From the NCBI RefSeq assembly GCF_000374425.1, contig NZ_KB894356.1, positions 62,001 through 126,000 on the forward strand: 64,000 bases of DNA. Direction: 5' to 3'. Position numbers and translations under genes: made by a program. How positions within the stretch are numbered: the stretch's first letter is position 1; the number at the start of each line of letters is the position of its first letter. This document shows positions 1 through 64,000 of the stretch, piece by piece. The notes under the pieces were generated by a model. That model was not told the DNA's origin. It made no database searches and saw only the letters and a program-made list of their open reading frames with translations. This DNA comes from Acinetobacter tjernbergiae DSM 14971 = CIP 107465. GTDB lineage: Bacteria; Pseudomonadota; Gammaproteobacteria; Pseudomonadales; Moraxellaceae.

Positions 1-456
1 GATTGCACCAACGAAACAACCCACAAACAATTCAAATAAATGAACTGAACTCATATGCGCATGTTGAACACCAGCCGCAGTTAAAGCAGCTTCGTTTTGT
101 TCAAATAACACAGTAAGTTGGTTATTATGTAGAATCGCAGCAATTGCAATCAGTACCGCAGCCAAACCTACCAAAGAGTGCATTAAAGCAACAGTTTCAG
201 GCATTTGAGTCATTGGTACTGTTTTCGCACGAGCGATACCAACAACTGCACCCAGTACCATCGCACCACCAATCATCCAAATGACTGGATGTTCAGCAAC
301 AAAGAACGTTGTCACTACAGCAATTGCCATAGCAATCATACCGTAACGGTTACCAGAAATTGCCGTCTTAGGACCTGACAAACCACGTAACGTTAAGATA
401 AAAAGGACGGCACCAATGAGGTAGAACCAATCCGCATAGTCTCGAATAAATTCCAT
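1..456 (-). CDS. pntB: NAD(P) transhydrogenase subunit beta, 5' part only
   Basis: This is the N-terminal 152 codons of the PntB membrane subunit, which together with PntA couples hydride transfer between NADH and NADP+ to proton movement across the inner membrane. The reading frame begins MEFIRDYADWFYLIGAVLF and stays open to the left window edge, so the gene is cut by the window and not broken. Several hydrophobic helices are visible, including the conserved stretch LRGLSGPKTA after the first helix. The start lies three bases after the stop of the small PntA fragment gene, as expected for a pntAA-pntAB-pntB operon. Identification rests on sequence pattern and on the operon order. Confidence 0.93.
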   Translation of the reverse strand, partial: MEFIRDYADWFYLIGAVLFILTLRGLSGPKTAISGNRYGMIAMAIAVVTTFFVAEHPVIWMIGGAMVLGAVVGIARAKTVPMTQMPETVALMHSLVGLAAVLIAIAAILHNNQLTVLFEQNEAALTAAGVQHAHMSSVHLFELFVGCFVGAI

Positions 457-459
457 CGA

Positions 460-783
460 TTAGCCCTCTTTTTTCTTTTGCTTCGGTTTGAACATTTCAA
501 GCATACGAGCCGTTACAGCAAAGCCACCAAAAATATTGATACTTGCCAAGAACACAGCAACAGCACCAAGGATACTGACAACGTTTACGCTTTGAAATGC
601 AACATTGGCATCGACACCAATCGCTGGCATACCAACTGTTTGGATCATTGCTCCAACCACAATAATTGAAGACAACGCATTCGTTACCGCCATAAGTGGT
701 GTATGTAACGCAGGCGTTACACCCCAAACCACGTAATAACCTACGAAGATGGCAAGGACGAAAATTGTAATCGTTTCAACCAT
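460..783 (-). CDS. pntAB: NAD(P) transhydrogenase subunit alpha, membrane part (PntAB)
   Basis: A 107-residue protein that is the separately encoded C-terminal membrane segment of the transhydrogenase alpha subunit. It has three to four hydrophobic helices (residues about 5-20, 35-55 and 65-90) and a basic tail ending in KPKQKKKEG. In enterobacteria this part is fused to the nucleotide-binding part; a three-gene split is usual in Acinetobacter and many alphaproteobacteria. It lies 11 bases after pntAA and 3 bases before pntB on the same strand, so the three are surely cotranscribed and translationally close-coupled. Confidence 0.92.
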
Positions 784-794
784 GAGAACTCTCC

Positions 795-1922
795 TTAACC
801 GCGCTTGAGCAGTACTTGACCGCCATGAGTCACGAGTAACGCTTTTTGGATTTCTTCTTCTGGATTAATCGCAAAAGCTTTGTCTTTGTCGAATAATGTT
901 TCAAGGAAGTTAAAAACGTTACGTGCATACAATGCAGATGCTTCAGTTGCAACTGTGCCTGGAATATTTGGGATACCCAAAATTTTCACGCCATTTTCAG
1001 TTGTCACTGTTTCGCCTTCTTTAGAACCTTCAACGTTACCGCCAGTTTCAACCGCCATATCTAAAATGACAGAACCTGGTTTCATTTTGGCAACGGTTTC
1101 AGCTTTGATCAGACGTGGTGCATTACGACCAGGGATCAATGCTGTCGTAATGACGATGTCAGCATTTGATACAGCTTTATCTACAATCGCAGCTTGGTCT
1201 TTAATATATTGCTCACCAGGCTGCCAGCCATAACCGCTTTTCGCAGCTTCAGCAGCACGTTGTTTTTCTTCATCTGACATTGGAACGTCTAACCATTTAC
1301 CACCTAAAGACTCAACTTGTTCTTTAGCAGTTGGACGTAAGTCAGTTGCTTCTACAACTGCACCCAAACGTTTTGCAGTTGCAATCGCTTGAAGACCAGC
1401 AACACCAACCCCCATAATCACAATACGTGCAGGTTTTACTGTACCCGCAGCTGTCATTAACATTGGGAACATACGTTGATATTCAGCCGCAGCTAACAAT
1501 ACAGACTTATAACCTGCCAAGTTTGCTTGAGACGAAAGTACATCCATATTTTGTGCACGTGAAAGTGTACGTGGAAGTAACTCAAGCGCAAAAGCAGACA
1601 CTTGCTGAGTAGCAAACTGGTCTAATTCTGTATTGCGGTAAGGGTCAAACATTGCCACTACAGTCGTATTCGCCGCAAGTTTTTGAATTTCGTCACCACT
1701 TGGGGCACGTACTTTCAAAATAATTTGGCTGCCTGTATAAGCATCATCTGTAATGGTTGCGCCAACTTGTTCATAAGCACTGTCAATATAGGCTGCTTTA
1801 ACACCAGCGCCACGTTGAATGACAATACGATGACCTGCGTTAATCAACTTCTTCACTGTTTCTGGTGTTGCCGCTACACGACTTTCACCTGCAACAGTTT
1901 CGGTTGGGATTCCGATCTGCAT
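795..1922 (-). CDS. pntAA: NAD(P) transhydrogenase subunit alpha, NAD(H)-binding part (PntAA)
   Basis: A 375-residue soluble NAD(H)-binding subunit of the proton-translocating transhydrogenase, related to alanine dehydrogenase. Visible family marks are the start [17 protein letters not shown], the conserved [17 protein letters not shown] near residues 120-140, and the dinucleotide-binding glycine pattern GVGVAG near residue 172. The start is supported by GAGG eight bases upstream of the ATG. It is the first gene of the pntAA-pntAB-pntB operon; the roughly 700 bp without a gene to its right should hold the operon promoter. Confidence 0.95.
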
Positions 1923-2627
1923 GAGCGTTCCTCAAGCTAGTTTTTCTTAAGTAAACATCGCGAGTAGCAATGTTTCCCCCAGGAGTATTCTTTGTTGAAT
2001 TTTGGATTCTAATGGAACTTTTTTAAAATTCCACCCACTATTTATTTAATAAATACCTATATTTTGAACTAATGATTCAGATTTATATTTAGACCTTGTA
2101 TGATCAGCATGTTTGTCTGCTCATACAGTAAAATATTTAACGCATACACGTCCCATCTGAAAATTTGAACATATTTCATATCAATCTGTTCATTCCAATC
2201 TCTATTGACTACCACAATCCACAAAAATGAGACTTAATCAATAAAATTAGGTTTATGCTTCAGTCCTAGTCGATCGCAACAGTTGCGTTATATTGATGAA
2301 TATCGTGACTGTATTTCCACCAATCAACCGATTGAATCGGCATCATAATCGTGCAATTCACTTGAAGGATTGGCTTGTTTTAACTTTTATCAGTTTTTAC
2401 GGCGACTTTTTGCTCATTTATTTTTAAATACAACTTTAGCAATCATGAAACGAAATTGATTTGCTTCAATCAAAGATCATTAAGGTTTAGACCTAGAAAA
2501 GATGATTATCAAAAATAAATGTAAAAATTTAAATTGGCATTTTTTCAAGTGATATTCGTGTGATTCCACCCAATTACGCACCACAATACGCACAAAAATA
2601 GTGCAAATTGAGAACTTATTGAAAAAA
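1923..2627. other. gene-free stretch upstream of pntAA and downstream of soxR-like gene
   Basis: This 705-bp AT-rich stretch lies between the divergently read pnt operon promoter side and the 3' end of the MerR-family gene. I see no intact gene or RNA gene. A 36-codon open stretch without a start codon (2238-2348, plus strand) has coding-like composition but matches nothing I recognise. The part nearest pntAA should contain the pnt promoter, but no clear -35/-10 pair stands out. Confidence 0.5.
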
Positions 2628-3104
2628 TCACTCATTTTTTTGATTTAATAAAAATAAAATTTCCTGAAAATGTGCCCCCATAGCCTTCTCAGCTAGACAA
2701 TCCTCAGGATTCCGCAAAGGACATTGCTCTAAAGATAAGCATCCACAACCAATACATTGATCCAATTGTTGCCGTAACTGCAATAACATCATAATTTGCT
2801 GATCAAGCTGCCCCTGCCATTTCTGAGACATGATCTGCCAATCTTTTTTAGTCGCCACTTGCTGTTTTGGTAAAGTGCTCAAGGTCTCTTTGATTTGTTT
2901 CAGGCTAATGCCTACTTGTTGGGCGGCTTTAATAATCGCGATTCGCCGAAGCATCGCTCTTTGGTATCTCCGTTGATTACCAGCGGTTCTCGTACTCCAA
3001 ATGAGATCTTTTTCTTCATAAAACCGAATAGTCGCAACACTGACCCCACTACGTTTTGCAAGTTCTCCAATCGTAAGCCAAACTTCCGAATATTCTTGTT
3101 TCAA
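2628..3104 (-). CDS. soxR: SoxR-type redox-sensing MerR-family regulator
   Basis: A 158-residue MerR-family activator. The N-terminal winged helix (WLTIGELAKRSGVSVATIRF, residues 9-28) and the GNQRRY motif are standard for SoxR. The C-terminal metal-cluster motif CIGCGCLSLEQC gives cysteines 117, 120, 122 and 128, the C-x2-C-x-C-x5-C pattern that binds the redox-active [2Fe-2S] cluster in SoxR. The start codon appears to be TTG at 3104, since no ATG lies in frame before the helix-turn-helix. The gene faces a ridA-like/MFS pair across a consensus-like SoxR box, so those two genes are the probable targets, induced by redox-cycling compounds. The symbol reflects family membership; the regulon is inferred. 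Confidence 0.9.
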   Translation of the reverse strand: MKQEYSEVWLTIGELAKRSGVSVATIRFYEEKDLIWSTRTAGNQRRYQRAMLRRIAIIKAAQQVGISLKQIKETLSTLPKQQVATKKDWQIMSQKWQGQLDQQIMMLLQLRQQLDQCIGCGCLSLEQCPLRNPEDCLAEKAMGAHFQEILFLLNQKNE

Positions 3105-3111
3105 AATTCAC

Positions 3112-3142
3112 TTGACCTCTAGTTAACTTGAGCTTTGATACT
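3112..3142 (+). promoter_or_regulatory. SoxR-controlled promoter with 19-bp spacer
   Basis: A TTGACC -35 (3112-3117) and GATACT -10 (3137-3142) are separated by exactly 19 bp, the over-long spacer typical of MerR/SoxR-activated promoters. The spacer region carries the dyad CCTCTAGTTAACTTGAGC (3116-3133), which differs from the classical SoxR box at two of 18 positions. The promoter points towards the RidA-like and MFS genes, with the soxR-like gene divergent. Confidence 0.85.
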
Positions 3143-3176
3143 AGCACATCTCAAATCTCATGAAAGAAGTGCAGTA

Positions 3177-3596
3177 ATGAACAAAATGAGTGCGCAAGCC
3201 TTTCAAATCATCAATCCACACGAACTCTATAATCCTCACTCTAACGGATATAGCCATATCGCTGTTGTACCACCGAATATGCGAGTGATTCATATCGCAG
3301 GACAAGGAGGAGAAAATAAAAATGGTGAAATTTCACCTTTTTTTGACCAACAGGTACAACAAGTCTTTTATAATATTCAACAAGCTTTAGCCTCAGCTCA
3401 AGCACAGCTTTCAGATATTGCTGTTTTACGCATTCTTATTGTTCATCATCATCCTGAAAAACATCAGATTCTGATTAGACACATACAAAACCTATGGAAA
3501 GATCACGTTTTTCCTGTCTGTACACTCATTCCTGTCACAGGCTTAGCATTATCAGACATGCAAATTGAAATTGAAGCGACCGCATATACTGCATAG
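3177..3596 (+). CDS. RidA/YjgF-family protein
   Basis: A 139-residue protein of the RidA (YjgF/YER057c/UK114) family, whose characterised members hydrolyse reactive imines and enamines. The core pattern (VIHIAGQGGENKNG, then a helix with QVQQVFYNIQQALASAQA, and the end MQIEIEATAYTA) fits, but the typical substrate-binding arginine motif near the C-terminus is not obvious, so the exact activity is uncertain. The longer frame opening at 3135 begins inside the predicted -10 element and cannot be the true start. ATG at 3177 has a GAAAGAAG ribosome site upstream. It is 18 bp ahead of an MFS gene and behind a SoxR promoter, suggesting a role in redox or electrophile stress. Confidence 0.8.
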   Translation: MNKMSAQAFQIINPHELYNPHSNGYSHIAVVPPNMRVIHIAGQGGENKNGEISPFFDQQVQQVFYNIQQALASAQAQLSDIAVLRILIVHHHPEKHQILIRHIQNLWKDHVFPVCTLIPVTGLALSDMQIEIEATAYTA

Positions 3597-3614
3597 ATCA
3601 GATAAGAGAGAATT

Positions 3615-4850
3615 ATGTCAGCCCCTCAACAAAATATTAGTCAAAATAAAGCCTTACTTTGGTTTATGGCGGCAGCATGCGGTTTATGCGCAGGTGCGAA
3701 CTATTATAGCCAACCACTCATTCATTCTATTCAGCAGTTTTTTGCGGTAACGGAAGGTCAAGCTGCGCTTACCGTTACTTTTGCTCAAGTTTCTTATGCA
3801 CTCGGCTTACTGTTTATTGTGCCCTTAGGCGATGTCGTCAATAAAACCAAATTTATTCCTTTATTAATGGCTTTATGTGCAGTCGGCTTATTCCTGTGTG
3901 CTTTTTCAGTGAATTTACCAATGCTCTGGGTTGGAACCATTCTGGTTGGGTTATTTTCTGTTGCTGCTCAGGTCTTGATTCCCCTCGCAACCATGACTGT
4001 TGAACCTGAAAAAACTGGTGAAATTGTCGGCTTTCTCATGAGTGGTTTATTGGTGGGCATCTTACTTTCGACCAGTCTTGCAGGACTATTTTCTAATTTA
4101 TTCCACTGGAAAGTCATTTATGTCATTAGTGGCGTCCTAATGCTGATTTTAGCGTATGCACTAAAAAGCCGCCTACCTTATGTCATGCGCATGAAAATGA
4201 ATTATGGGCAAATTTTTGTTTCTATGGCTGAGCTATTAAAACAAGAAAAACGTTTATTATTACGTGCATTGACTGGTGGTTTCGCCTTTGCTGCGGTCAG
4301 TATTCTATATTCTACAATTGCACTACTGTTGACAGCTGCACATCACCTACCAGACCTCGTGATCGGAATGGTCAGTTTAGTGGGCATCTTTGGGGCATTA
4401 TCAACACAATATATTGGCCGATATGCCGATCAAGGTTATACAAAACAATTGACTTGGATGGGCTGTGGCTTATTCATCCTCAGTTGGATTTGTTTTTATT
4501 ATGGTCAAACATTTTTATTTAGTTATATCTTCGGATTTGCACTCATCCAATTAGCACTAGCGCTCGTTCATACCAGTAATCAAAGTATTATTTTCCGTTT
4601 ACGTCCTGATGCAAAATCTCGTATTAATGCCATTTATATGACCGCTTATTTTACAGGAGGTGCATGTGGTTCAGCACTTGGGATTTTTTCATGGAATCAC
4701 GGCGGATGGACGATGACTTGCCTCGCTGGAATTAGCCTTGTGTTTGCCTGCATCTTTTTTAGTGTATTAGATAATTTTTTGATCAAAAAAAAAATGAAGT
4801 CGTGCCCCACTAAATATTCAATTAAAAATCATGAAACTGAGTCAAAATAA
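3615..4850 (+). CDS. MFS transporter, 12-helix drug-efflux type
   Basis: A 411-residue major facilitator superfamily protein of the DHA1/AraJ-like group. About twelve hydrophobic helices are visible, with the MFS motif A region GDVVNKTKFIPLLM after helix 2 and a conserved NYYSQPLI in helix 1. It is preceded by AGAGAG and sits 18 bp behind the RidA-like gene under the SoxR-type promoter, which suggests export of redox-active or toxic compounds. The substrate cannot be told from sequence. A lysine-rich cytoplasmic tail follows the last helix. Confidence 0.85.
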   Translation: MSAPQQNISQNKALLWFMAAACGLCAGANYYSQPLIHSIQQFFAVTEGQAALTVTFAQVSYALGLLFIVPLGDVVNKTKFIPLLMALCAVGLFLCAFSVNLPMLWVGTILVGLFSVAAQVLIPLATMTVEPEKTGEIVGFLMSGLLVGILLSTSLAGLFSNLFHWKVIYVISGVLMLILAYALKSRLPYVMRMKMNYGQIFVSMAELLKQEKRLLLRALTGGFAFAAVSILYSTIALLLTAAHHLPDLVIGMVSLVGIFGALSTQYIGRYADQGYTKQLTWMGCGLFILSWICFYYGQTFLFSYIFGFALIQLALALVHTSNQSIIFRLRPDAKSRINAIYMTAYFTGGACGSALGIFSWNHGGWTMTCLAGISLVFACIFFSVLDNFLIKKKMKSCPTKYSIKNHETESK

Positions 4851-4986
4851 CCGATCATTCTTTCAATTAAATAGCTTGGAATTACTCATAAGTATCAAAT
4901 GATTGGTTCGAGCACAGCTTATAAGCAAGTATAGAACCAAACATCTCTATATAAATCTAAATTGTAGAAAAGCAATTTTCGATTTT

Positions 4987-5025
4987 TGCATCAAAAACAG
5001 TATTTTGATCACTGTTTCTGATGCA
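4987..5025. terminator. long hairpin between convergent MFS and siderophore-receptor genes
   Basis: The arms TGCATCAAAAACAG and CTGTTTCTGATGCA pair over 14 positions with one mismatch around an 11-base loop. It sits between two convergent genes and may end transcription from both sides. No long T-run follows on either strand, so its termination activity is uncertain. Confidence 0.5.
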
Positions 5026-5054
5026 AGTGCATTTAAGCACGCCCAAACATTAAC

Positions 5055-7319
5055 TTAAAATTTTGCACGTAACGATAAAGTTACATTACGTGGTTCACCC
5101 CAATAAACACCATTATAAAATCCAACCTGTTGATAATATTTTTCATCAAATAGGTTATTCACTTGTAAGTTTGCGCTAAATGACTCATTAAAGGTATATC
5201 CCATATTTGCACTTGCTAAAAAATAAGAATCTTGTCGAACATAACCATCTGAATTCTTAGGTGCGCTTGTGGACTTACTATTTACTTCACTTTGCCAATT
5301 AACACCAAATCCGAAGTTTAGTTTATTTGCCCCATCCCACAATTGTTCAGGTAATTTGAAACTTGTGTAAACTTTAACTAAGTTTTGCGGAAGAGTAGTT
5401 GAAGCTTTAACGAGCTCTGAACTTATACTATTTACATAAGTATAACCAGCTGTGATATTCCAAGTTGGAGTGATACGTCCAATTGCTTCAATCTCAAATC
5501 CCTCAATTTTAAGACCTTCACCAGATGCAATCATCGGATCTCCACCATCATCGGTCTTTAGACCTGCTTTTATTGCATCGTCATCTTTTATGGCAACATT
5601 TTCTTTTTTGGACCAAAATGCAGCAGCTGTTGCTAATAACTGATCATCAAGCAAACTTGCTTTTATACCAGCTTCATAACTTTTACCTGTTTCAGGATCT
5701 AAAAAACTATTATTTCGATCTTTATTACTACTCGGATTAAATATATCGGTATAGCTTGCATACGCAGTAAAGACCTTATTGATGTCATAAGTAGCACCAA
5801 AATAAGGAGTGAAAGCATCTGTTTTTACATCGCTCTTCGTCCCATTAGTCGCTTTATAATCACTATAACGACCGCCCACGATTAGTTTTAAATCATCAGT
5901 AACATTAAGCTTTAACGTACTATAAATACCATAGTTACGTTGCTCTGCATCTTTGGTTGATGGGCTAACTATATAGTTAGGTTTAATCGTGGCATTACCA
6001 TCCCATGTCCGCCAATCATTGATCACACAGGTATCTCCAAGATTATTGGAAGGCACCGTTACACCATTGACTTTTTTAGTACAGGTGAGTTGATTACTTG
6101 CAATACCATCAATCACTCCCGTAGGGCTATCGGTAGAGCGACTAAAACCATTTCCACCAATCACAAGCTCATGTTCACGATTAAATAATTGGAAAGGACC
6201 ACTTGCATAGAGCTCTAAACTGGTTTTCTTTGACTCTGAAGTTGGATAACTGGTTGACCAAACCCCAACCCCAGTTCCATCATTCTGATTTGGAAAACCT
6301 GAACCGCCATATGACATTAACCAAAAACTTTTCGATAATGAATACGATCCTGCTGCTTTAATAATCCAATCATTGTCAAGTTTATAGGTTAAGTCTGCAA
6401 ATGCAGTTTTATCACTTTGACTGATAGTGTTCCAACGGTTTGCTAAACTAAAATTACGAGGTAAATTTGCAAGCGAACCATCTTGATTCCAGTAAGGTAC
6501 AGTACCCCACGTTGAACCTCTAGGCTGATTATCTTGGTATTGAAAACCAATACTTCCTGTCAGTTTGTCAGTGATATCAGCTTCAACCATTGCCATTGCT
6601 GCTAATGTTTCAAGTGAGTAGTAATCCATATAAGAATCACCCTCTCGACGGGCTGCCATGACACGACTTCTGACACGTCCATCCGCAGTGAGCGGAATCG
6701 AAATATCTGCTTCATTTCGAATCGTGTCCCAACGGCTAAAAGACGTTGCAACTGAACCAGATAACTCTTTTGCTGGACGCTTTCGGATCATATTAATTGT
6801 TGCTGAAGGATTTCCAGTTGCTCCTGTTAAGCCTGTTGCCCCTTTTACAACTTCAATTCGATCAAAGAAAAAACTGTCGACTCGCGGACTATTGTCACCA
6901 ATTGGCATACCGTCAATTTGACGACTTGTAATCCCATAGCCTCTGGCTGAATAATTTGAGCGTTCGCTATCATTTTTAGTTACGGTCACGCCTGGCGTCG
7001 CCGCAAGTACATCATCAATAATATTTAAATTACGTTGTTCGATTTGTTCTCGAGTAATCACACTGACCGATTGTGGAGTCTCTTTCAAGGAGAGCTTTAG
7101 TTTAGATGATGTTCTAGATGATTTAGCCTGATAGCTTTCACTTCCTTCAGTTTTCCCATCTTCAGCATCGGCTGTAATTGTAATCGTTGGGAGTACAGAG
7201 GACTTGCTTACTTCATGCAGATTTTCCTCTTGTGCAAAGGCACTATGTGAGATTGCCCCATAAATAAAAATCGATTTTATGGCAATATTTAAAACAGTTT
7301 GTGTACGCTGAATTTTCAT
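5055..7319 (-). CDS. TonB-dependent siderophore receptor, FhuE/FpvA-like
   Basis: An outer-membrane receptor of about 754 residues. A signal peptide ends near HSAFA, followed by a TonB-box-like TITITADAE and the plug domain with SLKETPQSVSVITREQIEQR and YSARGYGITSRQIDGMPIG, marks of the hydroxamate-siderophore receptor group (FhuE/FoxA/FpvA). The C-terminus VTLSLRAKF ends in phenylalanine, as needed for barrel assembly. Another start 15 bases upstream (7334) is possible; the internal MKIQR start gives a cleaner signal peptide. A Fur-box-like sequence lies just upstream, so repression by iron is expected. The siderophore bound cannot be assigned. Confidence 0.88.
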   Translation of the reverse strand: MKIQRTQTVLNIAIKSIFIYGAISHSAFAQEENLHEVSKSSVLPTITITADAEDGKTEGSESYQAKSSRTSSKLKLSLKETPQSVSVITREQIEQRNLNIIDDVLAATPGVTVTKNDSERSNYSARGYGITSRQIDGMPIGDNSPRVDSFFFDRIEVVKGATGLTGATGNPSATINMIRKRPAKELSGSVATSFSRWDTIRNEADISIPLTADGRVRSRVMAARREGDSYMDYYSLETLAAMAMVEADITDKLTGSIGFQYQDNQPRGSTWGTVPYWNQDGSLANLPRNFSLANRWNTISQSDKTAFADLTYKLDNDWIIKAAGSYSLSKSFWLMSYGGSGFPNQNDGTGVGVWSTSYPTSESKKTSLELYASGPFQLFNREHELVIGGNGFSRSTDSPTGVIDGIASNQLTCTKKVNGVTVPSNNLGDTCVINDWRTWDGNATIKPNYIVSPSTKDAEQRNYGIYSTLKLNVTDDLKLIVGGRYSDYKATNGTKSDVKTDAFTPYFGATYDINKVFTAYASYTDIFNPSSNKDRNNSFLDPETGKSYEAGIKASLLDDQLLATAAAFWSKKENVAIKDDDAIKAGLKTDDGGDPMIASGEGLKIEGFEIEAIGRITPTWNITAGYTYVNSISSELVKASTTLPQNLVKVYTSFKLPEQLWDGANKLNFGFGVNWQSEVNSKSTSAPKNSDGYVRQDSYFLASANMGYTFNESFSANLQVNNLFDEKYYQQVGFYNGVYWGEPRNVTLSLRAKF

Positions 7320-7338
7320 AACATGACATTGCATAAAT

Positions 7339-7357
7339 AAGAATCATTATTATTATC
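7339..7357 (-). promoter_or_regulatory. Fur box of the siderophore receptor
   Basis: Read on the minus strand, GATAATAATAATGATTCTT matches 15 of 19 positions of the classical Fur box GATAATGATAATCATTATC. It is directly upstream of the receptor start, where a Fur repressor would block the promoter in iron-replete cells. Confidence 0.7.
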
Positions 7358-7591
7358 AATTACAGTACAAAAATAAATGAATAAATTACAATTTCTTAAT
7401 ATTTATATTATTTATTTTTAAAAATTTATGGATATTCTCTTGGATATATAGAGAAGAAAGTGCTATTCATGAGTACAGTAGCACTTTAAAGACAATAAAT
7501 AAAAACATTAATTTTCAATAGCTTAAAATAATTTTAATTTACATCTTATAATTTTGACAGAGAAGTCAAAGCTTCTCCAATATTCTAAACA

Positions 7592-7771
7592 TCAATCATC
7601 ATATTTTATAAATGTTTTAGAAAGCTGACTAAGTGTTTTAATCTGTTTTCCATAACGACGACATGAGCGACAAACCAACAAATGCAGCTGTAGATTGCTC
7701 TGCTCTCTCAATACGAGCTGTCTATCTTGTTTTTCAGAAAGTAATTGTGTTGCTTGTCGGCAAGTTAACAT
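7592..7771 (-). CDS. small zinc-finger anti-sigma-factor candidate
   Basis: A 59-residue protein beginning MLTCRQATQLLSEKQDRQL and containing HLLVCRSCRRY. The pattern Cys4 ... His-x3-C-x2-C resembles the zinc-binding anti-sigma domain (zf-HC2/ZAS) found in partners of ECF sigma factors. It has no membrane segment, unlike many anti-sigma factors. A longer frame with TTG at 7777 exists, but ATG at 7771 follows an AGGAAG ribosome site and overlaps the sigma gene stop by seven bases, indicating translational coupling. It is the last gene of the hvf operon. Function as the anti-sigma partner is inferred from position and motif. Confidence 0.75.
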   Translation of the reverse strand: MLTCRQATQLLSEKQDRQLVLREQSNLQLHLLVCRSCRRYGKQIKTLSQLSKTFIKYDD

Positions 7772-8385
7772 GAACAATCTTCCTTAAGTAGCCATTTATT
7801 TTCCAAACATTCTCGTAATCGTGTTCGACTTCGATACATCAATACATTCAAATGAGAAACCGTGAGTTCTAGCTTTTCACAAATCTCATCAGAACTTAAT
7901 TCAATCATTTCTCGTAGCATAAAGACTTGTGCATATTTAGCAGGCAAGTGGTTTAAACAGGCATCAAAAATATTCCAGAAATCTTGCTGCTCCATCATTT
8001 CTTCGGGGCTTTGCCATGCTTGGGGTGCTTCATATTTATGCCAATGTCCAGAAGCATCAAATAATTCATCAATACTTAACTCACTTTCCGCATCCTTAAA
8101 CAATTCACTCATACACACCAAACGAGATTTTTGCCGAATCAGATCGATAATCTTATTTTTTAAAATCGCAAATACCCACGTTTTAAAGGCTGCTTTCCCT
8201 GTAAATGAATCAAGATGTTGAAACGCACTCACTAAAGCTTCCTGAACCACATCTTCTGCTTGCTGAAATGAAGAAAGTTGTAACACCGCAAATTTCACCA
8301 TCTGTTGTCTCAAATCCATCAAAAACACAGGATTTTGAAGCTGATGAAAGATCTCATCATTATCATTCAATGGAGCTTGCGACAT
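7765..8385 (-). CDS. ECF-type RNA polymerase sigma factor of the hvf cluster
   Basis: A sigma-70 family protein of 206 residues with region 2 (FQQAEDVVQEALVSAFQ, then FKTWVFAILKNKIIDLIRQ) and region 4 (LPAKYAQVFMLREMIELSSD followed by a helix-turn-helix with YRSRTRLRECL). Group IV (ECF) size and layout fit. Two in-frame ATGs exist; the second at 8385 has AAGGA at ideal distance. It lies 12 bases after hvfC and overlaps the small zinc-finger gene. In related bufferin clusters an ECF sigma factor controls expression in response to metals; here autoregulation of the operon is likely but not shown. Confidence 0.9.
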   Translation of the reverse strand: MSQAPLNDNDEIFHQLQNPVFLMDLRQQMVKFAVLQLSSFQQAEDVVQEALVSAFQHLDSFTGKAAFKTWVFAILKNKIIDLIRQKSRLVCMSELFKDAESELSIDELFDASGHWHKYEAPQAWQSPEEMMEQQDFWNIFDACLNHLPAKYAQVFMLREMIELSSDEICEKLELTVSHLNVLMYRSRTRLRECLENKWLLKEDCSC

Positions 8386-8397
8386 TGCCATTCCTTA

Positions 8398-9141
8398 TTA
8401 TGGTAATTCAAGGTTATTTAATAATCGCAACTGGGTTAATAACATTATTAACTCATCGAGCTGCACACGTGTTTCCTGTTCAGATAAATCAGGAACGACC
8501 GATTGTATTAAGTCATAAAGCTCTATTTCTGAGTACGGTTTAAAACTGAGTTGCTCAATCAACATGGCAAATAAAGGCGATAAACTTTCTATACAGACTT
8601 TATCCTGATCATCCCTCCAAACCATAATAGCACTTGGTGTTGGTTCAATTTGGGCAAATGTGGTCGCAGTTGTCCAACGATAAACGGGATATCGATAAAC
8701 TAATACCCAAACTTTCCGTGTTAGCTGCCATGTTGTACTTTGTATCAATCTAATCTCTTCGATTTCCACCGTATCTAAATACAACTCAAGCCATTCAAAT
8801 TGCAATAGCTCTTCTAACCAAGGATATTCTTGTAAAATAGGATGCTGATGATCTGCTAAATATTCTCTAAATTGCAGAGAAATATCATTATATAAAGGTG
8901 ACTGACATTTTGCTTTTTGGAAAAACGCTTGCAATAACGATTGCCACTGAGCTTCGGGTAAAATAGAACGAGCCACTGGATAAACCAAATTTATAAATGA
9001 GCAAACATTATTGAAGAGCAAATCTCGATAGATCTGCATTCGTTCAAGAGGAAATGTTGGTATTTGCTCTATATCTGGCTCACGAATCCAACGACAAAAC
9101 TGCTGCTGAGTCATTTGGAACGTGCTTTTCTTTACCGTCAT
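8398..9141 (-). CDS. hvfC: HvfC/BufC-family RiPP maturation partner (DUF2063)
   Basis: A 247-residue protein with the N-terminal DUF2063 pattern (MTQQQFCRWIREPD, ERMQIYRDLLFNNV, FINLVYPVARSIL). Members of this family form the recognition partner of MNIO enzymes and present the precursor peptide for cysteine modification. The longest frame opens at 9186, but ATG at 9141 is preceded by CAGGAGCGAGG and is preferred; either way it overlaps the 3' end of hvfB by at least 62 bases. The order hvfA-hvfB-hvfC is the canonical one for oxazolone/thioamide or thiooxazole RiPPs. The symbol is given by family and context. Confidence 0.85.
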   Translation of the reverse strand: MTVKKSTFQMTQQQFCRWIREPDIEQIPTFPLERMQIYRDLLFNNVCSFINLVYPVARSILPEAQWQSLLQAFFQKAKCQSPLYNDISLQFREYLADHQHPILQEYPWLEELLQFEWLELYLDTVEIEEIRLIQSTTWQLTRKVWVLVYRYPVYRWTTATTFAQIEPTPSAIMVWRDDQDKVCIESLSPLFAMLIEQLSFKPYSEIELYDLIQSVVPDLSEQETRVQLDELIMLLTQLRLLNNLELP

Positions 9142-9955
9142 AACCTCGCTCCTGCTGTTGAATTTTTCTGATAGTGGCAAGTTCATATTCTAACTGTTGC
9201 CATGATGGAATATTAAAATCCCTTTCAAGCAAAGTCGGCTTTACTCCGCAAACTTGATACGTGTATTGTAATAATTCCCAAACAGGATCACAGATTTCTG
9301 CTCCGTGGGTATCTATCAACAAGTTTTCACTTATTTGTTCATGACCCGCGATATGTAAATAACGAATCCGCTCTTTAGGCATAGCTTGAATAAATGCATA
9401 TCCATCACTCCCATGATTCATACTATTCACATAGACATTATTTACATCGAGAAGTAATTCACAGTCTGCCTGTTCAATCACTTCTCGTACAAATTCAGCT
9501 TCCGTCATTTCTGCGTTTGGCATCAGATAAGTTGAAACATTCTCAATCACCAATCGCTGCCCTAAAATATCTTGAACACGCAAAATACGCTCAGCCACGT
9601 ATTTGACAGCCGCTTCGGTCATTGGAATCGGAAGCAAATCATATAAGTAACCACCATCATGGGTATAACTTAAATGTTCTGAATAAATGGGAACTTGATA
9701 TTGCTGTAAGAATATTTTGACCTGTTTGATAAATTCAATATTGAGTGGATGAGGACCACCAATAGACAAGGAAAGTCCATGGCATAATAAAGGGGCTTTC
9801 TCAACACATTGTGCCAATAACTTCGCATGTCGACCACCAAAGCCCATCCAGTTTTCGGGAGCAATCTCAATAAAATCAGGATGAGTTTCTGCTCTTAAAA
9901 ACGTATCGATAAAGTCACGCCTTAAGCCTAGACCAACTCCAGCCAGTGGAACCAT
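9080..9955 (-). CDS. hvfB: MNIO-family RiPP maturase HvfB/BufB (DUF692)
   Basis: A 291-residue TIM-barrel, multinuclear non-heme iron oxidase (MNIO, formerly DUF692). Conserved metal-site segments are all present: HPDFIEIAPENWMG, CHGLSLSIGG, YSEHLSYTHDG, LVIENVSTY, LLLDVNNVYVNS, YLHIAGHE, IDTHGAEICDPVW and LLERDFNIP. Known members oxidise cysteines of a precursor peptide to oxazolone/thioamide or thiooxazole groups that bind copper. It follows the precursor gene by 68 bp and overlaps hvfC. The start ATG at 9955 is preceded by AAGGAAGAG. Confidence 0.93.
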   Translation of the reverse strand: MVPLAGVGLGLRRDFIDTFLRAETHPDFIEIAPENWMGFGGRHAKLLAQCVEKAPLLCHGLSLSIGGPHPLNIEFIKQVKIFLQQYQVPIYSEHLSYTHDGGYLYDLLPIPMTEAAVKYVAERILRVQDILGQRLVIENVSTYLMPNAEMTEAEFVREVIEQADCELLLDVNNVYVNSMNHGSDGYAFIQAMPKERIRYLHIAGHEQISENLLIDTHGAEICDPVWELLQYTYQVCGVKPTLLERDFNIPSWQQLEYELATIRKIQQQERGYDGKEKHVPNDSAAVLSLDS

Positions 9956-9973
9956 GTTGCTCTTCCTTATTGA

Positions 9974-10009
9974 AATGATGTCGACAAGTTAAGCTTGATC
10001 GACATCATT
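9974..10009 (-). repeat. perfect stem-loop between hvfA and hvfB
   Basis: An 11-bp perfect inverted repeat (AATGATGTCGA / TCGACATCATT) with a 14-base loop, itself able to form a short inner CAAG/CTTG stem, lies in the 68-bp gap between precursor and maturase genes. No T-run follows on the minus strand, so it looks more like an mRNA-stabilising or partial-attenuation element than a full terminator. It could raise precursor expression over enzyme expression; this is inference. Confidence 0.6.
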
Positions 10010-10023
10010 CATTACGATATTGA

Positions 10024-10332
10024 TTACTTGGCGCCACATTTCCCATCAGCGACTTTTTTGTCTGCTCCACATTTTGCATCAGTCGCTTTTTTTGCTGCTC
10101 CACATTTACCCTCTGCTGCTTTTTTCTCAGCACCGCATTTTGCTTCTGCAGACTTCTGTTGTTTCTTAGCCTTATTTGCACCACACTTGGCTTCACCACA
10201 TTTGCCATCTGTTGCTTTGGTGGCATGCGCTTCAGTTGTTGTTGTCGTAGCTGCAGCAGACACCTGTGTTGCACTCACTACAGATAGAGCCAATAATGCT
10301 GCAACTGATGTCATTGAGTTTAACTTATTCAT
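10024..10332 (-). CDS. hvfA: HvfA-like RiPP metallophore precursor with six Cys motifs
   Basis: A 102-residue secreted precursor. A signal peptide ends near residue 26 (TQVSA-AA). The mature region is built of six [DE]-[GA]-K-C-G motifs: DGKCG, EAKCG, EAKCG, EGKCG, DAKCG and DGKCG, spaced by Lys/Ala-rich linkers. EGKCG repeats are the modification sites in HvfA/bufferin-type RiPPs. All cysteines of the mature peptide lie in such motifs. AAGGAA precedes the ATG. The strongly biased composition gives long antisense frames that are not genes. The product is expected to bind copper in the periplasm or outside the cell; the exact modification is inferred from the family. Confidence 0.9.
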   Translation of the reverse strand: MNKLNSMTSVAALLALSVVSATQVSAAATTTTTEAHATKATDGKCGEAKCGANKAKKQQKSAEAKCGAEKKAAEGKCGAAKKATDAKCGADKKVADGKCGAK

Positions 10333-10494
10333 TTTTCTATTCCTTTTAAGGTCATTTCGAGATTTGTACTGAGGTACATATTGTTAGACGGACTAAATCA
10401 CGATTTATTACAGTTCAAATAAAAAAAATTTATGTAAGAAACTGGACATTCACCCGACTAATAACTATTCAATAGCAACTCGCGTGAAATTATC

Positions 10495-11127
10495 ATGAAG
10501 AAGATCATTTATTCCTTCGCACAACATTATCAAAAAATATGTACAGCAATAAAACATTTCGATGGAATTGCTGCACTTGCGCTCAGACTCTTTTTAGTCC
10601 CTATATTCTGGATGGCTGGCACAAATAAGCTGATGCATTTTCAAGATACCGTAGCGTGGTTTGGCAATAGTGATTGGGGATTAGGCTTACCATTCCCAAC
10701 CCTCATGGCTGCATTAGCAACATCAACTGAACTCGTTGGCGCAGTTTTATTAGGGTTGGGTCTAATGACACGTCTGATCAGTATTCCACTCATCATAACG
10801 ATGGTCGTTGCGATTGTAACGGTACACCTTCCCAATGGTTGGCAAGCAATTGCTGATCCAAATGCACCATTTGCAAATGCACAAGTCCTCGCTTCGGCTG
10901 AAAAATTAGAAAAAGCACGTGAAATTTTAGAAAATTATGGAAACTATGATTGGCTGACCTCAAGCGGATCATTTGTGATTCTAAATAATGGAATTGAATT
11001 TGCAGTGACCTATTTGGTGATGCTGTTGGCTTTGATTGTCTTGGGTGGTGGACGCTATACCAGTCTGGATTATTGGGTGAGCTATTATTTAGATAAAAAG
11101 TATACCAACATACGATTTCATCAATAA
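10495..11127 (+). CDS. hvfX: DoxX-like membrane protein HvfX
   Basis: A 210-residue DoxX-family membrane protein with about four to five hydrophobic helices, including ALALRLFLVPIFWMAGTNK and a helix around LVGAVLLGLGLM. A larger periplasmic loop (residues about 115-160) separates the last helix. DoxX proteins accompany MNIO-RiPP clusters (HvfX family) and are thought to take part in maturation or copper handling at the membrane. Here the gene is divergent from hvfA across 162 bp instead of lying within the operon, so the two units may share a control region. The family call is firm, the role is inferred. Confidence 0.82.
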   Translation: MKKIIYSFAQHYQKICTAIKHFDGIAALALRLFLVPIFWMAGTNKLMHFQDTVAWFGNSDWGLGLPFPTLMAALATSTELVGAVLLGLGLMTRLISIPLIITMVVAIVTVHLPNGWQAIADPNAPFANAQVLASAEKLEKAREILENYGNYDWLTSSGSFVILNNGIEFAVTYLVMLLALIVLGGGRYTSLDYWVSYYLDKKYTNIRFHQ

Positions 11128-11303
11128 TTCAAAAATAGCTTCAGAACATAATATGTCGATGCCATCACAAAAAATTCACTTCCCAATCAGTATAAATAGT
11201 ACTGTCTTATATTGATCTCTCTTCACTGCAGAAAACGATAAGACTAATAAAAATTAACCAAAAGAATCAAAACCTGAGACCATCATGGTCAAGGAGATAC
11301 AAA

Positions 11304-12797
11304 ATGGACTCTCGTCTACTTATTGCAATCATGCTAAGTAGTTTTAGTGTAACAACATTTGCTTCAAGCCATCGCGAAGCTCCCTCAATCACTAAAATGC
11401 CCAAGGTGGATGCTACTGATTTTTATATGTTTAAAAGTTATGAATCTAGCCGCAGTAATTTTGTAACGCTACTTGCTAACTATCAACCTCTACAAGATGC
11501 TTATGGCGGTCCCAATTACTTTTCTCTAGATCCCAAAGCACTTTATGAAATCCACATCGATAATAATGGTGATGCGCAAGAAGATATTACCTTCCAGTTT
11601 AAATTTAATCAGGAGTTAAAAGACCTACAAGTACCCGTTGGCGGAAAAAATATTTCTGTTCCTTTGTCCAACATCGGTAAAATCACAAACGATAGTAGTT
11701 CAGCACAAAATACAGCTGAAACATTTACAGTTACCATGATTAAAGGTGATCGACGTAAAGGTGAGAGAAGTGTTCTAGGTACGTTTAAAAAACCCTTCGA
11801 TAATGTTGGCAACAAATCTATTCCCAACTATCAATCATATGCTGATAGTTTTGTCCAAAATGTGAATTTTGGCAGTTGTGGCATTGGTAAAGTTTTTGTG
11901 GGCCAGCGCCAAGATCCTTTCGCAGTCAATCTCGGTGAAGTATTTGATCTAGTGAATATTAAAATCCCTGCTACTCAACTTGCACCATCTGGAGTAAATG
12001 CTGAAGATCAAGGCTTAAATACAATTGCAGACAAAAATGTCACTACAATTGCTTTGGAAGTTCCCCAATCCTGTTTAGTGTCTACAAATGAAAATGTCAT
12101 TGGTGGCTGGACAACAGCTAGCTTACCCCAAGCCACCTTACTCAATCCTAATCCTGACAGCAATTTAAACAGCGCCACGAAAGTAGGAGGTGCTTGGACT
12201 CAAGTTTCACGTTTAGGTATGCCACTCGTTAATGAAGTCGTGATTGGTTTAAAAGATAAAGATAAATTCAATGCGAGCAAACCCCTAAATGATGGGCAAT
12301 TTGCAGACTACGTCACCAACCCTGCCCTACCAACTCTCATCGAAGTTTTATTTAAAGATGCCACAGGTGGAGCCGTTGTTGCACCAACAAACTTTCCACG
12401 CACTGATTTAGTTAATGCTTTTCTGTTAGGTATTCCAGGATTGAATCAACCCAAAAGTGTCAAAGCATCTGAAATGCTCCGCTTAAATACGGCAATTGCT
12501 CCAGCAGCCAAAGACAAACAAAACCGTTTAGGTGTGATTGGTGGAGATACTGCTGGCTTTCCGAATGGACGTCGTCCCGGTGATGATGTCGTTGATATCG
12601 AACTCCGCGTTGCAATGGGCTTACTGTGTACGATTGATGGTGTAAATACTGCGGTTGGCTGTAAAGCGAGTGATGCGAAAGCAGGAGGAATAGGCTTTAC
12701 TGATGGAGCTCTACAATCACCTCAACAATTCGGTACTGCTTTCCCATACTTAAACACTCCAGTAGCAGGCTCTCCATCTAATACAGCTAGCAAATAA
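11304..12797 (+). CDS. exported DUF4331 family protein
   Basis: A 497-residue protein with a signal peptide ending at TTFA, followed by the DUF4331 start SSHREAPSITKMPKVDATDF. Other family marks are the IDNNGDAQEDITFQFKF segment near residue 90 and the GRRPGDDVVDIELRVAMG segment near residue 425. Cysteines near residue 190, 255, 435 and 450 may form disulfides. The function of DUF4331 is not established. AAGGAGATACAAA precedes the ATG. It heads an operon with a lipoprotein, a TPR protein, a TonB-dependent receptor and a TonB-like protein, so it may be an exported or surface ligand-binding partner of the receptor (inference). Confidence 0.88.
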   Translation: MDSRLLIAIMLSSFSVTTFASSHREAPSITKMPKVDATDFYMFKSYESSRSNFVTLLANYQPLQDAYGGPNYFSLDPKALYEIHIDNNGDAQEDITFQFKFNQELKDLQVPVGGKNISVPLSNIGKITNDSSSAQNTAETFTVTMIKGDRRKGERSVLGTFKKPFDNVGNKSIPNYQSYADSFVQNVNFGSCGIGKVFVGQRQDPFAVNLGEVFDLVNIKIPATQLAPSGVNAEDQGLNTIADKNVTTIALEVPQSCLVSTNENVIGGWTTASLPQATLLNPNPDSNLNSATKVGGAWTQVSRLGMPLVNEVVIGLKDKDKFNASKPLNDGQFADYVTNPALPTLIEVLFKDATGGAVVAPTNFPRTDLVNAFLLGIPGLNQPKSVKASEMLRLNTAIAPAAKDKQNRLGVIGGDTAGFPNGRRPGDDVVDIELRVAMGLLCTIDGVNTAVGCKASDAKAGGIGFTDGALQSPQQFGTAFPYLNTPVAGSPSNTASK

Positions 12798-12812
12798 TTA
12801 GGAGTAGTCACC

Positions 12813-13052
12813 ATGAGAAAATTAATTTTGCTGTTCATGGTTGGTATTGGATTAAGTGGATGCGGTGGTAATGACAATAATTCAAAACCGAATAATAACA
12901 ACCAATCTCAAAATGATCCCGTTCTTAAAGAAACGTTGTCATTAACCAATCAACCTCAAAGTAACTACGAACAGTCTGAACCTAAAAGTCTTACTGAGAT
13001 TTCAGAATCTACTATAGATAACAAATCAGAACCAGTTGCAGTGAAATTTTAA
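12813..13052 (+). CDS. small lipoprotein
   Basis: A 79-residue lipoprotein: MRKLILLFMVGIGLSGCGG has a clear lipobox (LSGC), and the rest is a low-complexity Asn/Gln/Ser/Glu-rich tail with no fold visible. It has a GGAG ribosome site and starts 15 bp after the DUF4331 gene. A hairpin terminator follows immediately. Its role is unknown; it may tether or chaperone the DUF4331 product. Confidence 0.8.
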   Translation: MRKLILLFMVGIGLSGCGGNDNNSKPNNNNQSQNDPVLKETLSLTNQPQSNYEQSEPKSLTEISESTIDNKSEPVAVKF

Positions 13053-13054
13053 GA

Positions 13055-13094
13055 AAAAAGCTCTTAGTTTAATCATTTACTCTAAGAGCTTTTT
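13055..13094 (+). terminator. intrinsic terminator after DUF4331-lipoprotein genes
   Basis: Inverted arms AAAAAGCTCTTAG and CTAAGAGCTTTTT form a 13-bp stem with a 14-base loop, ending in a T-run. The next gene of the operon starts only 12 bp later with its ribosome site just behind the hairpin. It should therefore be a partial terminator that lowers expression of the TPR and receptor genes relative to the first two. Confidence 0.85.
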
Positions 13095-13105
13095 GGGAGT
13101 TTTAA

Positions 13106-14227
13106 ATGTTAATCCGCCAGTTAACTGTTTCAATTGTAGTATCACTCTACTTAAGCACAGCTTCAGCTCACCCAAAACATCATCATGAAGAATCTTCATC
13201 GAGTTCTGAACATCCAAATTATTCAGCAATGTTAAAAAACAATCATAATGATGAACTTAGAAATCAAATCGTTAATGTCTTACTTGAAAAAGCGTATTCA
13301 AAAGGCGATGGTGAGTTTTTAGAACAAGCTGAAGATTTAATGAAATCAAGCTTCAACTCATCAGACACCGAAAATAAATTGTTAGAAACTCGACTCGCTC
13401 AAGCAAATCATAATTTCAGTAAAGCAGAAACAATACTTAATGACGTTTTAAAAAAAGACTCTAAAAATTATGATGCAATTTTACAACTCGCAAATATATA
13501 TAGATTACAAGGTCAATTTAATCAGTCACTTAAATTATGCGATCAATTAGATCAACAGAGTGTGAAACTTTATCAAGTTGGGTGTGTTTTGCAAGTGGAT
13601 GCAATGACAAAAAATATTTCTGAAATAAAACCTAGAACAAATGAACTTCTTCAAATGGCCACAAGGCTAAATAAAAATGATCAGCAATGGCTAGGTAATA
13701 TTATGCTGGAAATAGCGACCAGATTTAATGATCCAACTCTTGCGAGCCAATCTATTCCATTACTTAATGTAGATAATTTACCCAACGCTCTTGCTAAATC
13801 CAATTGGTATATTTCTCAACAAGAATATTCAAATGCAATCAAAATTCTCACCCCATATCGTTATCATGATGGCGCGTTATATCGAATTATTTTAAGCAAA
13901 CAGAAACTAAACGATCCTCTTGCAGAAAAAGACCTAAATGAACTAACCCAAAGAGTACAAAACCTACTCGACCATAAAGATCACATCCATCTCAGAGAAC
14001 AAGCTCAATTCCTATGGGTTTCAAAAAAATATGATGATGGTTTACGCATAGCTGCCAAAAACTGGAATATGCAAAGAGAAAATGATGATTTTGAGGTCTA
14101 TGCTGCCCTTGCACTTGATAGTAAGAATCGTGAAAGCACAGAAAAATTATTAAATTGGAGTAATGAGACTGGCTATCAAAACCCGACCTACATTCAAAAA
14201 CTGAAACAAATGTTAAAGCAACTATAA
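13106..14227 (+). CDS. secreted TPR-like protein with His-rich N-terminus
   Basis: A 373-residue protein with a signal peptide ending at STASA. The mature N-terminus HPKHHHEESSSSSEH is histidine-rich and could bind metal. The remainder is helical with tetratricopeptide-type repeats (for example residues 90-150, with ILQLANIYRLQGQFNQSLKL). GGGAG precedes the ATG. It lies between the DUF4331/lipoprotein pair and the TonB-dependent receptor, which suggests a periplasmic adaptor. No enzyme motif is seen; function unknown. Confidence 0.78.
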   Translation: MLIRQLTVSIVVSLYLSTASAHPKHHHEESSSSSEHPNYSAMLKNNHNDELRNQIVNVLLEKAYSKGDGEFLEQAEDLMKSSFNSSDTENKLLETRLAQANHNFSKAETILNDVLKKDSKNYDAILQLANIYRLQGQFNQSLKLCDQLDQQSVKLYQVGCVLQVDAMTKNISEIKPRTNELLQMATRLNKNDQQWLGNIMLEIATRFNDPTLASQSIPLLNVDNLPNALAKSNWYISQQEYSNAIKILTPYRYHDGALYRIILSKQKLNDPLAEKDLNELTQRVQNLLDHKDHIHLREQAQFLWVSKKYDDGLRIAAKNWNMQRENDDFEVYAALALDSKNRESTEKLLNWSNETGYQNPTYIQKLKQMLKQL

Positions 14228-14318
14228 GTCTAAATTCGATGAACAACTGAAAACATGAGCTTAATAGTGACTTCATGGTTAAGAAATCAAGATAATTTAT
14301 AAAATAGATGGAATAAAA

Positions 14319-16436
14319 ATGAAAAAAAGACTTTTGTATTGTTTGTTGATAGGAAGTAGCCATTTCTATTTAGGTCAGATAACCCATGCGGGAGGCGAAC
14401 TTACAACAACACTCCCTACAATTAAAATAACAGCATCATCAAATTCTGATAGTGCATTTGGAGTCGCATTTACTTCATCTCAAGGAACAATATCAAAAGA
14501 ACAAATTGAAACTCGACCTTTATCACGTCCAGCAGAAGTTCTAGAGACTATTCCTGGGGTCATTGTGACTCAACACAGTGGCAGTGGTAAGGCAAATCAA
14601 TATTTTCTGAGAGGTTTTAACTTAGATCATGGAACTGACTTTGCAACATCATTTGATGAACAGCCAATTAACATGGTGAGTCATGCTCATGGTCAAGGTT
14701 ACACAGACTTAAATTTTCTAATCCCCGAACTGATTGAATCGATTCAATATCACAAAGGAGCAGTATCGATTGATGATGGTGATTTTGCATCAGCAGGCAC
14801 AGCAAAAATTTCGAGTATCCATTCTCTAGATAATCCTTATGCACAAATAACGTTAGGTAATCACAATTTACTTAGATTTTTAGCCGTTGGAAACTTAGTT
14901 CTTAATGACGGGGAATTAATCGGTGCAGTTGAAAACATCAACAGTGACGGACCTTGGGTTAATCCTGAAAATCTTTCAAAACAAAATCTATTCTTAAAAT
15001 ATTTCACTGGTGACCATGATAAAAATCAAGCAATCAGCTTCCAACATTATCAAGCACGATGGGATGCCACTGATCAAATTCCAGAGCGACTGATTGAAAG
15101 CGGTGAACTTAATCGCTTTGATAGCTTAAATAACAGTGATGGTGGTAAGTCTGCTCGGACTGCTATTTGGTATAATGCTAAAAATTATGAGAAAACGAAA
15201 TACTCAACAATCTCCTCTTATGCCGTATATAATAAACTGAATCTATTTTCTGACTTTAGTTATTTTTTAAATGATCCAGTCCATGGAGACCAGTTTGAGC
15301 AGGCTGAAGAACGGACAACACTTGGATTTAAATTTCAAAAAGGTTTATTAAGTGAATGGTCAAGCAAAGAGCTTTTAAACTCGTTTGGATCATCTCTTAG
15401 GTATGATTATATTAACAACTTAGGTCTTTACCAGACACAAAATCGGCAGCGTTTCAACACGATAAGAAATGATGATGTTAATCAATGGTCTCTCGGTCTA
15501 TGGGGACAAAATCAAACGACATGGCAACCTTGGCTAAAAACCATTTTAGGCGTTCGTGGTGATTTTTATTCTTTTGATGTAAATTCTGATCAAGAAGAAA
15601 ATAGTGGTCATAAAACTGATCATATTTTCAGCCCTAAAATGAGCATAATTTTAGGTCCGTGGGAGAATATTGAGTATTACATTAATTATGCATATGGCTT
15701 TCATAGCAATGATGCAAGAGGAACTACAACTCACTTAAACATTGACCCTCGTGATAGTAACTATTTGAAACCTACTCTTCCCGTTTCCCCATTAGTAAGA
15801 ATAATAAACTCAGAACTAGGATTAAGAGCAAAAATTATACCAGAACTCACTTCAACAATAGCTCTGTGGCAACTTGATTCAGATTCAGAACTGGTATTCA
15901 TCGGCGATGCTGGTACGACTGAAGCAAGTCGGCCAAGTAAAAGACAAGGTATCGAAATTTCACAATTCTATCAACCAACAGATGCTTGGATTATCGATCT
16001 AGATCTGGCTTGGTCAAAAGCAAGATTTAAAAATGAAATTTCGGAAGGAAATCATATTCCTGGGGCAATAGAAAAGACTATAGCTGCTGGATTTACTTAT
16101 AAACTGAATGACCAAATTAATTTTGGAGGACGTTTACGTTACTTTGGTTCTCGCCCTTTGATTGAGGATAACTCAGTTCGTTCCGATTCATCAACTTTAG
16201 TTAACTTACAAGGCAACTATCAATTTAATAAAAACTTTCTAGCACAAGTTGAACTCTTTAATGTATTCGATCAAAAAACGAATGATATCGAATACTACTA
16301 TGCATCATGTGCTCCTCAAGATCTCAGTGAGCCTACATGCTCACCTAACTCATCAGAACGTGAAGGAATTTATGATAGGCATATTCATCCTACTGAAGGA
16401 AGAAATTTAAAAGTCACATTACGCTACATTTTCTAA
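14319..16436 (+). CDS. TonB-dependent receptor of a DUF4331-linked operon
   Basis: A 705-residue outer-membrane receptor. A signal peptide is followed by LPTIKITASS (TonB-box region), then a plug with RPAEVLETIPGVIVTQHSGS and FLRGFNLDHGTDFATSFDEQ. The phrase NMVSHAHGQGYTDLNFLIPE marks a distinct receptor subfamily whose substrate I do not know. The barrel ends NLKVTLRYIF with terminal phenylalanine. Two cysteines in a loop near residue 665-675 may form a disulfide. It is not a typical siderophore receptor, and no Fur box is visible in the 91-bp gap upstream. Together with its TPR and TonB-like neighbours it forms a dedicated uptake unit. Confidence 0.88.
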   Translation: MKKRLLYCLLIGSSHFYLGQITHAGGELTTTLPTIKITASSNSDSAFGVAFTSSQGTISKEQIETRPLSRPAEVLETIPGVIVTQHSGSGKANQYFLRGFNLDHGTDFATSFDEQPINMVSHAHGQGYTDLNFLIPELIESIQYHKGAVSIDDGDFASAGTAKISSIHSLDNPYAQITLGNHNLLRFLAVGNLVLNDGELIGAVENINSDGPWVNPENLSKQNLFLKYFTGDHDKNQAISFQHYQARWDATDQIPERLIESGELNRFDSLNNSDGGKSARTAIWYNAKNYEKTKYSTISSYAVYNKLNLFSDFSYFLNDPVHGDQFEQAEERTTLGFKFQKGLLSEWSSKELLNSFGSSLRYDYINNLGLYQTQNRQRFNTIRNDDVNQWSLGLWGQNQTTWQPWLKTILGVRGDFYSFDVNSDQEENSGHKTDHIFSPKMSIILGPWENIEYYINYAYGFHSNDARGTTTHLNIDPRDSNYLKPTLPVSPLVRIINSELGLRAKIIPELTSTIALWQLDSDSELVFIGDAGTTEASRPSKRQGIEISQFYQPTDAWIIDLDLAWSKARFKNEISEGNHIPGAIEKTIAAGFTYKLNDQINFGGRLRYFGSRPLIEDNSVRSDSSTLVNLQGNYQFNKNFLAQVELFNVFDQKTNDIEYYYASCAPQDLSEPTCSPNSSEREGIYDRHIHPTEGRNLKVTLRYIF

Positions 16437-16468
16437 ACAGATATTAAAAGCCTAAAAGGGGAAATGCT

Positions 16469-17320
16469 ATGTGGATTCAAAAAAAAACTCCAATTGCACA
16501 TAGCGCCTTGATTTTTAGTTTTATTTTTCATATTTTAATTTTTATATTCATTTTTAATTTTGAAATAGAACACCAGCATAATTCAGATTATAAAATGGAG
16601 GTAATATTAGTTTCCACTCCAACTACACTCACAAAGCCAAAAAATAATATGCACTCAACTAAAATAGAGCAATCGGCCATACAAACTAAGTCGAATGAAA
16701 CTAAGAATGAAGAGAGAGTTATGCAAGATAATGTACCTGACTTCTTTGAATTAGAAAAAAGTAGACCATTGAGTGAAAGTGTTTATAATCCATTACTTGA
16801 TGCTAAAAACCGAGCAAAAAAAGCAATTGCTGATGCTAAACTTATTGCTAATACTCATAAGAAAAGTATAAAAAAATTGGATGAAAAACCAATTGATCAG
16901 ATGGAAGAACAATATACTAGTGATATATTAACACCAGACAATCTAAATCATTTGTATAAAATTGAAATTATTAATGATTCAGAAAAATTGGAAAGATTCT
17001 CTAATATTATAGAACAAGCTTCAAATTATATTCCAACTCCCGAAGAGCAAAACCAAATAAATCAATTCAAAGAACAAACCAATATAGGACTGAATAATGA
17101 GGTTTTATTAGAAAAATTAAATTCAAAAATTTTATTGAAATTTACTATCGACCCTCAGAATTTAATTATTCTAATTGAAATTAAACCAATGTCCATTGAA
17201 GTAGAAAGAGCGTTAAATCAATTAATCAAACAACTTAATTTCGATTTAATATTTATTAATTCCGACTTAAGTTATACGCCCTACTCATTTTCATTTGAAT
17301 TTAATACTGAACTTTATTGA
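16469..17320 (+). CDS. TonB-like anchored periplasmic protein
   Basis: A 283-residue protein with one N-terminal membrane helix (residues about 13-33) after a short cytoplasmic head, a long charged and helical periplasmic region, and a C-terminal domain (about residues 205-283) with alternating hydrophobic strands. This is the layout of TonB, and its place right after a TonB-dependent receptor gene supports an energy-transducer role. The proline-rich spacer of classic TonB is missing and the C-terminal sequence is divergent, so the call is tentative. The start is 32 bp after the receptor stop with AAGGGG upstream. Confidence 0.6.
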   Translation: MWIQKKTPIAHSALIFSFIFHILIFIFIFNFEIEHQHNSDYKMEVILVSTPTTLTKPKNNMHSTKIEQSAIQTKSNETKNEERVMQDNVPDFFELEKSRPLSESVYNPLLDAKNRAKKAIADAKLIANTHKKSIKKLDEKPIDQMEEQYTSDILTPDNLNHLYKIEIINDSEKLERFSNIIEQASNYIPTPEEQNQINQFKEQTNIGLNNEVLLEKLNSKILLKFTIDPQNLIILIEIKPMSIEVERALNQLIKQLNFDLIFINSDLSYTPYSFSFEFNTELY

Positions 17321-17785
17321 ATAAAATCCAAAACATAAATTTTAACTTTATTAGATAGTCATTATACCACCTTCCTCTATTTCATATAGTAGCAACTAAA
17401 TAAATATATCAAAAATAGAATATATTTGGCACATTATGTAAGTTCAAAATCTATCTAGAGAATGCCAACTGCCCAAAATTGATATGATCAGATAAATGTA
17501 CTGATTTTATTTTTATGGTAATATTACGTGCTATCAGAAATTTCGTAATTAGAAGTAGAAAATAGCGTTTCGTCTTTACACGCTCACTTCTTCTAAATAT
17601 TTATCAAAGGCATTTCAAGTACATTAGAGCTATCATCATCTGCCTCATCAAGTATTTGGATTTTTTGAATGTGAACTTCTCTTTTTAAGCCCATTTTTTG
17701 CCATTTTAACTGCTTAACTCATCTAAACATGGATTTAAATAGATCCACATAGATTGCTTTACACTGAACAAAGGTATGATTTTTA
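17321..17785. other. AT-rich gene-poor stretch upstream of the dusA stump
   Basis: The 465 bp between the TonB-like gene and the truncated dusA hold no intact gene. A short minus-strand coding-like remnant lies at 17593-17718 and is listed separately. The last ~60 bases should contain the original dusA promoter, since the dusA ribosome site and start (AAAGG, ATG at 17786) are preserved. No terminator stands out. Confidence 0.5.
17593..17718 (-). pseudogene. possible C-terminal remnant of an unknown gene
   Basis: An open stretch of about 40 codons ending in TAG reads with protein-like composition (REVHIQKIQILDEADDDSSN near its middle) but has an in-frame stop directly upstream and no ribosome site. 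It may be the tail of a decayed gene or a very short protein from an internal ATG. I recognise no family. Confidence 0.3.
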
Positions 17786-17881
17786 ATGACTATTAACAAA
17801 AACATTGAAAACACTCAATCTCCGCGAATCAGTGTTGCACCGATGATGGATTGGACAAGTAAAATTTTATTTGTAATTTAA
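17786..17881 (+). pseudogene. dusA: 5' stump of dusA left by island insertion
   Basis: From ATG at 17786 the frame reads MTINKNIENTQSPRISVAPM and continues MDWT, then runs into island sequence and stops after 31 codons. The intact dusA at 45746 reads MITEKTIDNTKEPRISVAPM, the same length and pattern. This is therefore the original 5' end of the host gene, separated from its body by the island. It keeps the host ribosome site and probably the host promoter. Confidence 0.93.
17828..17858 (+). repeat. attL, left attachment-site copy in dusA
   Basis: A 31-bp sequence matching 45788-45818 at 30 of 31 positions; the identical core is CCGATGATGGATTGGACAA (17840-17858). Sequence similarity stops right after the core, as expected at a recombination point. 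Confidence 0.92.
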
Positions 17882-17913
17882 ATCAAAAACTTACTTAAAA
17901 TTTTAAAAATTTT

Positions 17914-17935
17914 AGGCGTAAAATAGGCGCAAATA
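17914..17935 (+). repeat. candidate integrase arm-type sites, left end
   Basis: Two adjacent 11-bp units, AGGCGTAAAAT and AGGCGCAAATA, lie 56 bp inside attL. Related GGCGTAAA-type units occur four to five times at the right end between the integrase start and attR. Short repeats placed this way at both ends of an element are typical integrase arm-binding sites. Confidence 0.6.
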
Positions 17936-18298
17936 ACGTCCACATTTTGTCCAATTTTGCTGTTCTATTATTTTAATTTTGTTTGATTGTTATTTAACCA
18001 AAAAGGCTTTAATTTACTATATTCCTGAGAGTTCATATAAGAAATCTGAAACTTTCTGTGCAAGAATTTCATGATCATCCTGACTTTAAACAATATCCAC
18101 CATTAAATCATCAAGCCCTGTATTATCTTGAATACTAACGCCTTGAATTTCAAGAAAAGTAAGCATAACGGCAAGACCTGTCCGTTTATTACCATCTACA
18201 AATGCATGTCCTTTTGATATCGCAATACCGTACCAAGCAGCTATTTCATAAAGATCATCGACCTGATTGTAATACATTTGTTGATCAATTCTACTTAA

Positions 18299-18307
18299 CA
18301 CACTTTC
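18299..18307 (+). repeat. 9-bp target-site duplication, left copy
   Basis: CACACTTTC flanks the 142-bp MITE on its left; the same nine bases recur at 18450-18458 on its right. Only one copy is needed to restore the doc reading frame. Confidence 0.9.
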
Positions 18308-18449
18308 GGTGGTGTTTCAAAAAGTATGCTGATCATATTTCACTCAGAACACAAATATCAAAGAGCGTTGAAAATACAGTGAATTTAGCTTAATTATTTT
18401 TAATTTTTCTATTGACAGATTTAATGAGCATACAATTTAGAACAGTACC
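18308..18449. mobile_element. 142-bp MITE with IS1-like ends inside doc
   Basis: The insert begins GGTGGTGTTTCAAAAAGTAT and the reverse complement of its other end begins GGTACTGTTCTAAATTGTAT; over 26 positions the two ends match at 19. The ends resemble the IS1-family terminus (GGTGATGCTGCCAAC...), and the 9-bp target duplication fits that family. There is no transposase gene inside, so it is a miniature, non-autonomous element moved by a transposase elsewhere. The family assignment is inference from the ends. Confidence 0.82.
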
Positions 18450-18458
18450 CACACTTTC
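18450..18458 (+). repeat. 9-bp target-site duplication, right copy
   Basis: CACACTTTC identical to 18299-18307, directly adjacent to the other end of the MITE. Confidence 0.9.
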
Positions 18459-18550
18459 TAATTTATCAAGATGACACCCCTCTCGACCAACTCCTGTTTG
18501 TCTCAAAATTTCATCATGAACAGCAATTACAAATGTAGAATTGATGGTAC

Positions 18551-18730
18551 TCATTTATAAGCTAACTCTTGAATTTCTTTCTTATGCTGTTGAATGACAC
18601 GTTTTGCACTATGCATTACAACACGCTTTGTTGCCTCGTTGTCATCAAAAGGAATTGATAATGGTTGACCAGCCATCGCTGAACGTGGCTTTCTATTTTC
18701 AATTTTAAAATCACTTAAACGTTTAGTCAT
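18551..18730 (-). CDS. antitoxin partner of Doc
   Basis: A 59-residue basic protein starting MTKRLSDFKIENRKPRSAMA. The frame is open from 18763, but ATG at 18730 follows AGGAAGAGG and is the likely start. Its stop overlaps the start of the doc gene (ATGA), the coupling seen in antitoxin-toxin operons. The sequence does not show a clear Phd DNA-binding fold, so the call rests mainly on position and size. With the toxin destroyed, the antitoxin gene remains intact and may be an orphan under relaxed selection. Confidence 0.7.
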   Translation of the reverse strand: MTKRLSDFKIENRKPRSAMAGQPLSIPFDDNEATKRVVMHSAKRVIQQHKKEIQELAYK

Positions 18731-18794
18731 AGTCCTCTTCCTATCAGGTGTTTCTATATACATTCATTTTAACATTGAATAGACTAACCGACAC

Positions 18795-20819
18795 TCATTT
18801 CACAAAGTCTTGGTAATCTAACTCAAACAAATCAAGCATCTTTTTCTCATGATCTAGGATTTGTTCTTTTTTCCAAACTTTTTCTTCTTCAAGCGTTTGA
18901 ATCATCAAATACAATTTAAGGGTATCAATTTTACCCTTCCTTATCTCAGGCATAAAATAATCACGTTTAGCACTTGGCAAGCGATTCCCTATGCTTGAAT
19001 TTTTACTTGAACTAATGAGACACAAGTTCCCAAAGCGATGTAAATTTTCATGATCTAATTTATCACGCTCTCCCTCTATCTGTTGTGCATAAAAATGCTC
19101 AACCGAACTCCGTTGCGTAAATTTAAAGTTTTTGATTACCTTATCATTGCTATTTTCCGCATCACAATAAATCAAGAAATCCAAATAGTTAAAGACAAAA
19201 TTATTTTCAATATTGCCAAAACTTATTTTTCGCATTAATTGATTGATTTTTAAATCATCGATTGCGGAAGTGCCATAAAGCAAATCAAAATAATCAATCT
19301 GTTCTGAACTTAAATATCTCTGAAAAATAAACTTTCTCGCTAAATGTTGTAATGCATTAAAATAGTCAGACTCAGTGCGATCAGTATTATGATAAAGCCA
19401 ATACAGTGCACCATTTAACCAATATTTATAAGACAAGGTGGGAGTGGATACATGAAATGCTGTCATCAATAGTAGAATTCTTTGAGCAATATCCGTGCTA
19501 TTTCCATCAAAAGTATTCACATACGAACTATTTTTTTCATATAGTTTAAGTCTCTTTATACTCCAATCATCGTTATCCGTAGAATAATCCCGTTTAATAA
19601 TATATTGATCAAATAGAAATTTACACTTAAGTAGCGTAAAAATAAAACCTTTTACATTCTCAATTATCCTTTCATGCTCTTGGTTTTCCTGCCCTTTTAA
19701 CAGAATATATTTTTGAAATTGATCAATCAGTTGCTTATCATCTAGTGCTACTTTTTCATCACCATTCCTTTGACTTATCCAAATTTGTAAAACCTGCAAT
19801 AAAAAATTCGGAAAATTAATAATGCTATTGAATCGTTCAGGCTTTTCTTCTTTAGTATCTTTATTTTTAATACGCACAGGCACTTTTTTTAACATTTCAG
19901 AAATAGATTGAAAATTGCTTTTCGAACTTGTTTGTTCTTGTGATTCTACATTTCTTCTAAAAATTTCGAGCAAGCTAGAAGCGTTTTCAGGAACAAAATC
20001 CCCCCAATCCTTTCCAAAAATCACATCACGCTGTGTTGTGGAAAAACCATATTGAACGTAACGCTCCATATTGGCAGTCGCGTTCCAAATACTCGTAAAT
20101 AGTGTCATGCTTGATGTTTTATCTGCTTCATCTTTGATTTGATTCAATACGCTCATCAATTTCGCTTTTAAAATTTCATGCTTTTCTAATTGTTCACCAC
20201 GGTTATTCATAACCTCAAAATAATGATTGAGATCAGTATCTTTCGGAACTAAAACTTGTGCGATGACTACATTTTCAAATAAATATTTGCAAAAACCACT
20301 CAAACCGCCTTGATTGATCATTTTTTCGATTGCTCGTTGCAGCAACTCAAACCCCTGAACTAAATCGGCGTTATATTCGGATAATTTTAAATGTTGTAGA
20401 TGATCGCCTCTAAGTAAAGCCTGAAAGGTTAAAGAAGACTTTGGACGACTTTCAAAGTCAAGATTGAATTGATTAAACCAAGACATATCAAGAACAATTT
20501 TTTCTTCTTTGGATAATCGCTTCAGGCAAATCGCTAACAAGGTTAAAGTGGTAAATCGTTGCTGACCATCGATAATTTCATAAGTGCCATCGCTACGCTC
20601 AAAAACAACCAACGTTCCAATATAATATTTTTTACTTCCTTGAGTCTGCCCTTGATTTAACTGATCAGGTTGCTTTTGATAATCTTGAATATCCAAAATT
20701 AACTGATCAATTTCTTTCTCACCCCAAGCATAATTACGCTGATACATCGGGATAATATAAGTCTGTTTATTCTCGAACAGGGCTTGAACCTTAAGCGCTT
20801 GGATTGACTCTGCTTTCAT
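18795..20819 (-). CDS. DUF262 protein with DUF1524-like HNH end (GmrSD-like)
   Basis: A 674-residue protein with the GmrS-type DUF262 domain at the N-terminus: YIIPMYQRNYAWGEKEID near residue 20, then YIGTLVV and EIIDGQQRFTTLTLLAI near residues 75-95, and the later FEVMNNRGEQLEKHEILKAK. The C-terminal part holds SVEHFYAQQ and LHRFGNLCLISSSKNSSIGN, the pattern of the GmrD-type DUF1524 His-Me nuclease, though the usual EH-x-x-P is EHFYA. GmrSD proteins are NTP-dependent type IV restriction enzymes that cut modified phage DNA. It starts 13 bp after a second DUF262 gene and is the last gene of the PP2C operon. A defence role is inferred. Confidence 0.82.
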   Translation of the reverse strand: MKAESIQALKVQALFENKQTYIIPMYQRNYAWGEKEIDQLILDIQDYQKQPDQLNQGQTQGSKKYYIGTLVVFERSDGTYEIIDGQQRFTTLTLLAICLKRLSKEEKIVLDMSWFNQFNLDFESRPKSSLTFQALLRGDHLQHLKLSEYNADLVQGFELLQRAIEKMINQGGLSGFCKYLFENVVIAQVLVPKDTDLNHYFEVMNNRGEQLEKHEILKAKLMSVLNQIKDEADKTSSMTLFTSIWNATANMERYVQYGFSTTQRDVIFGKDWGDFVPENASSLLEIFRRNVESQEQTSSKSNFQSISEMLKKVPVRIKNKDTKEEKPERFNSIINFPNFLLQVLQIWISQRNGDEKVALDDKQLIDQFQKYILLKGQENQEHERIIENVKGFIFTLLKCKFLFDQYIIKRDYSTDNDDWSIKRLKLYEKNSSYVNTFDGNSTDIAQRILLLMTAFHVSTPTLSYKYWLNGALYWLYHNTDRTESDYFNALQHLARKFIFQRYLSSEQIDYFDLLYGTSAIDDLKINQLMRKISFGNIENNFVFNYLDFLIYCDAENSNDKVIKNFKFTQRSSVEHFYAQQIEGERDKLDHENLHRFGNLCLISSSKNSSIGNRLPSAKRDYFMPEIRKGKIDTLKLYLMIQTLEEEKVWKKEQILDHEKKMLDLFELDYQDFVK

Positions 20820-20832
20820 TCTGATGTTCCTG

Positions 20833-22242
20833 TTAGAGATAATTTAGTTCTTTAAATAAAGTGATCAAAGGCTCAACTTTAGTGCCTTCCTGTTTATCGA
20901 CTATCGGGAGTGACCATCCGATTAGTTCACTTGGTGATTGAGCATATTTCAGTAAACTGAATATGTTCTTTTCTAAGACATAATTATCTATCGTTGCTAA
21001 TTGCACCGAATATTGACTAATACGACAGCGATATGCCCAAATAAAAATCTTTTCAATCGCTTCTGATAACCGATCTATAGCAAATTTATCGATATAAAAA
21101 ATCAATGCAGAATCAAACAAGGTTCGCACATAACGATCCCCATCCCTATTTCTTGCATCATATGAATTCAATATTTTGATAATTCTATTTGCTCGATCCT
21201 GTAGTGCCGCACCAAATATATAGACCTTCTCAGACTGTTCTTGATGATCCACCACTTTACTAATCTGTTTTTCATAGTGCTCAACCATTTCAAAAAATCG
21301 ACGACCATTAATGATCATTTGATCAAGCTGAAATGGGAAACTCATTTCTTGTCGATCTATTTGCCGTTGATATTGTGCGTTATAGTCATCAATAAAATAA
21401 TGCGCTATGCGTAATGGTTCTAAATATGGATGATGGTCTGATTGCCCAAGATGAATACCTTTAAAAAGATGCACATGATCTTTATTGAAAAATCTTGCGG
21501 ACTTTCCTCTTGACCAAAGACGAATACGGAATAGATAGTTCGAAAATAACTTTGCCAAATGAGCCGAGTCTAAACTTTCCCAATGAGCAACAGTTTGGGC
21601 TTTTAAATGTTGCTCCTGTGCAAAAAATTCTCGTAGATGATAAGCTTTTAAAAGATCATGCGGTTCTAAATCACGGCCACGTGCATTTTGTGAATCAAAA
21701 AACTGAAATGCCTCTGAAATATCATCTAAAATAAAAACCGCAACCTGACAATTATTGAGTAAAAAATCAATATCTTGTTCCGAAAAGTTTACCGAAACGA
21801 TCCGTTTAGCGGCATTAAAGTTCTGATAAATATTGTAATGGCTAATATCACTATTAAATTCTTGCACATCCATAAAGACATTAATTTGATTCGATATTTC
21901 ATTCAAAACTGTTTTCAGATCCTCTCGTTCTAAATCTAATTCTTGCTTCTGAATAACCGCCCAAACAAGGAGTATTAAAGTTAAAGTTCGTTGTTGTCCA
22001 TCCACAATATTTATATTTTTAAGGCTCGTATTATTTTTATCACGGTGTAATACGATAGTACCCAATCGATATGCAGATTTATCTTTATGTTCCTGTATAT
22101 CATTGACGAGGACATTTAAATTTTTTTCTGTCCATTTGTAAGGACGCTGATAATCAGGAATTCTGAGTTGATCTAAAATTAAGAGTAATTCTTTTACTGA
22201 CCAAATCCCTGTCTTAAATTGATCAACTTGATGCTGAGCCAT
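20833..22242 (-). CDS. DUF262 protein without nuclease domain
   Basis: A 469-residue protein with the same DUF262 hallmarks as its neighbour: LRIPDYQRPYKWTEKNLN near residue 28, LGTIVLH, INIVDGQQRTLTLILLV near residue 80 and FFDSQNARGRDLEPHDLLKA near residue 185. The C-terminal half lacks a recognisable DUF1524 HNH motif, so it may be a regulatory or sensing partner of the nuclease-bearing protein. DUF262 is a ParB/sulfiredoxin-like fold whose DGQQR motif is needed for nucleotide hydrolysis in GmrS. It lies between the winged-helix gene and the second DUF262 gene on one strand. Confidence 0.8.
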   Translation of the reverse strand: MAQHQVDQFKTGIWSVKELLLILDQLRIPDYQRPYKWTEKNLNVLVNDIQEHKDKSAYRLGTIVLHRDKNNTSLKNINIVDGQQRTLTLILLVWAVIQKQELDLEREDLKTVLNEISNQINVFMDVQEFNSDISHYNIYQNFNAAKRIVSVNFSEQDIDFLLNNCQVAVFILDDISEAFQFFDSQNARGRDLEPHDLLKAYHLREFFAQEQHLKAQTVAHWESLDSAHLAKLFSNYLFRIRLWSRGKSARFFNKDHVHLFKGIHLGQSDHHPYLEPLRIAHYFIDDYNAQYQRQIDRQEMSFPFQLDQMIINGRRFFEMVEHYEKQISKVVDHQEQSEKVYIFGAALQDRANRIIKILNSYDARNRDGDRYVRTLFDSALIFYIDKFAIDRLSEAIEKIFIWAYRCRISQYSVQLATIDNYVLEKNIFSLLKYAQSPSELIGWSLPIVDKQEGTKVEPLITLFKELNYL

Positions 22243-22284
22243 AAAAAATTATCCTAAAAATAAAATTTTTAATTGTTAAAGTTG

Positions 22285-22497
22285 TTATCTCATACCTTGA
22301 TGCAATTTATAGCCATACCCATAATCTAGAACAAAAGTTTTTGTAGATTCACAAATACTTGCTTCAATTAACTGGTTAAGTAGTTGTTCTGCATGAGAAT
22401 ACCCAATTAAAAAATGGCGTTGTAAACTCGATACAGAAACGACACCCACTTGCTCTGTGAATAATTTGGCACGTTCAAAGAGATCATCTGATTGCAT
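22285..22497 (-). CDS. small FtsK-gamma-like winged-helix protein
   Basis: A 70-residue protein. The segment LFERAKLFTEQVGVVSVSSL followed by QRHFLIGYSHAEQLLNQLIEA closely follows the FtsK gamma-domain pattern (…A…V…ISLLQR…IGY.RA..L…ME), a winged helix that binds KOPS DNA in FtsK. Here it stands alone in an operon with PP2C and DUF262 genes, 22 bp after the phosphatase and 43 bp before the first DUF262 gene. It may be the operon's DNA-binding regulator or targeting subunit (inference). Confidence 0.65.
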   Translation of the reverse strand: MQSDDLFERAKLFTEQVGVVSVSSLQRHFLIGYSHAEQLLNQLIEASICESTKTFVLDYGYGYKLHQGMR

Positions 22498-22518
22498 AAT
22501 TTCCCCATTCTCAATGAA

Positions 22519-23283
22519 TTAAATTTTTGCTCGTACTAAGACCATGCTGACATTGTCATACGCCTGTTTTGAATTTAATGACGCTTTCATATTGAGTAAC
22601 CATGTTCGAAGCTCCACATCTGCTTTTAAAGGAAGCCATTCCCCACACTCCATCACATCATGCACACCATCTGTACAAACCAATAAGGCGTCATTCTCAG
22701 TCAAATATTCTTCTGTTCTTGTAAAATCCATCACTTCATGCAAGAGATCAGCACAAAAGTATTGTAATAATGCACCATAAATACTGGCGTAGTTTTCTCC
22801 TGCTCTTAGCTCGCCACTTTCTCTTAACTGTTCAAGATAATTGTGATCTCTGGTCAGACAATGCCACTTTTGATCATGTTGGCTAAACAAATAAACTCGA
22901 CTATCGCCAAGATGTTGAATGGTCACAAAACCTTGATCGCCATCATTTTGAATGAATGCGAGTGTTGAACTTGCGCCAAAACTTTTTTTCTGATGTGCTA
23001 ATTGATCAACAAGATACTGCTGAATGGTAAATGCTTGACAAGGTTCTATCTTTTTATTTTGCATTAAAGCTTTTAAGACCGTATAGGATGCTTGCTCAGC
23101 TGCTGGACTATTGCTAATCCCATCCGCTACAGCAACACACCACTGTTCTTTTTCAGAATGGCTATATAGTTTAGTGATGAGTCCATTATGTTGAATAACT
23201 TTATTTTCAATCAATATGGCATCTTGTTGGTACTTTGACCTTGCCTTCCATGTTAGACCTTGCATTTCAAAAGTACTTATCAC
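22519..23283 (-). CDS. PP2C-family Ser/Thr phosphatase
   Basis: A 254-residue single-domain PP2C phosphatase. Metal-binding motifs are present in order: SKYQQDA near residue 18, VAVADGISNSP near residue 50, GDSRVYLF near residue 125, LLVCTDGVHDVM near residue 200 and YDNVSMVLVRA at the end. It is the first gene of the four-gene DUF262 operon. A cognate kinase is not encoded in the window. It could sense or reset a phosphorylation signal that controls the DUF262 proteins (inference). The 184 bp to its right should carry the operon promoter. Confidence 0.88.
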   Translation of the reverse strand: MISTFEMQGLTWKARSKYQQDAILIENKVIQHNGLITKLYSHSEKEQWCVAVADGISNSPAAEQASYTVLKALMQNKKIEPCQAFTIQQYLVDQLAHQKKSFGASSTLAFIQNDGDQGFVTIQHLGDSRVYLFSQHDQKWHCLTRDHNYLEQLRESGELRAGENYASIYGALLQYFCADLLHEVMDFTRTEEYLTENDALLVCTDGVHDVMECGEWLPLKADVELRTWLLNMKASLNSKQAYDNVSMVLVRAKI

Positions 23284-23467
23284 ATCGATCTCTCACTTGG
23301 CAGTGATTTCATTTTTACCAAATTCCAACAACACAATCAAGAAAAATTTAACACAACTTATTGATTAATAGAAAATTATTTATTTAAAAACTTACTTTAC
23401 GCTTTTTAATTCTTATTCATGTCTAACTATTTAAGCAAAAATGTAACAAAATATTTTTCATACTAAA

Positions 23468-24494
23468 TCATGATTTAAGACGATACCTTTGCTTAGGGCT
23501 TTTCGGCTTATCTGGAATAGTATGCTCAATCAAATCTGCTTCTATGGCAGGATTCAAGTAATTCTTTTGGAACGTTGCTCGATGAGTTAATCCAATCAAT
23601 TGCATCAATTCAGCCAAAGTATATTCTTCTTGCTTCATTGCCGAAATTAAACGCTGAACTTGGTCGCTCACTTGAGCGGTAGCATGATCGCTATCTTGAG
23701 CGGTAACATGATCGCTATCTTGAGCGGTTTCATTTGAACTGAGGATTGCATCTAGAATCATCTGCAAAATGAATTCAATAAATGGTGCTGAATCAGTACG
23801 ATCTGTACTTGCTTGTAATGCCTCATAATAGGCTTTTTGATTTTGATAGATTAGACTTTCAACTGGAATGTTTGCAAAGATTGGATTCCATCTACTCAAA
23901 ATTAACGTTTGCCAAAGCCTTCCCATTCTTCCATTACCATCTGCAAATGAATGAATAAATTCAAACTCATAATGAAATACTGAACTTTGAATCAGTGGGT
24001 GTACTTCACTGTCATTCAACCAATCGAGTAAATCAACCATCAGTCGATTGATCTGATTGGCAGGTGGAGTCATATGCATACCCGATCACCTGACATCACA
24101 CCGACACCACCATGGCGATATTGACCGACTTCATCAATCAAGCCTGTCATTAAAATTTGGTGTGCTTGTAATAAGTCTACTTCTTGGCTTGGCTGCCATT
24201 GCTGAAATGCTTCATAAGCTTTAATGGCATTACGCACTTCTTGCACTTCTTTCGGAGGTGCAATTGAGGTGCAATTACAGTCTTACCATTTAGGATCGCC
24301 GTGATCTGTTCTGTACTTAAAGTGTTTCCTTCAATCGCAAGAGACCCTTGAATGGTACGAATACGATTGGCTTTCCTTAACTTCAGACTATCCTGAATTT
24401 CCTCTAAAACAGTCAAGCGCCCTATATTCTCACTGATCTGCGCAATCAGATGAATGATTTTAGAGGTGATGGTATAAGGTGGTTGATATTTCAT
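23468..24494 (-). pseudogene. Fic-family adenylyltransferase gene, twice frameshifted
   Basis: The start MKYQPPYTITSKIIHLIAQI and the inhibitory-helix-like IQGSLAIEGNTLSTEQI are intact. At 24255-24276 an 11-bp tandem duplication (GAGGTGCAATT twice) shifts the frame; deleting one copy restores PPKEVQEVRNAIKAYEAF and onward. A second shift of one base lies near 24080, just before HMTPPANQINRLM. The catalytic motif FEFIHSFADGNGRMGR then follows, with serine where HPFx has proline. The C-terminus is a winged-helix-like tail ending SPKQRYRLKS. The gene begins one base after hsdR. Fic proteins of this group transfer AMP to targets; this copy should be inactive unless the shifts are bypassed. Confidence 0.88.
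23661..23732 (-). repeat. three 24-bp tandem repeats in the fic gene
   Basis: Three in-frame 24-bp units encode TAQDSDHV, TAQDSDHA and TAQVSDQV, a linker between the Fic domain and the C-terminal winged helix. Copy-number change would lengthen or shorten the linker by eight residues without a frameshift. Confidence 0.8.
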
Positions 24495-24495
24495 T

Positions 24496-27400
24496 TTAAA
24501 TTTTGCCCCCTACCCCTTTAAACTTTTCAACCAATGCTGCTATTTTTTGAAAAATGCTTTGCTTCTTTGTCAAATACTGCGGGTTTAATGGACTCATTTT
24601 AGGCAGTATTGCATTGAGTTCCGTACCATTTTCACTCGCAAACTCCCGCTTTAACGATGTTGAAATATAACGTCTCGCTGCATCTTCATTCAGTTTCTCA
24701 TCATCGATCAACTCTTTTACTTCACGCTGTTGCTCTACTTGAGCAAAAGTGAAAAAAGCATCTATCACATTGGCCTTATCACCAATCTGATCTAAATCAG
24801 TTTGATTAATAAAATCGACCAACAAACTTTCTTTGGCACGGTTGCCAATGCTGGCACGGATCACGCGACGTACATCTTCAACCAGTGAGGCTTTATCCTT
24901 CACTTTTTTATTATTATCAAAAATTAGCTCTAGAATGTAATCTAAATTGATTTCTTGTGATTTGAGCAAGTCCACTTCAAAAACCACATCATTCCAATCA
25001 ATGCTTGATTTTTCTTTTTGTTCTGCCGACTTCTCCCGACGTATCCAGTCACGGATATCGTTATAAGTAGATCGGTAATCTTGAATTTTTCGCTCAGCAG
25101 GCATTTGGATGCTTTGTAGCGCAGTCAGACTCTCATCACTTAAGTAATGCTTATTCTTGAATGCTTCCACTGCCTCAGAGTCATTCATATCCACGGTTTG
25201 TAGTTCTTTTAAGCTGGCGTATTCATCATAGTTTTGCAGCACATTTTCGACACGCAAATATTCACCAAAGAGTTTCGCAAAAGCTTTCTTGTCTGATTCT
25301 TTGAAAATTGCATCTGGATTTGGAAAGCGCTGCTCTAATTCTGTTACCACATCTACAAAGCCCCGACGTGCTTCACCTGTAACAACATCTGTAAAGCCTT
25401 GCATGTATTCCGTGTAACTTTTTTCGAGCACCACGTTTTTAGTATTTGTATCACCAAACAAGGTAATCGCATCAATGGTTGCTTGCTCTAAATCACGGAA
25501 GGTAACGATATTGCCAAAGGTTTTAGTCGCATTATAAATACGGTTGGTACGTGAATAAGCCTGCATCAAACCGTGATAACGTAAGTTTTTATCAACAAAC
25601 AATGTATTCAATGTTGGCGCATCAAAACCAGTTAAGAACATACCGACCACAATGAGCAAGTCAATTTCTTTAGCTTTGACTTGTTTGGCTAGGTCACGAT
25701 AATAGTTTTGAAAACCCTTACTATCCACATTAAAGTTAGTTTTAAACAAACTGTTATAGTCAGCAATTGCCGCATTTAAAAACTCTTTTGCGCTGCTGTT
25801 CATGGCTGAGACATCAAAACTTTCATCTTGAATATCACCTACAGCATCTTGTTCTTCATTGGCTGCAAAGGAAAATATCGTGGCAATTTTTAACGGTTTA
25901 TCACTATTTTTTTGCAAGTCGTTCAAAGACTCATAATACAGCTTTGCTGCCTCTACACTGCTAACGGCAAACATCGCATTAAAACCTTTACTGCTTGCTT
26001 GCAGGCGGTGAGTTTTCTGGCGGAAATTATTCAGGATGTACTGGCTAATCTGACGAATACGATCAGGATGCAATAAGGCTTGTTTGTTTTCCGCTGCTGT
26101 GAGCTTTTTCTCATCCTGTTCAGTTTCAATCGCTTTAAATTGTGGACGTACATCGTTGTAATCCACTTTAAACTTCAGCACTTTTTCATCACGGATTGCA
26201 TCAGTGATGACATAAGCATGTAGTTCACGACCAAACACGCTCGCCGTGGTTTCAGCACTCAGCGCATTTTGCGGAAAAATGGGCGTGCCTGTAAAACCAA
26301 ACTGATAGTACTTTTTAAACTTCTTTTTCAGATTCTTCTGCGCTTCACCAAACTGGCTACGGTGACATTCATCAAAAATAAACACCACTTGCTTATTATA
26401 AATTGGCAAGTCAGCTTCACTTTTCATCAGATTGTTTAGCTTTTGGATGGTAGTGACAATAATTTTATTATCATCTTTATCCAAATTTGCTTTTAAACCT
26501 GCGGTACTGTCCGAACCATTGACGCTATCAGGCGAAAAACGTTGGTATTCTTTCATGGTCTGATAATCGAGGTCTTTACGATCTACCACAAAGAATACTT
26601 TTTCAATAAAATCCAGCTCAGTCGCCAACCGTGCAGCTTTGAAACTGGTCAAGGTTTTGCCTGAACCTGTGGTATGCCAAATAAAGCCACCACTTTCCTG
26701 ATTTTGGTTAGAGGGACTGCTCCAGTTTTTGGCCTGATACGAACTTTTGACTTTCCACAAAATGCGTTCAGTTGCAGCAATTTGGTAAGGGCGCATCACC
26801 AATAAAGTATTACTGACATCAAACACGGAGTAATGCAACAGCACATTCAGTAAAGTATTTTTTTGAAAGAAAGTCGCAGTAAAATCTTTTAAATCTTTAA
26901 TCAAACTGTTATCTGCTTTCGCCCAGTTCATAGTGAAATCAAATGTGTTTTTATTACGTGCAGTAGTATTGGCAAAATAACGGCTATCGGTGCCATTGGA
27001 AATCACAAACAACTGTAAGTACTTATACAAGGAGTTTTCACTATTAAAGCTTTCCTTACTGTAACGGTGTACCTGATTAAAGGCTTCACGAATGGCAATG
27101 CCCCGTTTTTTGAGTTCGATCTGTACTAAGGGTAAGCCATTGACCAAAATGGTGACATCGTAACGGTTTGCATGACTGCCTTTTTGTTCAAACTGTTTAA
27201 TCACCTGTACTTTATTACGGGCAACGTTCTTCTTATCTAAAAGGTAGATGTTTTGAATACGCCCATCATCAAAGACAAAATCATGAATATAATCATCATG
27301 AATTTTGCGGGTTTTGTCGACAATACTGTCGCTTAGTCTATCCAAATAGGTTTCAACAAAACGCAACCATTCACCATCTAAAAACTGTACGCTATTCAAT

Positions 27401-27609
27401 ACTTGCAGTTGCTCACGTACATTGACCAGCATTGCTTGAGCATTGTTTAAAGCAGGTAGATATTCATAACCTTGATTGACCAAGTCTTGAATCAGCTCTC
27501 GCTCTAGATCCCCTTCGCTTTGGTAGCTGTCCACCGCTTGCCATTCTTTGCAATATTTGTCTAAGACAATAAAATTATTGGTTTCGGCAATCGGTTTATA
27601 GTTGGTCAT
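24496..27609 (-). CDS. hsdR: type I restriction enzyme, motor and nuclease subunit HsdR
   Basis: A 1037-residue HsdR. The N-terminal nuclease has the PD-(D/E)xK pattern [20 protein letters not shown] near residues 155-175. The helicase motor has Walker A ([13 protein letters not shown] near residue 315), the DECHR box and TGTP (near residue 450). The C-terminus is the helical HsdM/HsdS-binding region. It translocates and cuts unmethylated DNA as part of the R2M2S complex. It follows the RelA-like gene by 59 bp and is followed one base later by the broken fic gene. Length is normal and no break is seen. Confidence 0.95.
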
Positions 27610-27668
27610 GGTTTTGATTCCACAGATTTTTTATCAAGTAAAATGGTTCAAAGTGATTGTTAGTTTTT

Positions 27669-28229
27669 TTAGATAAAGTTTCGTTTAAATTTTTCATGAT
27701 TTTCAATATTGCTTTGAATATCATCGTGATTCCAGATTTGCAATTCCCAAGGAAAATAAAAATTACTTCTGTTTTTAAAGTAAATATGTAAACCGCGATA
27801 GCCTTCTTTGTCCCGCAAATACCAGTTTTTAAGGTTCAGCTCATCTTGCCAGTCATCCAGCAAATCCATCACGCTGTCAATTTCTTCAGTCGTTAAAATA
27901 ATCCGTGCACCAAAAATATCATTCAGCCAATTGTTTACAGGGTATTGGTCTTCACGAGCAGAATAGCGCTGGATTTTATCATCAATACTTTCACGGGTTT
28001 TGACGCGATAAAAATATTTGATGTCAATATCTGCGGTCATCAAGTAGTCATTAATGCTTTCGTGCAAGGTTAACCGATATTTATAGATATGCGCAGCAGG
28101 CACATGTCGAATGGTTTTAGACAAGTTAATTTTCTCAATTTTTCCTTGTTCAAAATAATCCTTGGAAAAATGATGATGCAAGCGATTGATTTCACCGATG
28201 AGTTGTTTAACTTGACTAATTTTATCCAT
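27669..28229 (-). CDS. RelA/SpoT-domain nucleotide synthetase-like protein inside the hsd operon
   Basis: A 186-residue protein with the RelA/SpoT synthetase fold only, so a small-alarmone-synthetase type. Recognisable elements are YKYRLTLHESINDYLMTADI, NWLNDIFGARIILTTEEID (the D-x-x-G-x-R element), YRDKEGYRGLHIYF-like GYRGLHIYF near residue 140, and the E-L-Q-I core at FPWELQIWNHDD. Known relatives make (p)ppGpp or, as toxins, pyrophosphorylate tRNA or make (p)ppApp. It sits 17 bp after hsdS and 59 bp before hsdR, in the slot where PrrC sits in EcoprrI. A toxin or alarm role triggered on restriction failure is inferred. Confidence 0.8.
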   Translation of the reverse strand: MDKISQVKQLIGEINRLHHHFSKDYFEQGKIEKINLSKTIRHVPAAHIYKYRLTLHESINDYLMTADIDIKYFYRVKTRESIDDKIQRYSAREDQYPVNNWLNDIFGARIILTTEEIDSVMDLLDDWQDELNLKNWYLRDKEGYRGLHIYFKNRSNFYFPWELQIWNHDDIQSNIENHEKFKRNFI

Positions 28230-28246
28230 GCTTTACTCCGCAGATG

Positions 28247-29473
28247 TCAATGCACTTGGGCTGATGATTGAGGAAAACTTAACAATAAATCACGATAATA
28301 CTCGTACTGCTTTTGGCGTAGCTCAATTTCACGTGGTAAGCCTTCGCTGATAGAACTTGTTAATGCATCGAATTTATCAAGGATATCGACAATGCGTGTT
28401 TGCTCTCCTACAGGAGGCACAGGAATTAATATTTTCGCCATATCCGTTGCCGATACATCAATCACTTTTGTCCCTTTTGCATATCTCCTTTTTTGCTCCG
28501 AAAAGCTAGTTGTTTGGGTGTAATAAGCAAAATATTTTCCTAGAATATAAGGGTTAGGTTTAAATATTGTAGCGTGACCACCTGTTACAGCTTGCTGTTT
28601 CCCTAAGTAAACCAGTGCTTTGCCAACATCTTCTAAATTTTCACTAGTATTAGTAATTACAACATCGCCTGTATCTACTTTCTTGAGTTTTTTTGCCGTT
28701 TCCAAAGATACAAATGATTTTGTCTTTACTGTCGAAAGCCCATAATAGGTATAAATTTGACCATAATGGATAGCTGGAACGCCTGACTCTGTGAAATCCG
28801 CTTTAGGTAAACCATTACCACGAACTAATTCACCCATTTCTGCCAACATTTTCCACTCAACCTCTATCCGCCGTCCGATCTCGTCCGAAGACGAGGATGA
28901 TTCGCTCATATCAAATGTCAACAATTTATCCCTAAAATATTGATATTGTTGATTTCTTAGTTTAAGCTCCGCAGTCAGCTCCGCAGTCAGCTCCGCAGTC
29001 ATAGCGGTAAATGCATCCAAAATTCGGACGATTTCAGCTTGAATTTCAAGGGATTTTTTCGGGTTTTCTGGGCATGGGATAGGTACTGGAATTTTATTCA
29101 AAATTGATTGAGTCAGACTAGGTCTTCCTGAACCAGTATCTAGAGATAGTAAATCAATGGTTTTAACAAAATAATAAAAATATTTTGGAACAATCACTTG
29201 AGTATCAATTTCAGTATAATAAATGGTATCAACGTTCCAAAATGGTGTATCAACGTAAAAAATATTGGTTATAGAGCCTTTCCGTGGAATTAAAACAGTC
29301 GGCTTGTTATATGAGTATGTATCGACATATCCCATAATCCCACCTGATCCATAAACAGGAACATCTCCCTCATTTAAGCCTTTCCAATCTTTTCCATGTT
29401 TTATTTTTGCAACTGAGTCTAATGGGTGCCATTCTACGACTGCACCATTTAATAGTTTTTCCATAAATTTCAT
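28247..29473 (-). CDS. hsdS: type I restriction-modification specificity subunit HsdS
   Basis: A 408-residue HsdS with two target-recognition domains (about 12-160 and 205-365), each followed by a conserved helix: [20 protein letters not shown] after the first and [19 protein letters not shown] after the second. Between the first domain and its helix is [12 protein letters not shown], the repeat known from EcoR124-type HsdS, where copy number sets the spacer length of the recognised site. Its start overlaps the hsdM stop as ATGA. The DNA target cannot be predicted by eye. Confidence 0.93.
28965..29000 (-). repeat. three 12-bp TAEL-coding repeats in hsdS
   Basis: AGCTCCGCAGTC (plus-strand form) occurs three times in perfect tandem, encoding TAEL three times between the HsdS domains. 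In EcoR124I versus EcoR124II/EcoDXXI, two versus three TAEL copies change the non-specific spacer of the recognition sequence by one base. Confidence 0.95.
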
Positions 29474-31023
29474 GCTACATCCTTCCCTTCAATCTCCGCT
29501 ACTATCGCATCAATCTCTTTACGAAGTTGGTCAATTTTAGCCACCGTGGTTTTTAGCTCGGCATTCAGTTGGACAATATCTATCTGTTCACGGGTGTCCT
29601 CTGCTTCCACGTAACCACTGACAGACAGGTTGTAGTCGTTGGATTGAATCGTATCGAACGACACAGATTGAGCGAAATGTTCAACATCGGCTTTGCTATC
29701 AAACACCTGCATAATCTGTTCAATGTGTGCATCGGTCAAAATATTGTTATTGGTTTCTTTTTTAAATAAGCCACTCGCATCAATAAACTGAGTGGTATTT
29801 TCGGTTTTATGCTTAGACAACACCAAAATATTCACAGCAATGGTTGTGCCATAAAACAAGTTCGGTGCAAGTGAAATGACCGTTTCAACATAGTTGTTAT
29901 CGACCAAATATTGCCGAATTTTCTGCTCTGCACCACCACGATAAAAAATGCCAGGGAAGCAAACAATCGCTGCACGACCTTTAGCAGATAAATAACTTAA
30001 CGCATGCAACACAAAGGCAAAGTCAGCTTTAGATTTAGGAGCTAGTACACCTGCTGGAGCAAAACGTTCATCATTGATTAAAGTTGGGTCATCCGAACCA
30101 ATCCATTTCACCGAATACGGTGGATTAGACACAATCGCGTCAAAAGGTTTGTCATCGCCAAAGTGCGGTTCTTTTAAGGTATCGCCTAACTGGATATTAA
30201 ACTTGTCGTAGTTAATGTTATGCAAAAACATGTTCATACGTGCAAGGTTATAGGTGGTATGATTCAGCTCTTGTCCCCAAAAACCGTCTTCGATAATGTG
30301 AGCATCAAAGTGTTTTTTGGCTTGTAAAAGCAAAGAACCCGAACCGCAAGCAGGGTCATAAATTTTATTGACAGTTGTTTGTTTATGCATGGCAAGCTGG
30401 GCAATCAACTTGGATACATGCTGCGGAGTGAAAAATTCTCCTCCTGATTTTCCTGCATTGGCAGCATAGTTAGAAATCAGAAACTCATAGGCATCACCAA
30501 ACAGGTCGATATGACTGCCTTGAAAATCCCCAAAATCTAACCCTGCTACGCCCTTGAGAACAGCAGCCAATCGGATATTTTTATCTTTGACAGTATTACC
30601 CAAACGGTTACTAGTGGTATCAAAGTCAGCAAATAGGCCTTTAATATCCTGCTCCGATGGGTAGCCATTGGCTGAACTTTCAATACTAGCGAAGATGGCA
30701 GCTAAGTCGGTATTCAGACTCTCGTTATTATTCGCATTTTTAGCAATATTGCCGAACAATTGACTTGGGTAAATAAAGTAACCCTTGGTTTTAATCGCAT
30801 CATCTTTGATCTCTACCGTAATAACTTGGTCAGAAAGTTCGGCGTATTTGATGCTGTCATCACCACCTTCGATATAACTGGCAAAATTTTCACTAATAAA
30901 GCGATAAAACAGCGTACCCAAGACATATTGTTTAAAGTCCCAACCATCAACTGCGCCACGGACATCGTTGGCGATCTGCCAGATTTGGCGTTGCAGTGCT
31001 GCGCGTTGTTGGGTACTGGTCAT
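29470..31023 (-). CDS. hsdM: type I restriction-modification methyltransferase HsdM
   Basis: A 517-residue N6-adenine methyltransferase subunit. It shows the N-terminal HsdM helical domain ([14 protein letters not shown]), [17 protein letters not shown], the SAM-binding [12 protein letters not shown] near residue 225 and catalytic NPPYSVKW near residue 300. It is the first gene of the hsdM-hsdS-relA-like-hsdR operon. ATG at 31023 lies about 40 bp downstream of a perfect palindrome that may be an operator. Confidence 0.95.
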
Positions 31024-31063
31024 TTACAAATCCTGTAAAAAAAATAAGAATCAAAGTTAAAAC

Positions 31064-31089
31064 GAATATTAACCTATAAGTTAATATTC
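31064..31089. promoter_or_regulatory. perfect palindrome upstream of hsdM
   Basis: GAATATTAAC and GTTAATATTC form a 10-bp perfect dyad with a six-base centre, 41 bp upstream of the hsdM start. It has the size and position of a repressor operator. No control-protein gene adjoins it, so the binding protein is unknown. Confidence 0.55.
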
Positions 31090-31150
31090 AAATACAAGAT
31101 AAATCAACAATTAGACTTGATTATCCACTCATTCATTAAGCCTCGGACAG

Positions 31151-31181
31151 ATATAAAAAATAAAAGGGAACCGAAGCTCCC
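31151..31181 (-). terminator. intrinsic terminator of the RDF-like gene
   Basis: On the minus strand GGGAGC-TTCG-GTTCCC forms a six-pair stem with a TTCG tetraloop, followed by TTTTATTTTTT. It lies 30 bp after the stop of the gene ending at 31211 and insulates the hsd promoter region. Confidence 0.88.
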
Positions 31182-31210
31182 AAGTTTATCGATTCTGTAA
31201 TTAAACAGTA

Positions 31211-32140
31211 TCAATTCACCACCCTAACGCTACCTTGCAAACTCTGCTGGATATCCTGCACAAAATCCTGCCCTTGATTAAACTTAGGCTTGGTTTTGGC
31301 TTTCGATTTAGGTTGTACTTGTTCGACCTCAGAATTTTCATTCGTATAAAATTCTTCAACTAAATCCAAGCCCTCTTCAGCATTCATCTCAAACTGTGCA
31401 TTGGCAAAACCCTGCCTTGCAATTTGATCTAGTCCTTCCTGATTAAACCCTGCCTGCTTAATCTGCTGATCCATCTCAAGTGCTGTTTGAATCGCATCCT
31501 GTAAATGAGTGCCATCTCTGAGTGTTAAATCCACGTAATAGACAGGGGTGCGATAGCTTTGCGTAGTGGACTTTCCTCTCAATGTCAGTTGTAGAGGTAA
31601 GCATGACAGTAAACCATTGGATGATGCATGGTAATAGCTGAGTCGTGCAGCTAAGGTACGGATACTGTTAAAGCCAGTGGTTCTAAAGATAAATGTTCCC
31701 AGTTCATCCGACTCATCTAAATTGACATGCAAACGCCCATAAGGCTTACAGTTCCCTCCTTGAGCTAAAGGACATAAATCAGGGGATGGGCAGGAATGTT
31801 GTTCTACGCCTTGATTGGTGAGTCGCTGACAGGTTTCACCATTGCCTACACAAACAGGTCGTCCTGTTTGTCGATCAAATAAGGTGTACTCTGCCCTTAG
31901 GTTTAGCTCTGGATCATTGAAGATCATCCGTACTGGAATGGTACGGAGTTTTTGATTCGGTGCTTTACTGCGTAATTGCTCATCGAGCGGATGTTTGACC
32001 CATCCCTCCTTGCTTTGAATTTGACTGGTAATGGTAAATTGATCGTCCTTTTCAGGCAGACGTTTACCGTTCTTTTCAACGACTTTACCGATACTGATAC
32101 GTCCAAGGATCGGTGGTGTAATCGCTAAGCCTTTAATCAT
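31211..32140 (-). CDS. Cys-rich phage-type protein resembling Gp3-like recombination directionality factors
   Basis: A 309-residue protein beginning MIKGLAITPPILGRISIGKV, a start typical of the family annotated as 'hydrolase or metal-binding protein' and related to serine-integrase recombination directionality factors (Gp3-like). A metal-binding cluster is visible: CVGNGETCQRL, HSCPSPDLCPLAQG and GNCKPYGRLHV. The C-terminal tail is low-complexity and lysine-rich. In Acinetobacter elements it travels with YqaJ and DUF932 genes, as here. The island's integrase is a tyrosine recombinase, so a direct RDF role is uncertain; a DNA-metabolism role is likely. Confidence 0.65.
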   Translation of the reverse strand: MIKGLAITPPILGRISIGKVVEKNGKRLPEKDDQFTITSQIQSKEGWVKHPLDEQLRSKAPNQKLRTIPVRMIFNDPELNLRAEYTLFDRQTGRPVCVGNGETCQRLTNQGVEQHSCPSPDLCPLAQGGNCKPYGRLHVNLDESDELGTFIFRTTGFNSIRTLAARLSYYHASSNGLLSCLPLQLTLRGKSTTQSYRTPVYYVDLTLRDGTHLQDAIQTALEMDQQIKQAGFNQEGLDQIARQGFANAQFEMNAEEGLDLVEEFYTNENSEVEQVQPKSKAKTKPKFNQGQDFVQDIQQSLQGSVRVVN

Positions 32141-32244
32141 GTTAGTTTTCCTCTAAATAAAATTTTACTGTTGACCCTTTGTTATGTAAGCAAATACAAA
32201 ACCGTTTAAAGATCAGATGAAATGCAAAGACCGCCATTATTAGT

Positions 32245-32269
32245 CCACCGCTCCTTCGGGAGTCGGTGG
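32245..32269. terminator. strong GC-rich hairpin downstream of yqaJ
   Basis: CCACCG-CTCC-TTCG-GGAG-T-CGGTGG forms a ten-pair stem with a TTCG tetraloop and one bulged T. It sits between yqaJ and the RDF-like gene. A clear T-run does not follow directly on the minus strand; T6 occurs a little further on the plus strand. It could be a terminator or an mRNA-processing structure. Confidence 0.5.
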
Positions 32270-32323
32270 ATCGGGGTGGTTTTTTGCGCTTTTTGGAAGA
32301 TTGGAAATATCGATGTGATGAAT

Positions 32324-33364
32324 TCAGTCATCGGTATAGATCTGAAAACGTCGCGTCCCTACTTTACTTTGTGGAAACTGTTCAAGCATTTCAGGATGAA
32401 GTTTGAGTAAGGCTTTACTGTCTAAACTGATTGAATCTTTGGATTTCTTCCACGTCACTGATCCATTGGCAAAGGTTGCTCGTTCAGCATCCCTCATCAA
32501 CATCTGGATTTGATGCTTAGTTTCATCAAAGTTGTTTTGATGTTTTTCAATGTGATGCTTTTCTTGGATCAGTTGAGTAAACAATTGATTGGCTTGTTCG
32601 TTATGACTCAAGTCTTCAACAGTCAACGGAATATGTTGTGGATAAAGCTGCTGTATGGCTTTAGCTGCCGATTCACTGGCATCGACATCAGGTGGTGTGT
32701 CTTTTTCCACACACTCCCAGAAGTAACGTTCTGCATTGATGATATGTTTGATCACAGATTCGGAGCGCGTCACTTTGAAGATTTTGGTTTCATGTCCACA
32801 GATCAGCACACAAACATGTGCTGCTTGTTTGCCTGTCACTGCCAATTGATGTTGTACCTGACACAAGACATATAAAGGCACACCATCTCGCCAAAGTTTT
32901 GCGCCGTACTCACCTGCTGTTTTGCATTCCAGAATTTGGACTTCATTGCTACCCACAACGGAGTAGTCCAGATTGGCAAGCATAAAATGTTTATCAGGAT
33001 CTGGATGCTGAAGCACTGCATTGATTCTGCGTACCTTGTTATTGGTATGCATGCTGTAGTACTCAGCGACCAATGGCTCTAGCTGCTTACCCCAATATAG
33101 TGGAGCGACACCTGAACTTTCATCTTCAATCGATTGTTTGACTCGCCCTGTCTTGATCATCCAAAGTTCGAGCATCGACATATAGGGATTCAATCCACAG
33201 GCTGCTGCACAATCACTACTGCCAATGCCTTGTCGTCTGACTTCAAGCCAGTCAGATTGAGTCATATTTTTGGTATTGACCAAGCGTTTTGCTGTAAACA
33301 GCTTTGGGGCAATAAAGGGTTTGCTGGCTTGTTGAATGGATGGGTTTAATATTGCTGTATTCAT
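32324..33364 (-). CDS. YqaJ-type viral recombinase nuclease
   Basis: A 346-residue lambda-exonuclease/YqaJ-family nuclease. Marks are WLEVRRQGIGSSDCAAACGL near residue 40, YWGKQLEPLVAEYY, FMLANLDYSV (the D) and EVQILECKTAGEYGAKLW with the E-x-K of the PD-(D/E)xK site. It degrades one strand of DNA ends for phage-type annealing recombination. The frame is open from 33421, but ATG at 33364 with GAGGAAGC upstream is the likely start. The partner annealing protein is not obvious; the adjacent genes are DUF932 and the RDF-like protein. Confidence 0.85.
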   Translation of the reverse strand: MNTAILNPSIQQASKPFIAPKLFTAKRLVNTKNMTQSDWLEVRRQGIGSSDCAAACGLNPYMSMLELWMIKTGRVKQSIEDESSGVAPLYWGKQLEPLVAEYYSMHTNNKVRRINAVLQHPDPDKHFMLANLDYSVVGSNEVQILECKTAGEYGAKLWRDGVPLYVLCQVQHQLAVTGKQAAHVCVLICGHETKIFKVTRSESVIKHIINAERYFWECVEKDTPPDVDASESAAKAIQQLYPQHIPLTVEDLSHNEQANQLFTQLIQEKHHIEKHQNNFDETKHQIQMLMRDAERATFANGSVTWKKSKDSISLDSKALLKLHPEMLEQFPQSKVGTRRFQIYTDD

Positions 33365-33410
33365 ATCTTGCTTCCTCATTTTTATATGGGTGATGGCAAA
33401 TAAAGGGCAT

Positions 33411-33438
33411 AAAAAAACCACACCCGAAGATGTGGTTT
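33411..33438 (-). terminator. intrinsic terminator after the DUF932 gene
   Basis: On the minus strand AAACCACA-TC-TTCG-GG-TGTGGTTT forms an eight-pair stem, followed by a run of T. It lies between the DUF932 stop and the yqaJ start, so yqaJ depends on read-through or its own promoter. Confidence 0.8.
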
Positions 33439-33519
33439 AATTATTTTTAAAATGTAAATTTATCTTTAGAATCCAAAGGATAAGTCTAACTCTCCATTGA
33501 AAAAACTTAACCTTTTACA

Positions 33520-34563
33520 CTATGACACCATGCGTAAAGCCTGTTCTAGTCCACGTTGCTTGATCGCTGCTCCTGCACCAAACCAAGCTGAATCGAGTCG
33601 ATGATCTGTACTCATTGCACGACGCTCGTGGTCAATAAATTCCGTAATCGAACAGAGTAATCCGTAAGCCGTGTCCTTAGACGATGAAAGTGTTGCACCA
33701 CGTCCCTGACCGTTAAACATGTCCATTGCTTTAGTCATCGCCTTGGCATTTGGCTCAGCTTTTTCCTTGGCATTTGCCTGTGCTGTCTGAGTTGCAACAT
33801 CACGGTAGAACTGAATAATATTTTCTTCCTGATCTGCAATGCTCATTGTGGTGTTATTAAATACCGCATCAAAATAGGCTGCGGCTTCAGACTGGGTGAC
33901 TTTACGCTGACTGAGCTGCTTCATCTCATACATGTGTTCATCCCATGCACGAACTGAAATACCCAATTGCTGTTTGACCTTATCTGCATCAAACTTGGTG
34001 CTATGCGGAACTTTCACTACACCTGCACTACTGTTCTGTCCACGTAAAGCAATCGCTAAAGTATTGTTACAGACGACACGGATGGAAGTGAATTGTGCGG
34101 TTGTCGCAAGCGTACCGTCACATGCAGTTGCAAGAAGAATATAGCCATTACTGACATCCTTTCCTTTGAGTGCTGAACTTTGCCCTGTCCGTGCCAATGC
34201 CCAAAATTTCTTGCCGCCTTTAAGTACTCCTGCGGTTTCCAGCTCAAAGCCTGATTGTTCCGTCAGATCACGATAGAATTCTAAAATCTCTCGGGGTTGG
34301 ACTTCCTGAAAACGTTGACTGACGACTGACAAGGGCGCATGGGTATCAGAACGGTACAGTACGCGCTGTTCTTCATACGGCATGATGATGCTTTGCCCAC
34401 GTTCATTCTGTGCCATATAACTGACATTGGATGACTCAATACGCCAGTCCATACCTGCCTGTTGTGCCCAGATTTCAATCGGTTGGTTTTGACTTAGTTG
34501 ATTCCCTAGTCCATGCCAAGGGGTTTCACCGACATAAGCCATTTGTTCAAGTTGATGTGCCAT
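33520..34563 (-). CDS. DUF932 (phage/plasmid-like) protein
   Basis: A 347-residue DUF932 protein. The start MAHQLEQMAYVGETPWHGLG and the segments YRSDTHAPLSVVSQRFQEVQ, FWALARTG and SIRVVCNNTLAIAL are typical of this family, common on plasmids and phages of Acinetobacter. The function is unknown, though neighbours (YqaJ, RDF-like) point to DNA metabolism. Glu/Ala/Lys-rich low complexity occurs near residue 260. It lies 44 bp after the 95-residue zinc-ribbon gene. Confidence 0.85.
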   Translation of the reverse strand: MAHQLEQMAYVGETPWHGLGNQLSQNQPIEIWAQQAGMDWRIESSNVSYMAQNERGQSIIMPYEEQRVLYRSDTHAPLSVVSQRFQEVQPREILEFYRDLTEQSGFELETAGVLKGGKKFWALARTGQSSALKGKDVSNGYILLATACDGTLATTAQFTSIRVVCNNTLAIALRGQNSSAGVVKVPHSTKFDADKVKQQLGISVRAWDEHMYEMKQLSQRKVTQSEAAAYFDAVFNNTTMSIADQEENIIQFYRDVATQTAQANAKEKAEPNAKAMTKAMDMFNGQGRGATLSSSKDTAYGLLCSITEFIDHERRAMSTDHRLDSAWFGAGAAIKQRGLEQALRMVS

Positions 34564-34607
34564 AGTTTTATTCCTTTTTAAAATAATGTTAAAAATTGGA
34601 TCTGTTC

Positions 34608-34895
34608 TTAATTCAGATATTGGATGGGGAACTTTTGGTAGCAGTTATGACAGAAGCACAAGCTTTGCTGCGGAGGTGTGCTTTGCTCTGTAAATGAATT
34701 AAACAAACCACCGAGTACAGTTCCTGCAATTCCTCCAACGATGGGAGGAAGGTTCAAAGACTTCGCAACAGTTGTGCCTAAGGCACCTAATGCTGTGGGT
34801 GATGCAAGATTTGATAATGTTGAATTTGCTTGTTGTATGTTTGCTTCAACAATCATGATGTCGGTTGAATGACAAAAGGGGCAATTCAAGCTCAT
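34608..34895 (-). CDS. small zinc-ribbon protein with glycine-rich hydrophobic core
   Basis: A 95-residue protein, ATG at 34895 with TAGGAG upstream; the longer frame from 34973 crosses a hairpin and is rejected. It has two Cys pairs, CPFC at residues 5-8 and CFCHNC near the end, which may together bind one zinc. Between them lies a Gly/Ala-rich hydrophobic segment (LPPIVGGIAGTVLGGLF) that could insert in a membrane or pack as a glycine-zipper. Unknown family. Confidence 0.65.
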   Translation of the reverse strand: MSLNCPFCHSTDIMIVEANIQQANSTLSNLASPTALGALGTTVAKSLNLPPIVGGIAGTVLGGLFNSFTEQSTPPQQSLCFCHNCYQKFPIQYLN

Positions 34896-34920
34896 GACTC
34901 GACTCCTAAATTCAGGGCAT

Positions 34921-34947
34921 AAAAAAACCTGCACGATGGCAGGCTTT
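34921..34947 (-). terminator. hairpin with T-run ahead of the zinc-ribbon gene
   Basis: On the minus strand AAGCCTGC and GCAGGTT pair around a short loop and run into seven T, 26 bp before the zinc-ribbon gene. No minus-strand gene lies upstream inside the window before the plus-strand OLD gene, so it is either the terminator of a lost gene or a leader attenuator. Confidence 0.6.
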
Positions 34948-35107
34948 AATTTCATATTTTCATGTGTACTCAAAAGAGCTTCATGATTCTCATTAGGATG
35001 TTATGGTTTTGATTTTTTTTAGATTTAGATAAATTAATATAGGATGATTAATTAAAGTGTGATAGATGTTTAATATCTTTTTAAAACAAATATTTTGAAG
35101 GTTTCAT

Positions 35108-37195
35108 ATGGAGTTAAAAGCATTTCAAGTAGAAAACTTTAGATCAATCGACCAAAGCGAATGGATAAATATTGATGATGTCACAGCGCTCATCGGAACT
35201 AACGAATCTGGAAAAACAAATTTACTTAGTGCTTTATGGAAACTTAATCCTGTAAGTAATGATGGCAAAATTAATCTTTTATCTGATGCTCCCCGAAAAC
35301 TTTATAGCCAATTAAGGGCAAGCGATAAATCAACAATTTTTATTCGTTGTAAATTTGAACTTAATGAAAATGAAGTACAGCATATTTCAAAATTAAGAAG
35401 AACGCCAATCGAAGGCTTAAAATTTACGACTGTTTGTAGAAAATATAATAGCGGATACACTGTAGATTTTCCTGATGAAAAATTATCCAATCTATCTTCA
35501 TTAATCTTTCAAAACCTAATCACATCCAAAATAGAAATTATTAAAAATTTACAATTACTTAAAAGTGAAAATGAAGAAAAAAGAGAGAAATTTCTTAATA
35601 CTTTTGAAATAATTGACTTAGAATTTCAATCTCCAATAGTGGATAAAGCCCGTCTTGAAAAGTGTCTTTCTCTATTAGAGGATATTTTTGATGAAAAAGC
35701 TCCAAAAACAAGTGAACTTACAAAAGTCTATAATGATACACATGAATTTATTTCTTCACATTTATCCAATGTCGAAAAACCTACTTCTGAAGAATTACAA
35801 AAATCAAGAAACTATATTATTGAACAACTTCCTAATTTTGTTTACTACTCAAACTATGGAAATTTAGATTCTGAAATCTATCTTCCTCACGTTATAGAAA
35901 ATCTTGAAAGAACAGATTTAGGTGCTAAAGAGTCAGCTAAAGTGAAAACACTTAAGGTGTTATTTGATTACGTAAAATTAGAGCCCAAGGATATTTTAGA
36001 TCTAGGAAGAACTGAATCTAAAGCAGATATCGATTTATCAACAGATGAGATAGAAATCAAAGCAGCTGAAAAAAAAGAACGTAGCGTCTTATTGCAATCT
36101 GCATCCACAGAACTAACTTCAAAATTCAGAGATTGGTGGAAGCAAGGTGAATATAGATTTAGATTCGAAGCAGATGGTAATCATTTCAGAATATGGGTTT
36201 CCGATGACAAACGCCCTGAAGATATTGAATTAGAAGGAAGAAGTACGGGATTACAATGGTTTTTGAGCTTTTACTTAACCTTTTTAGTTGAAAGTAAAGA
36301 TGCCCATAAAAATTCAATATTATTATTGGATGAACCTGGTCTATCCCTTCATCCTTTAGCACAGAAAGATTTATCATTATTTTTTGGTAACTTATCTAAA
36401 ACTAATCAAATTTTATATACCACGCATTCTCCATTTTTAGTTGATTCCAACCATCTTAATCAGGTAAAAGCCGTGTACATTCAGGACGATGGTACCACAA
36501 ATATTTCTTCTAATCTTAGAGCAAATGAAGGTAACCCTTCTCAAACAAAATCAATTTATCCAGTACATGCTGCATTGGGTCTAAGCGTGTCAGAAATGTT
36601 ATTCAATAATTGTACCCCTGTGTTAGTAGAAGGCCCATCAGATCAGATTTATTTATCAGCAATTAAAACATTATTAATTTCTTTTGGAGAGTTAACTCCT
36701 AAAAAGGATATCATTTTCATTCCATCTGGAGGAACACGAGGAGTTAAACCCATTGTAAGTCTTTTAACGGGGAAAAATGATGAATTGCCAATTGTTTTAT
36801 TAGATGGTGATTCTCAAGGTTCAAAAATGGCAGAAGCTCTGAGAAAAGATTTGTACCAAGACACACCTAATTCAATTCTAATAGTTTCAGAAATTATAGG
36901 AATGGATCAAGCTGAAATTGAAGATTTAATCCCACCTTCAATAATGAAAAAACTTTCAAGATACCAATTACGTTCCAACAACCCAGATTCCGATTTTGAA
37001 GATTGTTATGTTAAAGATTCACCCATTCTTAAACAATTGGAAGAATTTGCTGTTACCAATGAGATTACGCTTGAAAAAGGGTGGAAAGTTGAGTTCGCTA
37101 AACTTGTAAAAAATCATTTACTCAAAATTTCACGAGACAAAATTTCTGAGGATACTATTAGTACATGGAAAGCTCTTTTTTCTAAATTAATTTAA
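35108..37195 (+). CDS. OLD-family ATPase with TOPRIM nuclease domain
   Basis: A 695-residue protein with an SMC-like ABC ATPase split by a coiled-coil region: MELKAFQVENFRSIDQSEW, Walker A GTNESGKTN (residues 30-38), signature-like GRSTGLQWFLSFYLTF near residue 378 and Walker B SILLLDEPGLSLHP near residue 400. A TOPRIM domain follows with CTPVLVEGPSDQIYL near residue 510 and IVLLDGDSQGS near residue 560. This is the OLD/GajA layout of phage-defence nucleases. No UvrD-type GajB or reverse transcriptase gene adjoins it, so it looks like a stand-alone class 1 OLD. It has its own terminator. Confidence 0.88.
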   Translation: MELKAFQVENFRSIDQSEWINIDDVTALIGTNESGKTNLLSALWKLNPVSNDGKINLLSDAPRKLYSQLRASDKSTIFIRCKFELNENEVQHISKLRRTPIEGLKFTTVCRKYNSGYTVDFPDEKLSNLSSLIFQNLITSKIEIIKNLQLLKSENEEKREKFLNTFEIIDLEFQSPIVDKARLEKCLSLLEDIFDEKAPKTSELTKVYNDTHEFISSHLSNVEKPTSEELQKSRNYIIEQLPNFVYYSNYGNLDSEIYLPHVIENLERTDLGAKESAKVKTLKVLFDYVKLEPKDILDLGRTESKADIDLSTDEIEIKAAEKKERSVLLQSASTELTSKFRDWWKQGEYRFRFEADGNHFRIWVSDDKRPEDIELEGRSTGLQWFLSFYLTFLVESKDAHKNSILLLDEPGLSLHPLAQKDLSLFFGNLSKTNQILYTTHSPFLVDSNHLNQVKAVYIQDDGTTNISSNLRANEGNPSQTKSIYPVHAALGLSVSEMLFNNCTPVLVEGPSDQIYLSAIKTLLISFGELTPKKDIIFIPSGGTRGVKPIVSLLTGKNDELPIVLLDGDSQGSKMAEALRKDLYQDTPNSILIVSEIIGMDQAEIEDLIPPSIMKKLSRYQLRSNNPDSDFEDCYVKDSPILKQLEEFAVTNEITLEKGWKVEFAKLVKNHLLKISRDKISEDTISTWKALFSKLI

Positions 37196-37223
37196 ACTAT
37201 CACTTATTTAACTTTCCGTTATT

Positions 37224-37254
37224 AGCCGAATTTATCACATTAATTCGGCTGTTT
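37224..37254 (+). terminator. intrinsic terminator of the OLD gene
   Basis: AGCCGAAT and ATTCGGCT form an eight-pair stem with an 11-base loop, followed by GTTTTAAATT, 28 bp after the OLD stop codon. Confidence 0.82.
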
Positions 37255-37743
37255 TAAATTCCTGAATTGACTAACTGTTACAGTAATTTTATCATTCAAC
37301 TGCTGACCTACATTGTCAGTCGGTTTTAGCAGACCGTTTCATACAGCGCATCAGGGCATATTCTTCTGAGTATTCCTCACATGCGTAAAACCTTCTCGTC
37401 CCCCTTTGCGGTAGAACGGGAGGGGGACGCGTCCGCGCGTGCTGGTTCTGTATGTCCAGTCTGCTAACCCCTTTTCGTTCTGCCACCATTATTTAGCAGT
37501 AAGTTGGTAGAGCTTCTTAATACATACAGGAGTAGTCGCCATGACTCAGTTTTATCTATCTTTGTTGTTTTCCCTGAAGCCATTCAGACAACTCCCCTTG
37601 CCATAGGCATTCATCACACATTCCATATTTTTGATTGATCTGAAAGCTCAGGCGATGTCAGTTGCTTTGTCCTGTCTGTTATTCAGTCAGATGCTATGGA
37701 ATAAATAACACTTCAAATATCAAAATAATAATTCGGGGAATCG
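37255..37743. other. structured gene-poor region with GC-rich hairpin and a 21-codon ORF
   Basis: This 489-bp region is unlike its surroundings in being locally GC-rich. At 37397-37429 CGTCCCCC and GGGGGACG form an eight-pair stem with a 17-base loop, followed by CGCGTCCGCGCG. At 37541-37606 lies a 21-codon ORF (MTQFYLSLLFSLKPFRQLPL, then P) with the ribosome site AGGAG. Candidate explanations are a transfer origin, a structured RNA or a leader-peptide region for the lipoprotein genes downstream. None is proven. Confidence 0.5.
37541..37606 (+). CDS. possible 21-residue small protein or leader peptide
   Basis: The ORF has an AGGAG ribosome site seven bases before ATG and encodes a short hydrophobic-basic peptide. 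It precedes the lipoprotein cluster by 137 bp. Such short ORFs also arise by chance, so this is only a candidate. Confidence 0.35.
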   Translation: MTQFYLSLLFSLKPFRQLPLP

Positions 37744-37998
37744 ATGAAAACACTTACTTCGTTTGCACTCATCTCACTTGTCATGATGACAGCAGGCTGT
37801 GCCAGTAAAACAGAACGCCAATTTATTAGTGGCTGCAAAACAGGAGGTATTGATGGCAGTACCTGTTCATGCATCTACGACAAACTTGAAAAAAAATATG
37901 GTGAGGATGGACTGAAAGAAAATATCTATACCTTGCAACAAACTGAATCCTTCCAGATGGATATGGTCAACGTGTCCTATCAGTGCATGAAGGAGTAG
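37744..37998 (+). CDS. small Cys-rich lipoprotein
   Basis: An 84-residue lipoprotein with lipobox TAGC (cysteine near residue 19), followed by SGCKTGGIDGSTCSCIYDKL with three more cysteines, and CMKE at the end. Four mature-domain cysteines suggest two disulfides in the periplasm. GGGGAATCG precedes the start. It heads a cluster of four small envelope proteins. Function unknown. Confidence 0.75.
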   Translation: MKTLTSFALISLVMMTAGCASKTERQFISGCKTGGIDGSTCSCIYDKLEKKYGEDGLKENIYTLQQTESFQMDMVNVSYQCMKE

Positions 37999-38000
37999 CG

Positions 38001-38129
38001 ATGAGAACACTAGCAGGCATTATCTGCATCATCGCTGTGGTTTGTGTACTGGGTCTGCCCTTCATTGGTTTTATGATCGTGATGGGAATTTTTATTGCAT
38101 TGGCAAAATTTGCAACTGGGGGAAAGTAA
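38001..38129 (+). CDS. small 42-residue membrane protein
   Basis: ATG at 38001 is two bases after the lipoprotein stop, with AAGGAG upstream. The product is 42 residues and almost wholly hydrophobic (two helices, about residues 5-18 and 20-36), ending KFATGGK. It is followed without a gap by the next ORF. Not a recognised family. Confidence 0.65.
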   Translation: MRTLAGIICIIAVVCVLGLPFIGFMIVMGIFIALAKFATGGK

Positions 38130-38357
38130 ATGAATTCAAATATTAAAACAGGTCTGATTAGCGTCTATCTAGTGATTGGCTTTTTCTTTGCAATCTATCA
38201 ACACTTTTGGGGGCAGTATAACTACAAGTCTTTTGCCTACAATATTGGACAGGGCTTTGTTTGGCCTGCGGTAATGTTTCCAGTCGTCGGTAAAATTGTA
38301 GGGGGTATTCTGATCCTGTTATTTATCTGGTTCGTTGTTATTCGTCCAAAATTATAA
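38130..38357 (+). CDS. small two-helix membrane protein
   Basis: A 75-residue protein with hydrophobic helices at about residues 8-24 and 52-71 and an aromatic loop (FWGQYNYKSFAYNIGQGFVW) between them. It starts directly after the previous stop codon, so it is translationally coupled. Unknown function; an envelope role with the adjacent lipoproteins is likely. Confidence 0.7.
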   Translation: MNSNIKTGLISVYLVIGFFFAIYQHFWGQYNYKSFAYNIGQGFVWPAVMFPVVGKIVGGILILLFIWFVVIRPKL

Positions 38358-38369
38358 GGGAGCGCAATC

Positions 38370-39038
38370 ATGAAATCTCTACTTTCAACCATTGCCCTGT
38401 GTTCCCTATTGATGGCATGCAGTCAAGGTAATCAATCTGCAAAGACTGATACTTCGAGTGAGTCTGCCAGTACTGCTGCACAGCATACTAAATCTGAGTC
38501 TATTTATGCACCCTACACCGAGGAAGCAGTCAAAGCTAGATTGAATGATATGCAAGCCATTGTAGATTCAGGTCATTTGTATTTGCCTGCTTATGAAAAA
38601 GAGGCACAGACCTATCTTGATCATTGGCAAGACCATCCTGATGTTTTAAAAGCCATGATGAACTCCGAGCTTGATCCAAACATTACTCAGGAACTTCCTG
38701 ATATTCCGCTTGACGAGGAAGAGGCTGCTATTGATGATGTTGCATCAATCAGTGCCCGTGGTCGTATTACCGCTCAGGAGTCTCAATCTGCATTCAATGT
38801 GCCTGGTGCAATAGATTACTTTTTGGAAATTCAATCCACCAATGAGCAACCGTTTACCTTACAAAGTTTAAAGATTAACCATGGTCGCTGTGGCTTTAGT
38901 ACAGGTGATTTTTATAGCAAACTGCCTGTGACTTTGAATTATAGCGGTACAGTAAAATATTTACTGAAATGTAAGGGTGATCAAGTGCTTGAAGCTGAAA
39001 TCATTACAGATCAAGGGAGTTTAAGTCTTACATTTTGA
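38370..39038 (+). CDS. 222-residue lipoprotein
   Basis: The start MKSLLSTIALCSLLMACSQG has a lipobox (LMAC, Cys17). A Ser/Thr-rich linker follows, then a helical region and a C-terminal beta-rich domain with NHGRCGFSTGDFY and LLKCKGDQVLE, whose two cysteines may be bridged. GGGAG precedes the start, 12 bp after the small membrane gene. A strong hairpin terminator ends the cluster. Family unknown. Confidence 0.75.
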   Translation: MKSLLSTIALCSLLMACSQGNQSAKTDTSSESASTAAQHTKSESIYAPYTEEAVKARLNDMQAIVDSGHLYLPAYEKEAQTYLDHWQDHPDVLKAMMNSELDPNITQELPDIPLDEEEAAIDDVASISARGRITAQESQSAFNVPGAIDYFLEIQSTNEQPFTLQSLKINHGRCGFSTGDFYSKLPVTLNYSGTVKYLLKCKGDQVLEAEIITDQGSLSLTF

Positions 39039-39055
39039 TATCAGTCTGCACGATA

Positions 39056-39086
39056 TAGAGAACACGACAATCTATAGTGTTCTCTA
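39056..39086. terminator. terminator between convergent lipoprotein and Gp2-like genes
   Basis: TAGAGAACAC and GTGTTCTCTA form a perfect ten-pair stem with an 11-base loop, placed between convergent genes, so it may serve both directions. Flanking sequence is T-rich on the plus side. Confidence 0.75.
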
Positions 39087-39111
39087 TTCTCAATATAATA
39101 ATGACTTATTT

Positions 39112-40047
39112 TTAAATGCCTCGACGCCATTCCACATCAAACTGACTGATTCCAAATGACTTCATGTTAGGAGATGTCTTGGCACGTAAACGTTGCTCTA
39201 CTTTATTCGGATTCACCAAATACATACCTGCTCGAAATGCATTCTCGACTTGTTTTGGCTGATTTCGATGAATCATTCCTATACCAAGTAAATCATTGAC
39301 CTCAAACTTTTCTTTATTCTCTGTTCGGTTACAGTTGTAATAGCTCCCTTGGTGATTAGTGATGCACTGTTGCCAGTACAGACCTACCTCCTCTCCTAAC
39401 CATTCATCGCCGTCACGCATATTACCATCATAAATAAGCAATAAATGGCAGTGGTAGCCTTTCTTTACGCCTTGTTCGAAGGCCCAAACACACCCTTGTA
39501 AACCACGAAAGCAAGTATCTTTGTTCGACATTCTATTTCGTAGTATTTCCAAAGCCCGATGAACGTCTTCAACATCCCAATTCGATTGATGCTCTTGAAA
39601 TATTCCCACATCCACTCGTACAAAAAGCAACCTAGAATAATGATTGAGTATTTTATTTAAGTATCCTTCTAATTTGATTTGATTTTTTCGTTCTTGATAT
39701 TTAAATTTATGAATATCTTGAACAGCACTTTTCATTTCATGCTCAATCATGCCTTGGATATAAAAAATGTGATTGAGTTCAAACCGTAGGATGTCTGCAT
39801 AAATATGAAAATCTAGTTTTTCCATGATGTAATCCACAAGGATAATCACTCGTTTGAAAACATTGATAATTCTAGAGTAGCTAAGATCGAATCTATAAAT
39901 CTGCTTAAACAATACTACCGCTTCTAATAATTCTCGTTTGAACTCATTATGATCATCAACGAATTGCTCATGACTGATACTAATTAAAAAATCTTCAATT
40001 GAAATAAGAATGGAGGATTCATTGACTAATGGACTATTCTGGGACAT
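39112..40047 (-). CDS. inovirus Gp2-like (YagK/YfjJ) replication-type protein
   Basis: A 311-residue protein whose C-terminal half follows the Inovirus Gp2/YagK-YfjJ family: LFVRVDVGIFQEHQ near residue 148, CVWAFEQGVKKGYHCHLLLI with the H-x-H near residue 200, then GEEVGLYWQQCITNHQGSYY. The H-x-H signature recalls HUH endonucleases that start rolling-circle replication, but a clear catalytic tyrosine motif is not assignable by eye. The N-terminal 130 residues are helical. In islands it is probably part of the replication module. Confidence 0.72.
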   Translation of the reverse strand: MSQNSPLVNESSILISIEDFLISISHEQFVDDHNEFKRELLEAVVLFKQIYRFDLSYSRIINVFKRVIILVDYIMEKLDFHIYADILRFELNHIFYIQGMIEHEMKSAVQDIHKFKYQERKNQIKLEGYLNKILNHYSRLLFVRVDVGIFQEHQSNWDVEDVHRALEILRNRMSNKDTCFRGLQGCVWAFEQGVKKGYHCHLLLIYDGNMRDGDEWLGEEVGLYWQQCITNHQGSYYNCNRTENKEKFEVNDLLGIGMIHRNQPKQVENAFRAGMYLVNPNKVEQRLRAKTSPNMKSFGISQFDVEWRRGI

Positions 40048-40421
40048 TGGTTTTCTCTTGAAATATAAGCTTCATATCTAAGAGTGAGATGTAAAATTTT
40101 ACTGATCAAGATTCTGTAGCAGGATGTTGTGGTCATCCTGCTCAACTAAATATGCTCATATACTTTGAAACATACTATAGGGATAATTTAGAATGTTTTA
40201 ACTCATTGTAATTTATATATTGTCTATAGCCCATTTGGGTATGGGCTATACTGAACTAAGTAACTCACTGTACTTAAGCAGCTAGATAAGATATTGTTTA
40301 TATTATTAATATATATTACTTGTAGTTAATAATATAATTTACCTGTTAAGAGGTCTATCATGTAGTTCCGATAGATTCGTAGATGAGTCCACTAACAACA
40401 AGCGATCTATGGGAGTTTTGC
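40048..40421. other. AT-rich intergenic with palindrome, possible control or origin region
   Basis: The 374 bp between two minus-strand genes hold no ORF with a good start. TATAGCCCA and TGGGCTATA (40225-40250) form a nine-pair stem with an eight-base loop. A very AT-rich tract with TTAATA-type repeats follows at 40280-40340. This could carry the promoter of the Gp2-like gene and, being next to it, an island replication origin. Confidence 0.45.
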
Positions 40422-42161
40422 TTAGGCTAAAGTTACGCTACTTTTCCTGTTCAGCAATTCAGTTCCTGCTGTATAAAACTGATCCAGCAATCCATATTTT
40501 TTCATGTCATCAATACTAGGTTCAGTGAATTTCAGCAAATAGTCCTCGTTTGAATATTCCTCCTCTTTCTCACGAATTGGATGAGGGATATCGATCAGAA
40601 AAAACTCATCTTTATTGAGTGTTGAATCGGGCACATAGATACAACTATACATTTTCTGCGACTCGACTTTTGGTATAATTTGAAAAAATTTGCCTGCTAC
40701 ATGACTGAATCTTCGTGTACTTTTTAAAAATGGTAAAATCTGATTTTTAGCAATCAAATTCAAACAAAATAATAAGAATTCTAGGATGAACCGTTGCTCC
40801 TGCTTCTCTAGCTTCTGAATCTGTATCTGAATGTCCACATCTGGGTCGTAGTTTTTGATTAAGTCAGGATTTGTAATCAATTCCAAACTGTATTCTTCCT
40901 GAAAGACAAAAGGATAAATATCTTTTTCAATTGTAGTTCGATTTAAAATATCCACACCATATAAGAGTGAACCTTGTATGATCTGCTGACGTAAACCTCG
41001 CTGATCAAGCAGTTTGCAACACCATGATTCAAAATAACATTGCATCATTGTCAAATTTGAATCCAAATCATTCAATTTGATATGTTGTTTCTTTTTATTG
41101 ATTGATGCTTGTTTGAACACTTTTGCAAATACTGTCAAATCTCCTTGTTCCTGATGGCATTGTTGTAATTGTAAATAATGAATTAGGCATTCTTTAATGA
41201 AACTAGAAATCGACTCCTGAACTTGTGATGAAGACTGGATACGCTCAATCATTATTCCAGTAATAATATTGATTTTATCTGAATCAAGACGCTTAAGAAC
41301 CAATTTCGTAAGATGATTGAGATCGCGTGAGTTGTCAGAATCCAACGGCTGCACCTGCTCAGAAATTACCGTAAAAATATTAGCAATCATTTTTATTTCA
41401 AAATGATGTCTTTCACTGGCTTCCAATATATAAAACCGACCATACCGAGCATGATTGCCCCAAAAGGTATGAGATAAATTCAACACGTAGATTGGCGTTA
41501 TATTTTTTATAAATTTGTTATTGATCGTCCCATGCACATGTACCCGAAGCAGACCTATCTTTTTCAAAAAGCAGATCGAATCAAATATTGCTTGCTTATT
41601 TAACCCTGTTTTAGCAACCAATTGTGTTGTACCTATATTACGTATCACCCCATAAGCATCACATGAGCGGGTAAGATGTAGTAATGTGAGTAATACTCTA
41701 AAGTCCAAACTTTGCCATGGTTGTAACTCAAGCATTTTATTAGTCACTTTAACCTGTGATAAGCTGATAAAAATGATCATTAAAAGGTCAAACTGCTTAA
41801 TCGCCTTCTTAAGGCGGACATATCTATGACGTGATGTTTCATGTTGATTAACTTTATTCAATAACTGATTTAAATAATCTAAATTCAGCTGTATGGTTCT
41901 GACTCTTGCTCGCCGACCTGATTCTGGATATGAAAACTCCAATATCCCAAAGCCTGATAACTCCTCCAATACCAATTTTAATTTTTTATGTTGTATACCT
42001 ATCTTTTTAGACAATTCCAACAATGAATCATTGGTTTTTTGTGCACCAAAGAGACTAATAAATTTAATCAGCACCAGTCTAGCGTAGGAACTTAATCCAT
42101 GAGGTGATAACTCATTAAAATTAAAAATGAGCTGGTTATGCTCTTCTGTCATTTCATCCAT
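40422..42161 (-). CDS. unrecognised 579-residue protein with helix-turn-helix segments
   Basis: I do not recognise a family. At least two winged-helix-like segments are visible: residues about 40-100 (SLLELSKKIGIQHKKLKLVL) and about 175-230 (IGTTQLVAKTGLNKQAIFDS). Replication or regulatory proteins of mobile elements often look like this. The rest is mixed helical with no enzyme motif seen. It lies alone between the Gp2-like gene and a divergent 245-residue gene; the AT-rich 184 bp between them likely holds both promoters. Confidence 0.72.
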   Translation of the reverse strand: MDEMTEEHNQLIFNFNELSPHGLSSYARLVLIKFISLFGAQKTNDSLLELSKKIGIQHKKLKLVLEELSGFGILEFSYPESGRRARVRTIQLNLDYLNQLLNKVNQHETSRHRYVRLKKAIKQFDLLMIIFISLSQVKVTNKMLELQPWQSLDFRVLLTLLHLTRSCDAYGVIRNIGTTQLVAKTGLNKQAIFDSICFLKKIGLLRVHVHGTINNKFIKNITPIYVLNLSHTFWGNHARYGRFYILEASERHHFEIKMIANIFTVISEQVQPLDSDNSRDLNHLTKLVLKRLDSDKINIITGIMIERIQSSSQVQESISSFIKECLIHYLQLQQCHQEQGDLTVFAKVFKQASINKKKQHIKLNDLDSNLTMMQCYFESWCCKLLDQRGLRQQIIQGSLLYGVDILNRTTIEKDIYPFVFQEEYSLELITNPDLIKNYDPDVDIQIQIQKLEKQEQRFILEFLLFCLNLIAKNQILPFLKSTRRFSHVAGKFFQIIPKVESQKMYSCIYVPDSTLNKDEFFLIDIPHPIREKEEEYSNEDYLLKFTEPSIDDMKKYGLLDQFYTAGTELLNRKSSVTLA

Positions 42162-42345
42162 ACATTTTTATTCATTCAATATTCCCATCAGTAAATTTTA
42201 GAATTATTTTTAGATAGGCACAAATATTTACTATAAAATAATTTTACAACCAATAAACGTTTACTAAATTTATTGGAAAATGTTTATTTTATAATAATTA
42301 AAAACTATAATTGCATTAGAATTTCTAACATCATAAAACATCAAA

Positions 42346-43083
42346 ATGGCAAGAAAACAACTGACATTGCAGCAATGGCTTGAGAAAGATCAAACACTAA
42401 AATCCTTGTTTCTAGAGCACGAATGTAACAAAGAGCAGGCACTACTACAGATAGCCAAGCTTCCTGATGGACGATTGCAAATTCAGCCCATCGAAACCAT
42501 GACCCACCCTTTACTCGTAGCAGAAATAACGAATCAATGGGTGCTTTTAATCAATGAAGAATATTTTGTTGATTTGAAAAATAGATTTAGAAATTTCAAG
42601 TATTCTAGAAAAAATTACAGCAATGTCAGAAAGCAATTTTATCTAACCTCATATACAGCCAAAAGAATGGAGACATTGACTGAAAAACTCAAACTTAAAA
42701 CTGAGGCAGAATGTCTAGAATTCCTAATGAATACGTATGAGGCAAAGCAAACGCTCCCACCGCCCTATAAGCAAAAATTATATGAAAAAGACATAATTAT
42801 TGAGGAATTAAACCAACGCATCAAAGCCCTAGATAAAATGCTTTATATTAAACAGCTTCAGGTACGAAAACAGGATGAGGTCATCCAAAACCATCTCATT
42901 AATGAATTAATCAACAGTAAAATTACCATTAATGAATTAACCAATACCCCTCTTCAGGACGCTAGTGAAATTCAGAAATTAAAACTCAAATTTTTAAAGG
43001 AAATACAAAAGGATATTCAACTGGAGCAAATCAAATACACATCCCTCAATCAAATTTCATTCGAAACCTTCGGTGATCAATGA
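42346..43083 (+). CDS. unrecognised 245-residue coiled-coil protein
   Basis: The protein starts MARKQLTLQQWLEKDQTLKS. Residues about 95-130 (TSYTAKRMETLTEKLKLKTE) resemble a ribbon-helix-helix or similar small DNA-binding helix pair. Residues 130-225 are heptad-like and predicted coiled coil. It is divergent from the 579-residue gene and convergent with the 312-residue gene. Possibly a partition- or KfrA-like DNA-binding protein, but this is only by analogy of shape. Confidence 0.65.
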   Translation: MARKQLTLQQWLEKDQTLKSLFLEHECNKEQALLQIAKLPDGRLQIQPIETMTHPLLVAEITNQWVLLINEEYFVDLKNRFRNFKYSRKNYSNVRKQFYLTSYTAKRMETLTEKLKLKTEAECLEFLMNTYEAKQTLPPPYKQKLYEKDIIIEELNQRIKALDKMLYIKQLQVRKQDEVIQNHLINELINSKITINELTNTPLQDASEIQKLKLKFLKEIQKDIQLEQIKYTSLNQISFETFGDQ

Positions 43084-43132
43084 AATATGATTATCTTTAC
43101 TTATATGTACTAACTCAGACCTAATCTGACCG

Positions 43133-44071
43133 TTACCCATTTTTATTGGTAACAGTTAAATTAAAAATATGCTGATTTTTACTCAACACAATTTCCTCCA
43201 ATATTTCAGGCTGCCCCCTCAACCAATGGATGATCGTTTCATCCAAATAGGCAGTGTTGTTATATGGCACGTTGTATTCTTGATCCTTCAGCATAACTGA
43301 AGGATTTTTAGAGTGAAGGATACTGTCTAGTTTTTTAAGTTCATCTTGAAGTTTTTTTACTTTTTTAGCTTTTACAACTGATGATACTTTTTTACGTTTT
43401 ATTGAATTATCTGACCGTGGTTCAAACATAAGTGCATCATATTGTTCAAGTTTTTTAAGCTCATCCTGCATACGGGTGATTTCAGACTCAATCCAAATGA
43501 CATCATATTCCTCAAACTCTTTGAGCAATATAGGAATAATTGAAGTAACAGCCTCATTTGGATTTTCCCATTTACGGCCACGTTGAGCTACCTGCTCACG
43601 TAAAACTCTGCATATTATTTCTCGTCTTGGGTACAAGTTTTTTGTATGACTTGCCATCGCTGCTTTTGTTGCTTTAGCTTGCCTTACAAGCGTCGTATTG
43701 TAAATTAAATATAACCTCCCCCCCAATACATCGACATACGCCATTAAAATATTTGAGTAACGTTTTTTTTGGAGCGTCTTTTTCAACTGCTCCATATCTT
43801 CTCTTAAGCTATTAATCTGCAATAGAAGTTCGAAAACTTGGTCAGGCTTAAAAGGAATTGATTTAATATCACCACTCGCCTCTATCAGACTTAATGCTTG
43901 CTCACTGAGTCGAAAATCATTTTCTTTCATTCGGAGCATGATTTTTTCTTTGATTGCTGCATATAATGGATTTCCAAATTCTGCCACCAAATTACACTGA
44001 TAGTAGTAACAAAAATTCTCAAGAATGTTCTGTTCAAGCAATGCTAAATCTGAAATTACTTTCGAATCCAT
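43133..44071 (-). CDS. unrecognised 312-residue coiled-coil protein
   Basis: A helical, charged protein with coiled-coil stretches near residues 90-105, 200-215 and 235-255 (KVKKLQDELKKLDSILHSKN). No catalytic motif or membrane helix is seen. It is on the minus strand between the 245-residue gene and the prtN-like gene. Function unknown; it belongs to the integrase-proximal conserved module of the island. Confidence 0.65.
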   Translation of the reverse strand: MDSKVISDLALLEQNILENFCYYYQCNLVAEFGNPLYAAIKEKIMLRMKENDFRLSEQALSLIEASGDIKSIPFKPDQVFELLLQINSLREDMEQLKKTLQKKRYSNILMAYVDVLGGRLYLIYNTTLVRQAKATKAAMASHTKNLYPRREIICRVLREQVAQRGRKWENPNEAVTSIIPILLKEFEEYDVIWIESEITRMQDELKKLEQYDALMFEPRSDNSIKRKKVSSVVKAKKVKKLQDELKKLDSILHSKNPSVMLKDQEYNVPYNNTAYLDETIIHWLRGQPEILEEIVLSKNQHIFNLTVTNKNG

Positions 44072-44208
44072 AATTATTTAATTCCTTATATTACAAAATA
44101 TTACAACAGGATAATGCTAATATTTTTTTACACATAAGTACTGCTCTACTTTCTAATACTAAGTAAATTTACAGTGAGCACATCAACCGAAATGACAGGA
44201 ATCAATTC

Positions 44209-44484
44209 ATGAATAGTGCTCTTCAACTTTCCACATCTGACTACTTATTTATGCGCTATCGCAGCACGACAGTAAAACTAGATGATGTAGTCAAGGATTA
44301 CTACCCTCATCTCAGTAAAGTAAAAATGTTAGAAAAAGCAAGAAATCAGGATTTCCCATTTTCTTGCTTCCGATTAGATAAAAGCCAAAAAGCCCCGTAC
44401 TTTGTTCATGTAAAGGATCTAGCCAATGTCCTAGATCAACAGTATAAATATGCTGCTCAAGATCATGTTACTCTTCACCAATGA
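44209..44484 (+). CDS. PrtN-like (pyocin activator family) regulator
   Basis: A 91-residue protein fitting the pyocin activator PrtN family: DYLFMRYRSTTVKLDDVVKD, a short helix-turn-helix region, FSCFRLDKSQKAPYFVHVKD and LANVLDQQ near the end. PrtN activates pyocin genes in Pseudomonas after DNA damage; homologues occur in prophages and islands as activators or excision-control factors. Its 3' end overlaps the convergent integrase gene by 17 bp. A role in control of integration or excision is inferred from this position. Confidence 0.72.
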   Translation: MNSALQLSTSDYLFMRYRSTTVKLDDVVKDYYPHLSKVKMLEKARNQDFPFSCFRLDKSQKAPYFVHVKDLANVLDQQYKYAAQDHVTLHQ

Positions 44485-45610
44485 GGGGTAACACTTCATC
44501 TAACTCTATTGTCTTTTTCCTTTTTTTCACAGATACATATCTTTCCAAACTCCCCCAAGAATCATGTAGACTCACTTGCTGAATTTGAGGAATTGTAAAA
44601 CCTTCCTCAGCAAGGCGGGTACAGCCCTCATGCCTTAAATCATGAAAACGTAAATCATCGATTCCCAAGATTTTACAAGCATTTCTAAATTCACTACCAA
44701 TCGTTTTAGGACTGAGCGGAATGAAAAGATCTTTATCATATCCTCGATTCAGCATACGTTTTCTTACACTCTTCACTTGTATAAGTTCAATCATTTTTCG
44801 GCAAGGTTCTAATACATTAAATTCTTTATGATTACCCTTTGAGCCATTCGGATTTTTTAAATCCCGTACTTTCCACACTTCATTATCCTCGTCGTAATCA
44901 GCCAATAACATTTCAGTAATTTCTGACTCACGACGACATGAAAATATTGCAAACCACATAATCAAATGCATGGGATAGCTGTAAACAGGTTTTTGCCATT
45001 TTCGATAAAAGTATTCTGTCAGTTTTTTTAACTCTGCCGTTGTAGGTAAGCGATCACGCTTACCACTTGAAGATATTTGTCGAGTCTTGCGCAATTGTGC
45101 CGTTGCTTTATCAAATCCTGCCAAATCAACATTTACATCCCACATGACTGAGGCATGAGACAATACGCCACGAATATGCAATAACTCATGTTGCAACGTA
45201 CTTGTCGCTATTGGCTTTAAATCCAGTTTTGCATAACCACCCTTACGCAAAGCAACATGCTCCGAGATATCGGCTGGCCTTATTTTTGTGATAATATATT
45301 GCGCTATTGGAAATTTCTGAATTAGGCGAAGACAATAGGTTTTAGTACGACCATACTCATTGCCAACTTCATCAAGATATTTCTCTATGGCATTGGCTAA
45401 AGTGATGTTGGTCACATCCGATCTGCCTAATAAAATCTCTGGATTTTCTTCGATTTCCTCTTCACGCATTGCTAACCATTTTTGGGCAAGTCGCATTGAA
45501 TTAAACGTTTTACTCTCTTTGAAATTTGCAAGGCCTTTACGGCTTATTCTAATTTCAGCACGAAAGCGTATTGTTCCATCCGCCAATTTGCGTTGTGAAA
45601 TTGTTCCCAT
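44468..45610 (-). CDS. DusA-type tyrosine integrase
   Basis: A 380-residue tyrosine recombinase. The N-terminal arm-binding part reads GTISQRKLADGTIRFRAEIR; the catalytic domain shows FSCRRESEITEML with the first arginine, FHDLRHEGCTRLAEEG with H-x-x-R and LHDSWGSLERYVSV with the tyrosine nucleophile. The gene starts about 180 bp from attR and reads away from dusA. Integrases of dusA-inserted elements form their own family, and placement here fits. A set of GGCGTAAA-type repeats lies between its start and attR. Confidence 0.93.
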   Translation of the reverse strand: MGTISQRKLADGTIRFRAEIRISRKGLANFKESKTFNSMRLAQKWLAMREEEIEENPEILLGRSDVTNITLANAIEKYLDEVGNEYGRTKTYCLRLIQKFPIAQYIITKIRPADISEHVALRKGGYAKLDLKPIATSTLQHELLHIRGVLSHASVMWDVNVDLAGFDKATAQLRKTRQISSSGKRDRLPTTAELKKLTEYFYRKWQKPVYSYPMHLIMWFAIFSCRRESEITEMLLADYDEDNEVWKVRDLKNPNGSKGNHKEFNVLEPCRKMIELIQVKSVRKRMLNRGYDKDLFIPLSPKTIGSEFRNACKILGIDDLRFHDLRHEGCTRLAEEGFTIPQIQQVSLHDSWGSLERYVSVKKRKKTIELDEVLPLIGEE

Positions 45611-45699
45611 AATTTACGCCTTATCTCTTTCTAAAGATCATAATGGCGTAATTTGGTGTAAATTTCAAAATTAATGGTGCGAAATGAGGCGTAAAAAAT
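45611..45699. repeat. candidate integrase arm-type sites, right end
   Basis: Units related to GGCGTAAA occur at 45611-45620 (inverted, AATTTACGCC), 45645-45654, 45655-45664, 45676-45685 and 45687-45699, the last reading AGGCGTAAAAAAT. The same motif occurs twice just inside attL. They also overlap the integrase promoter, so they may mediate autoregulation. Confidence 0.6.
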
Positions 45700-45745
45700 C
45701 GAAATAGATCAAAATCAGCAACACTGTAAAGGTATGTTTTTTAAT

Positions 45746-46762
45746 ATGATTACTGAAAAAACCATTGATAACACTAAAGAACCTCGCATCAGTGTTGCCC
45801 CGATGATGGATTGGACAACAAAAGACTACCGTTTTTTTGCTCGCCTATTTAATCCCAATGTTGTGTTGTACACCGAAATGGTGACTACAGGTGCGATTAT
45901 TTATGGTGGTGCAAATCGCCATTTAGATTTTAATCAACAAGAACACCCGATTGTTTTACAGCTAGGTGGCTCAAATCCAGAAGAATTAGCCACCTGTACA
46001 AAAATGGCTGAAGACTGGGGCTATAACGAAGTCAATTTAAATGTAGGCTGCCCAAGTGATCGTGTTCAAAATAATAAGATTGGTGCATGCCTCATGGCAG
46101 AACCTAATTTAGTTGCTGAATGTATTCACAGTATGCAAAAAGTAGTCTCTATTCCTGTGACAGTGAAGCATCGTATCGGCATTGATGACATGCAGTCTTA
46201 TGAAGAAATGCTGCATTTTGTTGATACGGTGGCAACGACAGGCTGCACACACTTTATCGTGCATGCGCGTATTGCCATCTTGCAAGGCTTATCGCCAAAA
46301 GAGAATCGTGAAGTTCCACCTTTACGTTATGAGGATGTCTATCGTTTGAAACAAGAACGCCCTCAGCTCACGATTGAGATTAATGGTGGAATCAAGACCT
46401 TTGATAAAACACAGCAACATCTACAACATGTCGATGGTGTGATGATTGGTCGTGAAGCGTATCACAATCCCTATTTATTGGCGGAAATGGGGCAATTATG
46501 GAATTTAGAAGCACCTAATCGTTTTGATATTATGCAACAAATGCTGCCCTATATTCATCAGCGTGTTGCGGAAGGTGCCCCACTTTCAATTATTACGCGC
46601 CATATTCTTGGTTTATTCCAAAACTTACCAGGCGCACGTAAATGGCGTCAAGCGCTCAGTGGCGGGAATGCAAAAACCATCTCTGATATTGAACATTCAA
46701 TTCAAAACATCCAAGTGGCGATGCAACGAACAGAAGATTATGTGAGAGAACATCAACACTAA
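45746..46762 (+). CDS. dusA: tRNA-dihydrouridine(20/20a) synthase DusA, reconstituted by the island
   Basis: A flavoprotein of 338 residues that reduces uridine at positions 20/20a of tRNA. Motifs: ISVAPMMDWTTKDYRFFARL at the start, NVGCPSDRVQNNKIGACLM with the catalytic cysteine near residue 95, VKHRIG, HARIA and EINGGI, with the FMN-binding MIGREAYHNP. The frame is open from 45734, but ATG at 45746 gives the same N-terminal length as the displaced stump at 17786 and is preferred. The first ~14 codons, upstream of attR, come from the island, so transcription must start from island DNA. Confidence 0.95.
   Translation: MITEKTIDNTKEPRISVAPMMDWTTKDYRFFARLFNPNVVLYTEMVTTGAIIYGGANRHLDFNQQEHPIVLQLGGSNPEELATCTKMAEDWGYNEVNLNVGCPSDRVQNNKIGACLMAEPNLVAECIHSMQKVVSIPVTVKHRIGIDDMQSYEEMLHFVDTVATTGCTHFIVHARIAILQGLSPKENREVPPLRYEDVYRLKQERPQLTIEINGGIKTFDKTQQHLQHVDGVMIGREAYHNPYLLAEMGQLWNLEAPNRFDIMQQMLPYIHQRVAEGAPLSIITRHILGLFQNLPGARKWRQALSGGNAKTISDIEHSIQNIQVAMQRTEDYVREHQH
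45788..45818 (+). repeat. attR, right attachment-site copy in dusA
   Basis: Matches 17828-17858 at 30 of 31 positions, with the identical core CCGATGATGGATTGGACAA at 45800-45818. It lies within codons 15-25 of dusA. Confidence 0.92.
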
Positions 46763-46771
46763 GTTGATGTT

Positions 46772-47203
46772 TTAAAGATCGCTTTTCTGCATCGGAATAT
46801 AACGTAGTCCACCATTTTCAATGACCGATGAGATGGTGGTAAATCCAAATTTTTCATAGATTGCTTGAGCATAACAACTTGAATTGACCGTGACACTTGA
46901 ATTATTTTCTTTGATTTTATTTTCCACAAATTGCCACATCTGCTTACCCACTCCTTGTCGTTGAAAATTTTTATGCACAAAGAAGTGAATTAAATGGGCT
47001 GGTTGCCTATAAGCAATGACACCAATCAACTGCGCATTTTTCTCAAAAACAAAATATTGCATACTTGGCATTTCGAGTAATTTTTCGATCATTGTGCGAT
47101 TAAATTTTTCTTCACCTTCAATACTTATTGCAAAATCGATGATATATGGCTGAATTAATGCAACAATTTCATCAATATCAGAAGGCTTGGCAGAACGTAT
47201 CAT
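46772..47203 (-). CDS. GNAT-family N-acetyltransferase
   Basis: A 143-residue single-domain GNAT protein: MIRSAKPSDIDEIVALIQPY at the start, the LIGVIAYRQ beta strands, and the acetyl-CoA loop FQRQGVGKQMW near residue 90, followed by YEKFGF. Convergent with dusA, nine bases apart. The substrate is not predictable. Confidence 0.85.
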   Translation of the reverse strand: MIRSAKPSDIDEIVALIQPYIIDFAISIEGEEKFNRTMIEKLLEMPSMQYFVFEKNAQLIGVIAYRQPAHLIHFFVHKNFQRQGVGKQMWQFVENKIKENNSSVTVNSSCYAQAIYEKFGFTTISSVIENGGLRYIPMQKSDL

Positions 47204-47528
47204 TTTTACTTATTTCTTCGTTATCACATTAATAAACAATAATTTATAACAGAAACATCCGATAAAGCAAACTCATTAGAATGACCACTTTTCATCTTAA
47301 AAAGAAATATAATCTTACAATTCATTTTATCAAAACTAAATAAACCTCAAGCTTTTGAAAATAAAAAAGATTCTTTATGTGAATTGTGCGCTAAGTTATA
47401 TCTGTGGCTCGCTAAAAGTTATGTTATTACATTGCGATTAAGTTTTTTTAAGATTTATCGCTTACCATGTCCGTCGCCAAGAATCTGGCATGAATTTGGT
47501 TATTTTTAAGATGTAATAGAGATTTTAG
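47204..47528. other. intergenic between divergent GNAT and CHAP-like genes
   Basis: 325 bp of AT-rich sequence between divergent genes. It should hold promoters for both, but no clear promoter or operator stands out. No RNA gene or ORF seen. Confidence 0.45.
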
Positions 47529-48008
47529 ATGATTTACGACGTCCCCCCAATTGATCACAGCATGATTCATATGCCTTCTCAACAACTGGTTGTGGCATCG
47601 AGAAATACACCCAAATTACCAATATCAAGCTCAATTGATGTCAGTAAATTTTCGCAAAAACTTACACGTAGAGCATCTTATCGTAGCTCATCACAATGCG
47701 CTAAATTTGTCAGAATTGCCTTGCAATCTGCAGGGGCAAATATTGTTCAGCATCCTATTGCTGCATCAGACTGGGGGCGCACCTTACAACAGATCGGTTA
47801 TCAGCAAATTACCCCTGATTTTAATAACCCCAAACCTGGCGACATCTATATTATTCATCGTACCAAGAAACACCGTTATGGGCATATCGCTGGCTTTACA
47901 GGCTCGCAATGGGTTTCTGATTTTAAGCAAACGAGCTATGATGTTTATAATGACCAAAATGTGACTTATAGCTACTACCGTTTAGCACCGCAATCTTCAC
48001 AGGCTTAA
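47529..48008 (+). CDS. CHAP/NlpC-like cysteine hydrolase without signal peptide
   Basis: A 159-residue protein. The segment SSSQCAKFVRIALQSAGANI near residues 53-72 has the nucleophile-type cysteine at the head of a helix, and PGDIYIIHRTKKHRYGHIAG near residues 105-125 has the matching histidine in the next strands, which is the CHAP/NlpC-P60 layout of peptidoglycan amidases. There is no signal peptide or membrane helix, so export, if any, must use another route such as type VI secretion or lysis. The start is uncertain because several ATGs are near the N-terminus. Confidence 0.7.
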   Translation: MIYDVPPIDHSMIHMPSQQLVVASRNTPKLPISSSIDVSKFSQKLTRRASYRSSSQCAKFVRIALQSAGANIVQHPIAASDWGRTLQQIGYQQITPDFNNPKPGDIYIIHRTKKHRYGHIAGFTGSQWVSDFKQTSYDVYNDQNVTYSYYRLAPQSSQA

Positions 48009-48017
48009 TAAATTAAG

Positions 48018-48785
48018 TTAGGATTTAAGCCCTATTTTATCTATCTTTTTCAGTACTTCGGCTACAGCCACCATCGCGAAACTTGAAGTAACCACTACGG
48101 CTGAACCATAGCCACCACAACGTAATCCAGCACTAGGGCAAACCTCAGCACTAGAAAATGGGTTATCAATCGAATACACGCAGGTAATCCCAAACTTTTC
48201 TTTTGGTTTTTTACAAATACCTTTGGAGCGTAGCTGTGTACGTAGCTTTGCCAACATCGGGTCTTGTTCAGTTTTAGATAGATCTGCGACACGGATTTTC
48301 AATGGGTCAAGTTTGCCACCCGCCCCTCCCGAAACAATCAACGGGATTTTGTTAAAACGACAATGCAGCATCAAAGCAAATTTAGCTTTAACGTCATCAA
48401 TACAATCGAGAATAATCGTTGGAACTGGATTTAAGATTTCTTTGACATTTTCAGGGGTGAGATAGTCATCAATCACATTCACTTTCATTCTTGGATTGAT
48501 CTGACGGCAACGCTCCGCCATGACTTCGATTTTTTCTTGTCCAAGTGTCGAACTCATCGCAGGCAATTGACGATTAATATTCGATGCAGCCACCACATCC
48601 ATATCAACCAGTGTTAATTCACCGATGCCTGTACGTGCTAATGCTTCAACTGCCCAGCTTCCAACACCACCAATCCCGATGACCATGACATGACTTTGCT
48701 CATAATGTGCAAATGAAGTTTCTCCATAAATTTTGGCAACACCTGCAAAACGGCGGTCATATTCATCATTTTGGAGATCAGTCAT
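48018..48785 (-). CDS. tcdA: tRNA threonylcarbamoyladenosine dehydratase TcdA
   Basis: A 255-residue ubiquitin-activating (E1/ThiF/MoeB-like) enzyme that cyclises t6A to ct6A in tRNA. Motifs: VMVIGIGGVGSWAVEALART (ATP-binding glycine loop), the VDMDVVAASNINRQ arginine/aspartate region, DCIDDVKAKFAL, and VSGGAGGKLDPLKI. Its end is 10 bp from the convergent CHAP-like gene. The ATG at 48785 is 129 bp from acnA's stop. Confidence 0.92.
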   Translation of the reverse strand: MTDLQNDEYDRRFAGVAKIYGETSFAHYEQSHVMVIGIGGVGSWAVEALARTGIGELTLVDMDVVAASNINRQLPAMSSTLGQEKIEVMAERCRQINPRMKVNVIDDYLTPENVKEILNPVPTIILDCIDDVKAKFALMLHCRFNKIPLIVSGGAGGKLDPLKIRVADLSKTEQDPMLAKLRTQLRSKGICKKPKEKFGITCVYSIDNPFSSAEVCPSAGLRCGGYGSAVVVTSSFAMVAVAEVLKKIDKIGLKS

Positions 48786-48914
48786 GCGTACATCTAAAAT
48801 TGGTAAAATCGTGTTTATTTTACCTGAATATGACCTTGGATTGAATGTAGGCAGAGAGATTTCATCCCAATAAGAATAGAGCCCTGCTACCTACAGAGCT
48901 TTATTCGATTTATA

Positions 48915-51668
48915 TCAAGCCGCAATTAAATGGCGCAGTACATAATGCAAAATACCACCCGCTTTAAAATATTCGACCTCGTTCAAAGTATCAATTCGGC
49001 ACAACACTTTAAACTGATCTTGTCTACCATCTTCTCGCAATACGTCAATATTCAAACTTTGATGCGGTTGAATATCATCGGACAATCCATGAATTGAGAG
49101 CACTTCACGACCTGTTAAATTTAAGGATTGGCGACTTTGTCCATCCACAAACTGCAATGGCAATACCCCCATACCAACCAGATTGGAACGGTGAATTCGT
49201 TCAAAACTTTCGGCAATCACTGCTTTTACACCCAATAAATTCGTGCCTTTGGCCGCCCAATCACGGGATGACCCAGTGCCATATTCCTTACCCGCAATAA
49301 TAATTAATGGCGTTTGTTGCTGCTGATAAAGCATAGAAGCATCATAAATCGGCAACTTTTCTCCTGTTGGAATATAGATCGTGTTTCCACCTTCGTCGCC
49401 ACCCAACATTTCATTCTTAATGCGGATATTGGCAAAAGTTCCTCGCATCATCACTTCATGGTTGCCACGTCGAGATCCATAAGAGTTGAAATCTTTGGCT
49501 TCCACGCCTTGTTCTTGTAAATAGCGTCCAGCGGGGCTATCTTTCTTGATATTACCCGCTGGAGAAATATGATCGGTGGTCACTGAGTCTCCGAGCACAG
49601 CCAAAATACGGGCTTGTTCAATATTGCGAATCGGTTTCGGTGGCTGGCTAATTTTTTCAAAAAACGGAGGATGACGAATATAGGTCGAATGATCTTGCCA
49701 AGCATAGGTCTGACTTTGAGGAATCTGAATCGCCTGCCATGCTGCATCACCAGCAAATACGGCTGCATACTCTTTATGGAACATCGCTGTATTTACACTG
49801 TGTAGCGCATGATCAATTTCAGCCTGACTTGGCCAAATCTCTTTCAAATAGACCGCTTGCCCATCCTTCCCTAGACCAATCGGTTGCGTCGTTAAATCTG
49901 TACGGATATTGCCTGTCAAACCATAAGCCACCACCAAAGGTGGTGAAGCCAACCAGTTAGTTTTCACTAAAGGATGAACACGCCCTTCAAAATTACGATT
50001 ACCTGAAAGAACTGAAGCGACATTCAGGTCATGGCACTGAATCGCTTCTTCAATCGGTTCAGGCAGAGGCCCAGAGTTACCAATACATGTGGTACAGCCA
50101 TAACCGACAAGGTTATAACCCAACTCATCCAAATACGGCGTTAAACCTGCCGCAGCCAAATAGTCAGTCACCACTTTAGAACCAGGGGCAAGCGAACTTT
50201 TCACCCACGGTTTACGCTGTAGACCCTTTTCAATCGCTTTCTTAGCGAGGAGTCCTGCGGCTAACATGACACTCGGGTTAGACGTATTGGTACATGAGGT
50301 AATCGCAGAAATCACCACATCACCATCATGGAGTGGATAAGATTTTCCATTAATCATACAAGAAGGGCTTGGATTGGATAGATTTGCAGTTTTGACTTCG
50401 ACCGCTGTACCGCCGCCTTCATTTTCCAAACGCTCTTTCGCCTCTTTGGCGGGCTTTAGCGTTAGTTCCATCAGTGCGTGAAAAGTTTTCGGTACATCTG
50501 ACAACAAAACACGATCTTGTGGACGTTTAGGGCCTGCCAAACTTGCCTGAACAGTCGTCATATCCAAGCTCAGTGTATCGGTAAAAACGGGTTCATCGCC
50601 TACATTGCGCCATAAGCCCTGCGCTTTACTATAGGCTTCGACCAAATCAATTCGATCTTGTTGGCGACCTGTCAGTACCAAATACGCCAAAGTCACTTCA
50701 TCAATCGGGAAGAAACCACAGGTTGCACCGTATTCTGGTGCCATATTGGCGATGGTGGCACGATCCGCTAAAGGTAAATCCGCCAAACCATCGCCGTAGA
50801 ATTCGACAAATTTACCCACCACTCCTTTCTGGCGCAGCATTTGGGTAATGGTTAACACTAGATCTGTTGCGGTAATCCCTTCATGCAGTTTCCCTGTGAG
50901 CTTGAATCCGATCACTTCTGGAATCAACATGGATACAGGCTGCCCTAGCATTGCTGCTTCAGCCTCAATTCCTCCGACACCCCAGCCCAATACACCCAAT
51001 CCATTGATCATGGTGGTGTGTGAGTCTGTTCCCACCAAAGTATCAGGGAAAGCAAAAGTTTGCCCCTCATCTTCGCCTAGCCATACCGCTTGAGCCAGAT
51101 ACTCTAAATTGACTTGGTGGCAAATTCCCGTACCTGGGGGAACAACACTAAAGTTATCAAATGCTGATTGTCCCCAACGTAAAAATTGATAGCGCTCACC
51201 ATTACGCTGCATTTCAATTTCGACATTTTCAACAAAGGCATTATCATCGGCAAAATGATCGACCATCACAGAATGATCTATCACCAAATCGACTGGCGAT
51301 AAGGGATTGATACGGTTTGGATCACCACCCGCTTGAGCCATTGCAGCACGCATAGCAGCAAGGTCAACCACCGCAGGAACACCTGTGAAATCCTGCATCA
51401 ATACACGTGCAGGTCGATATTGAATTTCCTGATCTGAGCTTCTATTTTTTTGCCAATCGACTAAGGCTTGAATATGCTCTACTTTTACACTTTTTTGATC
51501 TTCAAAACGAAGTAAATTTTCGAGTAAAACTTTTAATGATTTTGGGAGTCGATCAATATTTCCTAGTGTTTGAGCGGCTTGAGGGAGATTAAAAATTTGA
51601 TAGGATTTTGTACCCACCCTGAGCATTTGTAATGCATTGAAACTATTGATTTTGCTATATCTGGCCAT
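48915..51668 (-). CDS. acnA: aconitate hydratase A
   Basis: A 917-residue aconitase that interconverts citrate and isocitrate in the TCA and glyoxylate cycles. [4Fe-4S] cysteine ligands are seen in [16 protein letters not shown] (near residue 460) and [19 protein letters not shown] (near residue 525). Other AcnA/IRP1 marks: [40 protein letters not shown] and [17 protein letters not shown]. Length is normal for AcnA. It is a single gene unit, divergent from the 806-residue unknown. Confidence 0.96.
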
Positions 51669-51877
51669 TCGGTTACCCTCCCAGTATTGGCGAGTTTATT
51701 TATTATGATGTTCTTCCTTTAATGTAAGCCTGTTTAGAAAAGAGTGTGTTCCCTTTTGGTTATCTTATTTTTAATGGAACGATTAGAAGCTTACTCATCT
51801 CTTGTTTACATATTTTTATTATGCTAATTTTCAGAATTAATAATTTACAAAACAAAAACTTACGGGATTAATTTAGA

Positions 51878-54298
51878 ATGTCATCACAACCATCTTTTTT
51901 AAGATTTACTGACTGGAAAAATGAATTTGAGCTTGAAGAATTTAATCAATTTCTTTCTGAGTTTGATATTGATGACCCTGATTTTTTAGTCTGGATTGAG
52001 CATAATCAAGCTCCTTATGCTTATTTTCAATTTTATAGCTTATTAGTCAAAAACTACCATCATCAACAACAAGACATTAGCAAAATTTTAAATTTTTTAC
52101 TTTTACAAGAACCTGATCATCGCAGTGCATTTATCAGTTACATCAAAGAACCTCAGAAAAAATATCCTGATATTTTGGATTTAGAGAAATTTGAAGAGGT
52201 TTTACTTCAACATCTAAAATATCAAGATATTCCTAGTTATTTTTTAGAATTTGAATCTTTATTTAATGCCTGTTGCTTATTTTATTTTAGTTTTCAAAAA
52301 ATCCCAACTTATCTTTGTCAATACGTCACTATAGAGAGTACCAAGCTGATCCAACAACTTATCCAATGTAGTTATTGGCATAATCAAGATTATGGAGTTT
52401 TGGATAAATTACTAGAGTTTACTAAAAAAGGTTATCGTTATAATATTTATCATGATCTAAAAAATTGGGCAGAACGCAGCGAAAATTTCGACATTAGAGA
52501 AAAAATTGCTACGATTATGCAGCTTATACTGAGTGATTTATTAAAAGAACCAACGCCCTATTTTACTGAAACTTATCTTCATGCACTACAAAATCATCAA
52601 GCCAATACAATCGAAGGTTATATTGATTTTTTACGTTATTTACCAAATACAAAAACCAAAGAGCTTTTAAATCAGATTATTGAAAATCAAAATTTACATA
52701 TTGCGATTCGCTTTGAATCAATTTTAGTATATTTCTTAACTTTCCAACAACAGCATTCTCTCAAGCAAGAGCTCACCCATAATTTACTCACGCTACCATT
52801 AAATCAACGTTGGGGCAGTTGTTCTAGTAATAACGGTTTCGTCTATAGTTATGATTTATTTAAACAAACCGATTTTTTTAGTTTAGATGAAACTTTATTG
52901 GCATTACAAAGCACTCAATGGTGCTACGAAGCCTGTAAACCTTTACATAATTATAGTAAAGATATTGCAATACAACAAAAGATTATTAACTCTGTCATTG
53001 ATGCAATTGCTGCAATGATTCAACGGATGCTTAAAGTTGATGCTAATGATTATGTCAATGCGGCTCCAATTGGATATTTAGCTCATATATTAAAATTTTA
53101 TGATTTAAACTCACTCCAACACCAACAATTAGAACACACATTATTGGATGGTTTAGAACAATGTATAGACCACTTTAGCGAACAAAAACATCTGCATAAA
53201 GAACTTACTGAGATAATTCATTCATTAGATTTTAATGTACCTGACTCATATTTTGATTTATTAGGCAAATGGGAAAAATGTGCTTTAAAATGGCAAAAAC
53301 AAGGTTTAACACCAGAACAAATCTTTCAAATGTTGATTGATGCCGAAGCCATTCCTTCAAATAAAGTATTCAACCCTGATTATCCTGTCCTTCCTAATGC
53401 TTTATTTCCAGACAATGAAGCTGAAAATTTTTTAATGTACAATCCTAGAGGTGATGAACCATTCTATATAGCATTATTCAATAACTTTTTCCCGTATAAA
53501 GTTAAATGGTTTTGGAATGATGAAGATATATCGAATATTCCAAACGACCAAATTATTCACTTCAATCAAGTTAACCCTCAATTAGAATGGCAAAGTATTA
53601 AAGATTTCTATTTCCAATATAATGAAAAATATTATCATTTTTTTATTTATGCTTTTATGGGCAGAGATTGGGTGAATCAACCATCCATCATGGCTGTATT
53701 TCATCAAATATTACAATATTTTAATATAACAAATAAGGTTATTTATAGTCTTGGTGATAATGAGGGTTGGGGCGGAAATGAAATTTATTTTGCAGCCCAC
53801 CCCGAAAAATTTGATGAACTGAATAAAATTCTGCAAACGCCATGTGAAAATATTGCCAAATTTTTCATTCCTGAATCCAAAAGCCCAGAATTTTTAAATA
53901 TCGAAGCACAATATAGACAAGTTATTGCCAATCAAGGATTTATTTCAGATTTAAATCAAAATTTTATTCGCATTCCAGAAATACAATCTCAAACATCTAG
54001 AGAAGCCAAAGAATGGTTGATTCATATGATTGATGAAATGCGTCATCAGGCATTGAACTATTTAGTGCTGGATGATTTTACGCAAAAAGCAATTGATATA
54101 CGCAATTTATTTATCAGTCTGGCTTTAAACATGGTAGGTGATTACTGTGTTGCGAACAATTTGAAAAAGCAATTCCCACTATGGAAAAATACTCGTTATC
54201 AAAATGAAATCCTAAATTTTAAACAAAGAATGGATCTATTAGAGACTATTTTTAATGCCGAGGATTTAGCAACTCATCTTAAATATCCCTATGATTAA
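51878..54298 (+). CDS. unrecognised 806-residue helical protein
   Basis: I do not recognise a family. The protein begins MSSQPSFLRFTDWKNEFELE, has no signal peptide or membrane segment, and its first 480 residues look like alpha-helical repeats. The C-terminal half has a separate globular region with IYSLGDNEGWGGNEIYFAAH near residue 625 and a helical end. Its AT content is higher than that of neighbouring housekeeping genes. Its 3' end overlaps convergent tatD by 20 bp. Confidence 0.75.
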   Translation: MSSQPSFLRFTDWKNEFELEEFNQFLSEFDIDDPDFLVWIEHNQAPYAYFQFYSLLVKNYHHQQQDISKILNFLLLQEPDHRSAFISYIKEPQKKYPDILDLEKFEEVLLQHLKYQDIPSYFLEFESLFNACCLFYFSFQKIPTYLCQYVTIESTKLIQQLIQCSYWHNQDYGVLDKLLEFTKKGYRYNIYHDLKNWAERSENFDIREKIATIMQLILSDLLKEPTPYFTETYLHALQNHQANTIEGYIDFLRYLPNTKTKELLNQIIENQNLHIAIRFESILVYFLTFQQQHSLKQELTHNLLTLPLNQRWGSCSSNNGFVYSYDLFKQTDFFSLDETLLALQSTQWCYEACKPLHNYSKDIAIQQKIINSVIDAIAAMIQRMLKVDANDYVNAAPIGYLAHILKFYDLNSLQHQQLEHTLLDGLEQCIDHFSEQKHLHKELTEIIHSLDFNVPDSYFDLLGKWEKCALKWQKQGLTPEQIFQMLIDAEAIPSNKVFNPDYPVLPNALFPDNEAENFLMYNPRGDEPFYIALFNNFFPYKVKWFWNDEDISNIPNDQIIHFNQVNPQLEWQSIKDFYFQYNEKYYHFFIYAFMGRDWVNQPSIMAVFHQILQYFNITNKVIYSLGDNEGWGGNEIYFAAHPEKFDELNKILQTPCENIAKFFIPESKSPEFLNIEAQYRQVIANQGFISDLNQNFIRIPEIQSQTSREAKEWLIHMIDEMRHQALNYLVLDDFTQKAIDIRNLFISLALNMVGDYCVANNLKKQFPLWKNTRYQNEILNFKQRMDLLETIFNAEDLATHLKYPYD

Positions 54299-55109
54299 CG
54301 AATAAACTTAAGGCTTGAATACTATTTTCCCATAATTTTTGAGCCAAGTTTTCAGATTCTATATTAAGAACTTGGCTCAACCCCTCCAAAACATAAGGTA
54401 AATTCACAGGGGTATTACGGGTGCGATGCTCCGTTGACGTTTGACAGCACAACGGCGTCATATCAGGACAATCGGTTTCAATCACCAAATGTTCGCTACC
54501 GATGACTTGTACCACTTGATGCAGTTTTTTCGCATTCGGATTGGTGATTTGTCCTGTGACCCCAATTTTAAAACCTAGCTTGATCAGTGCTTTGGCTTCT
54601 TCTACGCCACCACTAAATGCATGGGCGATGCCGCCTAAATTAAACTTTTGCGCTTTTAAAATGGCAATGCTTTCTGCATGTGCTTTGCGAATATGCAATA
54701 ACACAGGTTTTTGATATTGCTTGGCAAGTTCCAGTTGCTCAATAAAATAATGCTGTTGTTTGGCAAATAATTCAGGGTGTTTGTGCTGTTTTAAAAAAGT
54801 ATCTAAACCGATTTCACCAATGGCAACACAGTCCTGTTGCTGCAAAATCTGTTCAAGTCGCAGTAAATGTGCCTGTTGATGCTGCTCAATATAAAAAGGA
54901 TGTAAACCTGGTGCAAGATAAGACTGAGGGACATTTTCCCACTCTTGTAATTGCTGATGCGTCTGGATGAGTTCATCAAATCTCGATTCCAAGAAACCGA
55001 TTAAGACCAGCGCATCGACCCCTACTCGCTTGGCGTGTAAAGCCAATTGTTGCCGATCAGCATCAAAATCGGCAACATCAAAATGAGTATGAGTATCAAA
55101 TAATTGCAT
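54279..55109 (-). CDS. tatD: TatD-family metal-dependent DNase/hydrolase
   Basis: A 276-residue TIM-barrel hydrolase. Metal-binding motifs: LFDTHTHFDVADFD at the N-terminus (H-x-H), IGEIGLD near residue 98, LLHIRKAH near residue 140, HAFSGG and IETDCPDMTPL near residue 210. TatD-type enzymes act as 3'-5' exonucleases or D-aminoacyl hydrolases. The start overlaps the stop of the upstream lipoprotein gene by one base (TAATG), implying coupling. Confidence 0.9.
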   Translation of the reverse strand: MQLFDTHTHFDVADFDADRQQLALHAKRVGVDALVLIGFLESRFDELIQTHQQLQEWENVPQSYLAPGLHPFYIEQHQQAHLLRLEQILQQQDCVAIGEIGLDTFLKQHKHPELFAKQQHYFIEQLELAKQYQKPVLLHIRKAHAESIAILKAQKFNLGGIAHAFSGGVEEAKALIKLGFKIGVTGQITNPNAKKLHQVVQVIGSEHLVIETDCPDMTPLCCQTSTEHRTRNTPVNLPYVLEGLSQVLNIESENLAQKLWENSIQALSLFVNHRDI

Positions 55110-56020
55110 TAACTTTTACGGGTATCAGTTGCAACAGGTGTAGAAGCTGCTGCGGTATCCACTTTTGGCAAATACTCAGACTTTAACACACCTTGTAATT
55201 CACTAAATGGAATCACCAACCGCGGTAAGCCCACCACATATGGACCTATTTCATATTCACCATATTGCAGAATTAGACCTTGCTCTCCCAATAAAAAGTT
55301 ATTGGTCACTTGGAACGGCCATGCCTGTTCATATTCTTCAGGATTATTCGCAAGCTTGGCATCAACAATCCAGACTTTAAACGCGTCATGTGCCAACTTA
55401 TCCAATTTTGCCTTTTGTTTTGGCAACAATAGATCATGCAATTGTACTTGCTTCTGATGTGCTAAATCAAAGTTATAGTAACGTTGCGATGTTGAACCAT
55501 GTGCCCCTCCGAGATAACTACTGCTATTCAATACCACAGTTGCGAGCTTGCCTTTCGGTTGTAAAATCTTTGGCTTAATCATCAAACTGATTTGATGACT
55601 ACTGCTCAAAGCCTTCAGCTCTTCATCAATCTTGATAAATGAATTGGCATATCGTTGAGCTTGGATATCTAAACTTTGCTTTTGTTCATTGGTTTGTGGG
55701 CTTGATGCAGCCGAATCACCAGCACCAACCACATCGAGTATTTTACTGAGTTGATCTAGAATCTGCTGATCCAATAATTGATCAATAAATGGGAAATTGG
55801 TTTGCAAACGTTCAACGGTAAAATCAGGACAAGTATTGCCCTTACACTCAGGCAGCGTCACTTGTAATTTGACGGTTTCGCCACGTAAAGTGGGTTCTGT
55901 TGGCTGTGCAACAGGTGGATCTTGTGGTTTATCCTCTGGCGTTTTAGGTTCTGATTTCGGTTGGCATGCTGTAAGTAAAATGGCACAAGCAAGAATGCTA
56001 TATTTATAAATTTTTTTCAT
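55109..56020 (-). CDS. lipoprotein of the DUF3298/RsiV-like type
   Basis: Best start is ATG at 56020, giving MKKIYKYSILACAILLTACQ with a lipobox (LTAC); the longer frame from 56050 has no ribosome site. A Pro/Glu-rich linker follows, then a domain with CKGNTCPDFTVERL (two cysteines) and SSSYLGGAHGSTSQRYYNFD near residue 185, resembling the DUF3298/RsiV C-terminal domain. A paralogous lipoprotein gene lies just upstream. Role unknown; RsiV-type domains bind lysozyme or peptides in other bacteria. Confidence 0.75.
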   Translation of the reverse strand: MKKIYKYSILACAILLTACQPKSEPKTPEDKPQDPPVAQPTEPTLRGETVKLQVTLPECKGNTCPDFTVERLQTNFPFIDQLLDQQILDQLSKILDVVGAGDSAASSPQTNEQKQSLDIQAQRYANSFIKIDEELKALSSSHQISLMIKPKILQPKGKLATVVLNSSSYLGGAHGSTSQRYYNFDLAHQKQVQLHDLLLPKQKAKLDKLAHDAFKVWIVDAKLANNPEEYEQAWPFQVTNNFLLGEQGLILQYGEYEIGPYVVGLPRLVIPFSELQGVLKSEYLPKVDTAAASTPVATDTRKS

Positions 56021-56139
56021 CTGAAACCTATACACATTGTTATTACACAAGATTTTTAGATGCTATCGAACTTCATGCAAAACCGCTACAAGCACATGCA
56101 ATTTCTATACGAAATTCAGAAAACTTTGCCTTACACAGA

Positions 56140-56967
56140 CTAAAACATTTGTTGATAAATTTCAGGTTGTAAGATTTGTTTACTTTGTTCGATTGTTAAA
56201 TAAATATCCAGCTGTGGCGCATCTTTACTGATTTCATTGGCACGATAATGTAAGCCAATCCCTTCACCATCAAAGAACCAGTCTGCTTGCCCCCAATACA
56301 ATTTTTTCGGTACTTGTTTTTTAACTTCCGAAGATTGCTTCTCAATCCACTGTTGATAATGCGTTTGGATAATATCATTCAAGAGATTTTGCTGATTTTT
56401 TTGTATGACATCAAGCATGGTAAGGTTCTTCTGTAACTTACGATCTGCTACAAAGAAATAGAAACGGTCTTTAACCGCAATATCTTCTTGTTGGGCATCG
56501 ACACCAACCTGCAACAAGACATATTGATTGCGCTGTGATGCAATGCGTGTACTGACATGCAACTCATACGCTTTATTTTTTGAATATTTATCTTGCCATT
56601 CATCAGACTTTTTTACATAGGCATTCACGGCTTGTTGAAGCGTTAGATTTTTATTCTGCTCAATCTGCTGCTGTATGACGTTGGCCTGATTTTTTGCAAT
56701 CCAACCATTTAGCCACTCATCTTGGGTCTTAATGGTTTGAATATCTACATCAATACAGTTCTTCTTTTCACAGAATGGTAGTGCGTAATCTGCCTTAGCT
56801 TCTTGCATATTGAGGTAGGGTAAAACCTCTGCTTTTTCGGCGTGTGCGCTCTGCTCGGCTGCTGATTTTTCTGAATTATTGTCCTTTTGCTTAGGATGAT
56901 CACAAGCAGTTAAAGCCAACATTCCAATCATTATACTGACAGCAAAAAGTGGTTTTAAAGTATTCAT
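56140..56967 (-). CDS. paralogous DUF3298-like lipoprotein
   Basis: A 275-residue lipoprotein: MNTLKPLFAVSIMIGMLALT and then ACDHP gives the lipobox. It shares the layout of the next gene: charged linker, CEKKNCIDVDIQTIKTQDEW with a paired-cysteine motif, then the domain ending with ISKDAPQLDIYLTIEQSKQI. The glycine-rich AHG motif of its neighbour is missing. It follows prfC across a 162-bp gap that holds a large inverted repeat. Confidence 0.72.
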   Translation of the reverse strand: MNTLKPLFAVSIMIGMLALTACDHPKQKDNNSEKSAAEQSAHAEKAEVLPYLNMQEAKADYALPFCEKKNCIDVDIQTIKTQDEWLNGWIAKNQANVIQQQIEQNKNLTLQQAVNAYVKKSDEWQDKYSKNKAYELHVSTRIASQRNQYVLLQVGVDAQQEDIAVKDRFYFFVADRKLQKNLTMLDVIQKNQQNLLNDIIQTHYQQWIEKQSSEVKKQVPKKLYWGQADWFFDGEGIGLHYRANEISKDAPQLDIYLTIEQSKQILQPEIYQQMF

Positions 56968-56990
56968 CTCATCATCCTTTATTTTAATCC

Positions 56991-57127
56991 CTCCCTTACG
57001 CTGCTACAACCGCAGCTCACCCTTTATAAAAGGGAGGAGCATCACGAATCTAAATAATGATAGAACTCATGAAAAAGCCCCTCTTTTATAAGGATGGGTG
57101 AGGAGCGTTAAAGCTCCGCAAGGGAGA
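56991..57127. repeat. inverted pair of ~50-bp REP-like elements
   Basis: Arm 1 (56991-57040) and the reverse complement of arm 2 (57077-57127) match over most of ~50 positions, both beginning CTCCCTT[A/G]CG and containing GCTCACCC-type and TATAAAAG blocks. Each arm has its own short hairpin. Together they could form a large cruciform or RNA hairpin directly after prfC. This looks like a dispersed Acinetobacter palindromic repeat; copies elsewhere cannot be checked here. Confidence 0.6.
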
Positions 57128-57129
57128 TT

Positions 57130-58719
57130 CTAGTGTTCTCGTGTATTACGGAACTGAATATCTGGCCAGCGTTCTTGCATCAACTGCAAGTTTACACGGC
57201 TTGGTGCTAAATAAGTTAAGTGACCACCACCATCAACAGACAATTGATCATGTGCTTTTTTCTTGAATTCATTGAAAATCTTTTCATCATCACAATGCAC
57301 CCAACGTACAGTATGCACACTCACTGGCTCATAAATACAGTCGACTTTGTATTCTTCTTTCAAACGATAAGCGACCACATCAAACTGTAGCACCCCCACC
57401 GCACCAACAATGAGATCGTTACTCATTTGTGGCATGAATACCTGAGTTGCACCTTCTTCAGATAACTCTTTCAAACCTTTTTGTAATTGCTTAGATTTCA
57501 AAGGATCACGTAAACGCACACGACGGAACATTTCAGGAGCAAAGTGTGGAATCCCCGTGAAATGTAATTTCTCACCACTGGTGAACGTATCTCCGATCTG
57601 GATGGTACCGTGGTTATGCAAACCAATGATGTCGCCTGGCCACGCTTCTTCGAGATGCTCACGCTCGCCAGCAAGGAAAGTCAATGCATCACTAATACGC
57701 ACATCTTTACCAATACGCACATGATTCATTTTCAAACCTTTTTCATATTTACCTGAGCAAATACGCATAAAGGCAATACGGTCACGGTGTTTAGGATCCA
57801 TATTGGCTTGAATCTTAAATACAAAACCTGTGAAACCTTCTTCATTGGCATCTACGATACGTTCTTGAGTTGGATGCGCTTTAGGTTCTGGTGCCCAGTT
57901 GATAAATGCATCAAGCACGTGATCAACGGCGAAGTTACCCAATGCCGTACCAAACAGTACAGGCGTTTGTTTACCTTGTAAGAACAACTCACGGTCAAGT
58001 GGCTCATTTGCCATTTGTACGAGTTCAAGTGATTCCTCAAAAGATGCCCAAGCTAATTCACCCACTTTTTCACGAATATCAGCATGATCATAACCATCAC
58101 GTACTTCAATATCGGTAATGGTTGAACCGAAGCCCGCTTTATAAACATAAAGTTTATTTTCAAGTAAATGATATACGCCTGCAAAGTCACGACCCATACC
58201 TAGAGGCCATGTCAGTGGGACACAACGAATCTTCAAAACATTTTCAATTTCATCGAGTAACTCTAATGGCTCACGAATTTCGCGGTCCATTTTGTTGACG
58301 AATGAAATGATCGGTGTATCGCGCATACGACACACTTCCATCAATTTAATGGTACGTTCTTCAACACCTTTTGCACCATCAATCACCATTAATGCAGAAT
58401 CGACCGCCGTTAAAGTACGATAAGTATCTTCCGAGAAATCTTCATGTCCCGGTGTATCGAGAAGGTTAATGGTGTGCTTTTTATAAGGAAACTGCATCAC
58501 TGACGTTGTAATCGAAATACCACGTTCTTTTTCCATTTCCATCCAGTCAGATGTTGCCGCACGATCAGACTTACGGCTTTTTACCATCCCCGCAACCTGA
58601 ATCGCTTTACCCCATAACAATAGTTTTTCTGTCATGGTGGTTTTACCCGCATCGGGGTGGGAAATGATAGCAAAAGTCCTACGAGCCTTTACCTGTCTAG
58701 TTAATTCGTCTTTAAACAT
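57130..58719 (-). CDS. prfC: peptide chain release factor 3
   Basis: A 529-residue translational GTPase that recycles RF1/RF2 from the ribosome. G motifs: [17 protein letters not shown] (P-loop), [20 protein letters not shown] and [18 protein letters not shown]. Domain 2 and 3 sequences (FHFTG-type [20 protein letters not shown]) agree. Length is normal. A tandem palindromic motif lies just upstream of the start. Confidence 0.96.
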
Positions 58720-58732
58720 GAGAAAAATCTAC

Positions 58733-58775
58733 ATTATGTACACAATTATGTACACAATTCCAAATGTGTACATAA
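58733..58775. promoter_or_regulatory. tandem and inverted TGTACA-centred repeats upstream of prfC
   Basis: ATTATGTACACA occurs twice in perfect tandem (58733-58744, 58745-58756) and again inverted as TGTGTACATAA (58765-58775). Each has the TGTACA palindrome at its centre. The block lies 14-56 bp upstream of the prfC start codon, a place suited to an operator or an RNA structure in the leader. Confidence 0.55.
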
Positions 58776-58878
58776 CCGAAAAAGTGGGAATTCAAAATTG
58801 GCGCAATTGTAGCAGATTTAGCGTTGTATAGGCATAGTGGGTCATCCAGTCGCTCATATGGGTTTGAGCCATCTAGTT

Positions 58879-59139
58879 TTATACACTCAATCTATATCTT
58901 TGCTTTGGACTTTTTAGCTTGTTTGGAATGGTACGTTCAATCAGCCCCACTTCTATCGCTGGATTAAGATAATTTTGCTGGAATGTTGGACGGTGAGACA
59001 ATCCAAGTAAAGACATCAGTTCTGTCAAACTATATTCTTTTTTCCCCATGGCCGAAACAAGACGTTGAACATGATCGCCATATTGTACGATAGCTTGATC
59101 GGTATCATGTACGGTGACTTGATCAGTTGCTGATGAATT
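58879..59139 (-). pseudogene. C-terminal remnant of a second Fic gene
   Basis: The minus-strand frame from 59139 to the TAA at 58879 encodes DHVQRLVSAMGKKEYSLTEL, continuing through LLGLSHRPTFQQNYLNPAIE to SPKQRYRLSV. This is the winged-helix tail of a Fic protein, closely matching the tail of the island's fic gene. Upstream is a stop codon and no Fic catalytic motif, so only the tail survives. Degenerate eight-residue repeats (ATDQVTVHDTDQ) precede it, as in the first gene. It lies 78 bp after hsdR. Confidence 0.82.
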
Positions 59140-59216
59140 CTAAAAATGACATCAAAAATCATTTTTCAATCCAAGCCCTTAATAAGGAACAGAACAACCT
59201 GCTCCTTAACCTTATA

Positions 59217-62200
59217 TCAACTTGTCCAAGCATTCGATAACATTTCAGCCTGCTTCATAACTAACTCAATAGCCTCTGCCGCTTTGTCAGGTGGATACTT
59301 CCAACGCTGTAAAGTACGTCGTACCAAGATTTTAAGCTGAGCACGTACACTATCTCGAACTTGCCAATCCACAGTTGTCGATTTACGCAATTTCTCAGTG
59401 ATTTCACGAGCAATTTGTTTCAACGTATCATCACCTAATTCACGCACCGCACTTTCATTATTTGCCAAGGCATCATAGAAAGCAATTTCATCAGGGTTCA
59501 AACCTAGCGAAGCTTCACGTTCCATTTCGGCTTGAAACTCTTTCGCCATATGGATCAACTCCTCAATCACCTGAGAGGTCTCAATCGCACGGTTATTATA
59601 TTTTCTTAGGGTTTCCTGCAAACGATCTGAAAAACGTTTTTCCTGTACGAGATTATTCCGTGTTTTTGCCTTGATACCATCATTCAATAATTTTTCTAAT
59701 AATTCGACCGCCAAGTTACGATATGGCATTTGTCGAACATCTTCTAAAAATTCATCTGACAGTAAACCAATATTTGGTTTATCTAAACCACATAGCGCAA
59801 ATACATCTGCCACACCATCAGCAACAACAGCATTATCCAGAATTTGTTTAAGCGTACTATCCTTTTCTGCTTGTGATAATTTACGATCCACAGAAGTATG
59901 CTTACTAATGACTGCTTTAATGGCTGAATAAAACGCAATTTCCTTATGCAATGTTTTGGCTTCATCCAACGTACCACACAATGAAAAGGCTTTATTGACT
60001 GCAAGTACTAAATCCAAGAAGCGTTTTTTGCCATCTTTTAGACTCAGCACATAGTTGGCTGCTGGAATTATCAAACGATGTGCTTGCGTTTCATAACCAC
60101 TTAAGTCTAATCCAGTTTGGTCATTGGTCTTGGCAAACATCCCACGAATGGCATCCATTTTTTCAGCAAGCACAGCATAAGCTTCTTCCGCACGTAAAGT
60201 TGGCTCGCCTTTTCCTTTGGCATCTGTATAGGTTTTTAATGCCTGCTTTAACTCATTGGCAATCCCAATATAATCAACAACCAAACCACCTTGCTTGTCT
60301 TTAAAGACACGGTTCACACGAGCAATCGCCTGCATCAGGTTATGCCCTTTCATTGGTTTGTCGATATACATGGTATGGGTACACGGTGCATCAAAACCTG
60401 TCAGCCACATATCACGCACAATCACTAACTGCAAAGGGTCATTCACATCTTTAAAACGTTTCTCTAAGCTTTTCTTCACTTGCTTATTGTAAATATGAGG
60501 CTGTAGCAATGGCTTATCCGATGCTGAACCCGTCATCACAATTTTGATTTTTCCTTTTTTCGGGTCATCATCATGCCAATCTGGGCGCAGAGCAATAATT
60601 TCATTATACAAATGCACGCAGATTTCACGGCTCATGGTCACAATCATACCTTTGCCTGCCGTGGCTTCAGTACGGTCTTCAAAGTGCGTCACCAAATCCG
60701 CAGCAATCTGTTTCAGGCGTGGGGTCGCACCCACTAATTTTTCTAAGCGACTCCATTCCCCTTTGGTCTTTTCACGACTACCGACATCTTCCTCATCTTC
60801 CACCACCTCATCAACTTGATCAGATAGTTCTTCGATTTCAGCCTTATTAATATCCAATTTTGCCAAGCGGGATTCATAATAGATTGGTACAGTTGCGCCG
60901 TCCTCGACCGCATCTTGAATATCATAAATCGAAACATAATCACCAAAGACAGCTCGAGTGTCTTTGTCTTCACTGGAAATAGGCGTACCTGTAAAACCAA
61001 TAAATGCCGCATTTTTTAAGGCATCACGCATGTGCTTGGCATAGCCAAATTTATACGTCCCATCATTAGACAGTTTGGCTTTGAGTCCATATTGGCTACG
61101 GTGGGCTTCATCAGACATCACCACAATATTGTGCCGACCATTCAGCAATGGATGCTCAGTTTCTTCATCAAGCAAAGCAAACTTTTGTACCGTGGTGAAA
61201 ATAATTCCGCCCGACTCACGTTCAGCAAGGAGTTGTCTCAGCTCATCACGATTATTGGCTTGTACTGGCGTTTGCTTTAATAATTCTTGTGCTTGACTAA
61301 AGGTTTCAAATAGTTGTCCATCCAAGTCATTACGATCAGTGACAATCAATAATGTCGGGTTATGCATAGCGGGTTGTTGAAGTAGCTTGCCTGCATAGCA
61401 ACACATCGAGATACTTTTACCTGAACCTTGGGTATGCCAAACCACGCCTGCTTTCTTACTGCCTGTAGGATTAGCGGCGGCAATGGTGGCTTGAACAGCT
61501 TCACGCACTGCATGGAACTGGTGATAGCCTGCAATTTTTTTAATGACCCGCTCACCATCAGTTTCAAATAGCACAAAGAAACGGATGTAATCGAGGAATA
61601 ACTCACGATCAAAAAAGCCTCGAATAAGCGTTTCAAGTTCCCATTCTAACTGAGGCTTATCATTTTCATTTTTAATGGTACGCCACGGCAAGAAACGTTC
61701 TTGGCTTGCTGTTAATGAACCCACCCGAGCTGTAATGCCATCACTTACCACCAAAGCTTCATTAAAAACAAATAGATCGGAGATTTCTTCTTTGTAGGTT
61801 TGTAGTTGATTAAACGCATCCCAAATATCGGCATTTTCATCGGTTGGGCTTTTTAGTTCGAGTACAGCAAAGGGTATGCCATTAATAAAACAAATAATGT
61901 CAGGTCGTCGTGGCTGCTTTGTCCCTAAAATCGTAAATTGGTTAATCGCCACAAAACGATTATTAGTAACTTGGTTGAAGTCGAGCAAAAAAGCATGGTC
62001 ATGTACCCAATCGTCCTGTTTCTTATAGGTGACAGGTACACCTTCCAATAACATACGGTGGAAAGCACGGTTGTTGGTGACGAGGTCTAAACTTTCAGGT
62101 TGATTCAGCTTTTGTAAAACTTGCTCAAAACAACTCACAGGCAAATGTGGATTTAAGCGTTCAAAACCCGCCTGTAAATCAGCTTCGATTAAAATCTGTT

Positions 62201-62318
62201 TATAGTCTTTGCGTAGAGGATTACTGCTATCGGGTGCAATATCAATACCATGAACGACTTCCCAGCCATTTTCTAAGAACCAATCGAGGCAAAGGTTTTC
62301 GAGTTGTGTTTCGTTCAT
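59217..62318 (-). CDS. hsdR: type I restriction enzyme HsdR, second locus
   Basis: An HsdR of about 1033 residues from ATG at 62318 (AAAGG upstream); the frame is open from 62372. The nuclease site reads [20 protein letters not shown] near residue 150, Walker A is [13 protein letters not shown] near residue 295, followed by DEAHRSQYG and FTGTPIS. The sequence is clearly a different subtype from the island's HsdR, so the two systems are not recent duplicates. It is followed by the Fic remnant. Confidence 0.93.
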
Positions 62319-62423
62319 GTTGAATTTACCTTTGTTATATAGGTGTAAAAATGCTTTGACATGGTAAGGCATTTACCTGATAATATCGGGTAATACGCCC
62401 AGCACCTCTTCATTATTGTAGTT

Positions 62424-63398
62424 TTAATAATGTACGTGCTGGCTTTTATTTGCCTGTGTTTTATTCATCCATAGCTCCCAGTTTTCCCAGCCTGTTACAC
62501 ATCCTGTATCTCTTATGCCCACCGCAGGGTGCTTCTGTAATGCAAACTCTGCAAATAATTTTTTGATGCGGTTGCCCCATTCCGAATTTGGGCAAATGGT
62601 ATCTAGTACCTGTTTCATTAAGCATAAATATAAAAATGGCTTGGCATTGTCTAGTTGAAACCCTGCAAGGTGAGGTGGAACATTTGAGCGGTCTACAATA
62701 TTAGCATTCCACAGACGGCTGTGATGCGCTGCAATGTTGCGGATATGGTTTAGGCTACGTAGCCATTTGGCAAAAGTTTTACCATTCACTGCACCATATT
62801 TTTTTGCGATGGCATCCTGATGGATAGTTTTCATGCCAGCATATAAAGTAGACATCATGCCAAAATCCCATAACTCGATCGCCACCCAAACTGGCAACTG
62901 ACCACCATATTCATTGCTGTGATGTTCAACAAATGCGGTTTTTGCATTACGGCGGATACATTCTTGATATTTACCCAGCCATATCTGGTGAGCAGTTTGG
63001 TTTTTTCCTCGTGCTAACCGTATTGAAAAGTTACCATGAAAGTGCTTCGCCTGTAGATGAGCGAGTGGGTTTAACTTGCCCAAGCAATAAGCAATATCCA
63101 CCCGTACTGCCATTTCTATACGCTCTATAGCATCTAGCGCCAAAAGTCTTAATTTTTTGTCAAAAATATAAAGTTTTACAGCCTGTTCAAAACTACAGTC
63201 CTGTATAAACTGATCCAGTTTTTTCTGAGTAGATGACTCTACCTGCCGAAACGGATACCAGTAGCCACTCAATCTGTAATAGCCAATCCGTCCTAGATAA
63301 TCTATTGCTTTGCTGCGGTCACCGACATACAGACCACGCTGTTCGAGTAAGGACAGTTGGTCTGCATAGGATTTCCATATTTTTAGGGGTTTATTCAC
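62424..63398 (-). CDS. Abi-family (AbiD/AbiF-like) abortive infection protein between hsdS and hsdR
   Basis: A 324-residue Abi_2-type protein: KSYADQLSLLEQRGLYVGDR, then IDYLGRIGYYRLSGYWYPFR near residue 45, RIEMAVRVDIAYCLG near residue 105, PVWVAIELWDFGMMSTLY and the HEPN-type catalytic pattern RNIAAHHSRLWN near residue 220 (R-x4-H). Such proteins are HEPN RNases that stop phage growth by RNA cleavage. Its start overlaps the hsdS stop as ATGA, so it is translationally coupled to the restriction operon. A toxin activated when restriction is bypassed is inferred. Confidence 0.85.
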   Translation of the reverse strand: MNKPLKIWKSYADQLSLLEQRGLYVGDRSKAIDYLGRIGYYRLSGYWYPFRQVESSTQKKLDQFIQDCSFEQAVKLYIFDKKLRLLALDAIERIEMAVRVDIAYCLGKLNPLAHLQAKHFHGNFSIRLARGKNQTAHQIWLGKYQECIRRNAKTAFVEHHSNEYGGQLPVWVAIELWDFGMMSTLYAGMKTIHQDAIAKKYGAVNGKTFAKWLRSLNHIRNIAAHHSRLWNANIVDRSNVPPHLAGFQLDNAKPFLYLCLMKQVLDTICPNSEWGNRIKKLFAEFALQKHPAVGIRDTGCVTGWENWELWMNKTQANKSQHVHY

Positions 63399-64000
63399 GC
63401 TATCTGTTCCTTATCAGAACTATTTTTTGTGTCTGCCAGCGTGGTTACATCTACTTCCCCCGATAATAATTTAGGCAATAAAGTATCTCTAATATTTTCT
63501 AAATTTTTAATCTCATCACTCTTTAAAGAAATTAATTTAAATATCTTGTCAATTCTATCTTTGAAAAGCATATTGATAGCATTATCAGCAATCAAAACAT
63601 CTTGAGATTCCATAATCACTTTAGTAAGGTGAGTAAAAATAGAGCCTGTCCCAGCACTTTTCATGGATTCAGTTTTTCTAAACATTGTTAGGTAGAGAAA
63701 ATATCTACTGATAATTGTTTCATCAACATCCATTTTCCAAATATGATAATGATAGATACTTTTCGGTCCTCTCCAAATATACGGACCAAATGTTGCAGAC
63801 CATGCATAAATAAAATCTTCCTTTTCGATTAACTTATCCTGAGGAAGATCCAAGTCCGAAAATACTGTTTTTCCACCACCCGTTAAATTTTGAATTCTTA
63901 CAATTGGGATACCTTCTTCTTTAAACTCAGTATTTTTATATGCTCTACCATTTAGAACCTTACATATATCTTTTAATTTTTTATATTCCCACCCCCTCGG
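63395..64000 (-). CDS. hsdS: type I specificity subunit HsdS, partial at window edge
   Basis: The frame is open to the right edge and is not truncated by a stop. From the edge it reads GWEYKKLKDICKVLNGRAYK, then GIPIVRIQNLTGG, typical of the start of a target-recognition domain, followed by AWSATFGPYIWRG and the conserved helix LISLKSDEIKNLENIRDTLL with PKLLSGEVDV at the end. Only the second recognition domain is visible. Its stop overlaps the Abi start. Confidence 0.9.
   Translation of the reverse strand, partial: PRGWEYKKLKDICKVLNGRAYKNTEFKEEGIPIVRIQNLTGGGKTVFSDLDLPQDKLIEKEDFIYAWSATFGPYIWRGPKSIYHYHIWKMDVDETIISRYFLYLTMFRKTESMKSAGTGSIFTHLTKVIMESQDVLIADNAINMLFKDRIDKIFKLISLKSDEIKNLENIRDTLLPKLLSGEVDVTTLADTKNSSDKEQIA

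What the first reader, a model, noticed from the sequence alone, without database searches (positions are those of the whole stretch)
18795..23283. PP2C phosphatase, FtsK-gamma-like winged helix and two DUF262 proteins form a candidate undescribed defence system
Four same-strand genes with short gaps (22, 43 and 13 bp) sit inside a defence island: a PP2C phosphatase with all metal motifs, a 70-residue protein matching the FtsK gamma DNA-binding domain, a DUF262 protein without nuclease, and a DUF262 protein with a DUF1524-like HNH end. DUF262/DUF1524 are known from GmrSD-type restriction of modified DNA; a phosphatase and a stand-alone KOPS-type winged helix as partners are not part of any system I know. 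The two DUF262 proteins may work as sensor and effector, with the phosphatase controlling activation.
Basis: partly seen in the sequence, partly recalled or inferred. Interest (0 to 1): 0.78.

Follow-up and report, generated by a model that had tools for sequence, protein, structure and literature searches.

The report
Swappable control module for DNA-cutting defences
In Acinetobacter, a phosphatase gene and a tiny DNA-binding gene form a unit that has been combined with several different DNA-cutting enzymes of kinds that act on foreign DNA, which suggests one shared control for several defence weapons.

Summary
The four genes are real, but they are not a fixed four-gene system. The DUF262 pair is of the known TgvAB/GmrSD kind (two-protein type IV restriction). 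It also occurs without the other two genes: 11 of 11 contexts checked as controls lack them. The new part is PP2C + FtsK-gamma. In 13 Acinetobacter loci this pair is followed by a DUF262 pair (5), McrBC (2), a PDDEXK_4 nuclease (3), or a fused C-terminal domain with a sub-threshold UDG match (1); 2 loci end at contig edges. DUF262 and McrBC versions share 86-91% DNA identity up to codon ~50 of FtsK-gamma, then homology stops. An 11-bp motif, AAAGCGTAAAG, lies upstream of PP2C: exact in 11 of 13 loci with FtsK-gamma, within one mismatch in 1 of 18 without. The standalone domain lacks the KOPS-reading triad (0 of 11), so 'KOPS-type' is not supported. Best reading: a portable regulatory module (operator, phosphatase, winged helix) serving interchangeable restriction nucleases. 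The exchange is shown by sequence. Regulation and phage targets are inferred.

The parts
23395..23405 (-). candidate operator AAAGCGTAAAG, about 110-120 bp before the PP2C start codon
   Evidence: exact in 11 of 13 FtsK-gamma-bearing PP2C loci; binding not tested
22519..23283 (-). PP2C-type phosphatase, 254 aa (control module)
   Evidence: (Asp-containing motifs conserved in the alignment)
22285..22497 (-). standalone FtsK-gamma-like winged helix, 70 aa (control module; residues 1-50 constant, wing and tail differ with the effector)
20833..22242 (-). TgvA-like protein, 469 aa: DUF262 + DUF7834, DGQQR at 81, no nuclease domain (effector)
18795..20819 (-). TgvB-like protein, 674 aa: DUF262 + DUF1524 (His-Me) nuclease; DGQQR at 84, H575, N598, N607 (effector)
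23468..24460 (-). Fic gene broken by a frameshift (C-terminal ORF 23468-24079); neighbour, probably not part of the module; the outer boundary is approximate

Best explanation
The window holds one version of a modular defence operon. Genes 3 and 4 (DUF262 short, DUF262-DUF1524 long) are a TgvAB-like two-protein type IV restriction effector: both DUF262 domains sense modified DNA and bind or hydrolyse nucleotide, and the His-Me nuclease of the long protein cuts. Genes 1 and 2 (PP2C and a standalone FtsK-gamma winged helix), with the 11-bp element upstream of PP2C, are a control module that has been recombined in front of different DNA-cutting effectors (DUF262 pair, McrBC, PDDEXK_4). The winged helix most likely binds AAAGCGTAAAG and sets operon expression; the phosphatase removes a phosphate, most likely on the winged helix or the effector, to set the threshold at which the nuclease is armed. 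Shown by sequence: gene content, exchange of effectors, the sharp breakpoint in FtsK-gamma, the co-occurrence of motif and FtsK-gamma, loss of the KOPS-reading triad. Inferred: DNA binding to the motif, autoregulation, the phosphatase's substrate, modified-DNA phages as targets.
For: Effector: DUF262 in both proteins, DUF1524 in one, DGQQR in both, His/Asn residues present, matching the TgvAB description (PMC11411939). Module: in 11 FtsK-gamma loci with a readable downstream side the next gene is a DUF262 pair (5), McrBC (2), PDDEXK_4 alone or after a 137-aa ORF (3), or a domain fused to FtsK-gamma (1). The genes are close or overlap: 21/42/13 bp in the window, -4/-4 in A. bouvetii, -11/-17/17 in G003. 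Exchange: in all 10 comparisons of 5 DUF262 loci with 2 McrBC loci, 86-91% nucleotide identity stops at nucleotide ~149 of FtsK-gamma, the start of the wing hairpin in the model (strands 49-56 and 60-65). Shuffling within the DUF262 version: window against G067 has dS 0.284 in PP2C but 0.004 in the short DUF262 gene; window against G051 has 0.048 and 0.214. Motif: exact in 11 of 13 FtsK-gamma loci (A. bouvetii 1 mismatch, G031 2); in 18 PP2C loci where no FtsK-gamma was found, one (A. cumulans) has 1 mismatch and the rest 2-4. The three other exact copies in the own genome lie inside ORFs. The upstream block is kept in A. modestus, which lacks Fic there. PP2C relatives outside Acinetobacter also sit by defence genes: DUF262 pairs in two Moraxella species and three genomes of an unnamed sister genus, PDDEXK_4 in two.
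Against: No experiment. The motif core was chosen after seeing it (window clade first; trimmed). It is over-represented in Acinetobacter generally (78 copies in 14 genomes against 17 for the reversed control) and as frequent in genomes without the module. A. cumulans keeps PP2C, a near-motif and PDDEXK_4 without FtsK-gamma. No kinase is in the cassette; the own genome has two Pkinase matches over the cut-off, elsewhere. The long DUF262 gene is split in G067, and PP2C is split in KCTC 92772, G410 and both Moraxella, so parts are being lost. Most FtsK-gamma loci fall in few clades, so the 13 are not independent. DUF262 pairs work without the module elsewhere.
Confidence: 0.55

Rival explanations
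1. FtsK-gamma is a targeting subunit rather than a transcription regulator: it docks on the nuclease through its wing or tail and tethers it to DNA, and PP2C switches that docking.
For: The part of FtsK-gamma that differs between DUF262 and McrBC versions is the wing and tail, which travel with the effector. In G097 the FtsK-gamma domain is fused to a larger C-terminal domain.
Against: The motif upstream of PP2C goes with FtsK-gamma whatever the effector. DUF262 and McrBC systems do without such a subunit elsewhere. A crossover near the end of a gene needs no functional reason.
Confidence: 0.2
2. Independent neighbours in a defence island: PP2C-FtsK-gamma is a separate system that shares insertion hot spots with restriction genes.
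For: Upstream neighbours also vary: type I RM, a ResIII/methylase set, a reverse-transcriptase ORF, UvrD-like helicase. The effectors exist elsewhere without the pair.
Against: Breakpoint inside the FtsK-gamma gene, overlapping genes, one fusion, and a nuclease or restriction gene next in 10 of the 11 readable FtsK-gamma loci.
Confidence: 0.2
3. The standalone FtsK-gamma activates XerCD recombination (as FtsK's gamma domain does) and mobilises the cassette.
For: Clear FtsK-gamma homology; the helix-2 region S.S..QR is kept.
Against: No pdif-like site in the window at up to 3 mismatches (the consensus is recalled, so this is weak). The proteins are found beside PP2C and nucleases at several chromosomal sites.
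Confidence: 0.04

Closest known systems
[quoted passage not shown] cholerae VPI-2; PMC11411939: abstract, passages and section 10 seen; PMC12409362: passages seen)
   Same: Two adjacent genes, both with DUF262 and DGQQR, only the second with DUF1524; often next to or inside type I RM loci, as here.
   Different: No phosphatase and no winged helix: 'phosphatase' has 0 occurrences in both main texts. Here the pair follows PP2C-FtsK-gamma and lies after hsdR, not between hsd genes. No direct sequence comparison with VC1767/VC1766 was made.
GrwAB (V. cholerae WASA strains; passages of PMC12409362 seen)
   Same: Two DUF262 proteins, one with DUF1524.
   Different: GrwB has an extended C-terminus. 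In G390 of the sister genus, PP2C lies beside a pair of about that layout (614 and 841 aa).
McrBC
   Same: AAA GTPase plus McrC downstream of the same PP2C-FtsK-gamma in A. schindleri and an A. lwoffii MAG.
   Different: Classic McrBC has no such partners (recalled). The NCBIfam matches are below their cut-offs.
KKP kinase-kinase-phosphatase module (PMC11341870, passages seen)
   Same: A PP2C phosphatase as part of an antiphage module.
   Different: KKP has two kinases next to PP2C; here no kinase is in the cassette.
FtsK gamma domain (2VE8/2VE9, 2J5P)
   Same: Sequence and predicted fold.
   Different: Standalone; KOPS-reading residues replaced.
PDC-S26 (PADLOC candidate, PDDEXK_4)
   Same: The nuclease behind PP2C-FtsK-gamma in G003 matches it at 2e-44.
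   Different: Listed as a single-gene candidate (reading of the name, recalled).

Membership tests
TgvAB / two-protein GmrSD | two adjacent genes, both with a DUF262 domain, one with DUF1524 | tested here: met
   13 bp apart
TgvAB / two-protein GmrSD | DGQQR in both; His and Asn residues of the His-Me nuclease in the second | tested here: met
   DGQQR at 81 (short) and 84 (long); H575, N598, N607 (the paper names H571 and N602 in TgvB)
TgvAB / two-protein GmrSD | embedded in a type I RM operon | tested here: inconclusive
   downstream of hsdM-hsdS-hsdR on the same strand but separated by Fic, PP2C and FtsK-gamma; no hsdM/S/R homologue found by tblastn in the contexts of G067 and G080
TgvAB / two-protein GmrSD | restricts phages with modified cytosines; both proteins needed | not testable with these tools
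   needs phage assays
TgvAB / two-protein GmrSD | homology to VC1767 and VC1766 themselves | not tested
   sequences not fetched
FtsK gamma domain | Pfam PF09397 over cut-off and winged-helix fold | tested here: met
   40.9 bits against 30.6; model pLDDT 87, best PDB match 2ve9, though at Foldseek E 0.02
FtsK gamma domain | KOPS-reading triad N1296/R1300/E1303 | tested here: not met
   S/Q/N in the window; 0 of 11 standalone proteins keep the triad, 35 of 36 host FtsK have N/R/D
PP2C phosphatase | family match and conserved metal-binding Asp motifs | tested here: met
   D21, D54 and D146 invariant, D205 and D243 at least 90% over 19 rows; motif roles recalled
KKP and other kinase-phosphatase modules | a Ser/Thr kinase encoded next to PP2C | tested here: not met
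   neighbours are FtsK-gamma and Fic; the own genome's Pkinase matches lie on other contigs

The most novel reading that the evidence does not exclude
A portable, phospho-regulated control unit (operator + PP2C + FtsK-derived winged helix with changed DNA specificity) is plugged by recombination onto different, mostly modification-dependent, restriction nucleases: a common control layer shared by type IV defences that were thought to act alone. In a sister genus a WYL regulator may take the winged helix's place beside the same phosphatase.
Probability: 0.45. Interest if true: 0.78.

Novelty: new variant of a known kind. Interest (0 to 1): 0.62.

Why it matters
Type IV restriction enzymes such as GmrSD, TgvAB and McrBC cut modified DNA, and how cells keep them from misfiring is largely unstudied as far as I know (recalled). 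A phosphatase and a repurposed chromosome-segregation DNA-binding domain, moved as a unit between unrelated nucleases, would be a general control layer for them. It is directly testable: one 11-bp site, one 70-residue protein, and natural pairs of loci with nearly the same module and different effectors.

Tried and rejected
Fic as a fourth module part: it precedes PP2C intact in G051, A. colistiniresistens, the A. lwoffii MAG and A. schindleri. It is broken in the window, reduced to remnants in G067 and absent there in A. modestus, and its synonymous divergence differs strongly from that of PP2C. Kept as a neighbour.

orf70 (18551-18763), downstream and 92-99% alike in G067, G051 and A. modestus by tblastn: no Pfam match; not followed.

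Structure of the short DUF262 protein: mean pLDDT 50 with 5 rows, unusable. Viral contigs gave no relative of PP2C or of the short DUF262; phage records gave 5 partial DUF262 matches, none covering 80% of the query; plasmids gave no standalone FtsK-gamma, only one FtsK match. Inverted repeats of the promoter: nothing beyond 7 bp. pdif sites: none. UDG identity of the fused domain: sub-threshold only (Pfam 0.036; no NCBIfam, PADLOC or PDB support).

Rows dropped before counts: PP2C loci of G120 and G160 (28-29% identity, beside a kinase) and the plasmid copy split by the record start (L082) were left out of the 31 loci; six loci with split PP2C genes or plasmid copies are in it as they stand. 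Second FtsK_gamma matches in G064 and G083 were not located. G055's lies in a 182-aa ORF with no PP2C nearby and G098's in a 782-aa ORF. G699's 145-aa frame was not followed. The AU test (p 0.018) used a group named after seeing data and does not by itself prove nesting; the rooted tree nests the McrBC versions inside the DUF262 versions with support 92/96, below the tool's star.

Full report
1. What is there. The four ORFs are confirmed at 18795-23283, minus strand, with gaps of 21, 42 and 13 bp. Pfam gives PP2C (1.9e-6), FtsK_gamma (1.7e-10), DUF262 + DUF7834, and DUF262 + DUF1524. PADLOC's matches for the two DUF262 proteins are spread over Orf5, HEC-06, SspE and mREase_IV models, i.e. the GmrSD superfamily. 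The window lies in a 3.69-Mb genome (G000:C4). Upstream on the same strand are hsdM, hsdS, a RelA/SpoT-domain ORF, hsdR, a 105-aa ORF and a broken Fic gene.

2. The effector half is known. TgvAB of V. cholerae VPI-2 (PMC11411939; abstract, passages and section 10 seen) is a two-gene system: TgvA with DUF262, TgvB with DUF262 + DUF1524, both needed, DGQQR and His/Asn residues needed, active on Tevenvirinae with modified cytosines; the paper reports 1,341 homologous operons. The window pair has the same layout and residues. Relatives of the short protein at 51-55% identity head the list of 986 plasmid records with a match of any kind, 901 of them Klebsiella. I looked at the context of 4 of these records: two Klebsiella (beside type I RM), one Vibrio and one Paraburkholderia. 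None has PP2C or FtsK-gamma within about 6 kb. In a sample of 149 Acinetobacter genomes, 7 have a homologue covering most of the short DUF262 protein at 41% identity or more: 4 with PP2C-FtsK-gamma (G000, G051, G067, G080) and 3 without (G069, G020, G079). A profile search of these three and four more distant contexts found neither gene. So the pair does not need the other two as a rule.

3. The control half is the find. PP2C of this subfamily is in 18 of 175 Acinetobacter genomes at E <= 0.001, two of these being weak 28-29% matches. In 13 loci it is followed by a standalone FtsK-gamma protein. What comes next: DUF262 pair in the window, G067, G051, A. modestus and A. colistiniresistens (the last with an IS between FtsK-gamma and the pair); McrB-like AAA + McrC in an A. 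lwoffii MAG and A. schindleri; PDDEXK_4 nuclease in A. bouvetii, G003 and A. sp. KCTC 92772 (the last two after a 137-aa ORF; KCTC's PP2C is split with a transposase ORF behind it); a C-terminal extension fused to FtsK-gamma in G097, with only a sub-threshold UDG match (0.036); contig ends in G030 and G031. PDDEXK_4 was assigned by Pfam in G003 and by similarity in the others. In G067 the long DUF262 gene is split in two ORFs. A. cumulans has PP2C and PDDEXK_4 but no FtsK-gamma. Chromosomal sites differ: beside prfC for McrBC, at pgk-DUF2237-maf for the PDDEXK_4 and G097 versions.

4. Exchange is visible in the DNA. All 10 comparisons between the five DUF262 and the two McrBC loci show 86.2-91.4% identity that ends at nucleotide ~149 of the FtsK-gamma gene. 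In the model (pLDDT 87) this is the start of the wing hairpin, so helices 1-3 are constant and wing plus tail come with the effector. Within the DUF262 version the genes are also shuffled: window against G067 has dS 0.284 in PP2C and 0.004 in the short DUF262 gene; window against G051 has 0.048 and 0.214. A rooted PP2C tree nests the McrBC versions among the DUF262 versions (92/96). Partner type changes at least 5 times on that tree, with labels that I assigned.

5. The winged helix is not KOPS-type. The residues shown to read KOPS in E. coli and V. cholerae FtsK (N1296, R1300, E1303; PMC2533119, passages; R1300 and E1303 also PMC2680272, passages) are N/R/D in 35 of 36 Acinetobacter FtsK proteins and S/Q/N, T/Q/N, Q/K/E, E/Q/D or N/Q/E in the standalone ones, S/Q/S in one. 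None of 11 keeps the triad. Instead an 11-mer, AAAGCGTAAAG (a direct repeat AAAG-CGT-AAAG), lies upstream of PP2C. I saw it first as an invariant block of the window clade, then in the upstream DNA of other clades, and then tested 31 loci: exact in 11 of 13 with FtsK-gamma, 1 mismatch in A. bouvetii, 2 in G031; of 18 without, only A. cumulans is within 1 mismatch (one of the 18, G032, ends at a contig edge where a FtsK-gamma gene could be missing). In G003, G030 and KCTC it is in the opposite orientation. Against over-reading: the 11-mer occurs 78 times in 14 Acinetobacter genomes (17 for the reversed control), as often in genomes without the module; the own genome's three other copies lie inside ORFs.

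6. Beyond Acinetobacter. A profile of the PP2C subfamily found it in 390 order-level genomes only at lower scores outside the family (best 1e-19). In an unnamed sister genus (g3) 7 genomes have it, beside a DUF262 pair (G449, divergent), a short DUF262 homologue and a DUF3584 protein (G349), a DUF262 pair of GrwAB-like layout (G390), PDDEXK_4 nucleases (G410, with split PP2C; G552, weaker), a PbeA-like helicase (G303); G484 was not resolved. There a WYL-domain protein follows PP2C (Pfam in G449; similar sequences seen by eye in three more and in M. atlantae). In Moraxella bovoculi and M. oculi the order is DUF262 short, DUF262 long, PP2C on one strand, with PP2C split. The association of this PP2C with DUF262 or PDDEXK_4 genes is thus seen in three genera. 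Standalone FtsK-gamma was found only in Acinetobacter: in 369 class-level genomes every other match at 1e-6 was in a frame of 409 aa or more, except one of 145 aa that I did not follow.

7. Mechanism. Most likely the winged helix binds the 11-mer and governs the operon, the phosphatase sets its state or the effector's, and the nuclease is the exchangeable weapon. Three of the four effector types (TgvAB-like, McrBC, and the doubtful UDG-like one) are of modification-dependent or base-excising kinds; DNA glycosylases are a known antiphage type (PMC11078745, search listing only). That theme is suggestive, not shown. The kinase, if any, would be the host's (two Pkinase genes over the cut-off).

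8. Novelty. The DUF262 pair: known kind. PP2C + FtsK-gamma as an exchangeable front end for type IV restriction: not found in my 10 searches of an open-licence library that lacks most subscription papers and preprints; so a new variant of a known kind, with a bolder reading in the section on the most novel reading.

Noticed in passing
window 27669-28229 (-): A RelA/SpoT-domain protein (186 aa, 3.5e-7, just over the cut-off) lies between hsdS and hsdR of the type I RM operon, an odd place for a (p)ppGpp-synthetase-like gene.
   Followed up: no
window 23468 to about 24460 (-): Fic gene broken by a frameshift; intact relatives in other genomes are under very strong purifying selection (dN/dS about 0.035).
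   Followed up: partly
L187-L192, L184: In the sister genus and M. atlantae a WYL regulator follows the same PP2C subfamily beside varying defence genes; this may be a parallel control module.
   Followed up: partly
L080 9525-10750, L081 4500-5748, L082: Small Acinetobacter plasmids carry a related PP2C (about 40%) behind a 121-aa protein of unknown kind.
   Followed up: no
L031, L032: TgvAB-like pairs sit beside type I RM on Klebsiella plasmids, in L031 also beside the Hhe gene; 901 Klebsiella plasmid records match the short protein.
   Followed up: partly
window 35108-37195 (+): OLD-like AAA_15 ATPase (1.5e-30) elsewhere in the island.
   Followed up: no
window 18551-18763 (-): 70-aa ORF just downstream, 92-99% alike in three other genomes with the DUF262 version, no family match.
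   Followed up: no
G003:C6:1837593-1837810 and G065:C1:3518568-3518785: Three copies of the 11-mer with the same spacing (138 and 69 bp) in two genomes, which looks like a repeat, not operators.
   Followed up: no
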